From contig DVIS01000022.1 of the NCBI GenBank assembly GCA_018711135.1, positions 1-58,792 of the forward strand: a stretch of 58,792 nt of DNA. Direction: 5' to 3'. How positions within the stretch are numbered: the stretch's first letter is position 1; each line of letters begins with the position of its first letter. Made by a program: the position numbers and the translations under genes. Below, in pieces: positions 1 to 58,792 of the stretch. The notes under the pieces were generated by a model that worked only from the letters and a program-made list of their open reading frames with translations, searched no databases and was not told where the DNA came from. The DNA is from Candidatus Onthousia faecavium. GTDB lineage: Bacteria > Bacillota_I > Bacilli_A > RF39 > UBA660.

Positions 1-42
1 TGTTGGATATAGTCTAAACTTATATGCTTTATATGCTTCCAT
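1..42 (-). mobile_element. tnpB: 5' end of an IS200/IS605-type tnpB, cut by the window edge
   Basis: Only the first 14 codons are present, running off the left edge. The peptide MEAYKAYKFRLYPT matches the characteristic start of TnpB/OrfB proteins, RNA-guided nucleases carried by IS200/IS605 elements. A GGGAGG ribosome binding site lies at 50-55 and a good promoter further upstream, so this is a genuine gene start. The same type of element reappears at the right edge of the window in the same orientation (its 3' end). The simplest reading is that the contig ends in two copies of one repeated element. No tnpA is visible, so the copy could be tnpB-only. Confidence 0.75.
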
Positions 43-65
43 ATTGATACCTCCCTGATGTAATC

Positions 66-95
66 AGATTAGCATGTAGAACAATAGTTTGTCAA
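66..95 (-). promoter_or_regulatory. Promoter of tnpB
   Basis: On the minus strand TTGACA (90-95) and TAATCT (66-71) are separated by 18 bp and lie just upstream of the tnpB ribosome binding site. The left end of the element should lie between here and the terminator at 203-231, but I see no convincing left-end hairpin. Confidence 0.6.
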
Positions 96-202
96 TAGTT
101 TTTTGACTTTTAAACGCACTTTCCTTATAGATAAAAAAAACACCACCTAAATAAATTATAAGATAGCAAAAAGAATCTATAAAAAGATAGTTTAGTTTTT
201 AA

Positions 203-231
203 AAGAGTGGTTCAAAAACGAATCCACTCTT
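203..231 (-). terminator. Terminator of the sigma-factor operon
   Basis: An 8-bp stem (AAGAGTGG 203-210 with CCACTCTT 224-231) lies directly after the stop of the small membrane protein. A T-rich stretch follows it on the minus strand. Confidence 0.65.
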
Positions 232-236
232 AATTT

Positions 237-572
237 TTATTCTATACTAGCACTTGTTTTAATATCAAAAGTTGTTTCATCACCTTCGATAGTACACGTA
301 ATTATACCATTTTCATTTTTAATACAACTAGCATTTTTTTCTTCTCCATCAACATTAAAATTAAGTGAAAATATTTCTTTAAAAGTATTACTAATGGCAT
401 TATCAGTTAAAGCGTCTACTGAAAGAGTTCCCATACTTAAAGTGAGTGCTCCTAAGAATACATATAAAACTTTTTTCATTTTCATTTTCTTAATAATCTT
501 CTCCTTTTTAAAATTTTCATAGCCTATCATTTGACTAGTCAAACTCTTTATACGATCAGTATCAATTTTCAT
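237..572 (-). CDS. Small single-pass membrane protein coupled to an ECF sigma factor (possible anti-sigma)
   Basis: This is a 111-residue protein I cannot assign to a family. It has a basic N-terminal part (1-34), one hydrophobic segment at about 35-55 ending in a signal-peptidase-like region, and a short acidic extracytoplasmic part with two cysteines near 83 and 91. Its ATG shares one base with the stop codon of the upstream sigma gene (TAATG), so the two are probably translationally coupled. An ECF sigma factor followed at once by a membrane protein is the usual sigma/anti-sigma arrangement. However, the cytoplasmic part is short and I see no zinc-binding HxxxCxxC anti-sigma motif. The anti-sigma role is therefore inferred from position only. 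Confidence 0.6.
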   Translation of the reverse strand: MKIDTDRIKSLTSQMIGYENFKKEKIIKKMKMKKVLYVFLGALTLSMGTLSVDALTDNAISNTFKEIFSLNFNVDGEEKNASCIKNENGIITCTIEGDETTFDIKTSASIE

Positions 573-1060
573 TATTTTAAATCCTCCTTTAACTTTTTTC
601 TTATTCTGTATAGTCTAACTTTTACAAGATTTATTTTAATATTTAACTTTGAAGCTATCTCTTTTATCTTATAGCCTTCTATATAATATAATCTAAAGAT
701 ATTTTGTTCTTCTAAACTAAGTCTTAGGAGTTTTTGTTTAATTAGAAAAATATCATCAAAGTTGATTTGGTCAGAAGATAAATTATCATTACCTACAAGA
801 TAGTCTTGATATTCTAAAGTGGTTTTTAATGATCTTAATTTACTATAAGAACAGTTTCTAGCAATGACGCTTAAATAAGATTTTAAATCTTTAGTTATAT
901 TATGTTGATGTTTCCATAAAAGATAGAAAACATCTGCTACAATCTCTTCTTTATCTTGATATGGTAAAGAATGCCCAATAATATTATCAACTATTTTAAA
1001 AACATAATTAGAATATTCATCGATAATTATTTCTATATTAAGTTTTATATCATTATGCAA
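572..1060 (-). CDS. ECF-type RNA polymerase sigma factor
   Basis: The 162-residue protein has the two-domain plan of ECF sigma factors. Region 2 covers about residues 10-75 (core binding and -10 recognition) and region 4 about 105-160, with a helix-turn-helix reading GYKIKEIASKLNI. Length is typical. The start is TTG at 1058-1060: AAGGAGG lies 7 bases upstream, and the nearby ATG at 1051-1053 is out of frame. The gene is first in a two-gene unit with the small membrane protein. An ECF-like promoter (TGTAAC, 17 bp, CGTC) lies just upstream, so positive autoregulation is likely. The regulon cannot be read from this window. Confidence 0.85.
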   Translation of the reverse strand: MHNDIKLNIEIIIDEYSNYVFKIVDNIIGHSLPYQDKEEIVADVFYLLWKHQHNITKDLKSYLSVIARNCSYSKLRSLKTTLEYQDYLVGNDNLSSDQINFDDIFLIKQKLLRLSLEEQNIFRLYYIEGYKIKEIASKLNIKINLVKVRLYRIRKKLKEDLK

Positions 1061-1074
1061 ATTGATACCTCCTT

Positions 1075-1090
1075 ATTGAACTAGTTCAAT
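1075..1090. promoter_or_regulatory. Perfect 16-bp palindrome in the sigma-gene leader
   Basis: The sequence ATTGAACTAGTTCAAT is its own reverse complement. It lies between the ECF-like -10 element (1096-1099) and the ribosome binding site, about where transcription should start. It could be a repressor operator. Confidence 0.5.
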
Positions 1091-1095
1091 ATAAA

Positions 1096-1122
1096 GACGT
1101 TACTTTAAGAAGAAAGGTTACA
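1096..1122 (-). promoter_or_regulatory. ECF-type promoter, probably autoregulatory
   Basis: On the minus strand TGTAAC (1117-1122) and CGTC (1096-1099) are 17 bp apart. This matches the AAC-type -35 and CGTC -10 elements used by ECF sigma factors of Firmicutes such as SigM, SigW and SigV. It lies directly ahead of the ECF sigma gene. Confidence 0.6.
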
Positions 1123-1155
1123 ATAAAGTGTTGTTTATCTAAAACTGAAAACAAA

Positions 1156-1195
1156 GGACTGTTACGAGGTTAAATATTTTTTTTCGTAACAGTCC
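1156..1195 (-). terminator. Terminator overlapping the end of the U32 gene
   Basis: A perfect 12-bp stem, GGACTGTTACGA (1156-1167) with TCGTAACAGTCC (1184-1195), carries the stop codon (1170-1172) in its loop. The last sense codons form one arm. A T-rich stretch follows on the minus strand. Confidence 0.8.
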
Positions 1196-3173
1196 CTAAG
1201 TCAAAATAAATATTGTTGTAATTAAACTCTTTCTCATCTAGATTAAGTTCATAACTAGAATTAATATGAGTACATCTTCCATCAAAGTAAGTTTTAAATT
1301 TATCATTTTTAACATTAACTAACGTATAAGGAGTATCTTTATCTATATTTAAGACATTACCTTTAATAAGCATAACCTCAATAGGTCCTTTAGTTTTAAT
1401 AATTAGCGGAATATTACCAAATCTTTCTCTAATAGTTTTGATTAAGTTTTTAAGTTCCAAAGTGTTAAGTTCTACTGATAGAGTTATGGCTTTATAACCT
1501 AATTTATAAAGATAATAAGCAGTATAAGAGTTAAAAACATTTAAGTGGTATGAAGAGATAACATCAGTAGTTGGTTTATATAAGTTACTAACGATACTAT
1601 GATCTTTTAAGACATCTTTAATATGAAAAGGATTATGAGTTATTTCTTGATATAAAGATAAATCTAAAGGTTCAGTATCATTTATCTTAGTAAAGGTTAT
1701 ATCATTTACAACTGGTTCTAAATAATTATTAAGTCTTGCACCAACTAGTCTTTCAGCAAGGGTACGTCTTGCTATATTTAAGTCACCTATTCTAATAAAA
1801 ATATCATCATCAATATCTAAAGAAATGTGTTTAGCTTTAAAGGGGGTATTACCTAGTTTTTCTATTTGTAAGACTAATCTTTCTTTAGATAGAGGATTAT
1901 TAAGAGACTTTTCTACTATATCCCCAGTATAAGTTACTTGGTTAGTACCATCATCAAAAGTCAAAGTGAATCTCTCATATTTTTTAGCTTTGATAGTAAT
2001 ATTGATAGGAACTTTTCTTGTAATAGTAAAGTCTGTTATTTCCAATTTCTTATTGGTTGTCTTTCTAACCTCATCATAACTTGTTAAATTAACTTTATTA
2101 TCAATTTCAATAGTCGCTTGAGGGTTAGCTTTGTTAATTAAATTATCCTTAAGATCATATATATAATTAACAATCATACCTTTATTACTTTCCCTAAAAC
2201 GAATACCATCACCTTGGAGTAATTCTTTATCTAGTTTTATTCTAATCCTATCATCAGTAATATTTATAACTTTACCTAAAGAACTACCAAGATGATTAGG
2301 ACTAGTTTTATTAATTAAATTAGGGTCATTAAAAAGATGTCCTTTAGTAAAGCCACGATAGAAGAGGCTTTTTAAGTCTTCTAGATCTTCTTTAGTAATA
2401 TCTTTACCATCTAATATATTACGATAATATCTTGTTATAAAGTAAACATAGGATGGACTTTTCATTCGACCTTCGATTTTTAAACTGGTAATATTTTTAG
2501 GTAAGTCTTTAATGTTAGAACCAACATTTAATTCTTTCATTGATAAGAGATAACCCTCATCTATTAAAGTTTTATCTTTATATAGTTTATAAGGTAAGCG
2601 ACAGCTTCCTACACATTCACCACGATTGCCACTTCTACCACCTAACATAGAACTAAAAAGACAATTACCAGAATAACTGACACATAGAGCACCATGAACA
2701 AAAACCTCTAGTTCAATTGGAATATCGATCTTTTCGATTTCTTCTTTTGTCATCTCCCTAGGTAAAACTACTCTTTTAACGCCAAGCTCTTTTAATAGTT
2801 TAATAGTTTCATAGGAACTACTATTCATTTGAGTTGAGGCATGAATTGTAAGATTAGGATATTTTTCTAAACAAAGGGAAATCATTCCTAAGTCTTGCAT
2901 TAAGATAGCATCAACACCAAGATTATAGAGGAATTCTACCTCTTCTAAAAAAGAAGATACCTCACTTTCTTTAATAAGCGTATTCATTGTTACATAGATC
3001 TTAACTCCATATATTTTACCAAGACGTAAGACTGTTTTTAATTCTTCATTTGTAAAGTTTTTGGCGTAGCTTCTAGCCCCAAAGTTTTTAAAAGCTAAAT
3101 AAATGGCATCGGCACCACCATTTAAAGCTGCATAAAAAGAATTTATATCCCCTGCTGGTACTAATAACTCCAT
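1170..3173 (-). CDS. U32 peptidase-family protein (RNA hydroxylation type)
   Basis: A 667-residue U32 protein. The N-terminal TIM-barrel starts MELLVPAGD. The family signature EVFVHGALCVSYSGNC lies near residues 155-170, followed by further cysteines (GECVGSC) expected to bind an iron-sulfur cluster. The long C-terminal part resembles the DUF3656/collagenase extension. Although named peptidases, characterised relatives take part in RNA hydroxylation: RlhA acts on 23S rRNA C2501 and TrhP on tRNA 5-hydroxyuridine. The length and C-terminal extension favour an RlhA-like protein, but the RNA target is inference. It is the second gene of an operon, 24 bp after a small membrane protein. GGGG before the ATG serves as ribosome binding site. 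Confidence 0.85.
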   Translation of the reverse strand: MELLVPAGDINSFYAALNGGADAIYLAFKNFGARSYAKNFTNEELKTVLRLGKIYGVKIYVTMNTLIKESEVSSFLEEVEFLYNLGVDAILMQDLGMISLCLEKYPNLTIHASTQMNSSSYETIKLLKELGVKRVVLPREMTKEEIEKIDIPIELEVFVHGALCVSYSGNCLFSSMLGGRSGNRGECVGSCRLPYKLYKDKTLIDEGYLLSMKELNVGSNIKDLPKNITSLKIEGRMKSPSYVYFITRYYRNILDGKDITKEDLEDLKSLFYRGFTKGHLFNDPNLINKTSPNHLGSSLGKVINITDDRIRIKLDKELLQGDGIRFRESNKGMIVNYIYDLKDNLINKANPQATIEIDNKVNLTSYDEVRKTTNKKLEITDFTITRKVPINITIKAKKYERFTLTFDDGTNQVTYTGDIVEKSLNNPLSKERLVLQIEKLGNTPFKAKHISLDIDDDIFIRIGDLNIARRTLAERLVGARLNNYLEPVVNDITFTKINDTEPLDLSLYQEITHNPFHIKDVLKDHSIVSNLYKPTTDVISSYHLNVFNSYTAYYLYKLGYKAITLSVELNTLELKNLIKTIRERFGNIPLIIKTKGPIEVMLIKGNVLNIDKDTPYTLVNVKNDKFKTYFDGRCTHINSSYELNLDEKEFNYNNIYFDLGTVTKKNI

Positions 3174-3197
3174 AAATTACCCCTTTCATTATAGATA

Positions 3198-3692
3198 CTA
3201 AGAATTTGTCTTTGTATTTTTCTTTACTAAAGTTCTACCTGCTTCTTCATATAATACTAACTCTATAGAATCCATATCTCTAGCATCTAGTATATTGATA
3301 TTATCAGGACACCCTTTAGTAATATATTCTTTATTACCTAAGAAATATTTCATTTTCATCATTTCTTCTATTTTTTGGTTTTTCGTTCTTTTAGAACTAA
3401 GGTAAGAAGCATAAATTAAAATGGTGTTTGTAAAAACAACTGGAAAAAAGTTTTCAAAGTAATCAAATGCTCCTGCCATAAGTCTAACGAGAGCATTAGG
3501 ATCTAAAGGATTAGGATCAATTCCTAAGAAATTAGCGGCAGCATTGATACTTATCGGAATAGATGCTAAAACAGTACCCGTAATAGCACCTTTGATTGCA
3601 TATTTTTTATTAATTTTATTAACATAATCAGTAATATTAGTAATTCTAACTTTTTCTTCTATTGCTTTTATTTTTTCTTCTTCTGTTTTCAT
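3198..3692 (-). CDS. Two-pass membrane protein of unknown function
   Basis: A 164-residue protein I do not recognise. It has a charged N-terminus (1-30), a hydrophobic segment at about 33-57, a second at about 83-102, and a basic C-terminal tail with a CPDNI segment. It is probably cytoplasmic at both ends. It is the first gene of an operon with the U32 protein and has its own promoter and an AGAGGTG ribosome binding site. Nothing in the sequence suggests an enzyme. Confidence 0.7.
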   Translation of the reverse strand: MKTEEEKIKAIEEKVRITNITDYVNKINKKYAIKGAITGTVLASIPISINAAANFLGIDPNPLDPNALVRLMAGAFDYFENFFPVVFTNTILIYASYLSSKRTKNQKIEEMMKMKYFLGNKEYITKGCPDNINILDARDMDSIELVLYEEAGRTLVKKNTKTNS

Positions 3693-3717
3693 TATGCACC
3701 TCTTTAAAATTAACTAT

Positions 3718-3746
3718 ATTATATACTAGTTTCTTTTTATTAACAA
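3718..3746 (-). promoter_or_regulatory. Promoter of the small membrane protein / U32 operon
   Basis: TTGTTA (3741-3746), a 17-bp spacer and a perfect TATAAT (3718-3723) on the minus strand, about 25 bp before the first start codon. Confidence 0.65.
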
Positions 3747-3801
3747 TTCTAAATTTAGCGAAAGAAAAAGTACCAAGAATATTTCTTAATACTTAAAGAT
3801 T

Positions 3802-4410
3802 TTATTTATCTTTTATCTCTTGCATCTTTTGATTAATATTTAGCATTTTTTGATCTAAAGTATGGATATCAGTAGCACATTTATGTAAGTAGTCTTTAAT
3901 CTCTTTAGGAACATTACCTTGAAATTTATAGGAAAGTTTGTGTTCTAGACTAGCCCAAAAGTCCATAGCAATCGTTCTTACTTGGATTTCTGCTTCTACT
4001 AAGGTAACACCATCTAACAAGTTTACAGGAACATAAACTAATAGATGATAACTAGAATAACCTGTATCTTTAGGATTTGTTATATAATCTTTTTGCTGGT
4101 GAACCTCGATTTGACTACAGTTTTCAATTAATCTTACAATTTTATAGACGTCAGATAGAAAACTACAAACAATTCTCATGCCAATTAAGTCGTGAACATG
4201 CTTTTCGATATTTTGGATAGTCATAGTGCAACCTTTTTTATTTAGTTTTTTAGCAATACTATCATAACTTTTTATTCTTGTTTTAACATGTTCAACTGGA
4301 TTATAGTTATTTTTGTATTCAAAGTCTTGTAATAAAATACTAATTTGGGTTTCTAATGTTTTTAAAGCAGCTGTATATTTTAGTAATAGCCCTTCAAAGT
4401 CTTCTTCCAT
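3802..4410 (-). CDS. relQ: Small alarmone synthetase (RelA/SpoT-domain GTP pyrophosphokinase)
   Basis: A 202-residue, single-domain synthetase that transfers pyrophosphate from ATP to GDP/GTP to make (p)ppGpp. Typical segments are visible: VKTRIKSYDSIAKKL (about 42-56), HDLIGMRIV (about 73), GYSSYHLLV (about 117) and EIQVRTIAMDFWASLEHK (about 141-158). The C-terminal helix is the one used for tetramer formation in RelQ/YjbM. There is no hydrolase, TGS or ACT domain, so it is a synthase-only enzyme. It is the last gene of the sepF-divIVA-relQ cluster, with 31 bp between it and divIVA. The symbol is by family resemblance; RelP-type is less likely from length and C-terminus. Confidence 0.85.
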   Translation of the reverse strand: MEEDFEGLLLKYTAALKTLETQISILLQDFEYKNNYNPVEHVKTRIKSYDSIAKKLNKKGCTMTIQNIEKHVHDLIGMRIVCSFLSDVYKIVRLIENCSQIEVHQQKDYITNPKDTGYSSYHLLVYVPVNLLDGVTLVEAEIQVRTIAMDFWASLEHKLSYKFQGNVPKEIKDYLHKCATDIHTLDQKMLNINQKMQEIKDK

Positions 4411-4441
4411 TTATGTTCCTTTCTAAAAGACGAAAACTAGA

Positions 4442-4879
4442 CTATTTTTCATCTAAGTCTAGTGTTTCTATCTCTTCTACTACAGCCATTTGTTGTTCAA
4501 CAATTATTTTGAGTTTTCTTTTAAATATTTTAATATTTCTTTCTAAGGTATCTCTTTCTTCTTCAATGCGTCTTGCTTTTAATAAAGCCTCTCCAACTAT
4601 TCTTGAGGCATTATTTTTAGCTTCTTTAATAATAATATCTGCTTCTTCTCTAGCTAAACTTTTAACGTTGTCAGCAGTTTTTTCAGCATTAATTAAAGAA
4701 TGTTTTAAAGTATCTTCCATATTTTCATAATGACTTAATTTATCTTGTAAGACTTTTATTTCTTTCCTTTGCTCTTGACACTTTTTTATGATACCTTCTG
4801 TTTCTTTAATAACATCATTTACAAACTTATTAACCTCTACTTTATTATAACCATTTGCTTCATAGTTAAATTTATCCAT
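4442..4879 (-). CDS. divIVA: DivIVA-family cell-pole/division protein
   Basis: A 145-residue coiled-coil protein. The N-terminal lipid-binding domain has the family pattern FNYEANGYNKVEVNKFV (about 4-20), followed by nearly continuous heptad coiled coil to about 135. DivIVA binds strongly curved membrane at septa and poles and recruits division or wall-growth proteins. It is shorter than B. subtilis DivIVA (164) but complete. The gene is 26 bp downstream of sepF, a classical Firmicutes neighbourhood, and is probably cotranscribed with sepF and relQ. GpsB is an alternative name within the same superfamily; the length and sepF linkage favour DivIVA. Confidence 0.85.
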   Translation of the reverse strand: MDKFNYEANGYNKVEVNKFVNDVIKETEGIIKKCQEQRKEIKVLQDKLSHYENMEDTLKHSLINAEKTADNVKSLAREEADIIIKEAKNNASRIVGEALLKARRIEEERDTLERNIKIFKRKLKIIVEQQMAVVEEIETLDLDEK

Positions 4880-4905
4880 TATCTCACACCCTTCACTGGG
4901 TTATT

Positions 4906-5343
4906 TTACCAATCAAATTCATCGTCTTCTGGATCTTGCTTTTTACCTCTTTTAACTGTTTTCGCAGGAGCAGCATCATCACTTATTTCTCCTTCAACGT
5001 TTACATTGTTTGGAGTACATAGAAAAATTCCTCCTCCTAATTTTTGTAAGTCTCCACCAATAGCGTATAAAGTTCCACTTAAAAAGTCAACTATTCTCTT
5101 AGCCTGATCTGGTGTTACTCTTTTTAAATTAACAACAACTGCATTTCTTTCTTTTAAATAATCTGCTATTTGTTGACTTTCAGAATAAGCGCGGGGCTCT
5201 AATAACATCATTTTACTACCAGCAACCCCATTTTCATAACTATATTCTTCTTTACTCACTTTGTAATACTCCTCCTCTTTAACCTCTTCTTCATCGTTAG
5301 TATCATCACTACCTATTAGTTTTCTTAATTTATCTAAAGCCAC
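4906..5343 (-). CDS. sepF: Cell-division protein SepF
   Basis: A 145-residue protein with a short amphipathic N-terminus ([11 protein letters not shown]), an acidic linker (about 14-35), and a C-terminal SepF core (about 45-125) including AVVVNLKRV and a [12 protein letters not shown] strand. SepF polymerises into rings, ties FtsZ to the membrane and helps septum formation. The last 20 residues are charged and probably disordered. It is first in the sepF-divIVA-relQ unit. TAGGAGG provides a strong ribosome binding site, and a TATAAT-like -10 lies at 5369-5374, although the matching -35 is weak. Confidence 0.9.
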
Positions 5344-5408
5344 ATTATCATCCTCCTATTTACTATATATTATAGTAGCATATTTTTTTTATTTAGAAAA
5401 GTGCTATT

Positions 5409-7184
5409 TTAACTATTTTTATACCAAATATTAGTAATATCTACATTATTAGATAGTGGTTCGGGATTAGCTTTTTCAAAATACATATTAATAGGAACTT
5501 TAAAAGCACTACCGAAAGCAATACAATTACCTGGTTTTAAATTTTTAAGTTGATTAGCAACCTCCAAAGAGATACTAGGTACCATTTCTTTAATATAGTT
5601 TAAATCTTTAGGATGTAGTGTTCTTAGAATAATAAAGTTTGAACATTGAGAAATAGCAGTATCAGAAAGTTCACTAGGACGTTGTGTAATTAAACCTAAT
5701 AAGACCCCATATTTACGTCCTTCTTTGGTAATACGATCAAAAATATTATAGCCAAGAATTTCTATATCAGTATCCTTTTGAACATAACGATGAGCCTCTT
5801 CAATAACGATATGATAAGGAACACTACCACGCGCTTCATTACTAACTGCTGTATCAAAGATAAGTTTAGATATAATTTTAGTAATAACTTTAGCCATTCT
5901 ATCTTCAATATAACTAATATTAAAGTTAACTATTTGACATTTAGCACCTAAAGCATTAGTAAATAATTGATCTAAATAAGTATCTCTTGAAATATAGACA
6001 TTGCTATCAAAGAAAACATGACTAGGACTATTAGCAAGAGAATGAAGTCGAACACTTAAAACATTAGCATAGTCATAAACTTTATCACTTTTCAAGATTC
6101 CTTCACTAATTAAAGCAAAGTCCATCGCTGTTTCTAAATCTTTTAGAGTATAAGCAATTAATTTTTGAGGACGATCTAAGACATTTAAATCTTCCATGAT
6201 AAATTGTTTTACAAAATTAACAACAAGTTCCATTTCCATTAGTTTACCAGTCTTATCTATATATAAACACTGTTTAAAAGTTCTAACATAACCAGGTTGA
6301 ACTATTTTAGCATCAAGACTTAAGTCTTTAGTATTGAATTTAGTTAAAACAGCAATGACTTGATCTCTTATTTTAGTAGAACCATGACCGCTTAGAAGAA
6401 TATCTAAAACAGCCCGAGCGATAATATCATTCTTATATTTAATAACCTCAGGATCATCACCAGTTAAGATAGTAACAAGTGAAAGAGCTTTTTCAATAAT
6501 AGGTAACTGATTCGGTGTAGTTACATTAAGAAGTAAAGCTAAGTCATCAACTCCTAATAACCATAAAGGAATATTTAAGATATCACTAGTTGGATCACTA
6601 GGGTTAGGATTTGTGGTATAAGTTTTATAATGGATATTAGGGTTTACTTGATCAATCGAACCTAAAGCCCTTGTATATTCACCATAAGCATCAAACATAA
6701 TGACATTAGCACCTACAGGGCTTTTCTTAGGATCAGCAAAGATATTTTGGAAAATTCTACTAACTGAGAAGGATTTACCAGCTCCACTATTACCTAATAT
6801 TGCAAAATGGTTACTGAAAAAAGCATTGACGTTGACATTTATTTTATAGTTTTGATAAATATTAGAGTAACCTAAAGTAACATCTTCTCTTGTTGGTTCA
6901 TTAGGCCCTAGTATTAAAGCAAGTTCTGCCATATTAACAATTCTAACACTTGATCTAAACGATGGTTTAGCACTAATTCCAGGTAAAAAAACATTGCCTT
7001 TTATTTCTCCTACAATATTAATTTTTAAAGTAGTTTTTGTACTATTAACAATCTCTCCTACTATTTTTGTTTCTCCATCTTCAAAAATAACATGTAAATT
7101 AAGTAAATTTGTCTGCTTTGTTAAATCTATAGTCAAATCTATAGTAACTGTATTATCAATAATCTCTTTAATTGTTCCTAACAT
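5409..7184 (-). CDS. HerA/DUF87-type ATPase (DNA translocase-like)
   Basis: A 591-residue HerA-FtsK superfamily ATPase. The N-terminal 100 residues look like the HAS beta-barrel. Walker A GNSGAGKS is at about 131-138. Walker B precedes VIEEAHRYVQ, and a sensor/arginine-finger region reads LITQRPSELSDTAISQC. HerA proteins form hexameric rings that move along DNA, usually with the nuclease NurA or, in phage defence, with Sir2 or other effectors. No NurA-like or effector gene is adjacent here. It stands between sepF and a surface-protein gene, with its own -10 (TATAAT) and AAGAAGGTG ribosome binding site. The function is therefore open: housekeeping DNA processing or an orphan defence-type ATPase. 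Confidence 0.8.
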   Translation of the reverse strand: MLGTIKEIIDNTVTIDLTIDLTKQTNLLNLHVIFEDGETKIVGEIVNSTKTTLKINIVGEIKGNVFLPGISAKPSFRSSVRIVNMAELALILGPNEPTREDVTLGYSNIYQNYKINVNVNAFFSNHFAILGNSGAGKSFSVSRIFQNIFADPKKSPVGANVIMFDAYGEYTRALGSIDQVNPNIHYKTYTTNPNPSDPTSDILNIPLWLLGVDDLALLLNVTTPNQLPIIEKALSLVTILTGDDPEVIKYKNDIIARAVLDILLSGHGSTKIRDQVIAVLTKFNTKDLSLDAKIVQPGYVRTFKQCLYIDKTGKLMEMELVVNFVKQFIMEDLNVLDRPQKLIAYTLKDLETAMDFALISEGILKSDKVYDYANVLSVRLHSLANSPSHVFFDSNVYISRDTYLDQLFTNALGAKCQIVNFNISYIEDRMAKVITKIISKLIFDTAVSNEARGSVPYHIVIEEAHRYVQKDTDIEILGYNIFDRITKEGRKYGVLLGLITQRPSELSDTAISQCSNFIILRTLHPKDLNYIKEMVPSISLEVANQLKNLKPGNCIAFGSAFKVPINMYFEKANPEPLSNNVDITNIWYKNS

Positions 7185-7250
7185 ATAAACACCTTCTTAT
7201 CCTATTAAGATTATACTATAGATTTTTTTAAGGGACAAGCGGTAATATAA

Positions 7251-7274
7251 GAATCTAGTTACTAAACTAGATTC
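7251..7274 (-). terminator. Hairpin after the variable surface protein
   Basis: A perfect 10-bp stem (GAATCTAGTT with AACTAGATTC) with a 4-base loop lies 5 bp after the stop codon. The following U-tract is weak. Confidence 0.6.
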
Positions 7275-7278
7275 CCTA

Positions 7279-9222
7279 TCATTCCAAAGCTAAGGTGAAG
7301 GGTTGCTCTTTCGTTCCATCACCATTTACAATTTGCACGTTAGATTTTAGATTTAGTGATGGCCAGACGCCGTACGCAATGGACGGACCGTTGACGTTCG
7401 CGTAGCCACCGTTGTTCACGTACCACACGCGAGACACACTATACGGTGTTATGGTCCAATAATATGTATTGTTACCATATCTATCAAATTGTCCTGCCAT
7501 TAATTCTCCTAAGCGTAGTAATCCTACCTTTGCTGTTGTCGTACTTGATGTCAGAATATTATCCGTAGTATTTGTATATTTGGCTAGTTTATATGAGGCA
7601 CCACTTCCCATTGTTCCCAAATACCATGTTGTCGCATCTTCTATCATTGCTATATCTTCATCTGTCATATAGCCATTTTCCGTATTCAAATAGTCATTAT
7701 TCAAAAATGTTCCTATGGTATTACTACTTGAATAATTTACATTTCTATTGCTATCAAAAGTACTTTCTACAAATGTTTCCCCACTCTTTAACGGCTCAGC
7801 ACTCGTTATCTTTGTTCCTGTACCATTTTCATGACTCACTATCCGATATAGATTATTCTCGCCTATTCCAAACCTTATATATTCTCCACTATATCTTGTA
7901 TTTAACATTGTTCCTGAAAGGTCTTTTTCATTATCTCCGTTTAAGCGATATGGGTTATCTGCCGAACCGTCACCATCTACAATTCGAACACTAGATTTTA
8001 GATTTATAGACGGCCGCACGCCAACCGCGTTCGAAGGACTATAGTTGTCCGCGCTGCCACTGCGGTAGACGTAACGCACGTTAGACGAAGAATAAGGAGT
8101 GATACTCCACCAGGAAAGTCCATTATTTAAATAGCCATTACTATAAGTTGTTCCTCTATAGCTCTTTGTATACTCATAAATATTTAATAATCCTACTGCA
8201 GCTGTCACCATTGTTGTTTCAGCTGGCTTACTTGTAGATGTAGTTAATGTAGCATTCCATACGCTATCCATCTTTATAAATTTCTCTGGTTCTCTTAAAT
8301 TACTCAAAAAACCATCCACACTCGTATCATTTAACCACTCTTCCATATAACTACCTGCAAAAGCCGTATTATCATTTGCATTATATGGTATTACACTTAT
8401 ATTCCACTGAGTTACTAACTTAACACTGTTATCACTTGGATCTATTGATACTGCTCTCCACAACTTACCACTATACCAGATATAGTTATTGGGATCTGTT
8501 CCTGTTATAAATGTCTGATCTGGATCTGTTGTATTTATCGCGCCATTTTCTCCTACTCCTGCTAGTAATGTATCTGCAACAGGTTCTCCTTGTGTATTAA
8601 CACCATTAACAACTATCTTACCATGATAATGCTTACCTAAAACATCATTTCCTACCCCTTCTCTTATCCATACATATAAAGTATAAGTAACGCTTTGCCC
8701 TGCTTCTAATGATCCACTAGCAATCTTATAATTAGAACCAGCTACACTAGATAAATTAGTAGGACTACCTGTATCTAATTTATATCTTATATAATCTTTA
8801 TTTAACTGATTATTACTACAATTATCTTGACTTATCATATCAGTATCATCTTGAATATATACCTCATAATCTGCTGCTAAACTACCAGTATTTTTAATTG
8901 AAAAAACATAAGGTGTCAGTTTTAATCCCTCTTCATCACTCATTGGATACTTATCACTTAAATTAATTGTATTACTACTATCTTCTCCAAAATCAATATT
9001 TAAAGTCCCTACTTTTATCACATTATAATCTGCTGATTTTGAAATAGACGTAAAAACAGCATATGCACTACCCAAAGATATAACTGTAACTCCTAATATT
9101 GATAAAAGTGTCACTAAAAGTTGTCTTTTAGCCATCTTTGTTAATGCTGCCTCTTTAAAATTATAACTTTCTTTTTTTTCATCTGTTATTTTTATCTTAC
9201 GGCGTTTACTAAATTTATTCAT
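7279..9222 (-). CDS. Exported surface protein with two lectin-like modules bearing GC-rich variable-region-like segments
   Basis: A 647-residue protein. A basic N-terminus precedes a signal/membrane segment at about 33-55. A TasA/SipW-substrate-like beta domain covers about 60-215. Two related modules follow (about 225-425 and 430-647), each ending in a W-x-ITPYS...YV...P-S-x-N-L-K-S pattern typical of C-type-lectin-like ligand domains. At 7356-7440 and 8011-8090 the DNA rises to about 60% G+C, twice the surroundings. There the two copies differ mostly at first and second codon positions, while the flanking sequence is nearly identical. This is the pattern of diversity-generating retroelement targets. 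No sorting motif is seen at the C-terminus; anchoring is probably by the N-terminal segment. Binding specificity is unknown. Confidence 0.75.
   Translation of the reverse strand: MNKFSKRRKIKITDEKKESYNFKEAALTKMAKRQLLVTLLSILGVTVISLGSAYAVFTSISKSADYNVIKVGTLNIDFGEDSSNTINLSDKYPMSDEEGLKLTPYVFSIKNTGSLAADYEVYIQDDTDMISQDNCSNNQLNKDYIRYKLDTGSPTNLSSVAGSNYKIASGSLEAGQSVTYTLYVWIREGVGNDVLGKHYHGKIVVNGVNTQGEPVADTLLAGVGENGAINTTDPDQTFITGTDPNNYIWYSGKLWRAVSIDPSDNSVKLVTQWNISVIPYNANDNTAFAGSYMEEWLNDTSVDGFLSNLREPEKFIKMDSVWNATLTTSTSKPAETTMVTAAVGLLNIYEYTKSYRGTTYSNGYLNNGLSWWSITPYSSSNVRYVYRSGSADNYSPSNAVGVRPSINLKSSVRIVDGDGSADNPYRLNGDNEKDLSGTMLNTRYSGEYIRFGIGENNLYRIVSHENGTGTKITSAEPLKSGETFVESTFDSNRNVNYSSSNTIGTFLNNDYLNTENGYMTDEDIAMIEDATTWYLGTMGSGASYKLAKYTNTTDNILTSSTTTAKVGLLRLGELMAGQFDRYGNNTYYWTITPYSVSRVWYVNNGGYANVNGPSIAYGVWPSLNLKSNVQIVNGDGTKEQPFTLALE
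7356..7440 (-). other. Putative variable region 1 (C-terminal module)
   Basis: A GC-rich stretch encodes about residues 594-622 of the surface protein. Its boundaries to AT-rich DNA are abrupt. The second copy at 8011-8090 has the same frame and length. The differences fit substitution of adenines in AAC/AAT-like template codons. Confidence 0.55.
8011..8090 (-). other. Putative variable region 2 (first module)
   Basis: A GC-rich stretch encodes about residues 378-404. It shares the invariant codons TAC, GCG and GGC with region 1 but differs at most ligand-facing codons. AT-rich DNA containing AATCTAAAATCTA follows its 3' end in both copies. Confidence 0.55.
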
Positions 9223-9334
9223 TGCTATAACTCACACCCTATCCTTATACTAAGTATAGTATAACAAATAAGTCTTAATAATGCTAGCCCTTTTTTGCAC
9301 GACTTATATAGATTTAACTAATATAAATATTAAC

Positions 9335-9376
9335 TTATGACGAAGTTCTTTGCCAAATCAAAAAAATTCGTCATAA
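9335..9376. repeat. 10-bp inverted repeat upstream of the variable surface gene
   Basis: TTATGACGAA (9335-9344) and TTCGTCATAA (9367-9376) form a perfect stem with a 22-base loop, between the typA terminator and the surface-protein start. It could be an operator or leader structure. Confidence 0.5.
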
Positions 9377-9402
9377 ACTTTTAGTTATTAGTAATAAAAC
9401 AA

Positions 9403-9428
9403 CAAAAAAAGCAGGAACTCCTCCTACT
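9403..9428 (-). terminator. typA terminator
   Basis: A short GC-containing stem (GCAGGA 9411-9416 with TCCTAC 9422-9427, one G-U pair) followed on the minus strand by seven T residues. It directly abuts the typA stop codon at 9429. Confidence 0.75.
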
Positions 9429-11252
9429 TTATTTATTCTTCTTAGCATCAGCTTTTTTTCTTTCTTCTGTATTTAATATTTTCTTTCTTAATCTAATATT
9501 TTCTGGAGTCACCTCAACTAATTCATCAGAATTAATATAATCAAGGGCATATTCTAACGTAATAGGTCTAGGTCTTTTAAGCACAACCGTATGATCACTT
9601 CCTGCAGCTCGCATATTTGTTAATTGCTTTCCTTTTACCACATTAACTGCTAAATCATTCTCTCTATTACATTCTCCTATTATCATACCTTCATAAACCT
9701 CAGTTCCTGGTTCAATAAACATAATACCTCTATCTTCCAAATTACCAATAGAATAAGCGGTTGCACTACCATTCTCAACTGAGACTAATACCCCTAACTT
9801 ACGTTCTCCAATATCTACACTTTCATAAGGTTCATAATCTTTAAAAGTATGATTCATAATTCCATAACCCTTAGTTAAAGTCATAAATATTGTTGAAAAG
9901 CCAATTAAACCACGTGATGGAATTGTATAATTTAATCTAACTTGATTTTCAAAGTTAGTCATATTTTCCATCTTTGCTCCTCTTAAACCTAATTGTTCAA
10001 TTACACTACCAACAACATCTTCTGGAACCTCTATTTGTAACTCTTCAACTGGTTCATATTTAACCCCATCTATTTCTTTAATAATTACTTTAGGTTTAGA
10101 TACCTCAAGTTCAAATCCTTCTCTACGCATATTCTCTATTAAAATACCTAAATGTAATTCACCTCTACCAGATACAAGAAAACTCTCATTACTACTAGGC
10201 TCTACTCTTAAAGATACATCTTTTTGGGTTTCTCTCATTAATCTTTCTTCTATTTTTCTAGCTGTCAATATCTTACCATCACGCCCTACAAATGGACTTG
10301 TATTAGCTCCAAAAGTCATCTGTAAAGTAGGTTCATCAATATGTAAAAATGGTAGTGGCAAATTATTACCCGCTTCACACACAGTCTCTCCTACTGAAAT
10401 ATCACTAAGTCCTGCTATCGCTACAATATCTCCCGCTTCTGCACTTTCTATTTCAACTCTATGATAACCATAAAACCCAAATAGTTTTTGAATTCTAAAA
10501 CTCTTAGTAGTTCCATCAAGTCTAATACAATTAACCATCTCACCTGTCTTAATAACTCCATTATGAACTCTACCAATTCCAATCCTTCCTACAAACTCAT
10601 TATAATCAAGTAAAGCAGGTTGAAACTGTAATGGTTTACTATTATCTCCTTTAGGAGCAGGTATTTTATCTATAATTAGATCAAGTAATGGTTCAAAACC
10701 TTTCTTTTGTGTTGTAATATCATCACTTAAACTACAAGTTTCATTAATAGCACTAGTATAAACAACTGGAAAATCTAATTGATCTTCATCAGCACCAAGT
10801 TCAATAAATAAATCTAACACCTCATCAACAACAGCACTACATCTAGCACTAGGTTTATCCACTTTATTAATAACAACGATAGGTTTAACTTTCGCTTCAA
10901 AGGCTTTCTTTAACACAAATCTTGTTTGTGGCATTGCCCCTTCATAAGCATCTACAACAAGAATAACCCCATCTACCATATTCATAATTCTCTCAACCTC
11001 ACCACCAAAATCAGCATGACCTGGTGTATCCAAAATATTAATACGGTAACCATTATAATCTAAAGCAGTTGTTTTCGCTAATATTGTAATACCACGTTCT
11101 TTCTCTAATGCATTAGAATCCATTGATACATTACTAACATCTTCATTATCTCTAAACATTCCTGATGTCTTTAAAATACCATCAACTAAAGTTGTTTTTC
11201 CATGATCTACATGAGCAATTATTGCCACATTTCTTTTTTTCACATTTATCAC
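9429..11252 (-). CDS. typA: Translational GTPase TypA/BipA
   Basis: A 607-residue GTPase of the usual TypA length. G1 is AHVDHGKTTL near residue 14. Switch motifs are ERGITI and DTPGHADFGGEV, and the base-specificity motif is NKVDKPSAR at about 129. EF-G-like domains II, III and V follow, then the TypA-specific C-terminal domain (from about 490). TypA binds 70S ribosomes and supports 50S assembly and stress or low-temperature growth. It ends with a lysine-rich tail. The gene appears monocistronic, with its own terminator overlapping the stop region. Confidence 0.95.
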   Translation of the reverse strand: MINVKKRNVAIIAHVDHGKTTLVDGILKTSGMFRDNEDVSNVSMDSNALEKERGITILAKTTALDYNGYRINILDTPGHADFGGEVERIMNMVDGVILVVDAYEGAMPQTRFVLKKAFEAKVKPIVVINKVDKPSARCSAVVDEVLDLFIELGADEDQLDFPVVYTSAINETCSLSDDITTQKKGFEPLLDLIIDKIPAPKGDNSKPLQFQPALLDYNEFVGRIGIGRVHNGVIKTGEMVNCIRLDGTTKSFRIQKLFGFYGYHRVEIESAEAGDIVAIAGLSDISVGETVCEAGNNLPLPFLHIDEPTLQMTFGANTSPFVGRDGKILTARKIEERLMRETQKDVSLRVEPSSNESFLVSGRGELHLGILIENMRREGFELEVSKPKVIIKEIDGVKYEPVEELQIEVPEDVVGSVIEQLGLRGAKMENMTNFENQVRLNYTIPSRGLIGFSTIFMTLTKGYGIMNHTFKDYEPYESVDIGERKLGVLVSVENGSATAYSIGNLEDRGIMFIEPGTEVYEGMIIGECNRENDLAVNVVKGKQLTNMRAAGSDHTVVLKRPRPITLEYALDYINSDELVEVTPENIRLRKKILNTEERKKADAKKNK

Positions 11253-11326
11253 ACTCCAAAATACGTTCTAAAGTATAACATAAATATGAAAAAAAATCTA
11301 GCTTTTTTGAATTTATCTACTCATAA

Positions 11327-12520
11327 CTAATTCTCTAACAACCACTCTATAATATTTTTATGAATAATTCCATTTCTTGATAGATTATTTTTATCTAAAG
11401 AAAGAACATATTTAGGAAAATCATCATTAAGATCAGCAAAAGCTCCAAATTCTCTTTCTATCACTTTATCACTATCTAAAAAGTAAGCAACTTGAATATA
11501 TATTTTTTCGTCAGTTTTAGTAGCTATAAAATCTATTTCTCCCTTTTTAGTTTTCCCTATATAAACATCATATCCTCTTTCAAGTAATTCATTATAGACA
11601 ACATTTTCTAAAGCAAAACTTTTATTAATTTCAAAATTATTATTTTTAATTTGTGCTATTCCTAAATCAGTCATATAGTATTTATTTAGTGTTTTTAATA
11701 TTGCTTTACCATGAATATCATAACGATAGATTTTTTTTATTATTAATGCTTTACATAAAGCATCTAAATAGACATACAAAGTTTCCGTAGAAATATTTCT
11801 ACCTTCATGTTTTAAAAAGTTCATAGCATTATCTGCAGAAAATTCTCGCCCTGTAGTATCAATAATATATTGTAATAGCAAATTAAACAAAGTAACATCC
11901 TTTAGTCCCAAACGTTCAACTACATCACGTAAAATAATTGAATCAAAAACACTATGAAGATAATCTTTTATATTATTTTCATCGGTAAATTGGACTCTAT
12001 TAGGAAGTCCACCCCATTTTACAAAATTCCAAAATGTTTCTTCTTTTTCTGGATTAAGTGAAGCTAACTCAGTAAATTCTTTATAATTTAAAGGATAAAC
12101 ATTAAATAAAACATATCTACCAGATAAAACTGTTGATAGTTCATCTGATAATAGTTTACTGTTTGAACCAGTTATAAATATACTTACATTAGAAAGAGAT
12201 GCTCTTAATGAATTAACCACTATTTCAAATTTTTCAACTCTTTGTATTTCATCTAAAAATATATAGTAAATTTTATCATCTTTAATATTATCTTTAATAT
12301 ATTTATTTAACTTTTTATAGTCTTGTAACTCTTCAAATTCTACAAGTTCAAAATTAACATATATAATATGATTTTCTAAAACACCTTTATCCTTTATTTC
12401 TTCTACTATCTGATTAAGAATAACAGATTTCCCACATCTTCTTATACCTACAAGAATTTTAACTAAATCTGAATTATAAAATCCTCTTATTCTTGATAAG
12501 TATGTTTCCCTTTTTAACAT
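11327..12520 (-). CDS. DUF4143-type AAA ATPase, class 1 (copy A)
   Basis: A 397-residue protein. The N-terminal AAA_14 P-loop domain has Walker A GIRRCGKS at 25-32 and Walker B IYYIFLDEIQ at about 104. A winged-helix-like middle follows, then a C-terminal DUF4143 region with a PD-(D/E)xK-like pattern (GEIDFIATKTDEKIYIQV, about 335-352). It belongs to the same class as the plus-strand gene at 20437-21636. These ATPases are abundant in host-associated anaerobes and have no firmly established role. The promoter is near-consensus and overlapped by a perfect inverted repeat, suggesting regulation by the protein itself or by a shared factor. ATG at 12520 is the first start and fits the promoter. 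Confidence 0.85.
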   Translation of the reverse strand: MLKRETYLSRIRGFYNSDLVKILVGIRRCGKSVILNQIVEEIKDKGVLENHIIYVNFELVEFEELQDYKKLNKYIKDNIKDDKIYYIFLDEIQRVEKFEIVVNSLRASLSNVSIFITGSNSKLLSDELSTVLSGRYVLFNVYPLNYKEFTELASLNPEKEETFWNFVKWGGLPNRVQFTDENNIKDYLHSVFDSIILRDVVERLGLKDVTLFNLLLQYIIDTTGREFSADNAMNFLKHEGRNISTETLYVYLDALCKALIIKKIYRYDIHGKAILKTLNKYYMTDLGIAQIKNNNFEINKSFALENVVYNELLERGYDVYIGKTKKGEIDFIATKTDEKIYIQVAYFLDSDKVIEREFGAFADLNDDFPKYVLSLDKNNLSRNGIIHKNIIEWLLEN

Positions 12521-12537
12521 TTTTCATCACCAACTCA

Positions 12538-12567
12538 ATTTTAGTACAAAATCGAGGGTTTTGTCAA
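12538..12567 (-). promoter_or_regulatory. Promoter of DUF4143 ATPase copy A
   Basis: TTGACA (12562-12567), an 18-bp spacer and TAAAAT (12538-12543) on the minus strand. The -35 overlaps the end of the inverted repeat by two bases. Confidence 0.7.
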
Positions 12568-12593
12568 GTTATTTCGTCAAACCGAAATAACTT
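12566..12593. promoter_or_regulatory. 11-bp inverted repeat at the copy A promoter
   Basis: AAGTTATTTCG (12566-12576) and CGAAATAACTT (12583-12593) pair perfectly around a 6-base loop. A closely related element touches the -35 of the class 1 copy B gene at 20361-20388. Confidence 0.65.
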
Positions 12594-12990
12594 TAGATTG
12601 CAACTCATCCACCTAACTAATTACTACTTAACTTATATTAAAAATTTTTTATCTAATACTCTAACATACATAGAATGACACAAACATTAGGATTTTCTTG
12701 CCCATTTTTTAACATTTCTATCTAACCAATAACAATTGCGTTATCAGTGATGTTGCAATAACAATCTCATCATCTTAATCGAATCATTTCCCCTATATTA
12801 TTTATAAAATCTGCCACTTTAGTTATAATTTTATTTCCATAACTGCTACTTTATTTCATATCATATAAATATTTATCAACCCCTAAATATAGTAAGCATA
12901 AAGATTCCTCAATAATCTCATTATACACGAAATCAAAATTTTTCTAACCACAAATTTACACCAAATCAAGATTTTTAAGTATTTATTATC
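12594..12990. other. Gene-free AT-rich stretch
   Basis: About 400 bp between the copy A promoter and the pflA terminator. I see no open reading frame with a ribosome binding site, no RNA gene and no strong hairpin. It may be decayed sequence. Confidence 0.5.
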
Positions 12991-13018
12991 CAAAAAGAAG
13001 CCTATTTCCTAGACTTCT
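12991..13018 (-). terminator. pfl operon terminator overlapping the pflA stop
   Basis: A 9-bp stem (AGAAGCCTA 12996-13004 with TAGACTTCT 13010-13018, one G-U pair) is followed by TTTTTG on the minus strand. The pflA stop codon (13002-13004) is part of the stem. Confidence 0.8.
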
Positions 13019-13724
13019 CATATTTTTTCATAAATTTCTGATATAATTCTTCACATTTATTAGCATCCATCTCCGGAGTATTTTCTAATGGATTAGGAAT
13101 ATTTAATTTTTTATATTTTTCAAATCCCAAATGATGAAAAGGTAAAAACTCTATCTTTTCAATATTTTTAATTTTCTTTAAATACTCTACTAATTTATCT
13201 AAGTATAGATAATTATCCATCATACCAGGTACAATAACTTGTCTAATCCAAACCGGTTTTCCACTTTTATTTACCTCTTCAATAAACTTTTCTGACTCTT
13301 CTATATCTCTTCCTGTTAGTTCTTTATATCCTTCTTTATCAGCATATTTAATATCTAAAATAACTAGATCAATTAATTCTAATATCTCTTTATATTTACC
13401 AATTCCAACCCCTGCTGTATCTAAAGCGATATGAATACCTTCTTTTTTTAATCTTGCACAGATATCTAATAAAAAGTTTATTTGTAATAACGGCTCTCCC
13501 CCTGAAAAGGTAACTCCACCATTATTACGTTTAAAATATGGTTTATTTCTTAAGATTTTTTGAACCAGTTCATCAGTATCATAGTTTACCTCATTCATCG
13601 CCCATGTTTCTGGATTATGACAATATTTACATCTTAGGCTACATCCATCCAAAAAGATAACGGTTCTAATTCCTGGACCATCAACTAGTCCAAAGGTTTC
13701 TATTGAATCAACACTAGCTTTCAT
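13002..13724 (-). CDS. pflA: Pyruvate formate-lyase activating enzyme
   Basis: A 240-residue radical SAM enzyme. The CxxxCxxC motif is Cys28, Cys32 and Cys35 (GCSLRCKYCHNP), followed by the SAM-binding GGVTFSGGEPLLQ segment. It binds a [4Fe-4S] cluster and creates the glycyl radical on PflB under anoxic conditions. Length is typical of PflA without extra ferredoxin domains. It lies 5 bp after pflB, certainly in one operon, and ends inside the operon terminator. Confidence 0.95.
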   Translation of the reverse strand: MKASVDSIETFGLVDGPGIRTVIFLDGCSLRCKYCHNPETWAMNEVNYDTDELVQKILRNKPYFKRNNGGVTFSGGEPLLQINFLLDICARLKKEGIHIALDTAGVGIGKYKEILELIDLVILDIKYADKEGYKELTGRDIEESEKFIEEVNKSGKPVWIRQVIVPGMMDNYLYLDKLVEYLKKIKNIEKIEFLPFHHLGFEKYKKLNIPNPLENTPEMDANKCEELYQKFMKKYEKSRK

Positions 13725-13729
13725 TAATA

Positions 13730-15958
13730 TTACATCTTTTCATGGAAAGTTCTAGCTATAACCTCTTCTTGTTGTTTTCTTGTTAACCGGTTAAATCTAA
13801 CCGCATAGCCAGATACTCTAATAGTTAATAATGGATATTTATCTGGATTATTCATCGCATCAATTAATGTTTCTCTTTGTAAAACATTAACATTTAAGTG
13901 ATGAGCTCCTTGGATAAAATAACCATCTAATAATGTTACCAAGTTATCTATTTGTTCTTCTCTACTATGGCCTAAAGATGATGGCACGATTGAGAAAGTA
14001 TTAGAAATACCATCACGACAACAATCAGCATAATTTAGTTTAGCTACTGAGTTTAATGATGCAATCGCACCACTTGCATCTCTTCCATGCATTGGATTAG
14101 CTCCAGGAGCAAAAGCCACACCTTTTTTCCTTCCATCAGGAGTAGCACCTGTCTTACTACCATAAACTACATTCGAGGTTATTGTTAACACTGATAAAGT
14201 TGGATGAGCTCCCCGATAACATTCATGACGAGATAATTCTTTATACATTTTTTCAAGTATTTCTTTTGCAATAGAATCTACTCTATCATCATCATTACCG
14301 TATTTAGGATAATCTCCTTCTATTTCAAAATCTATTGCAACTCCCTCTTCATTACGAATTGGTTTTACTTTCGCATACTTAATAGCAGACAATGAATCTG
14401 TTGCTACAGAAAGTCCTGCTACCCCATAAGCCATTAAACGATTAACATTAGTATCATGTAAAGCCATCTGTCCTGCTTCATAAGCATATTTATCATGCAT
14501 GTAATGGATAATATTCATCGCATTTGAGTAAACATCCGCAACTTTTTCAATCATTTTAAAATACGCTTCTTTAACTTTATCATAATCAAGGATTTCATCA
14601 GTAATTTTAGGAAAACCTTCTACAATAAGTTCACCCTTAACCTCATCAACCCCGCCATTAATCGCATATAACAATGACTTAGCAAGGTTACAACGTGCAC
14701 CAAAAAACTGCATATCCTTTCCTTCACGCATTGCAGAAACACAACAAGCAATTGCATAATCATCACCATAGATAGGACGCATAACATCATCATTTTCATA
14801 TTGAATAGCATCTGTTTCAATACTCATTTTAGCACAGTACTTTTTAAATGGTTCTGGTAACTTTTCAGCCCATAACACTGTCATATTAGGTTCAGGTGCT
14901 GGATCTAAGTTAGTCAAAGTATGTAAGATACGATAACTTGTCTTTGTTACCATACTCTCTCCTTCATTAGTAACTCCACCAATAGAAGCAGTTACCCATG
15001 TTGGATCTCCTGAGAATAACTCATCATATTCAGGTGTTCTTAAATGTCTTACTAATCTTAATTTAATTACAAACTGATCAATAATTTCTTGAATCTCTTT
15101 TTCTGTAATAAGTCCTAAAGCTAAATCTCTTTCAAAGTAAATATCAAAGAAAGCATCAACTCTACCTAAACTCATCGCTGCTCCATTATTTTCTTTAACA
15201 GAAGCTAAGTAACCAAAATAAGTCCATTGTACAGCCTCTTTCGCATTAGAAGCTGGCTTAGATATATCAAATCCATAACTTAAAGCCATTTTTTTAATTT
15301 CATCTAAAGCTCTAATTTGCATAGAAACATCTTCTCTTAATTGAATAAGATCATTAGTCATTGGTCCTACTAACTCTTTAAGATCACGTTTCTTTTCTTC
15401 TACTAGATAATCCATACCATATAGAGCAATTCTTCTATAGTCACCTATAATTCTTCCTCTACCATAAGCATCAGGTAATCCTGTCAATAATCCTGCATGT
15501 CTTGCTCTTTTAATCTCATCAGTATAAGCATCAAATACTCCTTGATTATGAGTCTTTCTAAATTCATTAAAATATTTATCAACAGTTGGATCTAATTTAT
15601 AGTCATAAGCTTCTAACTCTTGATATACCATTCTAATTCCACCATATGGATTAACTATTCTTTTAAGTGGTGCATCCGTCTGAAGGCCTACAATTACATC
15701 ATCATCTTCATTAATATAACCTGGTTCAAAAGCATTAATCCCTGACATATGAACTACATCAATATCAAGCACATGCTTCTTTAATTCTTCTTTTAATAAG
15801 TCACTACATTTTCCCCAAACTCTATTTGTTTTCTCTGTAGTACCTTCTAGGAAACTTTCATCTCCATCATATCCTTTATAGTTAGTTTTAATAAAGTCAC
15901 TAACATTTATTTCTTTAGTCCAAGCTCCTTCTTTGAAGCCTTTCCATTCTTCTTTCAT
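13730..15958 (-). CDS. pflB: Formate acetyltransferase (pyruvate formate-lyase)
   Basis: A 742-residue glycyl-radical enzyme that converts pyruvate and CoA to acetyl-CoA and formate. The active-site pair Cys-Cys lies in AIACCVSAM (about residues 403-404), and the radical glycine in RVSGYAVRF (about Gly717). The length is standard for PflB. The window therefore suggests fermentative, anaerobic metabolism. It is first in the pflB-pflA operon. TATACCTCCTTGC upstream gives an AGGAGG ribosome binding site. Confidence 0.97.
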
Positions 15959-16010
15959 TACATATACCTCCTTGCATTCTTATTATACCATTAAATAGAT
16001 AATTTCATTA

Positions 16011-16041
16011 AAAAAAATACTATTCTTGACAGTATTTTTTT
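16011..16041 (-). terminator. Terminator after the 54-residue membrane protein
   Basis: AAAAAAATACT (16011-16021) and AGTATTTTTTT (16031-16041) form an 11-bp stem with its own T run. It overlaps the stop codon (16040-16042) and separates this gene from pflB. The symmetry would let it work on both strands. Confidence 0.75.
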
Positions 16042-16204
16042 AAGCATAAATAGTTGTAATAATAATTGTTATAATTAAGGCCACTAAAAATAAGATTAAA
16101 CTAGTTACCCAAATCTTCTTTCTTTTCTTTTTATAGCCAAAAACAAATAGTAATATCAATGCTATATATAACACAGCAAATAAAATAATCATTCCCAGTC
16201 TCAT
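16040..16204 (-). CDS. Small two-helix membrane protein (54 residues)
   Basis: This ORF starts MRLGMIILFAV and ends ITTIYA. It has two hydrophobic helices (about 3-23 and 34-53) joined by a strongly basic loop (KKKRKKI), so the loop is probably cytoplasmic. Three signals support it as real: a good promoter (TTGTAT, 17 bp, TATAAT), an AGAAGGTG ribosome binding site 6-7 bases before ATG, and a terminator immediately at its stop codon. I do not recognise a family. A small membrane modulator is possible but not shown. Confidence 0.7.
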   Translation of the reverse strand: MRLGMIILFAVLYIALILLFVFGYKKKRKKIWVTSLILFLVALIITIIITTIYA

Positions 16205-16229
16205 TAATAACACCTTCTATTCTATGAGT

Positions 16230-16258
16230 ATTATATCAATATTTTTATAGAGATACAA
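16230..16258 (-). promoter_or_regulatory. Promoter of the 54-residue membrane protein
   Basis: TTGTAT (16253-16258), a 17-bp spacer and a perfect TATAAT (16230-16235) on the minus strand. Confidence 0.7.
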
Positions 16259-16298
16259 TTGCTAAAATTAATCTAAAATATTTTAGAATTAGCAATTG
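16256..16298. repeat. Nested inverted repeat abutting that promoter
   Basis: CAATTGCTAA (16256-16265) pairs with TTAGCAATTG (16289-16298). Inside lies a second palindrome, CTAAAATATTTTAG. The structure overlaps the -35 and follows the ATPase gene end, so it may serve as operator or terminator. Confidence 0.5.
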
Positions 16299-16325
16299 AC
16301 AAGTATAAATAGTTATCATTTATTT

Positions 16326-17588
16326 TTAATCTTTTAAAGTTCCAATTGATACTACATATATTCCATCATCTCGTTTATATGAATAATCTGCTCCTGTTAA
16401 TACCATTAGAAATGCTGGCTCTTTATATTTATCTGTATCTACATTTTCTTTAAATTTAGTTAAATTGGAAACTGCATCAGGAATTTCTCCTGCTCCTAAT
16501 TTAATTTCAATTGCTCCCCATTTGCCATCAGCTGTTTCTAAAATACAATCTACCTCAAAATTATTTTTATCTCTATAATAAGATAATCTTGCATCAATGG
16601 CATCAGCATATATCTTTAAATCTCTCATACACATATTTTCAAAGATGAAACCTGTAAAATTTAAATCATTTATTAAATCTTCTCTTTTCAAATTTAATGT
16701 TGCTATTACTAGTGATGGATCAACTAATTCTAGTTTAGGCGATACTCTTAAAGGAGTTTTTGATCTTAAATTAAGATTTGTAGCAGGAATATATTCTAAT
16801 ACATATAATTTTTCTAAAGTGTTTAAATAATCATCTAATGTAGGACGAGAAACCTCACTAGCAAATTCTGTTTTAACATCTTCTAAAATAGTACTTTTAC
16901 TTACATTTGTTGATATATTCCTAGAGATACTCTTTAAAACTGCCCTCATTTTTGAAGTATTTCGGAGAGTACCATCTACAGTTTTTATTTCCTCAGTTAA
17001 TAAACTTTGAACATAATCTTTTGAAATTTTATATTTATTTTCTCCATCAATATTTAAAGATTCAGGCCATCCTCCTCTTATCATAGCATTGATTAAGCCA
17101 TCAAAGTCTATTTTTGAGATACCTGAAATATCATTACCATTTATAATATCATTTAAAGACACACTGCCATTAGATTCTAAAGATTCATATAATGACATCG
17201 GTCTCATAAGTAATTTTGTAATTCTTCCAGTTCCAGTATGCATAATGCTATCTTCTTGTGGTCTAGCAGAACCAGTTAAAATATATTGTCCTTTTAGTCC
17301 TGTATGATCAATATCCATTCTTATAGAATCCCAAAGAACCGGATACATTTGCCATTCATCAAATAATCTTGGTTTTTCCCCTTCTAAAAACAATGATGGT
17401 TTAGTTTGATTTGTTTTATCATATTGCATTTTTTTATCAGGATCTTGAAATTCAATATAACTTTTGGCAAATTGTTTTGCGGTAGTCGATTTTCCACACC
17501 ATTTACATCCTTCAATTAAAACTGCTCCCATATATTCGAGTTTATTTTGTAATACTTTATCTACAATTCTAGGTAAATATTTTTCCAT
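16326..17588 (-). CDS. DUF4143-type AAA ATPase, class 2 (copy C)
   Basis: A 420-residue ATPase of the AAA_14 plus DUF4143 type but of a second class, distinct from the genes at 11327 and 20437. It starts MEKYLPRIVD, has the class-specific Walker A GCKWCGKS (27-34) and a Walker B-like LFDEWQ (about 95). A C-terminal nuclease-like strand pattern (FEVDCILETADGKWGAIEIKLG) lies near 345-366. Its closest relative in the window is the gene at 39066-40340. Role unknown. GGAGGGG precedes the ATG. The promoter is preceded by three 23-bp-spaced direct repeats. Confidence 0.85.
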   Translation of the reverse strand: MEKYLPRIVDKVLQNKLEYMGAVLIEGCKWCGKSTTAKQFAKSYIEFQDPDKKMQYDKTNQTKPSLFLEGEKPRLFDEWQMYPVLWDSIRMDIDHTGLKGQYILTGSARPQEDSIMHTGTGRITKLLMRPMSLYESLESNGSVSLNDIINGNDISGISKIDFDGLINAMIRGGWPESLNIDGENKYKISKDYVQSLLTEEIKTVDGTLRNTSKMRAVLKSISRNISTNVSKSTILEDVKTEFASEVSRPTLDDYLNTLEKLYVLEYIPATNLNLRSKTPLRVSPKLELVDPSLVIATLNLKREDLINDLNFTGFIFENMCMRDLKIYADAIDARLSYYRDKNNFEVDCILETADGKWGAIEIKLGAGEIPDAVSNLTKFKENVDTDKYKEPAFLMVLTGADYSYKRDDGIYVVSIGTLKD

Positions 17589-17608
17589 TAATATCCCCTC
17601 CTAAATAA

Positions 17609-17637
17609 ATTATACTATATTTTTAAGTTTTTGTTAA
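17609..17637 (-). promoter_or_regulatory. Promoter of DUF4143 ATPase copy C
   Basis: TTAACA (17632-17637), 17-bp spacer and TATAAT (17609-17614) on the minus strand, directly upstream of the AGGAGGGG ribosome binding site. Confidence 0.7.
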
Positions 17638-17643
17638 GAATTA

Positions 17644-17703
17644 TTTTACATTTTGGCTCATTTTCACTTTATATTTTGGCTAGTATTCATTTTATATTTT
17701 AAA
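17644..17703. repeat. Three 23-bp-period direct repeats upstream of copy C
   Basis: The core TTTAYATTTTGGCT occurs twice with GGCT at 17655 and 17678. A third, degenerate unit has TTTATATTTT at 17691, exactly 23 bp from the same segment at 17668. The array begins about 6 bp upstream of the -35. Confidence 0.7.
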
Positions 17704-17722
17704 TCATTATTTGCATAGTCCA

Positions 17723-17743
17723 ACTGATTATATATTAATCAGT
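17723..17743. repeat. 8-bp inverted repeat
   Basis: ACTGATTA and TAATCAGT form a perfect stem with loop TATAT, between the copy C repeats and the beta-helix gene terminator. Function unknown. Confidence 0.4.
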
Positions 17744-17837
17744 CATTTCTTTAGTTTCAAATAAATCTCTATATTTTAAAATCAAATACTAACTCTAATA
17801 ATTTTTGATTTTTAAATATAAATTCCCTATTATACAA

Positions 17838-17865
17838 GAAAAAAAGACTACATCAAGCAGTCTCT
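17838..17865 (-). terminator. Terminator of the beta-helix surface gene
   Basis: A 7-bp stem (AGACTAC 17845-17851 with GCAGTCT 17857-17863) is followed by a run of seven or more T on the minus strand. Confidence 0.75.
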
Positions 17866-17883
17866 TCATCTTTTATAAGTATA

Positions 17884-19401
17884 TTAATATGATTTTCTTA
17901 GTCTAGAACGTAAACGTAAAGCTGTAAGAGCAACACCTAAAACAGCAATAACAGAAATAGCAACATAAAGAACTATACCATCACTAGTTTCTGGGTTTTC
18001 TACCTCTTCAGTTGGCGTTTCTTCTGTAGGTACATCTGTAACAGGACTAACGATAACATAGTTACCATTTTCATCTTGTTCCATAGTTAAATCATCACTA
18101 ACATAACTAGATACATCACTACTGAACTCTCCACCAGTAATGAATTTTTCTTCTGTTTCTGTTGTAACAACGCTAGCTTCTTTAGATGTAAAGCTTCCAC
18201 CTGCAATAGCTAAATCAGTAACTGTAGATTCATCTGCTACAGGATTACCTAAACCATCTACACCAATACCTTCATAGAAAGCATTACCATTTTCACTTTC
18301 AATTGTACCTCCATTAACAGTAATAGATGTACCATCAGCATAAACAGCACTACTTGTAATACTAATAGCAGCTCCTGTATCATCAGTTCCATCATCACGA
18401 GCTGTAACTACCTCACGGTATTCTCCATTAGCTTTAATAGTACCACCATTAATTGTGATATTACCTTCTTTAATAGAAATACCAGTTTGACCTAAAATAG
18501 TTGGTCCAGTTCCATCAGCATTACCAATAATCAAAGTTCCTGTTTGACCATGATAAATACCAACAGAATCTCCTCCAACCGCTGCAGCACCTTCTTGAGG
18601 TTGAGCAGTAATAGATCCTCCATAGATAGCTATAGTTGTATTTTCAGTTCCATCAGCAGTAGATTGAATAATACCAGAACCAACAGCATTGATAGAACCG
18701 CCATTCATTGTAAGAACAGTCATTCCTTCTTCTCCATTACCATAAAGTCTGATACCATTATAAGCACTGATTTCTCCATTATTAACAACTACATAAGTTC
18801 CAGCCGCATTAGCACTACCTAGATTTATAGCAGCAGAATTTTTTACACTAACTGGTGCAATAATTTTACCACCGTTTACTTCTAAAGCTGCAGCTTCTTT
18901 AACATTATTACCCCAAAGCATAATTGTTCTTGAACCATTTGATTCAATAACTCCACCATTAATAATAGCTTTAGCTTTATCATCGCTATCTACTGGATTT
19001 ATTTGTACAGTACGATCAGCACTATTAATAGTTACTTTATCAATCGTTAAAGTACCATCTGTTACTAATACACCTCTTTGAGCTGTATTAATAATACTAC
19101 CAGCATTAGCAGAACTATCAGTAATAGTAAAGTTTTTGCCATTACCATTAAAGTCAAAGACATATTTAACATCAGCATTAGCTGTAATTGTATTACCATT
19201 TAAATCAATAGTAAGTGCTTTATCAACTGTAATTTGTGAATCTACAGTAACATTACCTATTAATTTAATAGTATCATTTTCTTCTGCAGATGTAATAGCA
19301 TCAGCTAAATCACTGTCAACTTCAATAGTTTTAGCATTAACCATCATTGGTAAGCCTAGCATTGTTACTATACCTACCAAAAACATACTTACTTTTTTCA
19401 T
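17884..19401 (-). CDS. Wall-anchored right-handed beta-helix surface protein
   Basis: A 505-residue exported protein. The signal peptide covers residues 1-23 (cleavage probably after VNA). A long repetitive domain (about 35-420) repeats short strands of the type ITINGGTI, characteristic of right-handed parallel beta-helices. A Thr/Glu/Pro-rich wall-spanning stretch follows (about 445-468). The sorting signal is NPETS (469-473), then a hydrophobic helix and a basic tail (RLRSRLRKSY). NPxTS is an LPXTG-like sortase motif. The sortase gene in this window is 29 kb away beside an adhesin that carries VPNTG, so the anchoring enzyme is uncertain. It may be an adhesin or a polysaccharide-binding protein. 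Several GGT/GGA repeats could allow recombination. Confidence 0.8.
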   Translation of the reverse strand: MKKVSMFLVGIVTMLGLPMMVNAKTIEVDSDLADAITSAEENDTIKLIGNVTVDSQITVDKALTIDLNGNTITANADVKYVFDFNGNGKNFTITDSSANAGSIINTAQRGVLVTDGTLTIDKVTINSADRTVQINPVDSDDKAKAIINGGVIESNGSRTIMLWGNNVKEAAALEVNGGKIIAPVSVKNSAAINLGSANAAGTYVVVNNGEISAYNGIRLYGNGEEGMTVLTMNGGSINAVGSGIIQSTADGTENTTIAIYGGSITAQPQEGAAAVGGDSVGIYHGQTGTLIIGNADGTGPTILGQTGISIKEGNITINGGTIKANGEYREVVTARDDGTDDTGAAISITSSAVYADGTSITVNGGTIESENGNAFYEGIGVDGLGNPVADESTVTDLAIAGGSFTSKEASVVTTETEEKFITGGEFSSDVSSYVSDDLTMEQDENGNYVIVSPVTDVPTEETPTEEVENPETSDGIVLYVAISVIAVLGVALTALRLRSRLRKSY

Positions 19402-19580
19402 TTTTATTCTCTCCTTCCTATCCTGAATATAGCATATTAAATTTTTTATTACAATAGTTTCGAAATATAATTACCTTTTTTTACAATTGCTTTACTTATT
19501 CGACATTTTTCTAATATAGCGGCTTTAATAATAACTTATTTTAAGTTTAATCATAAAATATATTGGAAAGGAGAATTATA

Positions 19581-20219
19581 ATGTTTGGAGATTCTTGTAA
19601 TAATAATGCTCATCCTCGTTGTCGTTTTTGTTATGTTCAAGGGCCTACTGGTCCTACCGGACCTGCTGGCCCTGCAGGCGGTCCAACAGGAACTACTGGT
19701 CCAACTGGACCAACAGGTGCTACGGGAGTTACCGGACCTACCGGTGCAACTGGGGCCACTGGAGCAACGGGAGCTACAGGTGTAACACCATCTTTAACAA
19801 TTGGCACTGTTACAACTGGAACCCCAGGAGGTACAGCAACAGCAAGCATCACTGGTACTGCTCCTAATTTTATCTTAAGTTTAAGTATTCCACAAGGTCC
19901 AACTGGCCCTACTGGAGTATCTGGACCAACAGGTGCAAGTGGCGCTACCGGACCAACGGGTGCAAGTGGTGTTACTGGTCCTACAGGTGCAAGTGGCGCT
20001 ACCGGACCAACGGGTGCAAGTGGTGTTACTGGTCCAACTGGTGCAAGTGGTGTTACTGGTCCCACAGGAGCAAGCGGTGCTACCGGTCCAACTGGTGCAA
20101 GCGGTGTTACCGGTCCTACAGGAGCAAGCGGTGCTACCGGTCCAACTGGTGCAAGCGGTGTTACTGGTCCAACTGGTCCTACAGGACCAACCGGTCCAAC
20201 GGGTCCTACTGGTCCATAG
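19581..20219 (+). CDS. Collagen-like Gly-Pro-Thr repeat protein
   Basis: The start is ATG 19581, because AAAGGAG ends 7 bases before it. An upstream in-frame TTG at 19563 would place the ribosome binding site inside the gene. The 212-residue product begins with a Cys-rich head (MFGDSCNNN...RCRFC) and has a first GPTG/GATG triplet block (about 21-71). A short non-collagen module (about 72-105) recurs in exosporium-type proteins. A second triplet block holds nine GAS-containing 9-residue units and runs to the end. Such proteins form triple-helical surface filaments, as BclA does. There is no C-terminal trimerising domain, so the fibre may be nucleated by the cysteine-rich head. G+C is well above its surroundings. 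Confidence 0.8.
19934..20170 (+). repeat. 27-bp tandem repeats in the collagen-like gene
   Basis: Nine near-identical 27-bp units encode GAS-(A/V)TG-PT-type nonapeptides. They are prone to slippage, so length probably varies between strains. Confidence 0.75.
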
Positions 20220-20223
20220 TGTC

Positions 20224-20257
20224 AAAAACTGTTTTCCTTGACCTGAAAACAGTTTTT
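20224..20257 (+). terminator. Terminator of the collagen-like gene
   Basis: A 13-bp stem (AAAAACTGTTTTC with GAAAACAGTTTTT) with its own T run, 4 bp after the stop codon. Confidence 0.85.
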
Positions 20258-20360
20258 CTATTTAAAGCCCTAAATTCATTTTTTCACATCTATTCTACAC
20301 TGCTGTTTATAAAAGTTCAATCTTTTATAATATTTTAAAACGGAAAACATTTGTATTTAT

Positions 20361-20388
20361 ACTTTTTTTCGGCTATAACCGAAAAAGT
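20361..20388. promoter_or_regulatory. Inverted repeat at the copy B promoter
   Basis: ACTTTTTTTCGG (20361-20372) and CCGAAAAAGT (20379-20388) form a stem with two unpaired T. It ends immediately before the -35. It resembles the element upstream of class 1 copy A. Confidence 0.6.
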
Positions 20389-20417
20389 TTGACAACTTTT
20401 TAATTATCATGTATAAT
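20389..20417 (+). promoter_or_regulatory. Consensus promoter of DUF4143 ATPase copy B
   Basis: Perfect TTGACA (20389-20394), 17 bp, perfect TATAAT (20412-20417). Because the -10 overlaps the first possible ATG (20416), translation must start later, at 20437. Confidence 0.9.
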
Positions 20418-20436
20418 GCAATTAGAGGTGAAACCA

Positions 20437-21636
20437 ATGTTAATAAGAACACAATATCTTAATCAATTAATCAGGAGTAAAGACTTAAATTTAATTAAAG
20501 TAATTACTGGTGTACGTAGATGTGGAAAAAGCACTTTATTATTACAATATAAAGATTACTTAATTTCCCAAGGTATTATTGATAAAAATATAATCTATAT
20601 GAACTTTGAAAGTGCTGACTGGTATAGTATTAAAGATTATAATGACTTATATAAACATATAAGAGAAAGATATAGTAACCAAAAATTATATATTTTATTA
20701 GATGAGGTTCAAAACATTGAGAAATGGGAAAAAGCTATTAACTCACTATTAGTAGATATAGACTGTGATATTTATATCACTGGTTCAAATGCCTATCTAT
20801 TATCTAGTGAACTAACTACATTATTAGCAGGAAGAATATTAACAATTAAAATCTATCCATTTTCTTTTAAAGAATTTCTCTTAGAATACCCATTCAATAA
20901 AGAAGAAGACAAATATGAAAAATTTGATAAATATTTAAAATATGGTGGTATGCCTATGTTAGTAAATATGAATGATAATGAAGAGTTAATGATAAATTAT
21001 TTAAACGATATTAAAGAGGTAGTACTAAAAAAAAATGTTATTAGTAGGAACAATATAAAAGACGTGGTATTTTTAGATAATTTAATCAAATATATGTCAT
21101 CTGTTATTGGAAATTTAACCACCCCTTATAAAATTGCTGAGTTCATGAAAAAAAATGGCAGCAGTATAACAAGTGAAACAGTTGATTCTTACTTAAAAAT
21201 GTTAGAAAATGCTTATTTTATCTATAGAGTTCCAAGATTTGAATTAAAAGGGAAACAATTATTAAAAACCCAAGGTAAATATTATTTCATTGATAATGGC
21301 TTAAAAAATGTAATTGATGGTATTTCATCATATGATAGTGGCAGTAGTCTTGAAAATTTAGTATATATTGAACTATTACGTAGAGGTTATGAGGTATATG
21401 TAGGTAAATATGATGATATTGAAATAGATTTTATTGCTATTAAACCAAATGAAAAAATCTACTATCAAGTATCAAGAAGTATCTTAGACGAAAAAGTAGA
21501 AGAAAGAGAAAAAAAATCTTTACTAGCAATACACGATAATTATAGAAAAGTGATTTTAACAATGGATAATGTCAAAAATAAAGAATTAGATGGAATCCAA
21601 GTAATTAATATTATTGACTTTTTAATGGAGCAATAA
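20437..21636 (+). CDS. DUF4143-type AAA ATPase, class 1 (copy B)
   Basis: A 399-residue protein starting MLIRTQYLNQ. The start is fixed by AGAGGTG six bases upstream and by the promoter overlapping an earlier ATG. Walker A is GVRRCGKS (25-32) and Walker B LYILLDEVQ (about 87). The C-terminal nuclease-like stretch is IEIDFIAIKPNEKIYYQV. It is the sister of the gene at 11327-12520, with the same class and the same promoter-linked inverted repeat. It stands alone on the plus strand between a collagen-like gene and tspO, as mobile or accessory genes often do. Role unknown. Confidence 0.85.
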   Translation: MLIRTQYLNQLIRSKDLNLIKVITGVRRCGKSTLLLQYKDYLISQGIIDKNIIYMNFESADWYSIKDYNDLYKHIRERYSNQKLYILLDEVQNIEKWEKAINSLLVDIDCDIYITGSNAYLLSSELTTLLAGRILTIKIYPFSFKEFLLEYPFNKEEDKYEKFDKYLKYGGMPMLVNMNDNEELMINYLNDIKEVVLKKNVISRNNIKDVVFLDNLIKYMSSVIGNLTTPYKIAEFMKKNGSSITSETVDSYLKMLENAYFIYRVPRFELKGKQLLKTQGKYYFIDNGLKNVIDGISSYDSGSSLENLVYIELLRRGYEVYVGKYDDIEIDFIAIKPNEKIYYQVSRSILDEKVEEREKKSLLAIHDNYRKVILTMDNVKNKELDGIQVINIIDFLMEQ

Positions 21637-21668
21637 ATATGCTTGTGCAAATATATAATACAATAGCA

Positions 21669-21698
21669 AAAACTGTTTCTAACCAAAGAAAACAGTTT
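21669..21698. terminator. Bidirectional terminator between copy B and tspO
   Basis: AAAAACTGTTT and AAACAGTTTTTT arms separate the convergent ATPase and tspO genes. The same AAAACTGTT arm recurs in the terminators near 20224 and 52230. Confidence 0.7.
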
Positions 21699-21699
21699 T

Positions 21700-22140
21700 T
21701 TAATTTAAGATAAAAACACCAATATTTAAATAAGTAGCAAATAAGAGCCATAAGAGATAAGGTATCTGTAAATAACCACTCAGTTTTTTAATTCTCAAAA
21801 ATTCTTTAATCATTACAATAACTAAAATTAGTAACAAAATAATCCACAGAAAAGCTGAAAAATACATTTTTAAGACAAAGAAAATAATAGGCCACAAGAG
21901 ATTAACTAACAGTTGCAACAAATAAATCTGATCAAGCTCTTTATCATCACTGTTAGATATGTAATAAGACACTCCCATAAGAATATAAAGAATTGTCCAA
22001 ACAATTGGAAAAATAAATCCAGGTGGTGCTAAAGGTGGTTTAATTAAATCTTGATAATCCATATAACTAGATATAATTAATCCTACTATTCCTCCGCCTA
22101 TTATTGGCACTAAACTATAAATAATCCGTTTATATTTCAC
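21700..22140 (-). CDS. tspO: TspO/MBR-family membrane protein
   Basis: A 146-residue five-helix membrane protein. The family hallmark KPPLAPPGFIFPIVWTILY is at about 34-52, with further Trp-rich segments (NLLWPIIFF, LLWLLFATYLN). TspO proteins bind porphyrins and similar ligands and influence tetrapyrrole stress responses. No heme or porphyrin gene is nearby. It is divergent from the glycosyltransferase gene at 22220 and convergent with ATPase copy B. Confidence 0.9.
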   Translation of the reverse strand: MKYKRIIYSLVPIIGGGIVGLIISSYMDYQDLIKPPLAPPGFIFPIVWTILYILMGVSYYISNSDDKELDQIYLLQLLVNLLWPIIFFVLKMYFSAFLWIILLLILVIVMIKEFLRIKKLSGYLQIPYLLWLLFATYLNIGVFILN

Positions 22141-22219
22141 ATTTAACCTCCTTATTATAGTTATATGTATATTATTGCCATTTTATAATTTTTTCATACA
22201 ATATATAGAGGTGTATTTA

Positions 22220-23308
22220 ATGAATAAATATAAAGTTTGCGTTTATGCTATTTGTTTAAACGAAGAAAAATTTGTCGACAGATGGTATGAATCTATGAAA
22301 GAAGCAGATGAAATCGTTGTTCTAGATACTGGTTCAACTGATAATACAGTCGAAAAACTACGAAGTAAAGGTATAAAAGTAGAAATTAAGAAAATCGAAC
22401 CTTGGCGGTTTGATGTTGCTCGAAACGAATCATTAAAATTAGTTCCTGATGATACTGACATCTGTGTTTGTACTGACTTAGATGAGGTTTTCTTACCTGG
22501 CTGGCGTGAAGAATTAGAAAAAGCCTGGACTCCTAATACTACAAGACTAAGGTATATCTACAATTGGTATTTAGATGAAAATAATAATCCTATCATCAGC
22601 TTCTACTACGAAAAAATCCACAAAAAGACAGGTTACTCTTGGTTTCATCCTGTTCATGAGATATTAAAATATGATTGTTTAGAAACCTTTGCTGTTACTG
22701 ATAATATTATCTTAAACCATTATCCAGACAGAACAAAATCACGAAGCAGCTATCTTCCATTACTAGAACTATCCGTTAAAGAAGATCCTGAAGATGACAG
22801 AAATATGCATTATTTAGGCAGAGAATATATGTATTATGGTAAATATAACGAAGCAATCGATACTTTAATCAAACACTTAAACTTAAAAAGAGCCACTTGG
22901 AAAGATGAAAGATGTGCTTCAATGCGCTTTATTGGTAGATGCTATAGAAATCTAAAAAGATACGATGAAGCAAAAATGTGGTTAAAAAAAGCCATTGAAG
23001 AAGCTCCATACTTAAGAGATCCTTACATGGAATTAGCGTTACTTTACTATACTTTAGAAGACTATGATGAGGTAATAAATTATGTTAATAAAGCATTAAA
23101 TATAAAAAGTCACACTAAAAGTTATATTAATGAAACCTTCAGTTTTGACTATACACCATATGACTTATTAAGTATCGCTTACTACAAAAAAGGAGAAATA
23201 GAAGCCAGTAAAGTCTTCTTAGAAAAAGCTTTAAAAATAGAACCAAATGATGAACGCCTTAATAATAACTTAAAAATAATTAATGAAGAACTAGAGAAAA
23301 ATAATTAA
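22220..23308 (+). CDS. Family 2 glycosyltransferase with C-terminal TPR repeats
   Basis: The start is ATG 22220, preceded by AGAGGTG; an earlier in-frame ATG (22175) has no ribosome binding site. The product is 362 residues. The GT-A domain has YAICLNEEKFVDRWYES, VLDTGSTDNT and the metal-binding DLDE (about 84-87). A region from about 190 to the end holds TPR-like helix pairs (e.g. YDEAKMWLKKAIEEAP, KVFLEKALKIEPND). Such proteins transfer sugars to surface glycans or proteins. The acceptor is not shown, but the many surface proteins in this window are plausible partners. Confidence 0.8.
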   Translation: MNKYKVCVYAICLNEEKFVDRWYESMKEADEIVVLDTGSTDNTVEKLRSKGIKVEIKKIEPWRFDVARNESLKLVPDDTDICVCTDLDEVFLPGWREELEKAWTPNTTRLRYIYNWYLDENNNPIISFYYEKIHKKTGYSWFHPVHEILKYDCLETFAVTDNIILNHYPDRTKSRSSYLPLLELSVKEDPEDDRNMHYLGREYMYYGKYNEAIDTLIKHLNLKRATWKDERCASMRFIGRCYRNLKRYDEAKMWLKKAIEEAPYLRDPYMELALLYYTLEDYDEVINYVNKALNIKSHTKSYINETFSFDYTPYDLLSIAYYKKGEIEASKVFLEKALKIEPNDERLNNNLKIINEELEKNN

Positions 23309-23311
23309 AAA

Positions 23312-23347
23312 AAAACATGATTACAAAGTCATAAGTAATCATGTTTT
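23312..23347. terminator. Bidirectional terminator between the glycosyltransferase and ddl
   Basis: A perfect 13-bp stem, AAAACATGATTAC (23312-23324) and GTAATCATGTTTT (23335-23347), lies between convergent genes. Confidence 0.85.
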
Positions 23348-23350
23348 AAT

Positions 23351-24568
23351 TTATTTTTGAACCTTACCTTTCATTCCCTTTAAACCATTTTTAGCAAACC
23401 CTTGTAAAATATTTGTCTTAAAGGAATGAGTCTTACTCTCTCTTCTTTTATAATCTTTAATAGCAATATTAATCATATCATCAAGTAACTCTGTATAATC
23501 CTTTCCCTTTGGATCCCATAAATAGAAAGCTAAAGAACCAGGAATAGAATTAATTTCATTAACATATACTTTTTTTGCTTTTGTATCAATTAACATATCA
23601 ATACGCGCATTACCACTACTTCCTAATGCTTTAAAAACTCTAACTGCTAACTCTTCTACTTCTTTAGTCATCTTATCGGAAATATCAGCAGGTATTTTTC
23701 TATCAGCAGAAGCCATACCTTTAGATCCCTTCACAGCAGACATTTTAGCTCCTAATTTGCCTTTTACTTTAGAACTACCAATATATTTTTCTTCATAAGT
23801 AAGGAAAGAACTCTTTGAAAGAACCTCTTCAATAACACTTGTCTCTTGATGTTCATAATTACCTAAAACAGCAATATTAACCTCCATTAAATTAGGAATC
23901 ATCTCTTCTACTACAATCTTACTATCATAATTTATCGCTTCTTCAATTGCCTCTTTTAGCTTATCTTTATCTTTAGCAACGCCAATTCCGATGCTACTAC
24001 CTGTTGTCGCCGGTTTAACAATAACTGGATAACCAATTTTCTCAATCTTTTTAATAATCTCCTCTTGATTATTTTTAAAGTCACTATCATAAAACCATAT
24101 ATAATTAGGACAATTAATGTCGTTTGCTTTAAAGATATCTCTCATATAAGCTTTATCTTGCCCCACAACTGAAGCATAAACATTAGATCCTACATAAGGA
24201 ATACCAATTGTCTGTAAATATCCTTGCAAGACTCCATCTTCCACATTAGTCCCATGTACAATTGGAAATACCACATCTAAATCTGTAATTATTTTTTTGA
24301 ATAGTCCTTTACTTTGTAACACAAATGAACCATTTTTACAATACAATACTACGTTAGTAGCATATTTTTTTATCAAATCTAAATCTTGATAAACCTCAAC
24401 ATCAGTTAACATTGCTCCTGTATACCATTCTCTATCTTTTGTTATATAGATAGGTACTACCTCATATTTCTCTTGATCTATTTTATTTATCGCTTGAATT
24501 GCCGATATAATACTAACCTCATGTTCAACTGTTTCTCCACCAAAAATAACACCTAATTTAATTTTCAT
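23351..24568 (-). CDS. ddl: D-alanine--D-alanine ligase
   Basis: A 405-residue ATP-grasp ligase that makes the D-Ala-D-Ala dipeptide for peptidoglycan. Seen: the N-terminal GGETVEHEVSIISA loop, the omega-loop tyrosine in TYEEKYIG, and the metal/phosphate site VNEINSIPGSLAFYLW. The EEKY omega loop is closer to true Ddl than to the VanA-type D-Ala-D-Lac enzymes. It is about 50 residues longer than E. coli DdlB because of a basic insert (about 265-295) and a tail. It is last in the hydrolase-murF-ddl operon, with 13 bp between murF and ddl. Confidence 0.9.
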   Translation of the reverse strand: MKIKLGVIFGGETVEHEVSIISAIQAINKIDQEKYEVVPIYITKDREWYTGAMLTDVEVYQDLDLIKKYATNVVLYCKNGSFVLQSKGLFKKIITDLDVVFPIVHGTNVEDGVLQGYLQTIGIPYVGSNVYASVVGQDKAYMRDIFKANDINCPNYIWFYDSDFKNNQEEIIKKIEKIGYPVIVKPATTGSSIGIGVAKDKDKLKEAIEEAINYDSKIVVEEMIPNLMEVNIAVLGNYEHQETSVIEEVLSKSSFLTYEEKYIGSSKVKGKLGAKMSAVKGSKGMASADRKIPADISDKMTKEVEELAVRVFKALGSSGNARIDMLIDTKAKKVYVNEINSIPGSLAFYLWDPKGKDYTELLDDMINIAIKDYKRRESKTHSFKTNILQGFAKNGLKGMKGKVQK

Positions 24569-24581
24569 TATCTATCATCTC

Positions 24582-26201
24582 CTATTTTTCATTATAAGTA
24601 TCAGGTAAATCATTTTCAAATAAAGCATAAACATCTTTTTTAGCCTTAATTCCTCTTATAAAATTATATGCTTCTTTAACATCATTGTAAACAATTAAAT
24701 TATCTTCATCAAAGTTTCCTTCCATTAACCCTTCTTTAATAGGTAAAGTTCTTTTTTCCCCAATCAAAACAACATAATCTGCTTTTGATAGTGTTGCTAT
24801 TTGTCGACCAAACTCTTTATTAAGTTCTTTTTCTTTATCACCAAGTTCTACCATTCCCGGTGTTACTACTATTCTAACTCCCGGCATCATCGCTAAAACC
24901 TCTAGAGCACTTTTTGCTCCTACCGGATTAGAATTATAAGCATCATCTATTTGATAGAAATAACCAAGTTTCTTAAGTTCTAAACGATGTTCTACCGGTT
25001 TAACCCCTCTAACCGCTTGTTGTAAGGAAATAATTGGTATTCCAAATTCTCTTCCTAAAGCAAGACCAGCAAGAATATTATAGACATTATGTTTACCTAG
25101 CAATTTCGTTTCAAATTGATAAGTTGTATTATCCCCTTTAAATTTAACATCAAAAGTAGTTCCTACATTAGAACATTTTATATTACTAGCTTTAACATCT
25201 ACATCCGCTTCATCAATACCAATCCAAAGAATTTTACATTTATTTTTTAATTTATAACTAACTTGTTTTGGATCATCTCTATTGAGTACTCCTACACCAT
25301 CACGTGGTAATGATTCAATGAGTTCAAATTTAGTCTTTTGAATATTCTCAACGCTTCCAAATGTTTCTAGATGAGCTGTACCAATTCTTGTTAAGATACC
25401 ATATTTAGGATGAACCATATCACATAACTCTTTTATTTCTCCTGGAACGTAAGCCCCCATCTCTGCAATAAAGATATCCGTAAATTTATCTAAATGATTA
25501 TTAATAGTCATAATTAAACCATAAGGTGTATTCAAATTACGTGGTGTAGGTAGCGTTGTATATTTAATATTTAAGATATCTGCTAATATATTCTTACTAC
25601 TTGTCTTTCCATAACTACCAGTTATTCCAATCACTTTTAAATTATTCATATTTCTTATTTTCTTAAGAGCTTTACTTTTAAAATGATGATATACACATTT
25701 TTCAAGCGTATATTTATTAATGAAATTGCCTAAGAAAATAATAATTGTATTTAAATAGACCATTAACATAAAGATAAATAGGATAAAATGATTAATTACA
25801 TTCTGATCTTTATATATATAAAGACAAACTAAAGGTATAAGGTAAATAACAATTATTGTTCCAATTAATCTCTTAATACGTGCTGTAACAACTAAAGGTT
25901 TTTTTACTTGTTCTTTAAGAATACTATTTCTATATAACCATAAATGACAAAGATAAACTAAAATAGCACCCATATTAATAATATTTTTTAGTGTATCATT
26001 ATTGATAAGAAATATATTAGCAAGCGATATTAATAAAAGGCCTAGTATTTCTAATGAAAAGAAATTACTACTATTATTAAAAACCCATTTTATATACCTA
26101 TTATTCTCATTATAAAGGTTTAATTGTAAAATATGTAAATTCTTTTTCGTTTTATAGCAAAGAATTACTATTGCTATTAAAACTAAAACGATTTCTAACA
26201 T
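24582..26201 (-). CDS. murF: MurF-type ligase fused to an N-terminal membrane domain
   Basis: A 539-residue protein. The N-terminal 165 residues contain about five hydrophobic helices. A Mur ligase follows, with the P-loop ITGSYGKTSS (193-202), the ATPase/ligand segment IAEMGAYVPGEI, EHRLE and the DDAYNSNP motif typical of MurF. MurF adds D-Ala-D-Ala to UDP-MurNAc-tripeptide, which fits its position just before ddl. Soluble MurF proteins are about 450 residues; here the extra length is the membrane domain, which would place the ligase at the membrane. It begins 2 bp after the hydrolase stop. Confidence 0.88.
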   Translation of the reverse strand: MLEIVLVLIAIVILCYKTKKNLHILQLNLYNENNRYIKWVFNNSSNFFSLEILGLLLISLANIFLINNDTLKNIINMGAILVYLCHLWLYRNSILKEQVKKPLVVTARIKRLIGTIIVIYLIPLVCLYIYKDQNVINHFILFIFMLMVYLNTIIIFLGNFINKYTLEKCVYHHFKSKALKKIRNMNNLKVIGITGSYGKTSSKNILADILNIKYTTLPTPRNLNTPYGLIMTINNHLDKFTDIFIAEMGAYVPGEIKELCDMVHPKYGILTRIGTAHLETFGSVENIQKTKFELIESLPRDGVGVLNRDDPKQVSYKLKNKCKILWIGIDEADVDVKASNIKCSNVGTTFDVKFKGDNTTYQFETKLLGKHNVYNILAGLALGREFGIPIISLQQAVRGVKPVEHRLELKKLGYFYQIDDAYNSNPVGAKSALEVLAMMPGVRIVVTPGMVELGDKEKELNKEFGRQIATLSKADYVVLIGEKRTLPIKEGLMEGNFDEDNLIVYNDVKEAYNFIRGIKAKKDVYALFENDLPDTYNEK

Positions 26202-26203
26202 AG

Positions 26204-26932
26204 TTATCCCTCCATAAATTTATTTATAATATTTATAACTTGATTTAAGTTTTCAAGATAAGCATAATGAGTTCCAGGTAAAATAATTAAAGCCCCATCC
26301 ACAAGTAATTGTTCTAATAGTTTCGCATCTTCTAAAGGTGCTGCTTCATCATTTTCACCCCAAATTAACAAGGTAGGTACTGTTATTTTTTTAGCATACT
26401 CTGATAAATCTTCATTAACAGTTTTAACTAATATTTCTCTCATTCTAGGCGTTGCATTTTTATAATCCTCTGATCCAATATAATTTTTCGCAATCTCAGC
26501 AATTTTTCCCATACCAGGTAGTTTTTTCGCTTGCTTTAACATCTTTTCTTTAAGCGTTAACCCCTTCTTCGTTCTAACACAAGGAGCTCCAAACAAAACT
26601 ACTTTAGAAACATCATATTTTGAAGCATAACAAATAGCAACTCTGCCTCCAAAAGAATGTCCAATTAAAGTAGGTTTTTTTATTTTTAGTTTTTCTACTA
26701 ATTGATGCACCATTAATGCATAATCACTAACACCCCATACACCATCTGGTTCAGCACTCATCCCATAACCTGGAAAATCTAAAATCGTAATATGATACTT
26801 AGAAGATAACAAATTACCAAGAGGTTCCATCATTTGAATATTCTGTCCCCATCCATGTAACAAGATTATATCTTCACCTTTATCATTACCATATTGTATG
26901 TAATTTACTTTATCTAGGTTAATACTCTTCAT
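26204..26932 (-). CDS. Alpha/beta hydrolase
   Basis: The start is ATG 26932 with AGGAGG just upstream. A longer frame to 27079 would overlap the neighbouring gene end and terminator. The 242-residue protein has the HGWGQN oxyanion region, nucleophile elbow GHSFGG, acid in WGENDEA and catalytic His in GTHYAYLEN. This is a complete Ser-Asp-His triad of the MhpC/BioH type. It heads the operon with murF and ddl, so a peptidoglycan-related ester or amide is possible, but the substrate is not visible. Confidence 0.85.
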   Translation of the reverse strand: MKSINLDKVNYIQYGNDKGEDIILLHGWGQNIQMMEPLGNLLSSKYHITILDFPGYGMSAEPDGVWGVSDYALMVHQLVEKLKIKKPTLIGHSFGGRVAICYASKYDVSKVVLFGAPCVRTKKGLTLKEKMLKQAKKLPGMGKIAEIAKNYIGSEDYKNATPRMREILVKTVNEDLSEYAKKITVPTLLIWGENDEAAPLEDAKLLEQLLVDGALIILPGTHYAYLENLNQVINIINKFMEG

Positions 26933-26965
26933 ACATCCTCCTGTACAAATTATAACATAAAAAGA

Positions 26966-26995
26966 AAAAAGAGTCTTTATTTTATGACTCTTTTT
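26966..26995 (-). terminator. Terminator overlapping the stop of the first YfiH-like gene
   Basis: AAAAAGAGTC (26966-26975) pairs with GACTCTTTTT (26986-26995). The stop codon (26994-26996) lies at the stem base. Confidence 0.8.
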
Positions 26996-27845
26996 ATAAT
27001 CTTTTAACTTTTTGGTAATATACCCCTTCAAAATGTCTACCATCTTTTTCTTTAGGGCCTTCACCATAATTATAAACACTATTAGAATAGTAATTACGAT
27101 TAGTTCTCGTATCAGCTTGATTTATAATAAAAGATTCAAACTCTTCTGGATTTAACTGATATAGCAAAGCTTTATCAAGATTAAGTTTAACACCATTTTT
27201 TGTCTCTTCTAAAGCATTAGCTTTTTTATAAAAATCTTCATCAATTCTACTTAATTCATCATTATTAAGCATTTCACTATTAGCATGAGCACCTATATAG
27301 ACATAAATATCTTCTTTTTTACTATCATATCTACTTTGTAAGGTTTCTACTGTTCTTTTAGGTAACCCAAGTCCAATCATTTCTGGACTACATGGTGCAG
27401 CAGCTGTAACACCTTTTCTCAAATCACTAGCAATAACTACTGGATAATCAGCAACAGCAGACCCAATAACAACACTAGGTGTTTTCTTCGTAATAACTAA
27501 GATATCTGCTAATAAACTTGTATCCCAAGCATCTTTATGAATATCAGCTATTTCACGAGTAATCTCAATATAATTACCTTGACCAGTTTGTACTGGCATA
27601 AAAAATTTATAAGGATTAAAGCCATTATTATAATCATCAGCTGCCATTTTTCTATGTTTCAAAAACTCCAACTGTCTTTTAGCTAATGACATTTCTCTAG
27701 GATAACAACTAGTCTTTGTTGTCATACATCCATACTTATTACCCGTATCTAAAATACGCAGATTTTCTGTTTTCATCATACCATTTTTTAAAATAGCATA
27801 ATTTCCCACTTTCATTATATTTTTCTTAAATTTTATATTTTCCAT
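26994..27845 (-). CDS. YfiH/laccase-domain-like paralogue lacking the metal ligands
   Basis: A 283-residue protein, about 60% identical by eye to the next gene upstream. The central part (about 115-190: DILVITKKTP, VADYPVVIASD, IYVYIGAHA) resembles the YfiH/LACC1 multicopper polyphenol oxidoreductase (purine nucleoside-active) fold. The residues aligning with the family Cys and His metal ligands are Tyr134 and Pro151 here, so catalysis of the usual type is unlikely. It may be a decayed or neofunctionalised copy. It is separated from the intact paralogue by a terminator and 90 bp, so it is probably transcribed separately. Confidence 0.55.
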   Translation of the reverse strand: MENIKFKKNIMKVGNYAILKNGMMKTENLRILDTGNKYGCMTTKTSCYPREMSLAKRQLEFLKHRKMAADDYNNGFNPYKFFMPVQTGQGNYIEITREIADIHKDAWDTSLLADILVITKKTPSVVIGSAVADYPVVIASDLRKGVTAAAPCSPEMIGLGLPKRTVETLQSRYDSKKEDIYVYIGAHANSEMLNNDELSRIDEDFYKKANALEETKNGVKLNLDKALLYQLNPEEFESFIINQADTRTNRNYYSNSVYNYGEGPKEKDGRHFEGVYYQKVKRL

Positions 27846-27917
27846 TCTTTTATTCCCCCTTTTGAATGTAGCTGTATTATACTACTTTACAGTGAATTTG
27901 TCAAGGAGAAAGAAAAA

Positions 27918-27940
27918 AAGAGTTTTCAACACCAACTCTT
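27918..27940 (-). terminator. Terminator overlapping the stop of the second YfiH-like gene
   Basis: AAGAGTT (27918-27924) pairs with AACTCTT (27934-27940). The stop codon (27939-27941) lies in the stem, with a T run after it on the minus strand. Confidence 0.75.
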
Positions 27941-28793
27941 ATAATCTTTTAACTTTCTGATAATATGCTCCTTCAAAGTGTCTTCCATTTTTTTCTTTAC
28001 GACTATTGTCATTATTATAAACACTATTAGAATAATAATTTGGATTAGTTAATGTATCTGCCATATTTATAATGAATGATTCATATTCTAATGGATTTAA
28101 TTGATATAACAAAGCTTTATCAAGATCAATTTTATATTCATCATCTTTAACTTGTCTAATAGCTCCTGTTTTATCCCAAAAACTTTCTGTTGCAAAACTT
28201 GGTCTTCTATCATAAGTCCAATCACCACTAGCATGAGCTCCGATATGAACATAGATATCTTCTTTTTTACTATCATATTTACTTTGTAAAGCTTCTACTG
28301 TTCTAATTGGTAAATATTTATCAATCATCGCTGCACTACAATGAGCTGTCGCTGTAACACCATTTTTTAAGTCACTAGCAATAACTACTGGACAGTCAGC
28401 AACTGGGAAACCAACAACTACTCTAGGTGTTTTATTAGTAACAATCAAGATATCTCCCTTAATATCTAAATCCCAACCATCTTCACATGCTTCAACCATT
28501 TCTCTTGTTAACTCTACCGCTTTGCCTTCTCCATCTTGACTAGGTACATAGAATTTATATGGATCAAAAGCATAATTATTATCTTTAGCAGCCATTTTTC
28601 GATGCTTCAAAAATAAATTTTTTATTTCCTCATCAGACATTTTCTCATCATAAAAACTAGGTTTCATACTCATACATCCATATTTATTACCAGTATCTAA
28701 AATACGAAAACCATTACCTTTAGCAAGACCATTTTTTAAAATAGCATATTTACCTACTCTCAAAACATTTTTATTAAATTTTATATTTTCCAT
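27939..28793 (-). CDS. YfiH/laccase-domain-like protein retaining Cys and His
   Basis: A 284-residue protein, the better-conserved member of the tandem pair. VADCPVVIASD contains Cys134 and TATAHCSAAM contains His151, at the positions of two of the three metal ligands of YfiH/LACC1 proteins. IYVHIGAHA corresponds to the family GPxI-type strand. The N-terminal His of the usual QVH motif is not seen (region reads VPSQDGEG). The N-terminal 70 residues are unlike YfiH. I call it family-like; enzymatic activity on nucleosides is inference. Confidence 0.55.
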   Translation of the reverse strand: MENIKFNKNVLRVGKYAILKNGLAKGNGFRILDTGNKYGCMSMKPSFYDEKMSDEEIKNLFLKHRKMAAKDNNYAFDPYKFYVPSQDGEGKAVELTREMVEACEDGWDLDIKGDILIVTNKTPRVVVGFPVADCPVVIASDLKNGVTATAHCSAAMIDKYLPIRTVEALQSKYDSKKEDIYVHIGAHASGDWTYDRRPSFATESFWDKTGAIRQVKDDEYKIDLDKALLYQLNPLEYESFIINMADTLTNPNYYSNSVYNNDNSRKEKNGRHFEGAYYQKVKRL

Positions 28794-28844
28794 AATATCC
28801 CCCTATCACAAACAAGAAAAGTATATAATTTTTTCTATAGAAAG

Positions 28845-29792
28845 TCAATTTCTTCCATACTTATCACCATTTATATACTTTTCTCTATCTACTATTGGAA
28901 ACTCTAAATTAATTCCTTCTAATTCAAATCTATTAACTACATAATCCTCATCATCAAATATGATTTGTGTATAATAATCTTTTTGCTTCATACTCTTTCT
29001 ATCCAAATCTTTAAGTGGTATTCCCGCTTTATAGAAAGCCTCACCATATTTTTTAGCATTCTCATCAGTTAATTCTATATATCCATCTTTCATTAAAGTC
29101 TTAGCAAAAAGAGCGTCTTCTACAAAATATCCAGGATCAGGAGCCATCAAAAGTCCTGTATTTTCTTCTTCTGTATAATATCTTCCCTCATTACAACGAT
29201 TAGTAGTAAAAAACTGTCTATAAGTAACATCAATTAGATAAGTTTTAGTCTTAACTGTTTCCGAATCTTGATATGGAAATGATACTGTTCCAAAGACATG
29301 ATTAAAGGGATAATCAAAACATTTACTTGCACTATTTTTAGTAACCTCAAATTCTAATTTTTCAAAAGGCATTATTGTTAAAGCTTGTCCTAATTCACAA
29401 AAACCATTCAATGAGTTTGTTTTTATATCAATTCCCAAACTAGAAAAGGCACTTCTCGCATTACTAACACTATAGTCTAATAATGTCTCAATCTCTTTAA
29501 AAGTTAATCCTTCTTTAAAACCGTTCTTTTTAATATCATTATAATGATTAATAGCATTATCTAATTCTATTCTATCAATTTTTTTACTTTCTGGTTCTTG
29601 ATAGATAATATAACTTTCATTTTCACCTAGTAAATATAAGTTATATGCAAAAGGCAAACTAACATCTAATTCAGATGACAACTTATAGTATTTAGTCCAT
29701 AATGATGATAACAAGTTATGTTTAGTTTCATTATCTAAATCTTGATTATAAACATCCATAATTGCATTCAAAATATCTTTTAAAATATCCAT
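28845..29792 (-). CDS. Unknown protein with a possible Cys-His-Asp centre
   Basis: A 315-residue soluble protein I do not recognise. The first 110 residues are helical. The rest contains, in order, NGFCELGQA (Cys about 131), FNHVFGTVSF (His about 165) and YLIDVTYRQFF (Asp about 189). Cys-His-Asp in this order, with the acid in a DxTYxQF-like context, resembles papain/transglutaminase-like folds. It begins 9 bp after polC and so probably ends the polC transcript. Export signals are absent. Confidence 0.5.
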   Translation of the reverse strand: MDILKDILNAIMDVYNQDLDNETKHNLLSSLWTKYYKLSSELDVSLPFAYNLYLLGENESYIIYQEPESKKIDRIELDNAINHYNDIKKNGFKEGLTFKEIETLLDYSVSNARSAFSSLGIDIKTNSLNGFCELGQALTIMPFEKLEFEVTKNSASKCFDYPFNHVFGTVSFPYQDSETVKTKTYLIDVTYRQFFTTNRCNEGRYYTEEENTGLLMAPDPGYFVEDALFAKTLMKDGYIELTDENAKKYGEAFYKAGIPLKDLDRKSMKQKDYYTQIIFDDEDYVVNRFELEGINLEFPIVDREKYINGDKYGRN

Positions 29793-29801
29793 ATCAACCT
29801 C

Positions 29802-32800
29802 TTAAAATAAACTCAACTGGTTAGAGTCAGGTAACTCACTAACAATTCCCATCTCTACCATTTTATCTGTTAGCGTCTTAGAAACTTTACCCCGTTTTTG
29901 TAAATCTTCTTTACTCAAGAATGGTCCTTTATCTCTTGCTTCAACAATTGTTTTCGCCACTGTAACTCCAAGACCATCTATCGTTTTAAATGGTGGTATC
30001 AAAGTATTTTCATGTTCTGTATCAACAATAAACCTCGTCGCATCACTTTTCTCAAGAGAAATTGGTGCAAATTTAATACCTCTAGCTGTCGCTTCCAACG
30101 CTACATGTAAAGAATCTATAATACCAGTCTCTTTATTAGTCGCTTCAAAACCTTTCGCCATTAAATCTTCATAACGTGTTTTAATCGCATTATACCCTTT
30201 TATCATCGTCTCAATATCAAAATCATCTACTCTAATTGAGAAGAAAGCTGCATAATAGTATAAAGGTTGATAAACTTTAAACCACGCTATTCTAATCGCA
30301 CTCATAACATAAGCACAAGCATGTGCTTTTGGGAACATGTATTTTATTTTATGACAAGACTCAATATACCACTCAGGCACATGAGCTTCTCTCATCTCTT
30401 CAACCATACCTTTCCAAGTTTCTGGATCCTTTGTCGCTTTACCTTTTCTAACATGCTCCATTATTTTAAAGGCTCTAATCGGTTTCATTCCCCAGTTCAT
30501 TAAGTTAACCATAATATCATCACGGCATCCAATAACGTCTTTAAACGGCACAATTTTATTTTTAATTAATTCACTCGCATTACCTGCCCAAACATCAGTA
30601 CCATGTGATAGACCAGATATCTTAACAAGCTCTGCAAAAGTACTAGGTTTTGTCTCTACTAACATCTGAATAACAAACCGTGTTCCTAACTCCGGTAATC
30701 CAAGTGTTCCTGTTGAACACAATATATCTTCTTCACTAACTCCTAAAGCTTTAGGACTAGAAAGAATCGAGAATATTTTTTTATCATCCATTGGTAAAGT
30801 TGTAATATCAATACCTGATAAATCTTGTAACATTCTAAGAACCGTCGGATCATCGTGACCTAGAATATCAAGTTTTAACACGTCTTGATCAATCGCATGG
30901 TAATCAAAGTGTGTTGTCCTCCAAAGCGATGTATTATCATCAGCAGGATATTGGAACGGCGTAAAATCAAAAACATCCATATATCCAGGAATAACAACAA
31001 TACCTCCTGGATGTTGGCCCGTTGTTCTTTTGACCCCTGTACATCCAATAGCAAGACGTTCAATCTCCACGCTTCTTTTATCAGGATTACCATGTTCTTC
31101 AAAATACCCTTTAACATAACCATATGCCGTTTTCTCAGCAACTGTACCGATTGTTCCAGCTCGATAAACATTATCAACCCCAAACAACACTTTTGTATAC
31201 TCATGAGCTTTCCATTGATACTCTCCAGAAAAGTTAAGATCAATATCGGGAACTTTATCAGCATTGAAACCAAGGAAGGTTGCAAAAGGCATATCTTGCC
31301 CTTCCTTACCTAAAGGTTGACCACATTTAGGACATATTTTATCTGGTAAATCATAGCCTGACGAATAATCTTTTCCATAAGACTCCCCATTTTCATCAAT
31401 AAACTCTGAATATTTACACTCTTTATTCCGACACAAATAATGAGCAGGCAATGGATTAACCTCAGTTATACCCATCATTGTCGCGACGAAACTAGAACCA
31501 ACTGAACCACGAGACCCAACGATATAACCATCATCATTAGAGTGTTTAACTAACTTTTGGGCAATCAAATAAATAACATCGAACCCTCCACCAATAACAC
31601 CACCTAATTTTTTCTTCATACTAGCATCAAGTTCTTCTTCACTACTATCTGGATTAGTTATTTTCAAGTTCTCTTTTATTTTCTTTTTAACCTCATCAAA
31701 ACCTGCTAACAACGTCTCATGTAATCGTTTAAATAATTCTATCTTAAAAGCTTCTCCTTCTAATTTACCTTCTCTTTTAAGTTCATCTTCTATCGCCTCA
31801 TAAACCCCATCACCATATAACTCTTTACTAATTCTCTCTTCAATATTATATGGCAATGGATCTCCATACATATCACTAGCTTTAGAAAAAACAAGTTCTG
31901 TAACTGTCTCTACACTTTTATCAATTTTAGGTGAAAAAGGAATACCACCTGTTTCAATAATAACCTCTAATATTTCTGCCATATCAGCTATTTTCTTAGG
32001 ATTATCAATTACAATTAGTTTTCTTGTTGCATCATCTAAGAACGAAAAGTCATTAAGCATTTCTTTAGTAGTCCTAAAATGATTACTTGGAATATTTTTA
32101 ATTCCTCCTCGTGCTAAAGGATGTCTTCCCCCTCCTGGCACTTTTTGATTTATAATTATTTCTCTATATATTTTATCTGCTCTTGTTATATGATGAACAT
32201 CCCCTGTTGCTACAATTAATTTACCCGCTTCTATTGTTGTATTGATAATTTTCTTTATATTAGTAATAATCTCCCCTTCGTTAGCAAAGTCACTGGTATC
32301 AATTAAATGAACATAACACTCTGGTGGTTGTACCTCAACATAATCATAGAATCTAATGATATTAGATAATTCTTCTTCACTCTTACTAGCCGCTTCCCTA
32401 AATACCTCTCCTTCATAACATCCACTACCAATTAAAAGGCCTTCCCGATATTTTTCTACTACACTTCTGGGAATACGTGGTGTTTTATACAAATAGGTTG
32501 TATTAGCATAACTGACGATTTTAAAAAGATTCTTTAATCCCACTTTATTTAAAGCCAAAATATTAATATGATTAGTTCTACCATATTTATATAACTCATC
32601 TGTCGCAACTAAACTCTCTAAAGCATCCATTGTTTCAATATTACGATTATCAAGTTTCTCAAGCATTTTATAAAAGACTAACGCTGTCCCTTCTGCATCA
32701 TAATCTCCTCTATGATGAGATTCTTCATCCCAAGGTACATTATATCTTTTAACTAAAGCCGACAAACTATGTCTTGCATACGTATTATCAAGAGTTCTAG

Positions 32801-34400
32801 ATAACTCCAAGGTATCAATAACAGGATTTTTAAACTCTCCAAGATTATATTTACGATAAGCCATTTCTAAAAAAGATACATCGAATTTCGCATTATGAGC
32901 CACCATTGGTAAATCAGCAAACCACTCTACAAATCTCTTAACAGCATTTTCCTCTGTATCTTTATCTTCAAGCATCGCATCGGTTATATTAGTAATATCA
33001 ATTATTTTACTAGGTAAAGGTCTTCCTGGATTAATAAGTTCATCATAACGCTCTAAAATAACGCCTTCCTTCATTTTAACTGCTCCTATTTCAATAATAG
33101 AATCAGCTCCTCCAGCATTAAACCCCGTTGTTTCAAAATCAAATACTACATAAGTTTCATCAAGTAATTTATGATCATTCGCTCTAATAACGATATCTAC
33201 TTTATCATCAACCATTACAAGCTCTGTTCCATATAAAGCCTTAAATTTCTCATCATCACTTTTACCTTTATTATAGCCTTTAACAAGATTATAAACATGA
33301 GGAAAAGCTTGTACTCCATTATGGTCTGTAATCGCAATCGCTTTATGTCCCCACTCCATCGCTTGTTTAACTATTTTTTCTTCATCCGCAACTCCATCCA
33401 TCTGACTCATCTTCGTATGGACATGTAATTCAATTCTCTTTTCTTCTGCATCATCTATTATTTTTTCTTCTTCATGATCTATTGGCATAATATCTCTAGC
33501 ATTAAGCACCAACTCATCGTGAGAAAAACTATCTTTTTTGGTATTTCCTCTTATCTTAAACCATTTTCCTACTTTTAACTCTTTACATAGTCTTTCATAC
33601 TCTTCATCTTCTTTACAAAAAACTTTACAAGCAATACTATCAGTTTCATCTGTAAATTTTAGAGTAATTATTTTAAAGTTAGATTTATTAGACTCAAAGT
33701 AATCAACTCCAAAGATATATCCTTCTACTGTAACATCATTATCTTCACCTAATAATAGACTCATTTTAATAGGTTCACTATCGATAATTCTACCTAATAT
33801 ACAGCCTTCATCTCTTTTTTTAGAAACTCTTACATAACTACCTTTTGATTTTTCTTTAACCACTGGACTCTTAATCACCTCTGGAATACTAACTGAAGCT
33901 AGTTCTTCTTTAATCTCATTAATAGTCTCATCATCTTCTCTAACTACCACTGGAATATATTCATTATAGCCAATACTATGATAAAAAAGATTAATATATT
34001 TACTAATCCCCTTAAGTCTATCCTCTTCTTTTTTATTAAAAGCTATTAATCTAAGATTATCACCATCAAGTTCTAAAGCTCCAAGATATATCTCTACCAG
34101 ATTTATAACTCCATCTTCTTTTAACTTTTCAAGGATATTATTATAATAACCAAGTAACAAGTTATTATCTTTACTCTTAACCTCAAAGTTAAAACTAACC
34201 TCTTTTCCAAAGACATTTTTATTAGTAAAAAGATTTTCTATCACCTCATAAGGTAAATAACTATTAACAGTAAGCTTAATCAAAACATCTCCCTTATTTT
34301 TATGAATAATAATTTTATCTAAACTAGCTCCCTCAAAGAACGAATAATATTCTTCTTTTAATTTTATTCTCTGTAAAAATAAGGTTAATTTCTCTTTCAT
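29802..34400 (-). CDS. polC: DNA polymerase III alpha subunit, PolC type
   Basis: A replicative polymerase of 1532 residues. The start is ATG 34400, with GGGAG 8 bases upstream. An upstream in-frame GTG (34407-34409) directly abuts the GGGA and is unlikely. Order: N-terminal domain, OB fold (about 200-300), PHP domain (ELHVHTK, HVH about 326-328), inserted DnaQ-like 3'-5' exonuclease (VVFDFETTGF, about 418-427), second PHP part, four-Cys zinc module (CRNKEC ... CPKC), palm with PDIDLNFSGEYQ, then fingers and HhH. The proofreading domain inside PHP defines PolC of low-GC Gram-positives. It lies between two unknown genes in one transcript. Confidence 0.97.
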   Translation of the reverse strand: MKEKLTLFLQRIKLKEEYYSFFEGASLDKIIIHKNKGDVLIKLTVNSYLPYEVIENLFTNKNVFGKEVSFNFEVKSKDNNLLLGYYNNILEKLKEDGVINLVEIYLGALELDGDNLRLIAFNKKEEDRLKGISKYINLFYHSIGYNEYIPVVVREDDETINEIKEELASVSIPEVIKSPVVKEKSKGSYVRVSKKRDEGCILGRIIDSEPIKMSLLLGEDNDVTVEGYIFGVDYFESNKSNFKIITLKFTDETDSIACKVFCKEDEEYERLCKELKVGKWFKIRGNTKKDSFSHDELVLNARDIMPIDHEEEKIIDDAEEKRIELHVHTKMSQMDGVADEEKIVKQAMEWGHKAIAITDHNGVQAFPHVYNLVKGYNKGKSDDEKFKALYGTELVMVDDKVDIVIRANDHKLLDETYVVFDFETTGFNAGGADSIIEIGAVKMKEGVILERYDELINPGRPLPSKIIDITNITDAMLEDKDTEENAVKRFVEWFADLPMVAHNAKFDVSFLEMAYRKYNLGEFKNPVIDTLELSRTLDNTYARHSLSALVKRYNVPWDEESHHRGDYDAEGTALVFYKMLEKLDNRNIETMDALESLVATDELYKYGRTNHINILALNKVGLKNLFKIVSYANTTYLYKTPRIPRSVVEKYREGLLIGSGCYEGEVFREAASKSEEELSNIIRFYDYVEVQPPECYVHLIDTSDFANEGEIITNIKKIINTTIEAGKLIVATGDVHHITRADKIYREIIINQKVPGGGRHPLARGGIKNIPSNHFRTTKEMLNDFSFLDDATRKLIVIDNPKKIADMAEILEVIIETGGIPFSPKIDKSVETVTELVFSKASDMYGDPLPYNIEERISKELYGDGVYEAIEDELKREGKLEGEAFKIELFKRLHETLLAGFDEVKKKIKENLKITNPDSSEEELDASMKKKLGGVIGGGFDVIYLIAQKLVKHSNDDGYIVGSRGSVGSSFVATMMGITEVNPLPAHYLCRNKECKYSEFIDENGESYGKDYSSGYDLPDKICPKCGQPLGKEGQDMPFATFLGFNADKVPDIDLNFSGEYQWKAHEYTKVLFGVDNVYRAGTIGTVAEKTAYGYVKGYFEEHGNPDKRSVEIERLAIGCTGVKRTTGQHPGGIVVIPGYMDVFDFTPFQYPADDNTSLWRTTHFDYHAIDQDVLKLDILGHDDPTVLRMLQDLSGIDITTLPMDDKKIFSILSSPKALGVSEEDILCSTGTLGLPELGTRFVIQMLVETKPSTFAELVKISGLSHGTDVWAGNASELIKNKIVPFKDVIGCRDDIMVNLMNWGMKPIRAFKIMEHVRKGKATKDPETWKGMVEEMREAHVPEWYIESCHKIKYMFPKAHACAYVMSAIRIAWFKVYQPLYYYAAFFSIRVDDFDIETMIKGYNAIKTRYEDLMAKGFEATNKETGIIDSLHVALEATARGIKFAPISLEKSDATRFIVDTEHENTLIPPFKTIDGLGVTVAKTIVEARDKGPFLSKEDLQKRGKVSKTLTDKMVEMGIVSELPDSNQLSLF

Positions 34401-34414
34401 ACTGCACACTCCCG

Positions 34415-35254
34415 TTATATAATTTCTAATTCTCTTATTTTTAATATATATTTTTGATTTCTAATACAAAAATCAATAAAAGTACACAAATCAACTCCTG
34501 CCAATTTTCTTTCAAAAGTATATTTATCCAAATCAAAAGCGATATTATCTACAAGCATTCTATTAAGTATCTCTTCCTTAGAATATCCTAAGTACATAAG
34601 AAAATATGGATATAATTGTCTCTTTAAGTATTTTAACGAATTATCCCCTCTTAAGTAAACACTTTTTCCAAAAGTTCTAGAAGCAAGTTCATTATCAATA
34701 GCAAGTTCAATTATCGCATCTACTATATCTTTATATTCTAGGTTATAATTGTCTAATTCTTTTTTTAATATATAGTGAATTATATTAATAATAGCCAATT
34801 TATAATTACTAACATCACTCCTATTACCCCAAGTAATAGTATTAACTCTTCTATTTTTAGGTACCATCATCCCTATAACATCAAGTCTTTTATCCACAAT
34901 TAAAACATGATATAGTTTAATATCAAATTTTAAGATATCTTTTATATTTTTATATAGATCTTTTTTTATACTATCATAAGTCTTTACTAGTTCTCTTCTA
35001 TATTCTTCTGTATCATTTCTTATTTCTTTATAGATATCACTTTCTTTAACAAGATCAAAAATAGTATCATCATCTGGTATATAGTTTTTAGGATCTTTAA
35101 GTATTTTTGCCTCTTCCCTTCCTAAAACATTGTATAAGTGACGATAATTTTTCCACAGTTTTTGTTTAAATAGTTGTACTTCATTGGAGATAGAAGGTTT
35201 AAATAACAAATTCCAAATCAAAACATAATCGTTTAAAACAAAATTCAAATTCAT
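34415..35254 (-). CDS. Unknown cytoplasmic protein upstream of polC
   Basis: A 279-residue, helix-rich protein without signal peptide or membrane helix. I do not recognise the family. A middle strand/loop segment (VLIVDKRLDVIGMMVP) and a helical C-terminal half with many Tyr and Leu are visible. It ends 14 bp before the polC start, so it is very likely cotranscribed and possibly coupled with polC. No catalytic motif seen. Confidence 0.7.
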   Translation of the reverse strand: MNLNFVLNDYVLIWNLLFKPSISNEVQLFKQKLWKNYRHLYNVLGREEAKILKDPKNYIPDDDTIFDLVKESDIYKEIRNDTEEYRRELVKTYDSIKKDLYKNIKDILKFDIKLYHVLIVDKRLDVIGMMVPKNRRVNTITWGNRSDVSNYKLAIINIIHYILKKELDNYNLEYKDIVDAIIELAIDNELASRTFGKSVYLRGDNSLKYLKRQLYPYFLMYLGYSKEEILNRMLVDNIAFDLDKYTFERKLAGVDLCTFIDFCIRNQKYILKIRELEII

Positions 35255-35312
35255 AATTTTCCCCCTAACATTCTATATATCAAGTCTATCACAAATATTT
35301 TAAGATTTAAAG

Positions 35313-35338
35313 AAAAACTATCAAGAATTCTCTTGGTA
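35313..35338 (-). terminator. Terminator after the variable FGE-like surface protein
   Basis: An imperfect stem (ACTATCAAGA with TCTTGGTAGT) with loop ATTC is followed by TTTTTC on the minus strand. Confidence 0.65.
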
Positions 35339-35369
35339 GTCTCTCTCATCTAACGAGGATTAAATTTTA

Positions 35370-37214
35370 TCACATATTAGGACTCATCACGAGGCGGAAT
35401 GAACGGCCACTACCAGCACTACCATTGTAGCTATTAAAGTAGAACACACCAGCATTAATATTTGCATAATCACCACCACGCCCAAACCATGGGAATTCAG
35501 CATCTATCATGTTCTGATAATCACTATACCATCCCGCCGTCTCACTTAAACCATGACTTAAACATTCTCCTCCGTTACATGCTGTACTCACCGTACTACT
35601 TGTATATTTATCATAGTATTTAGATTCAGGCATGCTACTAAATCCGGAACTACCTATTGTATCATTGTAATTACCAATTACATATTCCCAAGCTCCTCCT
35701 GACATATCATATACTCCATATATCGTTCCTGTTGTACTTGCTCCTACGCCTTTTCCTGTTAAACCAGTCTCATCTCTTACATTATTGTCATATGTATATT
35801 GACATCCATAATCTGTATTTCCATTACTCGGGATTCCATAACTACATCCAGTTATATAACTATCTGATTTATTTTGATATATTTCTTTATCTGCACCCGC
35901 AAAATTCTCATTTCCTAACTTGCCATATCTACTTTGTGATAAGTATGCTACTACTCCCCATTCACTGTTCTTCATCGCATGTGAGTTCATGCTTTCACTA
36001 AATCCATATCTATTTCCTGCTGCACTTACCTTTGTTGCTACTGTATGAATATTACTTACATATATATTTCTCCAACTCGTTACGTTTGGTTTAATCATTG
36101 GATCTAAGGTTGTATCGTTGCTTCCTCCAAAACTTGCCAACGGATTAGAACTACTCGTCTCAAATTTTCCAACCCAGATTCCTGGTAACTCTTCTCCATC
36201 ATACGTAAAAGCATCTGGAGTCCGATAGTTCTTTGGTGTCTCTGTGGCAAGATATTTTGCATTACCTGTATCTTTAGTATTAGTATCTATAAACTTAATA
36301 TCTATCTCTCCTGGACGTGAAGCTGAAGGTGTTGTGTCAAGATATATTCCTTTCTTACCATAGTAACTAGCTCCTCCATTTTCACTTGCTATCGTATATG
36401 AGTATCTTGGTATCCATACCCACATAGTTTCTATATCATCCATATTTATTGTTGTTCCAACTGCTGCACTCTGGTATTCTGCTAACTTATCACTTTTTAC
36501 GGTAACAGCATTTGCCCATATTCCCATATCATAGTTATACCAATTATTAGCAGTATCTGTTTTTACCCAGTTATAACCATCATGTTTTACTGCTATCATA
36601 TTATCATCCATTACTGGAGCATTAACATTATCTGTTCCTTGGTCAAAATCAGCATCTGCTACTTGTTGTGATGCAAATACTTTTAATTTTCCTAAAAATA
36701 CTTTTCCTATCGCTTCATTATTCGCATTTATATTAAGCCAAATCCTAAGTTCACAATCTACCTCTTCATCAGCATCTATTATTCCATAACTCATTATATA
36801 TGAATCAGATAATGTTCCTGTAAAAGTCCTATCTCCCATCTTTAATTCATATCTAACATCTCTACTATCTAATAACTCACAGCTTCCCCCACTATCAGTT
36901 TCACAGGCACTTATCGCTTCTTCATCATCAACAACTCCTAAAGTATAATATAAAGGAATAGCGCTATTATTCTTTAATGTAAAAGTATATGGTTCACCTG
37001 CTTTACCTTCATCATCATAAGTGGGTATAGTATTTACTAACTGTATCCCTTCATTCGTTTCATTTAAGACAAGTTCTATATCTCCTACTACTATATTCAT
37101 ATCTTTTTCGCCATACTTAATAACATATAACCACGCATAAGACATTCCTACTAATAATAAAATAATAACTATAACAAGAACTATTATTATTTTTTTCTCC
37201 TTATTCAATTTCAC
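35370..37214 (-). CDS. Exported protein with FGE-type lectin domain ending in a variable-region-like segment
   Basis: A 614-residue protein. The N-terminal membrane/signal helix covers about 9-30. A TasA/camelysin-like beta domain (about 35-180) shares its layout with the exported genes at 7279 and 37389. A large C-terminal domain (about 250-614) looks like the formylglycine-generating-enzyme type of C-type lectin fold: MWVWIPRYSY, GVYDMSGGAWEYV and a final FPWFGRGGDY...AGVFYF...SFRLVMS. The last 40 residues, rich in Tyr, Asn, Ser, Gly and Asp, sit exactly where diversity-generating retroelement targets carry their variable region. Stop is TGA followed by TAA. Function: probable ligand or phage/host binding at the surface, by inference. 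Confidence 0.75.
   Translation of the reverse strand: MKLNKEKKIIIVLVIVIILLLVGMSYAWLYVIKYGEKDMNIVVGDIELVLNETNEGIQLVNTIPTYDDEGKAGEPYTFTLKNNSAIPLYYTLGVVDDEEAISACETDSGGSCELLDSRDVRYELKMGDRTFTGTLSDSYIMSYGIIDADEEVDCELRIWLNINANNEAIGKVFLGKLKVFASQQVADADFDQGTDNVNAPVMDDNMIAVKHDGYNWVKTDTANNWYNYDMGIWANAVTVKSDKLAEYQSAAVGTTINMDDIETMWVWIPRYSYTIASENGGASYYGKKGIYLDTTPSASRPGEIDIKFIDTNTKDTGNAKYLATETPKNYRTPDAFTYDGEELPGIWVGKFETSSSNPLASFGGSNDTTLDPMIKPNVTSWRNIYVSNIHTVATKVSAAGNRYGFSESMNSHAMKNSEWGVVAYLSQSRYGKLGNENFAGADKEIYQNKSDSYITGCSYGIPSNGNTDYGCQYTYDNNVRDETGLTGKGVGASTTGTIYGVYDMSGGAWEYVIGNYNDTIGSSGFSSMPESKYYDKYTSSTVSTACNGGECLSHGLSETAGWYSDYQNMIDAEFPWFGRGGDYANINAGVFYFNSYNGSAGSGRSFRLVMSPNM
35386..35490 (-). other. Putative variable region 3
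   Basis: It encodes about residues 575-609. Most non-glycine, non-hydrophobic codons end in T or C and can be derived from AAT/AAC by changes at positions 1 and 2 (GAT, TAT, ATT, AGC, TAC, GGT, CGT), between fixed FPWF and SFR anchors. Confidence 0.45.
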
Positions 37215-37328
37215 TATCTACCACTCCTACCACATTTAGTATATACATTTTACTATCGTTAATACTTTTATTCTTCTATTTAAATTATAGGATAAATACA
37301 TAGGTAATGCAAGTAACTTATTTACGAA

Positions 37329-37360
37329 CAATATAAAAACAGACTGTTAAAAAACAATCT
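37329..37360 (-). terminator. Terminator between the two exported lectin-like genes
   Basis: CAGACTGTT and AACAATCTG arms (one mismatch) with TTTTTA following on the minus strand, about 30 bp after the stop of the gene at 37389. Confidence 0.6.
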
Positions 37361-37388
37361 GCACCTATTATAAATCATAAATCTATCG

Positions 37389-38846
37389 TTATAACAATTC
37401 TAATTGATAAGGATCACTAAGACTACCATTTCCATTAGTTATTATTATTTTTTGTTTCAAATAAACAGTAGGAAAAACTGTATCACTATAGTAAGGATAA
37501 GTTGTTGTAAGATATCCTGCATTATTAACATGAAATATTCTATTTACAAACTCAGAAGAAGCCGTAATGGTAACTTTCATATTAGACTCAATCTTATAAA
37601 TCCAATTATTATTATAGCAATCACTTGCCCATGAATATAAATAATTATTATAGCATTCTTCTCTTGAGGTATTAGCTCCACCACTAGTTGCAAAACCATA
37701 ATCAGAAGGATAAATAAGTCCAACTTTTCCTGTCCAGCTTATTTGCCTTTCATTATTATAAGTTAAATTACCACGTTCATAATTATAAAATTCAATTGGT
37801 GTTACATAAATATCAGCCACTCCTCCAAGATACCAAACACTATTATCAATCATTTTTTTAGCATCATCTAGCAACCCTACTGTTGTAAAATCACAAGTAC
37901 TAGTAGCATTATTTATACCATTGTAGCAAATACCACTAGCTCTATTCCAATAAAGACTGCCACCAATCTCTTCATTTTCATGCCCTTCATTTAACAGATG
38001 ATTTAATGAAGAATTAACAAAATCACTATTACCATATTCACCCGTATTATCAAAAGACACCTCATAAATACCCGTATTACTCATTATCTTTAATCGTTCT
38101 TCTTCCTTTCCTGTTCCATCATCAACAGTAAAAACACCTATTATACGCCATAATTCATCATTAAAATATATATAATTATTTGGTTCACTACCAATATAAC
38201 GATAATCAATTATTTGATCTGTTTGCATAGTTTTTTCTTGAGAAAAAAGATATAATTCCTTAGTTCTTAATACATCATCATCTAATGTTGCTTTAATCTT
38301 TAAAGCCTCGTCTGCTAATAAATCATATTTTTGAAACAAATGTCCATCACTAGGTAAACTCAAATTATTATAATCTAGTCCCACTTGCACACCAATTTTA
38401 ATAGTTTGTGTCACCAAAGTAGAATTGAAAACTGTAATTAAATATGTATTAACACTCCCAATCGAATCTTTAGCTGTTAAATTTACTCCTGAAGCATTAG
38501 GAGGAATATTTCTATTATCTCCTTCTAAATACCCCATCTTTACTCCTTCATCTACCTCACCTATATAATAAAAATTAAATCTTGCTATTCTCTCATTAGG
38601 ATTACTTAAAGTAACAGTAAATGTAGCTGTATCCAACGCATTTACTACTATTTCATCTATACTAACTCCATCAATTTTCAAATCATAACTTAATGTCCCT
38701 GTCACAATACTTATCGCATTATTTTTTTCTTTACTTACAGTAAACATCGCATACGAATAATAACTTGCTAATAGTAATAAAGTTATTAGTATTACACTTA
38801 TTATATATATTTTTGATACTTTAGTATTTAATAATAGTCTTTTCAT
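37389..38846 (-). CDS. Exported lectin-like protein without a GC-rich variable segment
   Basis: A 485-residue protein. A signal/membrane helix covers about 12-32, with a TasA-like beta domain (about 35-175). A C-terminal module ends in a WTGKVGLIYPSDYGFATSGG region and a tail (RIFHVNNAGYL ... VYLKQKIIITNGNGS) that parallels the tail of the double-module protein at 7279-9222. Here the corresponding DNA is as AT-rich as the rest of the gene, so it looks like a non-diversified relative. Its leader (38847-39046) holds a small ORF with a G10 tract and a terminator. AAAGGAG precedes the ATG. Confidence 0.75.
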   Translation of the reverse strand: MKRLLLNTKVSKIYIISVILITLLLLASYYSYAMFTVSKEKNNAISIVTGTLSYDLKIDGVSIDEIVVNALDTATFTVTLSNPNERIARFNFYYIGEVDEGVKMGYLEGDNRNIPPNASGVNLTAKDSIGSVNTYLITVFNSTLVTQTIKIGVQVGLDYNNLSLPSDGHLFQKYDLLADEALKIKATLDDDVLRTKELYLFSQEKTMQTDQIIDYRYIGSEPNNYIYFNDELWRIIGVFTVDDGTGKEEERLKIMSNTGIYEVSFDNTGEYGNSDFVNSSLNHLLNEGHENEEIGGSLYWNRASGICYNGINNATSTCDFTTVGLLDDAKKMIDNSVWYLGGVADIYVTPIEFYNYERGNLTYNNERQISWTGKVGLIYPSDYGFATSGGANTSREECYNNYLYSWASDCYNNNWIYKIESNMKVTITASSEFVNRIFHVNNAGYLTTTYPYYSDTVFPTVYLKQKIIITNGNGSLSDPYQLELL

Positions 38847-38874
38847 TTTTTTACTCCTTTCATTTAACCAAAAA

Positions 38875-38902
38875 AAGAACAGAATCCTTCTATCCTGTTC
38901 TT
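38875..38902 (-). terminator. Leader terminator upstream of the exported lectin-like gene
   Basis: On the minus strand, AAGAACAG (38895-38902) pairs with CTGTTCTT (38875-38882) and is followed by a T run (38871-38876). It lies between the leader ORF and the structural gene start, the position of an attenuator. Confidence 0.7.
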
Positions 38903-38932
38903 ATTCCACGATTAAAGAAAGTACTTAAGCTT

Positions 38933-38983
38933 CTAAAGTCCCCCCCCCCAGGTAACTATTTGTAAACGGATGCTAGCTTGCAT
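38933..38983 (-). CDS. Leader ORF of 16 codons with a G10 tract
   Basis: The ATG at 38981-38983 has AGAAGG 8 bases upstream. The peptide reads MQASIRLQIVTWGGGL and stops at TAG (38933-38935), just after the G tract (38940-38949). With one G fewer, or two more, the frame extends to 30-31 codons and stops at 38890-38892, inside the terminator hairpin. The ORF is too short to judge by composition. The support is the ribosome binding site, the homopolymer and its relation to the terminator. Confidence 0.45.
   Translation of the reverse strand: MQASIRLQIVTWGGGL
38940..38949 (-). repeat. Homopolymeric G10 tract (C10 on the plus strand)
   Basis: The only such G/C run I see in an AT-rich window, located about 95-105 bp upstream of a surface-protein start codon. 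Tracts of this length slip frequently during replication. Confidence 0.85.
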
Positions 38984-39016
38984 TTTTCATACCTTCTTTC
39001 TATTTGTTCTATATCA

Positions 39017-39046
39017 ATATTATCATACTAATTACCTAGAATACAA
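39017..39046 (-). promoter_or_regulatory. Promoter of the leader/lectin-like transcript
   Basis: TTGTAT (39041-39046) and TAATAT (39017-39022), 18-bp spacer, on the minus strand, upstream of the leader ORF. Confidence 0.5.
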
Positions 39047-39065
39047 GATTATAATTTTTATTTTT

Positions 39066-40340
39066 CTATGGTCGTAAAGCAGTTATAGGAACAATATATA
39101 TACCTGTTTCTTTATCTTTTACAACAGATGTAAAATTACCTGTTATTATACACATAAATTTAGGTTTTGTTATCATATTATCATAAAATCTTAATAATTC
39201 TTTTTTAGCAGTATCTATAGCATTATATCCCAATTTTATTTCTATCGCTGCATAATCACCATTAGAAAACTCTAAAATCGAATCAACCTCTAAACCTGTT
39301 ACATTGTCTCTAAAGTGATATAAATGTCCACCTAAGTATTCTATATATATCCTTAAATCTCTTTCTACTAATGATTCAAAAAGAAACCCAAATGTTTTTA
39401 AATCTTTAAGTAATTTATCATCATTAAGATTTAAAGAAGCACAAACTAAAGACGGATCTGTTAAATGTCTTTTAGGTGATTTTCCAATTCTTTCTTTAGA
39501 GCGATAATTTTCGCTATAAGCCTCTTGATTCTCTATTATATGTAATCTATCTAATACATCTAAATAGTCTCTTAATGTTATTCTACTTTCAATTAACTCT
39601 TCTCTATTCTCATAATCCTCTATATCTTTTATAAGTGTTTCATTACTAACAACAGTAGATTCATTTCTTGATAATGATTTAAGTAACATTCTCATTTTAT
39701 TTTTATCTCTTTTTTTATCATCATTCATATCTTTATCAAGAATAGATTCTATATAACTTTTAGGTATTAACCCCACTTTATCAGAATCTACTTTTATATT
39801 ACTAGGCCATCCACCTCTAACTATTAAATTAGCAAGTTCTTTTAAAGAAGGTATTTTTACATTAACATTTTTCTGTTTATCTTCCAACATTGCTGTTAAT
39901 GAAGCCTCACCCGTAGAATCTCCAGATTCATAAAGTGACATCGTATACATTTTTATTTTTCCAATTCTTCCAGCTCCCGAATGAAATACCTCTTTCTTCG
40001 CTTCATCATTTAATTCAGTAGAACATGTTAATATATATTTACCTTTGTTAGAATCCTCATCACATTTTCTTCTAACTTTATCCCAAATCTTTGGTACTAA
40101 ATGCCATTCATCAATTAATTCTGGTTGTTCTTCATTTAATACTAGTTCTAAATCAAGCAATGCTTTTTCTTTAGTTTCTTCATCATCAAGATAAACTGCA
40201 CTTTTAGCATGATGTGAAGATGTCCATGTTTTTCCACACCATTTAGGTCCTTCAACAGATAAAGCGCCAAAAACTTTTAAATAGTCATCTAATTTTTTGT
40301 CTATTAATCTTGGCATATATTCGTCTTTATTAAAATTCAT
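39066..40340 (-). CDS. DUF4143-type AAA ATPase, class 2 (copy D)
   Basis: A 424-residue protein with the class 2 pattern: YMPRLIDKKL start, Walker A GPKWCGKT (31-38) and Walker B-like LIDEWHLVP (about 75). A C-terminal LEVDSILEFSNGDYAAIEIKLG segment matches that of the gene at 16326. Its promoter is preceded by three copies of TTGATATACA at exact 23-bp spacing. The same arrangement, but with a different core sequence, precedes copy C. Role unknown; four such ATPases in 59 kb is notable. Confidence 0.85.
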   Translation of the reverse strand: MNFNKDEYMPRLIDKKLDDYLKVFGALSVEGPKWCGKTWTSSHHAKSAVYLDDEETKEKALLDLELVLNEEQPELIDEWHLVPKIWDKVRRKCDEDSNKGKYILTCSTELNDEAKKEVFHSGAGRIGKIKMYTMSLYESGDSTGEASLTAMLEDKQKNVNVKIPSLKELANLIVRGGWPSNIKVDSDKVGLIPKSYIESILDKDMNDDKKRDKNKMRMLLKSLSRNESTVVSNETLIKDIEDYENREELIESRITLRDYLDVLDRLHIIENQEAYSENYRSKERIGKSPKRHLTDPSLVCASLNLNDDKLLKDLKTFGFLFESLVERDLRIYIEYLGGHLYHFRDNVTGLEVDSILEFSNGDYAAIEIKLGYNAIDTAKKELLRFYDNMITKPKFMCIITGNFTSVVKDKETGIYIVPITALRP

Positions 40341-40360
40341 AAGGGTCTCACCTCATTAAC

Positions 40361-40389
40361 AGGATAACATAATTTTATAGATTAATCAA
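40361..40389 (-). promoter_or_regulatory. Promoter of DUF4143 ATPase copy D
   Basis: TTGATT (40384-40389), 17-bp spacer and TATCCT (40361-40366) on the minus strand, followed by a GAGGTGAG ribosome binding site. Confidence 0.65.
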
Positions 40390-40392
40390 GAA

Positions 40393-40448
40393 TTGATATA
40401 CATTTTTTAATGTTTTTGATATACAAATTTTAAGACATTTGATATACA
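40393..40448. repeat. Three 23-bp-period direct repeats upstream of copy D
   Basis: TTGATATACA begins at 40393, 40416 and 40439, exactly 23 bp apart. The array starts 3 bp upstream of the -35. The spacers are AT-rich and only loosely alike. Confidence 0.8.
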
Positions 40449-40452
40449 ATTT

Positions 40453-41310
40453 TTAAAAATTAGTTATAACGTAATAAACACCAAAACCAACCGCTAAAAT
40501 CAAGATAACAGAAAAAATAAATTTTAAAAAGGTTATTAATTTTGAAGGTTTAGACACAAACTCTTCATCTTCATCTAATTCAAAATCATCTTCACTAAGA
40601 TCTAAGCTTCTTGTATAGAATGATTTATCAATATCTGCTCCAATATTTTTACTAGTATTATTAACAATATCTTTTAATTTATTAGTATCTTCTTCTATTT
40701 TAGCACTCTCTATCTTTGTTGTAATCGGTTTAACCACATCATGAACATTAGTAGCCATTAAATCACTTAATAAGCTTCCTTCATTATCTGTAGCACTATC
40801 TATCTGTTCTCTTAATTCTTTAGAGGTAATAGTATTAATTAACTCTTCTAACTCTTTCTCATTTTCAATAGGTTTATGTTTTAATCTCGTCTCTTCTTTA
40901 AATTTCTCTAAATCTTCTTCACTACTCTCTAATATATTATATTTCTCATTATGTAACTTTCTCTTACTTTCTAAGCTATCCCTTTCTCTTAACTCTTTCG
41001 CTTCTTCCAAGATCTTATTTATATCATGAGTTTTTCTCTCTTCGTTACCATATATATAATTAAATTCATCTAACTCTTTTCTAACTAATGGTTTAGGTAC
41101 TGGAATATCATAGTCTTTTATTTGATGATACCCTTCTCTTGTCCGATAGTTTTTTCGAGCTGCTTCTAATTCAACTGCTTCTATTCTTGAAACATCAGTA
41201 AGGGTGGTCATTTTTTCTAGGTTACCAAGATTATTATATAGTTCTTGATTCCTTGAGGTTCTACTGCCAACTTTTGTTGAAGATTCATTATATCTTTCCA
41301 TCCGCCCCAT
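40453..41310 (-). CDS. Tail-anchored acidic protein of unknown function
   Basis: The start is ATG 41310, with AGGTGA just upstream; an in-frame ATG at 41340 lacks a ribosome binding site. The product is 285 residues. It is highly charged, with predicted coiled or helical stretches (about 85-200) and an acidic patch (DLSEDDFELDEDEE). One C-terminal transmembrane helix (about 262-283) ends almost at the last residue. The bulk would thus be cytoplasmic. I recognise no family. It is divergent from the ferredoxin gene. Confidence 0.7.
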   Translation of the reverse strand: MGRMERYNESSTKVGSRTSRNQELYNNLGNLEKMTTLTDVSRIEAVELEAARKNYRTREGYHQIKDYDIPVPKPLVRKELDEFNYIYGNEERKTHDINKILEEAKELRERDSLESKRKLHNEKYNILESSEEDLEKFKEETRLKHKPIENEKELEELINTITSKELREQIDSATDNEGSLLSDLMATNVHDVVKPITTKIESAKIEEDTNKLKDIVNNTSKNIGADIDKSFYTRSLDLSEDDFELDEDEEFVSKPSKLITFLKFIFSVILILAVGFGVYYVITNF

Positions 41311-41388
41311 TTTATCACCTACTTTACTATAAATAATCATAACATACTATTAGAAAAAATTAAAGTAGGCAAAATGTTAAAAATACGT

Positions 41389-41394
41389 TATAAT
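41389..41394 (+). promoter_or_regulatory. -10 element of the ferredoxin gene
   Basis: A perfect TATAAT. It puts the transcription start near 41400, which excludes the ATG at 41398 as the translation start. Confidence 0.6.
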
Positions 41395-41397
41395 TAG

Positions 41398-41604
<207 letters not shown>

Positions 41605-41664
41605 AAATATAGTTTATATCGATTAGTATTTAGGAAACTTTAGAAGCCCTAAGTCAAAATAAGC

Positions 41665-41693
41665 TCTACTGCGTAATTCGCATAGAGCTTTTT
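41665..41693. terminator. Bidirectional terminator between ferredoxin and rluB
   Basis: AAGCTCTA, bulged C, TGCG pairs with CGCA, TAGAGCTT around a 5-base loop, with T runs on both sides. Confidence 0.8.
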
Positions 41694-41696
41694 ATA

Positions 41697-42413
41697 TTAT
41701 TTCTTTTCTAGACTATAAACAATCGCTACCTCTTTAGGTGTTAATTTTCTATATTCACCACTTTTTAATCCCGATAAATCAAAAATAAATTCTCTTTCTC
41801 TTTTTAATTTTAAAACTGGAAAACCAACCGCTTCAAACATCTTCTTAACTTGATGATTACGTCCTTCATGAATAGTAACAGTTAAAAATGAGGTATTACT
41901 TTTAAAATCTGTTCTTCTTAGTTTAACTTTTGCTTTTTCAGTTTTAACACCATCTATAACAACCCCATTTTTAAGTTCATTAATACTATCACCTTTAATA
42001 ATACCTCGAACTTTAACAACATAAACTTTTTCTACTTTATCATTAGGATGCATAAGAATATTAGCAAAATCCCCATCATTAGTAAGTAAAAGTACCCCTG
42101 TCGTATCATAATCAAGTCTTCCCACAGGATATATTCTTTCTCTACAAGGTATTAAATCAACTACTGTCTTTCTACTCTTTTCATCATTAACACTTGTAAT
42201 AACCCCTCTTGGTTTATTAAGAAGGTAATAGACTTTATTTTCTTTACTTAATTCCTTATCATCAACTTTTATCTTATCTTTACTACTAACTTTTACACCT
42301 AACTCTCTAACTATTATATTATTTACTTTAACACGTCCTTCTTTGATTAATTCTTCTGCTTTTCGTCTAGAACAAATACCACTATTAGCAATAACTTTTT
42401 GTAATCGTTCCAT
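41697..42413 (-). CDS. rluB: rRNA pseudouridine synthase, RluB/RsuA family
   Basis: A 238-residue protein. An N-terminal S4 RNA-binding domain (1-60, MERLQKVIANSGICSRRKAEE) is followed by a catalytic domain with Asp101 in GRLDYDTTG and the family motif EGRNHQVKKMF. It isomerises uridines in 23S rRNA (RluB, helix 89 region). RsuA is the alternative, but the S4 linker and HQVKKM pattern favour RluB. It ends in a shared terminator with ferredoxin. Confidence 0.9.
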   Translation of the reverse strand: MERLQKVIANSGICSRRKAEELIKEGRVKVNNIIVRELGVKVSSKDKIKVDDKELSKENKVYYLLNKPRGVITSVNDEKSRKTVVDLIPCRERIYPVGRLDYDTTGVLLLTNDGDFANILMHPNDKVEKVYVVKVRGIIKGDSINELKNGVVIDGVKTEKAKVKLRRTDFKSNTSFLTVTIHEGRNHQVKKMFEAVGFPVLKLKREREFIFDLSGLKSGEYRKLTPKEVAIVYSLEKK

Positions 42414-42452
42414 TATTACACCTCTTTCTTATTATTCATTTAATCTATTATT

Positions 42453-43145
42453 CTACTTTAACTCTTCTAGTCTTTCATCAATGCATTCAAAAAATTTATA
42501 AACTGTAGTGCAACTTTCAGAATCTGATGGTTTATCATTAATATGAGTAAAATGGATTTTTTTTGCATATTTTTTTGCTTCATTTAACGAACCATATTTA
42601 CAAAGCTTAGAAAATATACTTTCATCATTTTTTCTATATTCATACTTAAACCCAGCTTTTTTAAAATACTCATTTATTTTATTTTCATAAGCTTTTCTAT
42701 CCATTTTATTATCTATATAATTAAAATGTAACAAAAACCAAAATTCAATCGCTTGATTTGACCACAGAGCTATATATCCTCTTTTTTCACAAATTGAAAT
42801 TGCCTTATCAAAAGCTTCATTACGAAAACTATCTTTATCAAAAACAATAAATATTTTTTCATATGGTATTGTAGCGGTCTTATACAGATCAACATCACTT
42901 AATAATTTATCAAGTGAATTCACTAAAGATACAGTATTCATTCCCATTCCAACAATTTCAACTTTTAATTTATACTTATAATCTATTTCTTCATTTATAA
43001 CATCAACTGCTTCTTTAAAATAATTTGGTTCTGTTTTTTTCCCTTCACATACAATCAACCATTTACTAGACTTTTGTCTTTTTATATTTTCTTTTCTCTT
43101 TTTTCTTTCTTCTTGCCGCCTCTTAAATAAATTATCACTCCCCAT
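42453..43145 (-). CDS. RloB-family TOPRIM-like protein (AbiLii-like)
   Basis: A 230-residue protein. A basic N-terminus (1-28) is followed by the RloB pattern LIVCEGKKTEPNYF (Glu34) and a metal-binding DxD in IVFDKDSF (Asp103/Asp105), as in TOPRIM nucleases. NQAIEFWFLLHF (about 130-141) is also a family hallmark. It follows the ATPase gene by 7 bp. ATPase plus RloB pairs match the Lactococcus abortive-infection system AbiL (AbiLi/AbiLii) and the rloAB genes of Campylobacter restriction loci. It is therefore the likely effector nuclease of an anti-phage pair. The activity is inferred, not shown. Confidence 0.8.
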   Translation of the reverse strand: MGSDNLFKRRQEERKKRKENIKRQKSSKWLIVCEGKKTEPNYFKEAVDVINEEIDYKYKLKVEIVGMGMNTVSLVNSLDKLLSDVDLYKTATIPYEKIFIVFDKDSFRNEAFDKAISICEKRGYIALWSNQAIEFWFLLHFNYIDNKMDRKAYENKINEYFKKAGFKYEYRKNDESIFSKLCKYGSLNEAKKYAKKIHFTHINDKPSDSESCTTVYKFFECIDERLEELK

Positions 43146-43152
43146 AACTCAC

Positions 43153-44346
43153 CTACTCATCTTCATAAGGAATTGCCCCAAACTTTCCTGTTAAATATCT
43201 TTTTTCATAATCAGCATCTACTCTTAAATTTCTAAACTCTGATAAAGAATATAATTTTGATTTACCATAAGTATCTTTTTCTATTAAATAAAGTTCATCT
43301 CTTCTTAAGTTTTCACTATTAAATAAGAAGGTTGAATGAGCTGTATAAATTAATTGTGCTTTATTTTTATTTATATTCTTATCTTTATACATATTAACAA
43401 TTTTTTTAAATAATAATGGATGAAATTTAACATCTAATTCATCAATGCACAATAGTCCTCCTACCTCTAAATTATATAGAATTATTGGCATAATATTAAA
43501 TATTTTAATTGTTCCATCTGATTCATATTGTAAAGGCAATAACATATGACTGTTATCATCAATATTTTGATGTATTCCACTAATCTTATAAGATGTACCA
43601 TCACTATTTTTATCAATCTTAATTCCTAATAAACACGGATCAAATTCTCTAATTATATTTTGGAATTTTTCGTATAATAAATTGTTCTTATATAAAATAT
43701 TAAGACTACTTTGTGGTTCAAAAACACTTTCTACTCTAAAATTAAATTTATTAATATAATCATAAATATCTCTTAAAATTCCTTTTTCTTCTTTTATAGC
43801 AACATTACTTAAAATCAACAATTTCTTTGTACTTGAATTAGCATTATTACTGAATAGATTCCAAATTTTTTTATATTCATCATAAGATGAACCAAAATTA
43901 ATATGATCTTTAACTCGTTCAAAGACTATTTTCTGAACTGTTTTCGTTGTCGAAGAGAATTTCTTTTTATATAACCACTCTTCATCAAAACCATCTTTAT
44001 TCATTGAAAAACCATATCTATATTCATAGTCATCTAAACAAATGGATACCTCAAATTCACTATTCTCGTTTTTTTTATTATTAAAAGCAAAAGTAAACGT
44101 AGGTAAATCGTTATTAATATCTATTTTATTAGACATCTTTATAATTTCAAACATAAAATGTAACGCCTCAAGGACACTACTTTTACCTGATGCATTCGCT
44201 CCATGAATTTCTATAACTGGTAAAATTTTATTACCATTAACATCTATAGTAGACTCAAGATGACGTTTTTCTTGTGTTGCTACTAAATCAAGAATTGTCT
44301 CATCATAGAAACATTTATAATTTTTAAATTTAAATTGTAACAACAT
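43153..44346 (-). CDS. AAA15/RloA-type ATPase of an AbiL-like pair
   Basis: A 397-residue SMC/ABC-like ATPase. N-terminal KFKNYKCFYDETILDLVA and Walker A GANASGKSS (49-57) are followed by a long inserted helical/beta region, then Walker B GGLLCIDELD with FHP and the switch histidine YTAHSTFLF. It is the sensor/regulator half of OLD-like and AbiL-like systems, paired with the RloB-type protein downstream. The short 7-bp gap implies one transcript. Neighbours (rluB; an envelope operon) are housekeeping, so this is an isolated two-gene defence cassette. Confidence 0.8.
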   Translation of the reverse strand: MLLQFKFKNYKCFYDETILDLVATQEKRHLESTIDVNGNKILPVIEIHGANASGKSSVLEALHFMFEIIKMSNKIDINNDLPTFTFAFNNKKNENSEFEVSICLDDYEYRYGFSMNKDGFDEEWLYKKKFSSTTKTVQKIVFERVKDHINFGSSYDEYKKIWNLFSNNANSSTKKLLILSNVAIKEEKGILRDIYDYINKFNFRVESVFEPQSSLNILYKNNLLYEKFQNIIREFDPCLLGIKIDKNSDGTSYKISGIHQNIDDNSHMLLPLQYESDGTIKIFNIMPIILYNLEVGGLLCIDELDVKFHPLLFKKIVNMYKDKNINKNKAQLIYTAHSTFLFNSENLRRDELYLIEKDTYGKSKLYSLSEFRNLRVDADYEKRYLTGKFGAIPYEDE

Positions 44347-44460
44347 ACTAACACCTCTTTACGCATATATTAACATCTAATTGATACTTTTGCAATATTT
44401 TAAGAGAAAAAATCTCTTACTTTATAATATTATATTGTATTTTATCAAAAAATATACAAA

Positions 44461-44500
44461 AAAAACAGAACTATTACTAAGTCATAATAATCCTGTTCCT
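44461..44500 (-). terminator. Terminator of the envelope operon
   Basis: An imperfect long stem (AACAGA...CTGTT arms with pairing through TTATTA/TAATAG) followed by eight T on the minus strand, just after the last gene. Confidence 0.65.
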
Positions 44501-44503
44501 TAA

Positions 44504-45136
44504 TTATTCTTGTACCATTTCTACTAAAGCTAATTTATTATCTTCATGAACAAATGTAAGTATAGCAGCTGTTTGATAACCTAAATCTTTTTTATAAGTC
44601 CAAGATAAACTAACTTGATAAGCATTATCATCCGTAACATCTGTACCTATTGTATAACTAACTGTTTCTATATTATCAACATTAACAGAATCAACTACAG
44701 GTAACTCTTGATCTCTATTATCATAGATATCACTTTCTACATACTTATAAACTGTATCTTCTGCTTTTTCTAAGAAATTAGTCTTAGCACTACTATATAC
44801 AAAATCAATTCCCCCTACATCAGTATTAGCAAGTTTATCGCTTAAGTTAAAGAAATCATAAACAAACATTTTACTAATCTGTTCAAGATACGCTTCTTCA
44901 TCGACCTCATCACTATTTAAAATGTTTTGTAAATCCTGAAACATATCTTTATAAGTATCATTTCTTGTCGATTTCAACGTATAACCATACTTTTCTATTT
45001 GATTAACCACAGTTGCCGTCTTCGCAGCCTTTTTAGGAGCAAAGCTATCATAAGCAATAAAGAAAAGTCCCGCTCCTATTAATAAAATCGCTACTACTAA
45101 CACTATTTTTACACTTTTTTTAAGTTTCATGCTCAC
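44504..45136 (-). CDS. Membrane-anchored extracellular protein, last gene of the envelope operon
   Basis: A 210-residue protein with one N-terminal transmembrane helix (about 9-30) and an extracellular domain of mixed helix and strand (about 45-210). The family is not recognised. A helical DMFQDLQNILNSDEVDEEAY region and C-terminal strands ending TFVHEDNKLALVEMVQE resemble small NTF2-like or accessory domains, but this is weak. It starts 9 bp after the LtaS-like gene, so it probably works with surface polymer synthesis or adhesin assembly. Confidence 0.65.
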   Translation of the reverse strand: MSMKLKKSVKIVLVVAILLIGAGLFFIAYDSFAPKKAAKTATVVNQIEKYGYTLKSTRNDTYKDMFQDLQNILNSDEVDEEAYLEQISKMFVYDFFNLSDKLANTDVGGIDFVYSSAKTNFLEKAEDTVYKYVESDIYDNRDQELPVVDSVNVDNIETVSYTIGTDVTDDNAYQVSLSWTYKKDLGYQTAAILTFVHEDNKLALVEMVQE

Positions 45137-45145
45137 AAATCCCTT

Positions 45146-47206
45146 CTAATTATTCTTACTTACCGCTTCTTCCTCGCTATTTGGATTAAATAAATCAAAG
45201 ACAATCGCCTTATTAGACACATCTAATAATTTTTCTGCATATTCATTATTTAAAAGAATATAGTCATCACTAATAACCTCATCTTTTAAAAGCTTATATT
45301 GTCCTTTCTGACTATTATAATACATTAGATTAGTAACCCAATTACCATTAGGAAAAACAACAATATTATCATCTTTAATTTCAAAAATATCATGTCCTAA
45401 AGCATATTTATTATAAAAGCCTAACATATTTCCTATTGTTGGCATTACATCATACATTCCCATTGTATAATCAACTGTCCCTGTAACCACTTGATCTTTA
45501 GTCCAAATAAGTAAAGGCACTTTCCGATCTAATTCATAATCAAAACTATCATATTCTTCATAAGTAGGATCATCTTTACTCTTAACCTCATTAGTAACTG
45601 GATCATAATTATTCATTAAGATATAATCACTCTTAGGAAGTCTTGCATCATGATCGCCATATAGTATTACCACTGTATTATCAAGTAATCCCTCTTCATC
45701 CATCATGTTAAAGAACTCACCAAGCGCTTCATCTGCATAATGCACAGATTTAAAGTAATTACCAAGTTTTGTTCCTTCCAAGTATGGTGCTTCTATTTCA
45801 CTAGTCGTTCCATCAGGATTTGTCACTGTCGTTTTCATTGTCACACTGAAATCTCCATATTTATCAACATCAGAGAATGGTGTATGATTAGTTAATGTTA
45901 TTAAAAGTCCATAGTATTTATCATGTTCTTCACTAATCTTTTTAATTTTCTCTACTGACTGTTTAAAGAACTCTTTATCAGAAAGACCAAGTCCAATAAT
46001 ATTTTCATCATCAACCTCATAAGTCTCTTTACTATAAAAGTCATCATAACCTAAAGATTTATGCATTGTTCTTCGATTCCAGAAATCTGCATTATTAGCA
46101 TGCATACTGAAAGTATAATAGCCTTTTTCTTTCATTAGTTTAGGTGTAGATATATAAGTTCTATCAAAATAACTTACAAAGGCCGTTCCACTTTGGGTTG
46201 GCATTAGACTAGTATTATAAGTTAATTCTGTATCACTACTAGTTCCAACACTAACTTGCGAATAGAAATTAGAGAAAAATAATCCTTCTTTAATCATTTT
46301 ATTTAAATTAGGAGTAACCTCTACCCCATTAAAGGTTTTATTAAGTGTTAAAGCTTGTAAACTTTCGGCATGAATAACAATAACATTTCTACCTTCAAAA
46401 ATATTTGTATATTCATTAGTATAATCTTGTTCATCACTTCGGTCTTGATAATATTCTGTAAATTCCTTTTTCGCTTCATCATAGCCAAACATCGCTGAAA
46501 TGGTAGGTGTTAAACTTGCTACAAGATCATTACCTTGATATAAATAAATACCAAATCTCATAACAATATATTCTCTATTCCACTGTTTAACAAAACGGCT
46601 AATTTCAAGACTTGATAATGACAAACAAAATGCTACTAAAATAGCTACTCCAAATACTAAGGTATGACGGAATTTCTTTCCTCTAACCTCTTTAGGATAA
46701 TTTTTATATAATCCCCTTTTTTTCAGTCTATAGTAGTAGTAAATAAAGAAAATATATGGGATTAAGTAAAATAAATCTTTTAATTGTAACACATTTTGAA
46801 CAACGGCATCTCCAACCTCACCAATATACTGTGTTAATGATAACATCGAAACACTAGCAAAAGAAGTATAGAAAGTATAATAAACAGAGTTAATCACACA
46901 TATTGTTGTAAAAATAGTAGCCCAAACTAAAAGATATATATATCTTTTTCTATTTTTAAACAGATAAGAAAACGATCCAATTATCACTACAATCGCTGTA
47001 TCAGCAAGAATTGTTTTAATTGATAAATAATTTTCAACCGTTGGCATTGTAAAAAATCTAAGCAATGTTGAATTAACAACACAAACTAAAACAAAAAGAA
47101 GAAATAATCTATTATTTTTGAAATAATTAGATATCATTTTTTCTTTTTTTATTCTTTTTACAAAATTAACAAATTTATCTTTAAGTTTAACAATTGTTTT
47201 TTTCAT
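45146..47206 (-). CDS. LtaS-like membrane sulfatase-fold phosphoglycerol transferase
   Basis: A 686-residue protein. About five N-terminal transmembrane helices (35-200) are followed by an extracellular alkaline phosphatase/sulfatase domain (from about 270). Metal-site Glu281 is in VIHAESLQ, the nucleophile region is VGTSSDTEL (322-326) and the Asp-His metal ligands are in YGDHDAR. Family members build lipoteichoic acid by moving glycerol phosphate from phosphatidylglycerol. At the position of the catalytic Thr of S. aureus LtaS (KTSD) the aligned residue appears to be Ser323 (TSSD). It is cotranscribed with a sortase and an adhesin. Confidence 0.85.
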   Translation of the reverse strand: MKKTIVKLKDKFVNFVKRIKKEKMISNYFKNNRLFLLFVLVCVVNSTLLRFFTMPTVENYLSIKTILADTAIVVIIGSFSYLFKNRKRYIYLLVWATIFTTICVINSVYYTFYTSFASVSMLSLTQYIGEVGDAVVQNVLQLKDLFYLIPYIFFIYYYYRLKKRGLYKNYPKEVRGKKFRHTLVFGVAILVAFCLSLSSLEISRFVKQWNREYIVMRFGIYLYQGNDLVASLTPTISAMFGYDEAKKEFTEYYQDRSDEQDYTNEYTNIFEGRNVIVIHAESLQALTLNKTFNGVEVTPNLNKMIKEGLFFSNFYSQVSVGTSSDTELTYNTSLMPTQSGTAFVSYFDRTYISTPKLMKEKGYYTFSMHANNADFWNRRTMHKSLGYDDFYSKETYEVDDENIIGLGLSDKEFFKQSVEKIKKISEEHDKYYGLLITLTNHTPFSDVDKYGDFSVTMKTTVTNPDGTTSEIEAPYLEGTKLGNYFKSVHYADEALGEFFNMMDEEGLLDNTVVILYGDHDARLPKSDYILMNNYDPVTNEVKSKDDPTYEEYDSFDYELDRKVPLLIWTKDQVVTGTVDYTMGMYDVMPTIGNMLGFYNKYALGHDIFEIKDDNIVVFPNGNWVTNLMYYNSQKGQYKLLKDEVISDDYILLNNEYAEKLLDVSNKAIVFDLFNPNSEEEAVSKNN

Positions 47207-47240
47207 AACTACCTCGCTTCCTAAACATTATAGCACTCTC

Positions 47241-47819
47241 TTATTTATTTTTCAATTTTTCCCTTTTAACATAACAAAAATGAAATATAACTTTGTAAAG
47301 TACTAAAAGAAGAAAGACTGTTTGGCTAAAAAAGACAATCACAAACATCTCATCATGTCGATAAATAGAAGCTTGATTAACGAGACTAATGTTATTAGTT
47401 ATGGCCATACTAACAAATAATGTATATAAGAACAAATGGAGCAAAGTAAAAGTATAAGTAATTATTTTATTTAACTTACTAGTATTCTCTTTAAACATTG
47501 TATAAATAAGGATAACTAAACTGATTAAAGCTACTAAGTTATAGAAAATAATATTAGGAAAATAAAAAGCTCTAAAGAATGGTTTAATCGTCTCACTAAA
47601 GACTGTCATCATATCATCAAAATAATAGAAGACTAAAAGGAAGAAGAAAAAGATTAAAAGTCCTGCTAAAGCATATTTAACTTTCTTATTTTTTCTTTTC
47701 AAATTATAGATTAGAAATATATAAAGAATAACAAAAATTAATAAAAGTTCAATTGAAAGAAAAGATTGAAAGGGCATTTGTATAAATGTCACTATTCTTT
47801 CAAATAAATTTAAATCCAT
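47241..47819 (-). CDS. Polytopic membrane protein in the envelope operon
   Basis: A 192-residue protein with about five hydrophobic helices (roughly 18-38, 48-68, 88-108, 118-140, 150-178) and a basic C-terminal tail (KREKLKNK). Not recognised. It sits between the sortase (20 bp) and the LtaS-like gene (34 bp) in one operon. That position and its topology suggest an accessory of polymer export or a flippase-like helper, by context only. Confidence 0.65.
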   Translation of the reverse strand: MDLNLFERIVTFIQMPFQSFLSIELLLIFVILYIFLIYNLKRKNKKVKYALAGLLIFFFFLLVFYYFDDMMTVFSETIKPFFRAFYFPNIIFYNLVALISLVILIYTMFKENTSKLNKIITYTFTLLHLFLYTLFVSMAITNNISLVNQASIYRHDEMFVIVFFSQTVFLLLVLYKVIFHFCYVKREKLKNK

Positions 47820-47839
47820 AATTTTCCTCCTTTTTATTC

Positions 47840-48496
47840 TTAAACCTCTTCAAATATATAAATTGATTGATTATAGTCATCATCATGTGTACAAGTAATT
47901 AAGGTTAATGTTTTAATATTAGGATTTCTAAATATAGCCACTTTCCCTGTCTTAGGTTGTGTATAAACTTTAGCTAATTTATAAGTATAGGTTTCTGCTT
48001 CATAACTAACTGTCGCTATCGCTCCTATTTCTAAACGATATAATTTATCAAAGAATGATATATAAGCATTACCTGAATGAGCCATCAAAATAAAGTTTCC
48101 TTTCTCTACATCAGGATAATCTGCTTCTTGTGCAATCGTTATATTATAATTAATATTATTGTATCTAGAATCTTTAGATACGAATCCTCTTTGTAATCTA
48201 ATATCTGGTATACTTAATTCACCAATATATGAATAACTTGGTCTAGAACTAGAAGAATTAGGTTCTTCTTCAATAATTTCTGGTGTTGTAACAACTAGAT
48301 TTTCGGTATCAACATCACTAATAGTTTGATCTTCACTATTTATATCAAGTCTAAATATCGCTAACCGCATCTCTTCAAAGACTTGATCTTTTATTTTGGC
48401 AAGAGGAATACTAAAGAATACTATTCCTCCTATTATAAGTAGGAAAAGACCAACTTTAAAGAGCTGGCCTTTTATTTTTTTATCTTTCTTTTGCAT
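47840..48496 (-). CDS. Sortase
   Basis: A 218-residue class A/D-like sortase with an N-terminal transmembrane helix (about 11-33), an acidic linker (50-80) and the beta-barrel catalytic domain. His140 is in MAHSGN and Cys202 in TLITCTHDD. The usual catalytic Arg after the Cys is not seen: the last 16 residues (THDDDYNQSIYIFEEV) contain none. It overlaps the end of the thioester adhesin gene by 17 bp, so that VPNTG-bearing protein is its most likely substrate. The NPETS protein at 17884 is a possible second one. Confidence 0.85.
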   Translation of the reverse strand: MQKKDKKIKGQLFKVGLFLLIIGGIVFFSIPLAKIKDQVFEEMRLAIFRLDINSEDQTISDVDTENLVVTTPEIIEEEPNSSSSRPSYSYIGELSIPDIRLQRGFVSKDSRYNNINYNITIAQEADYPDVEKGNFILMAHSGNAYISFFDKLYRLEIGAIATVSYEAETYTYKLAKVYTQPKTGKVAIFRNPNIKTLTLITCTHDDDYNQSIYIFEEV

Positions 48497-50000
48497 TCTT
48501 TGGTTTCAAAGCCACAACTATTAGTACAATACCGGCAATTACAATTAATGTTCCTATTCCATATATAATACCAGCATCAAGGCCTGTATTAGGAACATCT
48601 ATTTCTGGTGTATTAAGAAGAACTACTGGAGTTGTACCTCCACTAACAACATCAAAGTTAATTGTTGTAACCTCTGCTTGATATCCTTCTGGTATAACAG
48701 TCTCTGTTACAACATAACTACCAACTGGAAGAGTTAAATCAATATCTTCTCCTGTTGTCTCATAACGATATACCTCTTTACCAGTTTTATCAGTTATTGA
48801 TAAAACAGCTCCTTTTATTCCTGCTCCTGTAACAGAATCTTGTTTACTAATAACAACTTTACCTGTAGGTATTTCATATTGAATATTTGTCTCTACTGAT
48901 GTAGTATCACTAACAATTTGCCCAAGTAATGCTCTTTGATATTCACTTGGTTCTTTGCTATCAACATAGAAATAAGCATTATGAACAGAGAAACTACCTA
49001 CAACACTAATATCAAGATTAATTTTAAAATTGACAACCTCAGTCATAGGTATTCTTAACTTAAATCTTTCGTTTGGACTAAAGGTTGTTTGTTCTATACC
49101 ACTTTCATTTAATACTGTTATATTATTGGTATTAGTCTTAACTGTATAACTAATAAAATTAGCACTAGCATTACTTGTAATAGAAATTGGAGACGTTTCA
49201 ATATATTCATCTGTCATTGTATAAGTAATTGTACTTGTATCTACGTTATCTAAAGATGGAGTCATTGTACCAGGATTATATGCCATAGCATTTGTAAGAA
49301 CCTCTGCAATATATGAACTATATCTATCATCATTCATGATAGCAGTTTTTTCTGCTACAGTAAGATTATTTTCATATTGATGACCAGGTCCATCATAATA
49401 GACATCTTCACCAACATCAGTTGGTCCAGATGAATAGCCATTGACAATATCAATATACCACCAAACAATTAATTGATTTATATAATACGTTAAAGTTTCT
49501 TCTTCACCAAGCTGTGTATTTAAAATATTTTCAGGTAACGTATCATGTTCAATAATATAGATTAAACCAGGATACTTTCTTGTTAAAGTTTCGTCAATGA
49601 CAGATTTATCTTTATTATATGTTTTTCCACCAGCCATCCATAACTTTCTATCCATACAGTAAATATTACTAATTTTAGATCCATCAGTTGGTATACCAGA
49701 AAATCTTCTAGGTGTCATAACAATAGTATCTTCATACCTAATATAGCTAGCCATTTCAGTTAGATTTGTTACAGATTCCGGCTCCATTACTGATGTAAAG
49801 CTTGCTGGTAACTCTTCTACTACCGCTGCATAACTTTCATTAGGATCAATGAAAAGACTAACAACAAGCATTATTCCCACTAAACAACAAGATAATATCC
49901 CAATTTTCTTAATATCATCCATCGCTTTATCAAATTTATCAGGTTTCTTTCTTCTATCATCTTTTTTTATCTGTCTTTTCGTACTAAGTCTAGCACCCAT
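48480..50000 (-). CDS. Thioester-domain adhesin with Cna-B domain and LPXTG-like anchor
   Basis: A 506-residue surface protein. An N-terminal basic stretch and signal/transmembrane helix (about 34-52) come first. A thioester domain has Cys115 (IYCMD) and Gln176 (INQLIVWW), which can form a Cys-Gln thioester that bonds covalently to host or matrix amines. A beta domain (about 240-370) follows. A SpaA/Cna-B domain (377-468) has Lys386, Glu433 and Asn463 in place for an isopeptide bond. VPNTG (469-473), a transmembrane helix and a basic tail complete it. It heads the envelope operon and overlaps the sortase gene by 17 bp. Gram-positive adhesins of this build mediate covalent attachment. Confidence 0.85.
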   Translation of the reverse strand: MGARLSTKRQIKKDDRRKKPDKFDKAMDDIKKIGILSCCLVGIMLVVSLFIDPNESYAAVVEELPASFTSVMEPESVTNLTEMASYIRYEDTIVMTPRRFSGIPTDGSKISNIYCMDRKLWMAGGKTYNKDKSVIDETLTRKYPGLIYIIEHDTLPENILNTQLGEEETLTYYINQLIVWWYIDIVNGYSSGPTDVGEDVYYDGPGHQYENNLTVAEKTAIMNDDRYSSYIAEVLTNAMAYNPGTMTPSLDNVDTSTITYTMTDEYIETSPISITSNASANFISYTVKTNTNNITVLNESGIEQTTFSPNERFKLRIPMTEVVNFKINLDISVVGSFSVHNAYFYVDSKEPSEYQRALLGQIVSDTTSVETNIQYEIPTGKVVISKQDSVTGAGIKGAVLSITDKTGKEVYRYETTGEDIDLTLPVGSYVVTETVIPEGYQAEVTTINFDVVSGGTTPVVLLNTPEIDVPNTGLDAGIIYGIGTLIVIAGIVLIVVALKPKNAKER

Positions 50001-50049
50001 ATATAATCACCTTACCTTATTAAGAGTATAACAAATAGGTTATCTTTTT

Positions 50050-51273
50050 TCAAGAAATTTCAAATATTCTTTCTACATTAAAGTCTAACTTGTCAATATT
50101 AGTATATAAGTTAGCTAAAATATCCCCTTCACTAATCTTATCACCAATCTCTTTAGTAAGTACTACTCCCGCATTATAATCGATTTCTTCCTCCTTACTC
50201 GTCCTACCAGCTCCCAAACTCTTAGAAAGTTTTGCAATCTCCAAGGCATCAATATTTTTTAACACTCCACTTTTATTCGCTTTAATATTATATACTTTTG
50301 CATTTATCTCTAATTTTTCTAAATCTCCACCCTGATATTTAACAAATTGTAAAAATTTCTTATAAGCATCTTTATTTTCAATACTACTAACTACCTCTTT
50401 TAAAGCTTCTTTCTCACTAATATTTTTCCCCATACTTACCATCTTACTAGCAATCTCTAAACATGTATCATATAAAGGGCCCTTTACTTTATTTTGTAAC
50501 ACATCTATCGCTTCAAATACCTCTAGTTTATTACCAATACATTTTCCAAGAGGAGTATTCATATCCGAAATAATTGTCCTAACCTCTTTTTGATAATAGT
50601 TACCAATCTTAATAATAATATTAGCAAGTCTCTCTGCTTCTTTTCTCGTTTTAATTAAAGCCCCACTCCCTACTTTTATATCAATAACAATACCATCAGC
50701 TCCCGATGCTATTTTCTTACTCATAATACTACTAGCGATTAAAGGAATGGAATTAGTTGTAGCAGTAACATCTCGTAAAGCATAGACTTTTTTATCAAGT
50801 GGCACTAAATCTTCACTTTGACTAGTAACAACTACTCCAATGTCTAAAGCTTGTTTTTTAATCACATCTTCACTAAGATCAACCTTAAAGTTAGGAATAG
50901 ATTCTAATTTATCAATTGTTCCACCAGTATAACCAAGTCCTCTACCACTCATCTTTACTACCGCTACTCCAAGACTAGCCACTATTGGAGCAACAATTAA
51001 AGTTGTTTTATCTCCAACTCCTCCAGTTGAATGTTTATCAATAACTTTACTAGGCATAAAACTAAGATCAAGAACATCACCACTTTTAATAAAGATATCA
51101 GTTAAAGCAAATATCTCACTATCACTCATATCATTAATACATATAGCCATCAAAAAAGCACTCATCTGATAATCTTTAACCTCATCATGTAAATACCCAT
51201 TAAAAATTGTTTCCAACTCTTCTCTTGTAAGTTCTAAATTACAAGCCTTTTTTCTAATTATATCTAAAATCAT
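50050..51273 (-). CDS. pdp: Pyrimidine-nucleoside / thymidine phosphorylase
   Basis: The start is ATG 51273, with GGTG just upstream. An upstream in-frame ATG (51282) directly abuts the AGAGAGG, and the one at 51294 lies farther upstream. The 407-residue protein has the family signature KMSGRGLGYTGGTIDKLES and phosphate-binding HSTGGVGDKTTL near residue 80. It cleaves uridine/thymidine with phosphate to the base and (deoxy)ribose 1-phosphate. It is slightly shorter than the typical 433 residues at the C-terminus. The symbol deoA would be equally valid. A salvage enzyme, apparently monocistronic. Confidence 0.9.
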   Translation of the reverse strand: MILDIIRKKACNLELTREELETIFNGYLHDEVKDYQMSAFLMAICINDMSDSEIFALTDIFIKSGDVLDLSFMPSKVIDKHSTGGVGDKTTLIVAPIVASLGVAVVKMSGRGLGYTGGTIDKLESIPNFKVDLSEDVIKKQALDIGVVVTSQSEDLVPLDKKVYALRDVTATTNSIPLIASSIMSKKIASGADGIVIDIKVGSGALIKTRKEAERLANIIIKIGNYYQKEVRTIISDMNTPLGKCIGNKLEVFEAIDVLQNKVKGPLYDTCLEIASKMVSMGKNISEKEALKEVVSSIENKDAYKKFLQFVKYQGGDLEKLEINAKVYNIKANKSGVLKNIDALEIAKLSKSLGAGRTSKEEEIDYNAGVVLTKEIGDKISEGDILANLYTNIDKLDFNVERIFEIS

Positions 51274-51344
51274 TTTCACCATCCTCTCTATCATTTAACA
51301 TTTTACACCATTAACTTAGTACCTGCAACCAACAAAGTATTAAG

Positions 51345-51376
51345 AAAAATAGACTGAGCATCTCACTCAATCTATT
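51345..51376 (-). terminator. Terminator overlapping the XRE regulator stop
   Basis: AATAGACTGAG pairs with CTCAATCTATT (one mismatch), and the stop codon (51375-51377) lies in the stem. TTTTTC follows on the minus strand. Confidence 0.7.
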
Positions 51377-51731
51377 AGTCATTTTCTATTCTTTTACTAA
51401 CAAGTTCTGCTGCAGTTTTAGGATTTTCCAAAAACAAATTATGAATATCCTCAAGTTTTCTTAATTCCATTACAAATTCAATTTCTTCCTTAGCCATTTT
51501 CACAACTTGCTTATGGTGTTTTACTTTTACATCTTCGTCATAACCCATCAAGTAAGAGACTGAAACACCCAAAACCTCTCCTAATTTTGTTAAAGTATCA
51601 AGAGTTGGGCATCTCGTATCATTTTCATAGCAACAAATACTAACTTTAGTAACATTTATCTTCTCGCCCAACTCTCGTTGCGTCATATTATTTTTAAGCC
51701 GCAACTCTTTTAAACGTTTACTTAGTAACAT
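51375..51731 (-). CDS. XRE-family transcriptional regulator
   Basis: A 118-residue protein with an N-terminal helix-turn-helix (about 5-62: MTQRELGEKINVTKVSICCYE) typical of phage/SinR-type repressors. A basic helical C-terminus follows. It is downstream of a short ssb with a 93-bp gap and may be in the same transcript. The target is unknown; autoregulation or control of the ssb is plausible. Confidence 0.85.
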   Translation of the reverse strand: MLLSKRLKELRLKNNMTQRELGEKINVTKVSICCYENDTRCPTLDTLTKLGEVLGVSVSYLMGYDEDVKVKHHKQVVKMAKEEIEFVMELRKLEDIHNLFLENPKTAAELVSKRIEND

Positions 51732-51824
51732 ATTTGCTTCTCCTTAATAATTTTTTTATAAATAAACTATAAATCTTTTCTTATATAAAAGTCAACACTT
51801 TAGATAAAATAAGGGAAAATTCGA

Positions 51825-52172
51825 CTAAATATCAGTATTTTTGACATTTTCTTGCTTCTTATTTGTCAAGAAAGTAATTCTATCAGCAACAACTTCTAAA
51901 AAATATTTAGACCCATCTTCTGTCTCTACAATCTTACTTTGTAATCTTCCTCTTATCCCAACAATATCTCCTTTCTCACAATATTCTTTTGTAACTTTCG
52001 CTTTTTCTTCCCACAGAGTACAATTTATAAAATCTGTCTCATAAACTCCCTCTGAATTTTTAAAACTTCTAGGAACTGCTAATGACAATGTTCCTACTTT
52101 CTTTCCGGAATCTGTCTCCCGAATTTCAATTTCTTTTGTAAGTCTTCCGACTAAAATTAAACTATTAACCAT
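51825..52172 (-). CDS. ssb: Short single-stranded DNA-binding protein
   Basis: A 115-residue OB-fold protein: MVNSLILVGRLTKEIEIRETDSGKKV, VPRSF...DFINCTLWEEKA and GRLQSKIVETEDGSKYFLEVVADRITFL are typical SSB strands. It stops soon after the OB fold and lacks the acidic DDDIPF-type tail that recruits partner proteins. It therefore looks like a secondary, SsbB-like or mobile-element SSB rather than the main one. AAAGGAG precedes the ATG. Confidence 0.9.
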   Translation of the reverse strand: MVNSLILVGRLTKEIEIRETDSGKKVGTLSLAVPRSFKNSEGVYETDFINCTLWEEKAKVTKEYCEKGDIVGIRGRLQSKIVETEDGSKYFLEVVADRITFLTNKKQENVKNTDI

Positions 52173-52234
52173 TTAATAACTCCTTTCAAGTTATTAATCT
52201 AACACACTATATTTCTTTTGACAAAAGCCAAAAA

Positions 52235-52268
52235 CTGTTAAATAGCCAAAATTATCTAACAGTTTTTT
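52235..52268 (-). terminator. suf operon terminator
   Basis: AACTGTTA and TAACAGTT arms with A/T-rich flanks, ending in TTTTT on the minus strand, between the sufB stop and the ssb start. Confidence 0.65.
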
Positions 52269-52325
52269 AATTTTCCCCTAGGGAATTTTCAAAATTGACC
52301 ACTTTTTTTAACTCAAAATTTAAAA

Positions 52326-53636
52326 TTACAAGTTTCTTTTCAAAAGTTGATTTAACTCTACAGCATACTCCATTGGTAACTCTTTTCTAAATTCTTCTAG
52401 AAATCCCAAAATAATTAACTCTTCACATTTTTCTTTAGGAATACCTTTACTTTCTAAATAGAATAGATTTTCATCACTTATTTTTGCTACTGTCGCTTCA
52501 TGTTCTATGGTACTTGTATTATTAAGTACCTCATTAGTTGGTATTGCATCACTCTTACTATATTTATCCAACAAAAGTGTATCACATTTAACCATACTAT
52601 AAGAGTTAGTTGCATCTTTCTTTATTTTAACACATCCTCTATAACTAGCATTACCACCATTCCTAGCAATACTTTTAGAAATAATCTTACTATTAGTATT
52701 CTTCCCTAAATGAATCATTCTCGCCCCTGTATCTTGAACTTGATTATTAGAAGCTACACTAATTGTTATACAAGTACCACGAGAATTATTACCCTTTAAA
52801 ATACAACAAGGATATTTCATAGTCAAGTAACTACCAATATTACCATCAATCCATTCCATAACCCCATCATCTTCAACTAAAGCTCTTTTCGTAACTAAAT
52901 TATAAACATTATGTGCCCAATTTTGTACTGTCGTATAACGACATTTACTCCTCTTACCAACATATATCTCTACTACCGCTGCATGTAAACTAGAGTCTGC
53001 ATATGTAGGTGCCGTACATCCTTCTATATAATGTAGAGAACTATCATCATCTACTATAATCAGCGTTCTCTCAAACTGTCCCATCCCTCTACTATTAATC
53101 CGGAAATAACTTTGTAAAGGTCTATCTAAACTAGTATGAGGTGGTATATAAATAAAGCTTCCCCCAGAAAACACCGCTCCATTTAAAGAAGCATAACTAT
53201 TATCGTCATTTTTAACAATCTTTCCAAAATATTTCTTAACTAACTCAGGATACTTTTTCAAAGCTATATCAATTGAGGTAAAGATAATATTTTTATCTTC
53301 AAGCTCTTTAAGCATATTATGATATATTACCTCACTCTCATATTGTACACCTATCCCATCCATATGTTTTTCACTCTCTAATACTCCAAGCTCATTTAAT
53401 TCACATTTAATTGGTGTTAGTACTTTATTCCAATCATCAACTAAGTCATTATTGACAGATTTATAATAGATTATATCATCAAAATTAATATTAAAGTTAG
53501 GGCCAAACGGTACTTTTCCTTTACTTTTAACAAACTTATCAAAAGAATCTAATCTATATTTAAGGATAGAGTCATCCTCTCTTTTATATTTAGATATCTC
53601 TATTATCTTTTCTTTACTTAATCCCTTTATCTCCAT
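52326..53636 (-). CDS. sufB: Fe-S assembly scaffold SufB
   Basis: A 436-residue protein. Among three close ATGs, 53636 is best placed behind AAAGG. It contains the SufB beta-helix core with the SLHAAVVEIYVGKRSKCRYTTVQNW segment and the conserved C-terminal NEVLNNTSTIEHEA...YLESKGIP. With SufC and SufD it forms the SufBCD scaffold that builds [Fe-S] clusters. It overlaps sufU by about 20 bp and ends the operon. Length is about 30 residues short of the usual 465. Confidence 0.93.
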   Translation of the reverse strand: MEIKGLSKEKIIEISKYKREDDSILKYRLDSFDKFVKSKGKVPFGPNFNINFDDIIYYKSVNNDLVDDWNKVLTPIKCELNELGVLESEKHMDGIGVQYESEVIYHNMLKELEDKNIIFTSIDIALKKYPELVKKYFGKIVKNDDNSYASLNGAVFSGGSFIYIPPHTSLDRPLQSYFRINSRGMGQFERTLIIVDDDSSLHYIEGCTAPTYADSSLHAAVVEIYVGKRSKCRYTTVQNWAHNVYNLVTKRALVEDDGVMEWIDGNIGSYLTMKYPCCILKGNNSRGTCITISVASNNQVQDTGARMIHLGKNTNSKIISKSIARNGGNASYRGCVKIKKDATNSYSMVKCDTLLLDKYSKSDAIPTNEVLNNTSTIEHEATVAKISDENLFYLESKGIPKEKCEELIILGFLEEFRKELPMEYAVELNQLLKRNL

Positions 53637-54066
53637 TATCATCATCCTTTATTTTTGATAATATTTTCTTAATTGTCTCTACTGGTAATAACGCACATTT
53701 CTTTCTATTAGGTTGTAAATAGATTGTATCATAAGCCATTAAATCTTCTAATAAGTCTTGATCATACTCTCTTTCTTCAATTAAATTTTCATAGTTTGTA
53801 ATTAATGTTTCGACCTCTTTTAAACTCTTACCTATTATTTTTCTTAAGAATATTGAAGTCGCTGAAGTTGAAATAGCACAAGCTTCTCCATCAAAATTAG
53901 CATCTTTAATAATTCCATCTTCTATTTTGAGTTCTATATCAATATTATCAATACAAGACTCATTATTAGTATTCGCTTTTACATAACTATTATCATTAAC
54001 TAAACCCTTATGAAAAGGATTCTGATAGTTATCAACAATTATTTCTCTTTTTAATTCTCTATCCAT
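53614..54066 (-). CDS. sufU: Sulfur-transfer/scaffold protein SufU
   Basis: A 150-residue IscU-like protein. Cys in DGEACAISTSATSIF and KKCALLPVETIKK are in the positions of the zinc/persulfide ligands. The SufU-type insertion between the second and third Cys is present. SufU accepts sulfur from SufS. Located between sufS (13 bp) and sufB (overlapping). Confidence 0.93.
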   Translation of the reverse strand: MDRELKREIIVDNYQNPFHKGLVNDNSYVKANTNNESCIDNIDIELKIEDGIIKDANFDGEACAISTSATSIFLRKIIGKSLKEVETLITNYENLIEEREYDQDLLEDLMAYDTIYLQPNRKKCALLPVETIKKILSKIKDDDNGDKGIK

Positions 54067-54079
54067 TTTATCACTACCT

Positions 54080-55276
54080 TTATATTATTATTTTATAAAG
54101 TTCATCTGTATTTTCCAACACCTCTACAAGTTTATCAATTTCTTCTTTTGTATTATAAAAATACAAACTAAGCCGACATGTATTTCTTATATTTAGCTCA
54201 TCTTTAAGTATTTTCGCACAATGATTACCTGCTCTAACACAAATATTGTAATGATCTAAGTATATAGCTGTATCTTGACTAAACACTCCTTCTAGATTAA
54301 AAGCAAGTATTCCACTTTCAGATTTCTTATTGTAAAGAATCACTTTTTTATTATTTTCTAATTTCTTAACTAAATACTCTTTTAATTCTTTTTCATACTT
54401 ATAAATATTATCCATCCCAATTTCTTCTAAAAAGTCAATCGCTCTACCTAATCCAATAACCTCTGCAATAGGGGGAGTACCTGCTTCAAATAAGGTAGGA
54501 ATACTTTTATATTCTACGGTTCCATCTTCTTCAAAATACTGATTCATTCCCCCTCCAAATAGAATTGGCCTCATCGCTTCTAAATATTTTTCTTTAGCAT
54601 ACAAAACTCCAACTCCTGTTGGTCCTAACATTTTATGAGCAGAAAAAGTTAAGAAATCAACATCTAAATCTTTCACATCTGTTTTTAAATGCGGAACACT
54701 CTGTGCTCCATCAACTACTACCAAAATATTTTTTTGATGTGCTAGTTCTGTTATCTTTTTAATATCTCTAACATCCCCTAAAACATTAGTAATATGTGCT
54801 ACAGCAATAACTTTTGTTTTCTCTGTTATTGTTGCTTCTAAATTTTGGGGGGTAAGTTCATGATCACTTGTAAGAGGAACATATTTAAGAACAAGCTTTT
54901 TCTTCTTCGCAAGTTCCATAAAAGGTAACACCAAAGAAGCATGTTCGCTCTTAGTAAGTAACACCTCATCTCCCTCATTTAAATAATCTTCCATAAATCC
55001 AAAAACAATCATATTAAGAGAAAGGGTATCACCGCCTGTAAAAACAATCTCCCTACTACTATCAGCATTAATAAAACGTTTAACTTTATCTCTTACCTCT
55101 TCATATTTATTACTAGCTTTTAAAGAAATGTCATAATCACCTCTATGAATATTTGCTCCATAATTATAGTAATAATCTTCCATCGCTTCAACCACCTCGA
55201 AAGGCTTTAAAGATGTCGCTCCATTATCAAAGTAAATAATATTCTTTTTAAGAATTGGAAAACTTTCTCTATGCAT
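54080..55276 (-). CDS. sufS: Cysteine desulfurase SufS
   Basis: A 398-residue PLP enzyme. The lysine in TFSAHKMLGPTGVGVLY binds PLP, and the active-site Cys is in RAGNHCAK. It splits cysteine to alanine and a persulfide, which goes to SufU. Length and motifs are canonical for the SufS group (type II). It lies 4 bp after sufD. Confidence 0.95.
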   Translation of the reverse strand: MHRESFPILKKNIIYFDNGATSLKPFEVVEAMEDYYYNYGANIHRGDYDISLKASNKYEEVRDKVKRFINADSSREIVFTGGDTLSLNMIVFGFMEDYLNEGDEVLLTKSEHASLVLPFMELAKKKKLVLKYVPLTSDHELTPQNLEATITEKTKVIAVAHITNVLGDVRDIKKITELAHQKNILVVVDGAQSVPHLKTDVKDLDVDFLTFSAHKMLGPTGVGVLYAKEKYLEAMRPILFGGGMNQYFEEDGTVEYKSIPTLFEAGTPPIAEVIGLGRAIDFLEEIGMDNIYKYEKELKEYLVKKLENNKKVILYNKKSESGILAFNLEGVFSQDTAIYLDHYNICVRAGNHCAKILKDELNIRNTCRLSLYFYNTKEEIDKLVEVLENTDELYKIII

Positions 55277-55280
55277 TTAA

Positions 55281-55955
55281 TCACCTCCCAATCACATTTT
55301 TTATTTTCTTATCAAGTAGCTTTTCAAAATCCTTTGGTAAATCATCTAGTTTCATAAATCCCTTAAGTAACAAATTAAAAGCCTTATCTCTACTTATTCC
55401 TTTCGTTTCTAAATAAAACAGATATTTATCATCAAACGGTCCTGTATAAGCCGAGTGATTTGCAACAGAATCAAACTCATCCACATAAAGATTAGGCTCT
55501 ATTACACTAGTACCATTATTTATATTAATTGTTCTACTAACCTGATTACAATTAACCCCTGTCATTCCTTTATTAATATAACTATTAGCAGCTATTTTTA
55601 TATTACCTTCATTATAACTAACACCATAACAATATAAATGACTAACACTATTCTTAGCTTTATGATAAATATTTAACATGTTAACAATTTTTTTATCCGT
55701 TATAGACATATTATAAAGGTTGACCTCAATTTCATCTAAAATCTTAAGATTAACAACAACTCCCTTACTAGTTAAATTATAGATTTTTACATTACTTTCA
55801 GCATTTATATTAATATTAACATTTTTCAAAGTATTTAAATATAACTTAACTAAGGAATCACTCTCAATCTTAATATCTATATCTTTATCTATAGTTAATT
55901 TATAAACTCCACCCTTATTATAATTAACACTACTATCTACTATTATATTATTCAC
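55281..55955 (-). CDS. sufD: SufD-like scaffold protein, half-length
   Basis: A 224-residue protein with only the C-terminal beta-helix and helical part of SufB/SufD: SVANHSAYTGPFDDKYLFYLETKGIS with the SufD His, then helices to the end. Typical SufD is about 400-430 residues, so roughly the N-terminal half is missing. Its reading frame is intact, starts cleanly and overlaps sufC by 8 bp, so it looks like a genuine reduced form rather than a pseudogene. Confidence 0.8.
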   Translation of the reverse strand: MNNIIVDSSVNYNKGGVYKLTIDKDIDIKIESDSLVKLYLNTLKNVNININAESNVKIYNLTSKGVVVNLKILDEIEVNLYNMSITDKKIVNMLNIYHKAKNSVSHLYCYGVSYNEGNIKIAANSYINKGMTGVNCNQVSRTININNGTSVIEPNLYVDEFDSVANHSAYTGPFDDKYLFYLETKGISRDKAFNLLLKGFMKLDDLPKDFEKLLDKKIKNVIGR

Positions 55956-56715
55956 TTATCTTATTCACATCCATTTCATTTATCCCATTATAACCACTTT
56001 TTTCTATTTTCTTAGCAAGAGATATATCTCCACTTTCTACAATTTTACCTTTATTCATTTTATGAACATAATCTGGTTTAATTAAATCTAATATTCTACT
56101 ATAATGGGTAATAATCAAGACACTTGTATCTTTATTTTCATTTAAGTAGTCATTAATATTATTAGCAACCACTTTCAAACTATCAACATCAAGTCCACTA
56201 TCTAACTCGTCTAAAATAATAAAGGATGGTTTTAATATCTTAAGACCTAACACCTCATTTTTCTTTTTTTCTCCTCCAGACATATCTTTATTTATAAAAC
56301 GATGTAAACTGTCTTTTGGTAATCCTAAAGCATCTATTTCTTTATTCATCCTTGTAATAAAGGTATACAAGTTTGTATCTAAACTTTCTCTTTCCCGTAA
56401 AGCTGTTCTTAACGCTTCACTATTACTAACTCCTTCTATCACTGGCGCTTCTTGCATTACGATATAAATACCACATCTTGCAATCTCATCAGTTGTTAAT
56501 TCTGTTAATTCTTTATCATTATATTTAATACTACCAGAAATAACATCATAATGCTTACTCCCCATAATAACTTTAGATAAGGTGCTTTTCCCTACTCCAT
56601 TAGGCCCCATAATTGCATGAATTTCACCGTCATTTATTTCTAAAGAGAAATCATCTAAAATAATATTTTCACTATCTTTTGGCTTTACTTTTAATCTATC
56701 TATAACAAACATCAT
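55948..56715 (-). CDS. sufC: Fe-S assembly ATPase SufC
   Basis: A 255-residue ABC ATPase. Walker A GPNGVGKSTLS, signature MSGGEKKKNEV and Walker B FIILDELDSGLD are complete. It powers the SufBCD scaffold. It is the first gene of sufCDSUB, with AAAGGGTG before two adjacent ATGs. A TTGACA (56756-56761) lies upstream with a TATACA -10 at somewhat long spacing. Confidence 0.95.
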   Translation of the reverse strand: MMFVIDRLKVKPKDSENIILDDFSLEINDGEIHAIMGPNGVGKSTLSKVIMGSKHYDVISGSIKYNDKELTELTTDEIARCGIYIVMQEAPVIEGVSNSEALRTALRERESLDTNLYTFITRMNKEIDALGLPKDSLHRFINKDMSGGEKKKNEVLGLKILKPSFIILDELDSGLDVDSLKVVANNINDYLNENKDTSVLIITHYSRILDLIKPDYVHKMNKGKIVESGDISLAKKIEKSGYNGINEMDVNKISE

Positions 56716-56730
56716 ATCACCCTTTCAAAT

Positions 56731-56761
56731 TGTATAAGATTTTTTTCGTAATTTTTGTCAA
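56731..56761 (-). promoter_or_regulatory. Promoter of the suf operon
   Basis: TTGACA (56756-56761) and TATACA (56731-56736) with a 19-bp spacer on the minus strand. No IscR- or Fur-like box is evident. Confidence 0.5.
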
Positions 56762-56849
56762 TTTATATGATTTTTCAAGCTATATTGTAACACACATTTG
56801 CATATATTTAAAGGTTAAGGTAAAATAATATAAGGTGGTGTTAGCATTT

Positions 56850-57512
56850 ATGGGAAAAACAAAATTAATTATTGCCCAAGCTCTTCTTTTCGCTATTGTT
56901 ATCATTTTCTTTGGTTTAGTTATTGTTGAAGAGAAATTCTCTCTTAAAGAAAATGATGAAGAAAAAATAGAAAAAGAAATAACAGCATATTATCAAGAAA
57001 AATACCAAGATTTAGATTTAAAAACAGGTACTTTAAATTATGATGATACTAATAAAAGTTATTATATAAGGTATACTGATAAAGAAAATAGTAATCACTA
57101 TTTTACAATCACATATAAAGAAAATAACATAACCGATGATTATGAAGATTCGTATGTCAAAGGTAAAACTGTTCTCACTAAAGCAGAAGAAGAATTAGAA
57201 GCAAAATACCAAGAAATTTTTCAAAATACTAATTATGAGAAGATTGAAGTTATCTTCAATGATTTAGATAGTTACAATGAAGAAGATAGAGAAAAAATAT
57301 TAACCGGTGATTATAGTTCTAATTGTTATAATGTCAGTTTTTATATTGAAATACCTACTTTAGATGATGTATATTTAACTAACCTCATCACCAGTTTTAT
57401 AAATATTTCCAAAGAAAATAATTTAAGTGCCTCTAATTATAGCATTACTTTTAATAATAATGGTATAATAAAGATGGTTAAAGCAGACGAAGGAGGAATG
57501 ATTTATGAATAA
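56850..57512 (+). CDS. Membrane-anchored protein of unknown function
   Basis: ATG 56850 follows AAGGTGG by 11 bases; an earlier GTG at 56835 overlaps that site. The 220-residue product has one N-terminal transmembrane helix (about 6-28) and a charged, Lys/Glu-rich extracellular domain of mixed strand and helix. No family recognised. It overlaps the HIT gene by 8 bp, so the two are cotranscribed and probably coupled, though a functional link is not obvious. Confidence 0.65.
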   Translation: MGKTKLIIAQALLFAIVIIFFGLVIVEEKFSLKENDEEKIEKEITAYYQEKYQDLDLKTGTLNYDDTNKSYYIRYTDKENSNHYFTITYKENNITDDYEDSYVKGKTVLTKAEEELEAKYQEIFQNTNYEKIEVIFNDLDSYNEEDREKILTGDYSSNCYNVSFYIEIPTLDDVYLTNLITSFINISKENNLSASNYSITFNNNGIIKMVKADEGGMIYE

Positions 57513-57900
57513 TGACTGCTTATTCTGTAAAATAATAAAAGGAGAAATACCTTCATATACGGTATATGAGGATGAATCTGTCAAAGTCTTTTTAGATGTT
57601 AATCCTAATACAAATGGTCACTTATTAGTTGTTCCCAAAACACATTATGAAAATTTATTTGATACCCCTAATGAGGTTTTAATTTCTCTACTAGATCTAA
57701 TTAAAACCAAACTTTATCCCCTATTAAAGGAAAAATTAAACATTGATGGTTTGACTATCTCTCAAAATAATTTTTATGGTCAAGATATTAAACACTTGCA
57801 TATTCATCTTATTCCAAGATATCACAATGATGAATTTAAGTTTATGTTCAATAAATATTTACTTGAAGAACTAGAAAACACTTATAATAAATTAAAATAA
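57505..57900 (+). CDS. HIT-family nucleotide hydrolase/transferase
   Basis: A 131-residue histidine-triad protein. CLFCKIIKGEIPSYTVYEDE at the start and the triad KHLHIHLIPRY near 96-106 (HxHxH) are intact. HIT/HINT enzymes hydrolyse AMP-lysine-type or dinucleotide substrates. AGGAGG lies 8 bases before the ATG. Its stop codon pairs with that of the convergent gene in a shared terminator. Confidence 0.93.
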   Translation: MNNDCLFCKIIKGEIPSYTVYEDESVKVFLDVNPNTNGHLLVVPKTHYENLFDTPNEVLISLLDLIKTKLYPLLKEKLNIDGLTISQNNFYGQDIKHLHIHLIPRYHNDEFKFMFNKYLLEELENTYNKLK

Positions 57901-57923
57901 CTATCAAAATTTAAAGATAGTTA
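57898..57923. terminator. Bidirectional terminator containing both convergent stop codons
   Basis: TAACTATC (57898-57905) pairs with GATAGTTA (57916-57923). The 5' arm begins with the HIT stop TAA. The 3' arm ends with the complement of the minus-strand stop TAA. Confidence 0.8.
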
Positions 57924-58671
57924 TTTTTTTAGCTTTCCATAAAGATAATTCAAACTAATAGATGCTAATATCAACATAAAGGCTTGCAATGGATAAGCAT
58001 ACCTAGGCATCACCTCAATTAAAAGATAAACTCCAAAATAAACAAACAAAATCAAGGTAATCAACACTTGAATATTAGAGCGATTCTTTTTAAATAATAA
58101 AGGAACACTTAATAAAGCCAATAAATCCAAAATAATAATAAAAATTTGATTAATAACTGTCAATACATTAACTAACGTCTTATTTTCTAAATAACCAAGT
58201 GACCAACTTAAATCAGAATTAAACCATAGTATTTTTATCTTTTTAAGAAATAACACCGGTATCTTTTCCCATTCACTTAGTCTCTCTTTAACTATTTCCT
58301 TCGCTTTATCTTGATCAATCGCATAAATCTTTGCATCACTACTACTATACATTCCACTAGTTTCATAATTAAAACCTAAAACAAATTTCCAAGTAGGATT
58401 CATATTCTTTAACCCATTAGGACTAATATCTGTTTTCATTAAAGTATAAGAGATTACATTAAATATAGCTAGATATGAACAAACAATTAATATAAAGGTA
58501 ATAGCAGTCTTTTTTATATTAACTTTCCTAATAATTAAATAAAAACTATATAAAAGTAAAGCTGTAATAATAACAATTCCTTAACTCCTAAGAATATTAC
58601 TAATTCCTAAAAGAAGACCAATTATAATTGCTTTTAACAAATATTTTCCCTTATCTAAAGATAGAACAAAG
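57921..58671 (-). pseudogene. Broken GT39/PMT-type membrane glycosyltransferase
   Basis: An open frame from 58439 encodes 172 residues: a soluble loop (NYETSGMYSSSDAKIYAID) and three or four C-terminal transmembrane helices, as in the C-terminal third of GT39 dolichyl-phosphate-type transferases. The same frame continues upstream through hydrophobic sequence (LLLYSFYLIIRK; KAIIIGLLLGISNILRS) but is interrupted by TAA at 58581-58583, at a point where Leu (TTA) would fit. Further upstream it meets the right end of an IS605-type element near 58672. The N-terminal part is thus missing and a stop lies inside, so it is probably non-functional, unless the stop is a sequencing error. Confidence 0.7.
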
Positions 58672-58693
58672 GAAACAAAATAAATTTTGTTTC
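58672..58693 (-). mobile_element. Right-end hairpin of an IS200/IS605-type element
   Basis: GAAACAAAA and TTTTGTTTC pair perfectly around TAAA. Subterminal hairpins of this form mark the right end of IS200/IS605 elements. The sequence from here to the tnpB stop would encode the scaffold of the TnpB guide RNA. Confidence 0.6.
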
Positions 58694-58758
58694 GCTCCTT
58701 GTCGTTACCTCCAAGGCTTCCTACTTCACAGATAGAGTAACCTCTATTCTCCATAGGC
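58694..58758 (-). ncRNA. Probable omega/reRNA scaffold region 3' of tnpB
   Basis: The segment between the tnpB stop and the right-end hairpin is richer in G+C than its surroundings and has no continuation of the gene. In TnpB systems this stretch forms the guide-RNA scaffold, with the guide read from DNA just past the right end. Boundaries are inferred. Confidence 0.4.
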
Positions 58759-58791
58759 TTAAATTCCGACAGTCGCTACCGTATTTTTTTG
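58759..58791 (-). mobile_element. tnpB: 3' end of tnpB at the right edge
   Basis: The last ten codons read QKNTVATVGI then TAA. The common TnpB ending has TVGTTGI or TVGTVGI in this place. Together with the hairpin and the tnpB start at the left edge, this supports a second element copy cut by the window end. The codon after the stop reads AYGE, like the frequent continuation, so the stop may be an early one. Confidence 0.5.
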
Positions 58792-58792
58792 T

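Follow-up and report, generated by a model that had tools for sequence, protein, structure and literature searches.

Two probable retroelement-diversified sites in one surface-type protein gene of a Candidatus Onthousia-type genome

Introduction

A gene for a surface-type protein in a small gut Bacilli genome contains two short, G+C-rich stretches, and the question that it raises is whether both were written by a diversity-generating retroelement (DGR) that is encoded elsewhere. The gene lies on contig C54, whose whole 58.8-kb stretch is here called the window, of genome G000, a Candidatus Onthousia-type MAG (1.28 Mb, 92% complete). We estimate at roughly 93% the probability that the gene is a DGR target, with two variable repeats (VRs) in tandem DUF6273 modules of a surface-anchored protein, and with template and enzymes of the following kind. 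In the retrohoming steps that we infer, an RNA containing an AAC-rich template repeat (TR) would be reverse-transcribed by an error-prone reverse transcriptase (RT) with Avd, the RT would misincorporate opposite template adenines, and the mutated cDNA would replace the matching stretch of the target gene. The ligand-contact residues (NNC/NNT codons) would thereby be randomised while the scaffold is kept fixed. Because the window copy has no cassette, the machinery would have acted on the gene from elsewhere, or would have been lost from the locus after acting.

Results and discussion

Two islands in tandem modules of the target protein

The target gene (positions 7279–9222, minus strand) is an ORF of 647 amino acids. 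Its translation, Pfam and fold matches outline an N-terminal hydrophobic helix, a β-rich domain, and 2 C-terminal DUF6273/C-type-lectin-like modules. The hydrophobic N-terminal segment (residues ~30–57; 9052–9135, minus strand; sequence MAKRQLLVTLLSILGVTVISLGSAYAVF) is probably a membrane anchor or signal, and a helix is predicted at residues 22–53 in a full-length structure model, which is of low confidence (pLDDT 47) and was left out of the assessment of the lectin modules. We infer that the protein is displayed at the surface and binds a ligand.

Module 1 (7945–8520, minus strand), which includes the first variable repeat, VR-A, was delimited by an alignment of 35 homologues and by Pfam, in which DUF6273 (PF19789) scored above the cut-off at residues 279–410. 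Module 2 (7282–7944, minus strand), which includes the second variable repeat, VR-B, was recognised by homology to module 1, with which it shares 33% identity. An AlphaFold2 model of module 2 (m137113c798e9; pLDDT 66, pTM 0.69) had phage DUF6273 proteins as its best matches in a fold search (E 1.6e-6). When the model was searched against the PDB, C-type lectins were present among the matches, none of them significant, and the sole significant match was an IgA peptidase structure; a sequence-profile search of the PDB gave no match. In published models of phage DGR targets, the DUF6273 domain resembles a C-type lectin and places the VR on loops and a hairpin at the surface (PMC10743442). The VRs would thus lie in a ligand-binding, C-type-lectin-like fold, an assignment that rests mainly on the DUF6273 family because the PDB lectin matches are non-significant and the module model has a pLDDT of 66. 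With partial ones counted, matches to this protein family number 14 in G000 and as many as 29 in a single sister genome.

VR-A (8012–8094, minus strand) is supported by comparison with a half-template on contig C6 of the same genome and with a VR on contig C1, and VR-B (7361–7443, minus strand) by comparison with the TR of another species (G003) and a template stub on contig C49 of G000. The mean G+C content is 29.4% in the window and 35.0% in the target gene; the initial annotation had placed G+C-rich islands at 7356–7440 and 8011–8090, and both are real, with coordinates accurate to within a few bases. Apart from the two islands, the only place in the window where 80-bp stretches reach at least 55% G+C is a collagen-like ORF at ~19.6–20.2 kb. 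This ORF (19563–20219, plus strand) is composed of Gly-X-Y repeats and is the one other G+C-rich island in the window. The two VR islands share their reading frame and the fixed codons TAY, GCG, GGC, and CCN, between which NNC/NNT codons vary at positions 1 and 2; the alternation of fixed codons with codons varying at their first two positions was seen in both, as had been claimed.

We compared the target with its syntenic orthologue in G008, the closest species compared. VR-A differs at 28.6% of bases and 46% of residues, and VR-B at 32.1% of bases and 61% of residues, whereas the corresponding figures for the remainder of the target are 12.2% of bases and 11.7% of residues. Because divergence is generally higher in the C-terminal third, this comparison shows the edge of VR-B less sharply than that of VR-A. 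Differences outside the islands fall mostly on third codon positions (47/43/125 at positions 1/2/3), and those inside are distributed 9/8/7 in VR-A and 11/10/6 in VR-B. An excess of first- and second-position changes is also what ordinary diversifying selection on ligand-binding loops would give. That explanation, to which we assign a near-negligible chance, leaves unaccounted for (i) the AAC-rich noncoding template that lies behind orthologues of the gene, (ii) the specificity for TR adenines, and (iii) the exact sharing of non-A positions across different gene contexts, all described below.

Variation is concentrated at template adenines

In TR/VR pairs in cis (13 pairs from 7 species), 150/311 adenines were changed, compared with 49/712 other bases (odds ratio 12.6, p=1e-49 when pooled, a value that overstates independence because the pairs share ancestry). 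The adenine bias was seen in each of the 13 pairs, with p ranging from 0.0056 to 1e-9. The cleanest pairs are those of G005, in which adenines changed at 10/26 positions and non-adenines at 0/51 between the TR and VR-B, and at 17/26 and 1/51, respectively, between the TR and VR-A; one template therefore fits both sites of one gene in that species.

The VRs of the window follow the same rule. Against the TR of G003 (Candidatus Onthousia faecipullorum), VR-B agrees at 51/53 non-adenine positions and differs at 12/24 adenines (p=4.6e-6), and compared with the template stub on C49 of its own genome it is changed at 5/10 adenines and 1/21 other bases. VR-A, compared with the half-template on C6, is changed at 5/11 adenines and 1/25 other bases. 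It has 6–10 non-adenine differences from whole foreign TRs, since the TR version belonging to VR-A is known only in part. With VR-A fitting the C6 half-template and VR-B fitting the G003 TR and the C49 stub, the two VRs appear to go back to two versions of the template.

A test by alignment column gave the same picture. Adenine columns were taken as those with A in all five foreign TRs, and the window was not used for defining them. A template query intersected from VR-A and the C1 VR matches at 60/60 positions, a circular result that was left out in favour of the foreign TRs. Among the 11 VRs of G000, pairwise differences were found at 64% of all-A columns and 25% of never-A columns. The contrast was steeper when VR-A was taken with the three VRs nearest to it (60% and 3.9%), and for VR-A and the C1 VR alone it was 67% against 0%, with 47/47 never-A positions shared. 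Permutation of the columns gave p<1e-5 for the all-A/never-A contrast. Concentration of TR/VR differences at template adenines is a hallmark by which DGRs are recognised, and the initial proposal that both islands are DGR targets is upheld by variation at the adenines of other species' templates, which were not built from these VRs.

Sister-species loci and the missing cassette

At least 13 of the 35 genomes from the genus encode an orthologue of the RT on C1, 78–86% identical along most of its length; the records of these genomes are Candidatus Onthousia and Bacilli MAGs. In the assembled sister loci, the order on one strand is a two-VR target, a hairpin, the TR, a conserved leader of ~280 nt, a gene for an MSL (MutS-like) protein, Avd, and RT; the TR is intact in 10 sister-species loci. 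A two-VR target beside the cassette is thus the standard layout in the genus.

The window retains part of this arrangement. A typA/bipA-like GTPase gene (9429–11252, minus strand), 98.8% identical to its counterpart on contig C16 of G008, serves as a syntenic anchor. The row in G008 is TypA (98.8%), target (84%), TR, MSL, Avd, and a frameshifted RT. In the window, homology to G008 ends within the last codons of the target, and, according to synteny and the alignment break, a 94-bp gap (7185–7278) takes the place of the TR, MSL, Avd, and RT, that is to say, the cassette is absent; the next gene after the gap encodes an ATPase (5409–7184). Just past the stop codon of the target lies a perfect 10-bp inverted repeat (7251–7274; GAATCTAGTT-TAGT-AACTAGATTC; folding z = −4.1, as DNA), and hairpins stand at the corresponding place in sister loci. 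The hairpin may be either a terminator or a DGR target-recognition hairpin. A GC-rich 3′ border (putative IMH) is present, and the hairpin is 3′ of VR-B, the VR that was examined for one.

The leader between TR and MSL (~280 nt; A3, L071:6580–6940, and homologues) is strongly conserved as RNA sequence, and the helix that immediately follows the TR does not vary. Its helices are mostly invariant, and two-sided changes occur in 7/95 pairs, so the covariation is only suggestive of an RNA structure; an Rfam search gave no match.

DGR machinery on other contigs

Three genes of G000 match RVT_1, on contigs C1, C30, and C20. The initial annotation had supposed that a DGR RT is encoded elsewhere, and a search of the other contigs found one together with Avd on C1, the only fitting RT in the assembly. 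This RT (C1 2772–3719; 316 aa) has the motifs YMDD and IGNYTSQ and has its best match in PHROG RT family 1423 (E 9e-70). Directly upstream is an Avd homologue (PHROG 3206, E 3e-7), and further upstream is an ORF of 112 amino acids (ORF112), for which direct Pfam and PDB searches returned nothing useful. In two other genera, distant homologues of ORF112 occupy the corresponding place ahead of Avd and RT, and these score above the Pfam cut-off for MutS domain I (MutS_I, PF01624). ORF112 is on this account probably an MSL, a type of protein already described as a DGR accessory (PMC10053308). The RT, Avd, and MSL genes on C1 are intact. The motifs IGxxxSQ and YxDD typical of DGR RTs were found on both C1 and C30, with a predicted accessory protein beside the RT.

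The C30 genes form a second DGR (L024), with one Avd and RT (3125–4530; IGNYTSQ and YMDD in the RT) and four AAC-rich templates (7093–7193, 6764–6873, 5028–5131, and 4699–4805). A VR at the contig end (7860–7960) resembles the template at 7093–7193, with changes mostly at adenines. The C30 templates belong to a different sequence family, and this DGR was rejected as the source of VR-A and VR-B.

The third RT (510 aa; locus L003/L036, C20: 22164–22592) is without a DGR layout and adjoins a serine-recombinase-like ORF; it is possibly a defence-type RT.

Probable writing of VR-A in trans

VR-A and the C1 VR belong to different genes, in which they occupy module 1 and module 2, respectively. Their upstream flanks are 35–43% identical, and their downstream flanks are 80% identical over the first 30 bases and 52% over the next 60 bases. 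The never-A identity of the two VRs is therefore bounded near the template borders in two gene contexts, which points to retrohoming of VR-A in trans from a shared template. With no never-A differences between them, the writing would be recent.

Gene conversion among paralogues, shuffling the islands without reverse transcription, could draw on the 14 family matches in G000, and mosaic TR/VR sequences do exist, for example on C55. Such conversion copies existing alleles, however; it would not limit the differences to template-A columns (60–67% versus 0–4%), nor would it stop near the TR borders where the flanks diverge, and we regard it as very unlikely. The retroelement reading is also not extended to the whole family. 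In G026 and G001, among family homologues, the TR matches only the adjacent VR-B within three non-A mismatches, and most family members are therefore not current targets of that template. Dispersed homologues were rejected as proof of massive trans action on the same ground.

State of the template in the genome

An intact TR was not found in the G000 assembly with two different queries; only fragments were recovered. (i) On C1, the last 20 bases of the TR remain, and an IS (L023:357–1835; transposase 530–1579; terminal repeats GGACAGTT) has replaced the whole interval from the end of the VR gene to this remnant; the MSL, Avd, and RT genes next to it are intact. (ii) On C6, a 5′ half-TR is cut by a recombinase element, and the RT cassette is gone. 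(iii) On C39 (L027:3580–4640), the TR is shortened, and MSL, Avd, and RT are internally deleted. (iv) On C49 (L173:5975–6110), a 5′ TR stub is joined to unrelated genes. (v) C55 (L032:1–290) contains a TR/VR mosaic, and C19 (L174:1–300) contains flanks only.

These remnants bear on a rival to current activity, though not to DGR origin, namely that the gene is a fossil target: once diversified by a DGR, with all working templates since lost, the VRs frozen, and the intact RT a leftover. Given DGR origin, we hold this to be a serious possibility, of slightly less than even chance. In its favour, every TR copy detected in the assembly has been disrupted, whether by an IS, the recombinase element, or deletion, and decayed cassettes are frequent in the genus, with a frameshift in the G008 RT and stop codons in the RT of G022 and the MSL of G030. 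Against it, the C1 RT, Avd, and MSL are intact, and the identity of VR-A and the C1 VR at never-A columns speaks for recent writing. All contigs are MAG contigs, with several of the VR loci situated at their ends, and the 92%-complete MAG is fragmented exactly at the TR/VR repeats; it is therefore possible that an intact TR copy is present in G000 and unassembled. In the Thiohalocapsa PB-PSB1 population, similar broken loci had intact TRs hidden in structural variants (PMC10907252). The earlier view that the islands are acted on by a remote RT thus holds in one part, since RT and Avd lie on another contig, and in the other, action at present, it is unproven because the template occurs in the assembly only as fragments.

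Relation to known systems

The initial annotation had called it unusual for one gene to have two target sites and for its template to act in trans. This cannot be maintained: several VRs per ORF (PMC3521204, PMC6642488), remote targets (PMC4891356), and trans action and degenerate loci (PMC10907252) are already known in other DGRs, and the two-VR layout is standard in the genus. In a survey of multi-VR DGRs, VRs lay within the same ORF in 31/271 (PMC6642488).

Comparison with four published systems revealed the following. (i) The DGR network of Thiohalocapsa PB-PSB1 has several targets, some of them proteins with more than one VR, degenerate loci without RT or TR, and apparent diversification in trans, in which VRs match a remote TR at non-A sites; it differs in its large multicellular-consortium genome, conflict-type targets, and clade 5 RTs (PMC10907252), compared with a small gut Bacilli genome, DUF6273 surface proteins, and breakage of all detected TRs in G000. 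(ii) In Treponema denticola, one TR and RT serve seven target genes at dispersed genomic positions, the system has been gained and lost among strains, and a target of an older TR version is left over (PMC4891356). By contrast, its targets have one VR each as described and it has another accessory gene (PMC4891356), whereas the Onthousia system has two VRs per gene and both MSL and Avd. (iii) The DGR of Marichromatium purpuratum likewise has several VRs in one ORF of tandem lectin-fold paralogues; its targets belong to the FGE-sulfatase family, and its ORF was considered a possible artefact (PMC3521204), whereas the two-VR layout of Onthousia recurs in several species. (iv) In the DGR targets and tentaclins of Faecalibacterium phages, DUF6273 also carries the VR and is modelled as C-type-lectin-like. 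Those are phage receptor-binding or decoration proteins (PMC11792537, PMC10743442), whereas the window gene is chromosomal and encodes two modules behind an N-terminus that resembles a membrane anchor.

The locus would add a gut Bacilli lineage of small genomes to the bacteria that hypermutate a surface-protein family, with two randomisable sites per protein and with target genes able to outlive their own cassette. Across the lineage (35 species), gain, loss, and decay of the DGR are seen side by side.

A recombinase-trio element in the template repeat

The TR of G015 is split by an element with three tyrosine recombinases (slightly overlapping Phage_integrase ORFs) and palindromic ends. The ORFs occupy L207:7631–10785 on contig C8 of G015, and the element ends are 3.38 kb apart. 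Recombinase-in-trio (RIT) elements have been described as three adjacent, overlapping tyrosine recombinase genes of ~3.5 kb with palindromic ends (PMC3414803), and by its gene content and ends the predicted insert matches this description.

A genus-wide search with the end sequence of the element found nine ends in six genomes, with element ends on L207, L231, L232, L233, L235, and L238. The junctions with readable flanks lie in a TR in 7/7 cases, at an identical position and in five species (G000 C6, G008 C20, G009 C4, both ends in G015, and G020 C36 and C82), and the remaining two ends belong to a contig of a sixth species, G024, made up of the element alone. The split point is ..GYGAA|CAACAA... 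Chance is no explanation for seven TR junctions, because the template is ~85 bp in a genome of 1.1–1.7 Mb. The element may therefore target the TR as its integration site, halting mutagenesis, perhaps reversibly, so that diversification of the window target would be gated remotely; we regard this proposal as evenly poised between right and wrong. We found no earlier report of an RIT-type element in a DGR template in the literature searched, which covers part of the field. If confirmed, a recombinase element inserted in the TR would be a concrete way of switching off targeted hypermutation. A second, different recombinase trio lies in the same G015 DGR locus (C8, L207:4146–7120), between the template leader and MSL.
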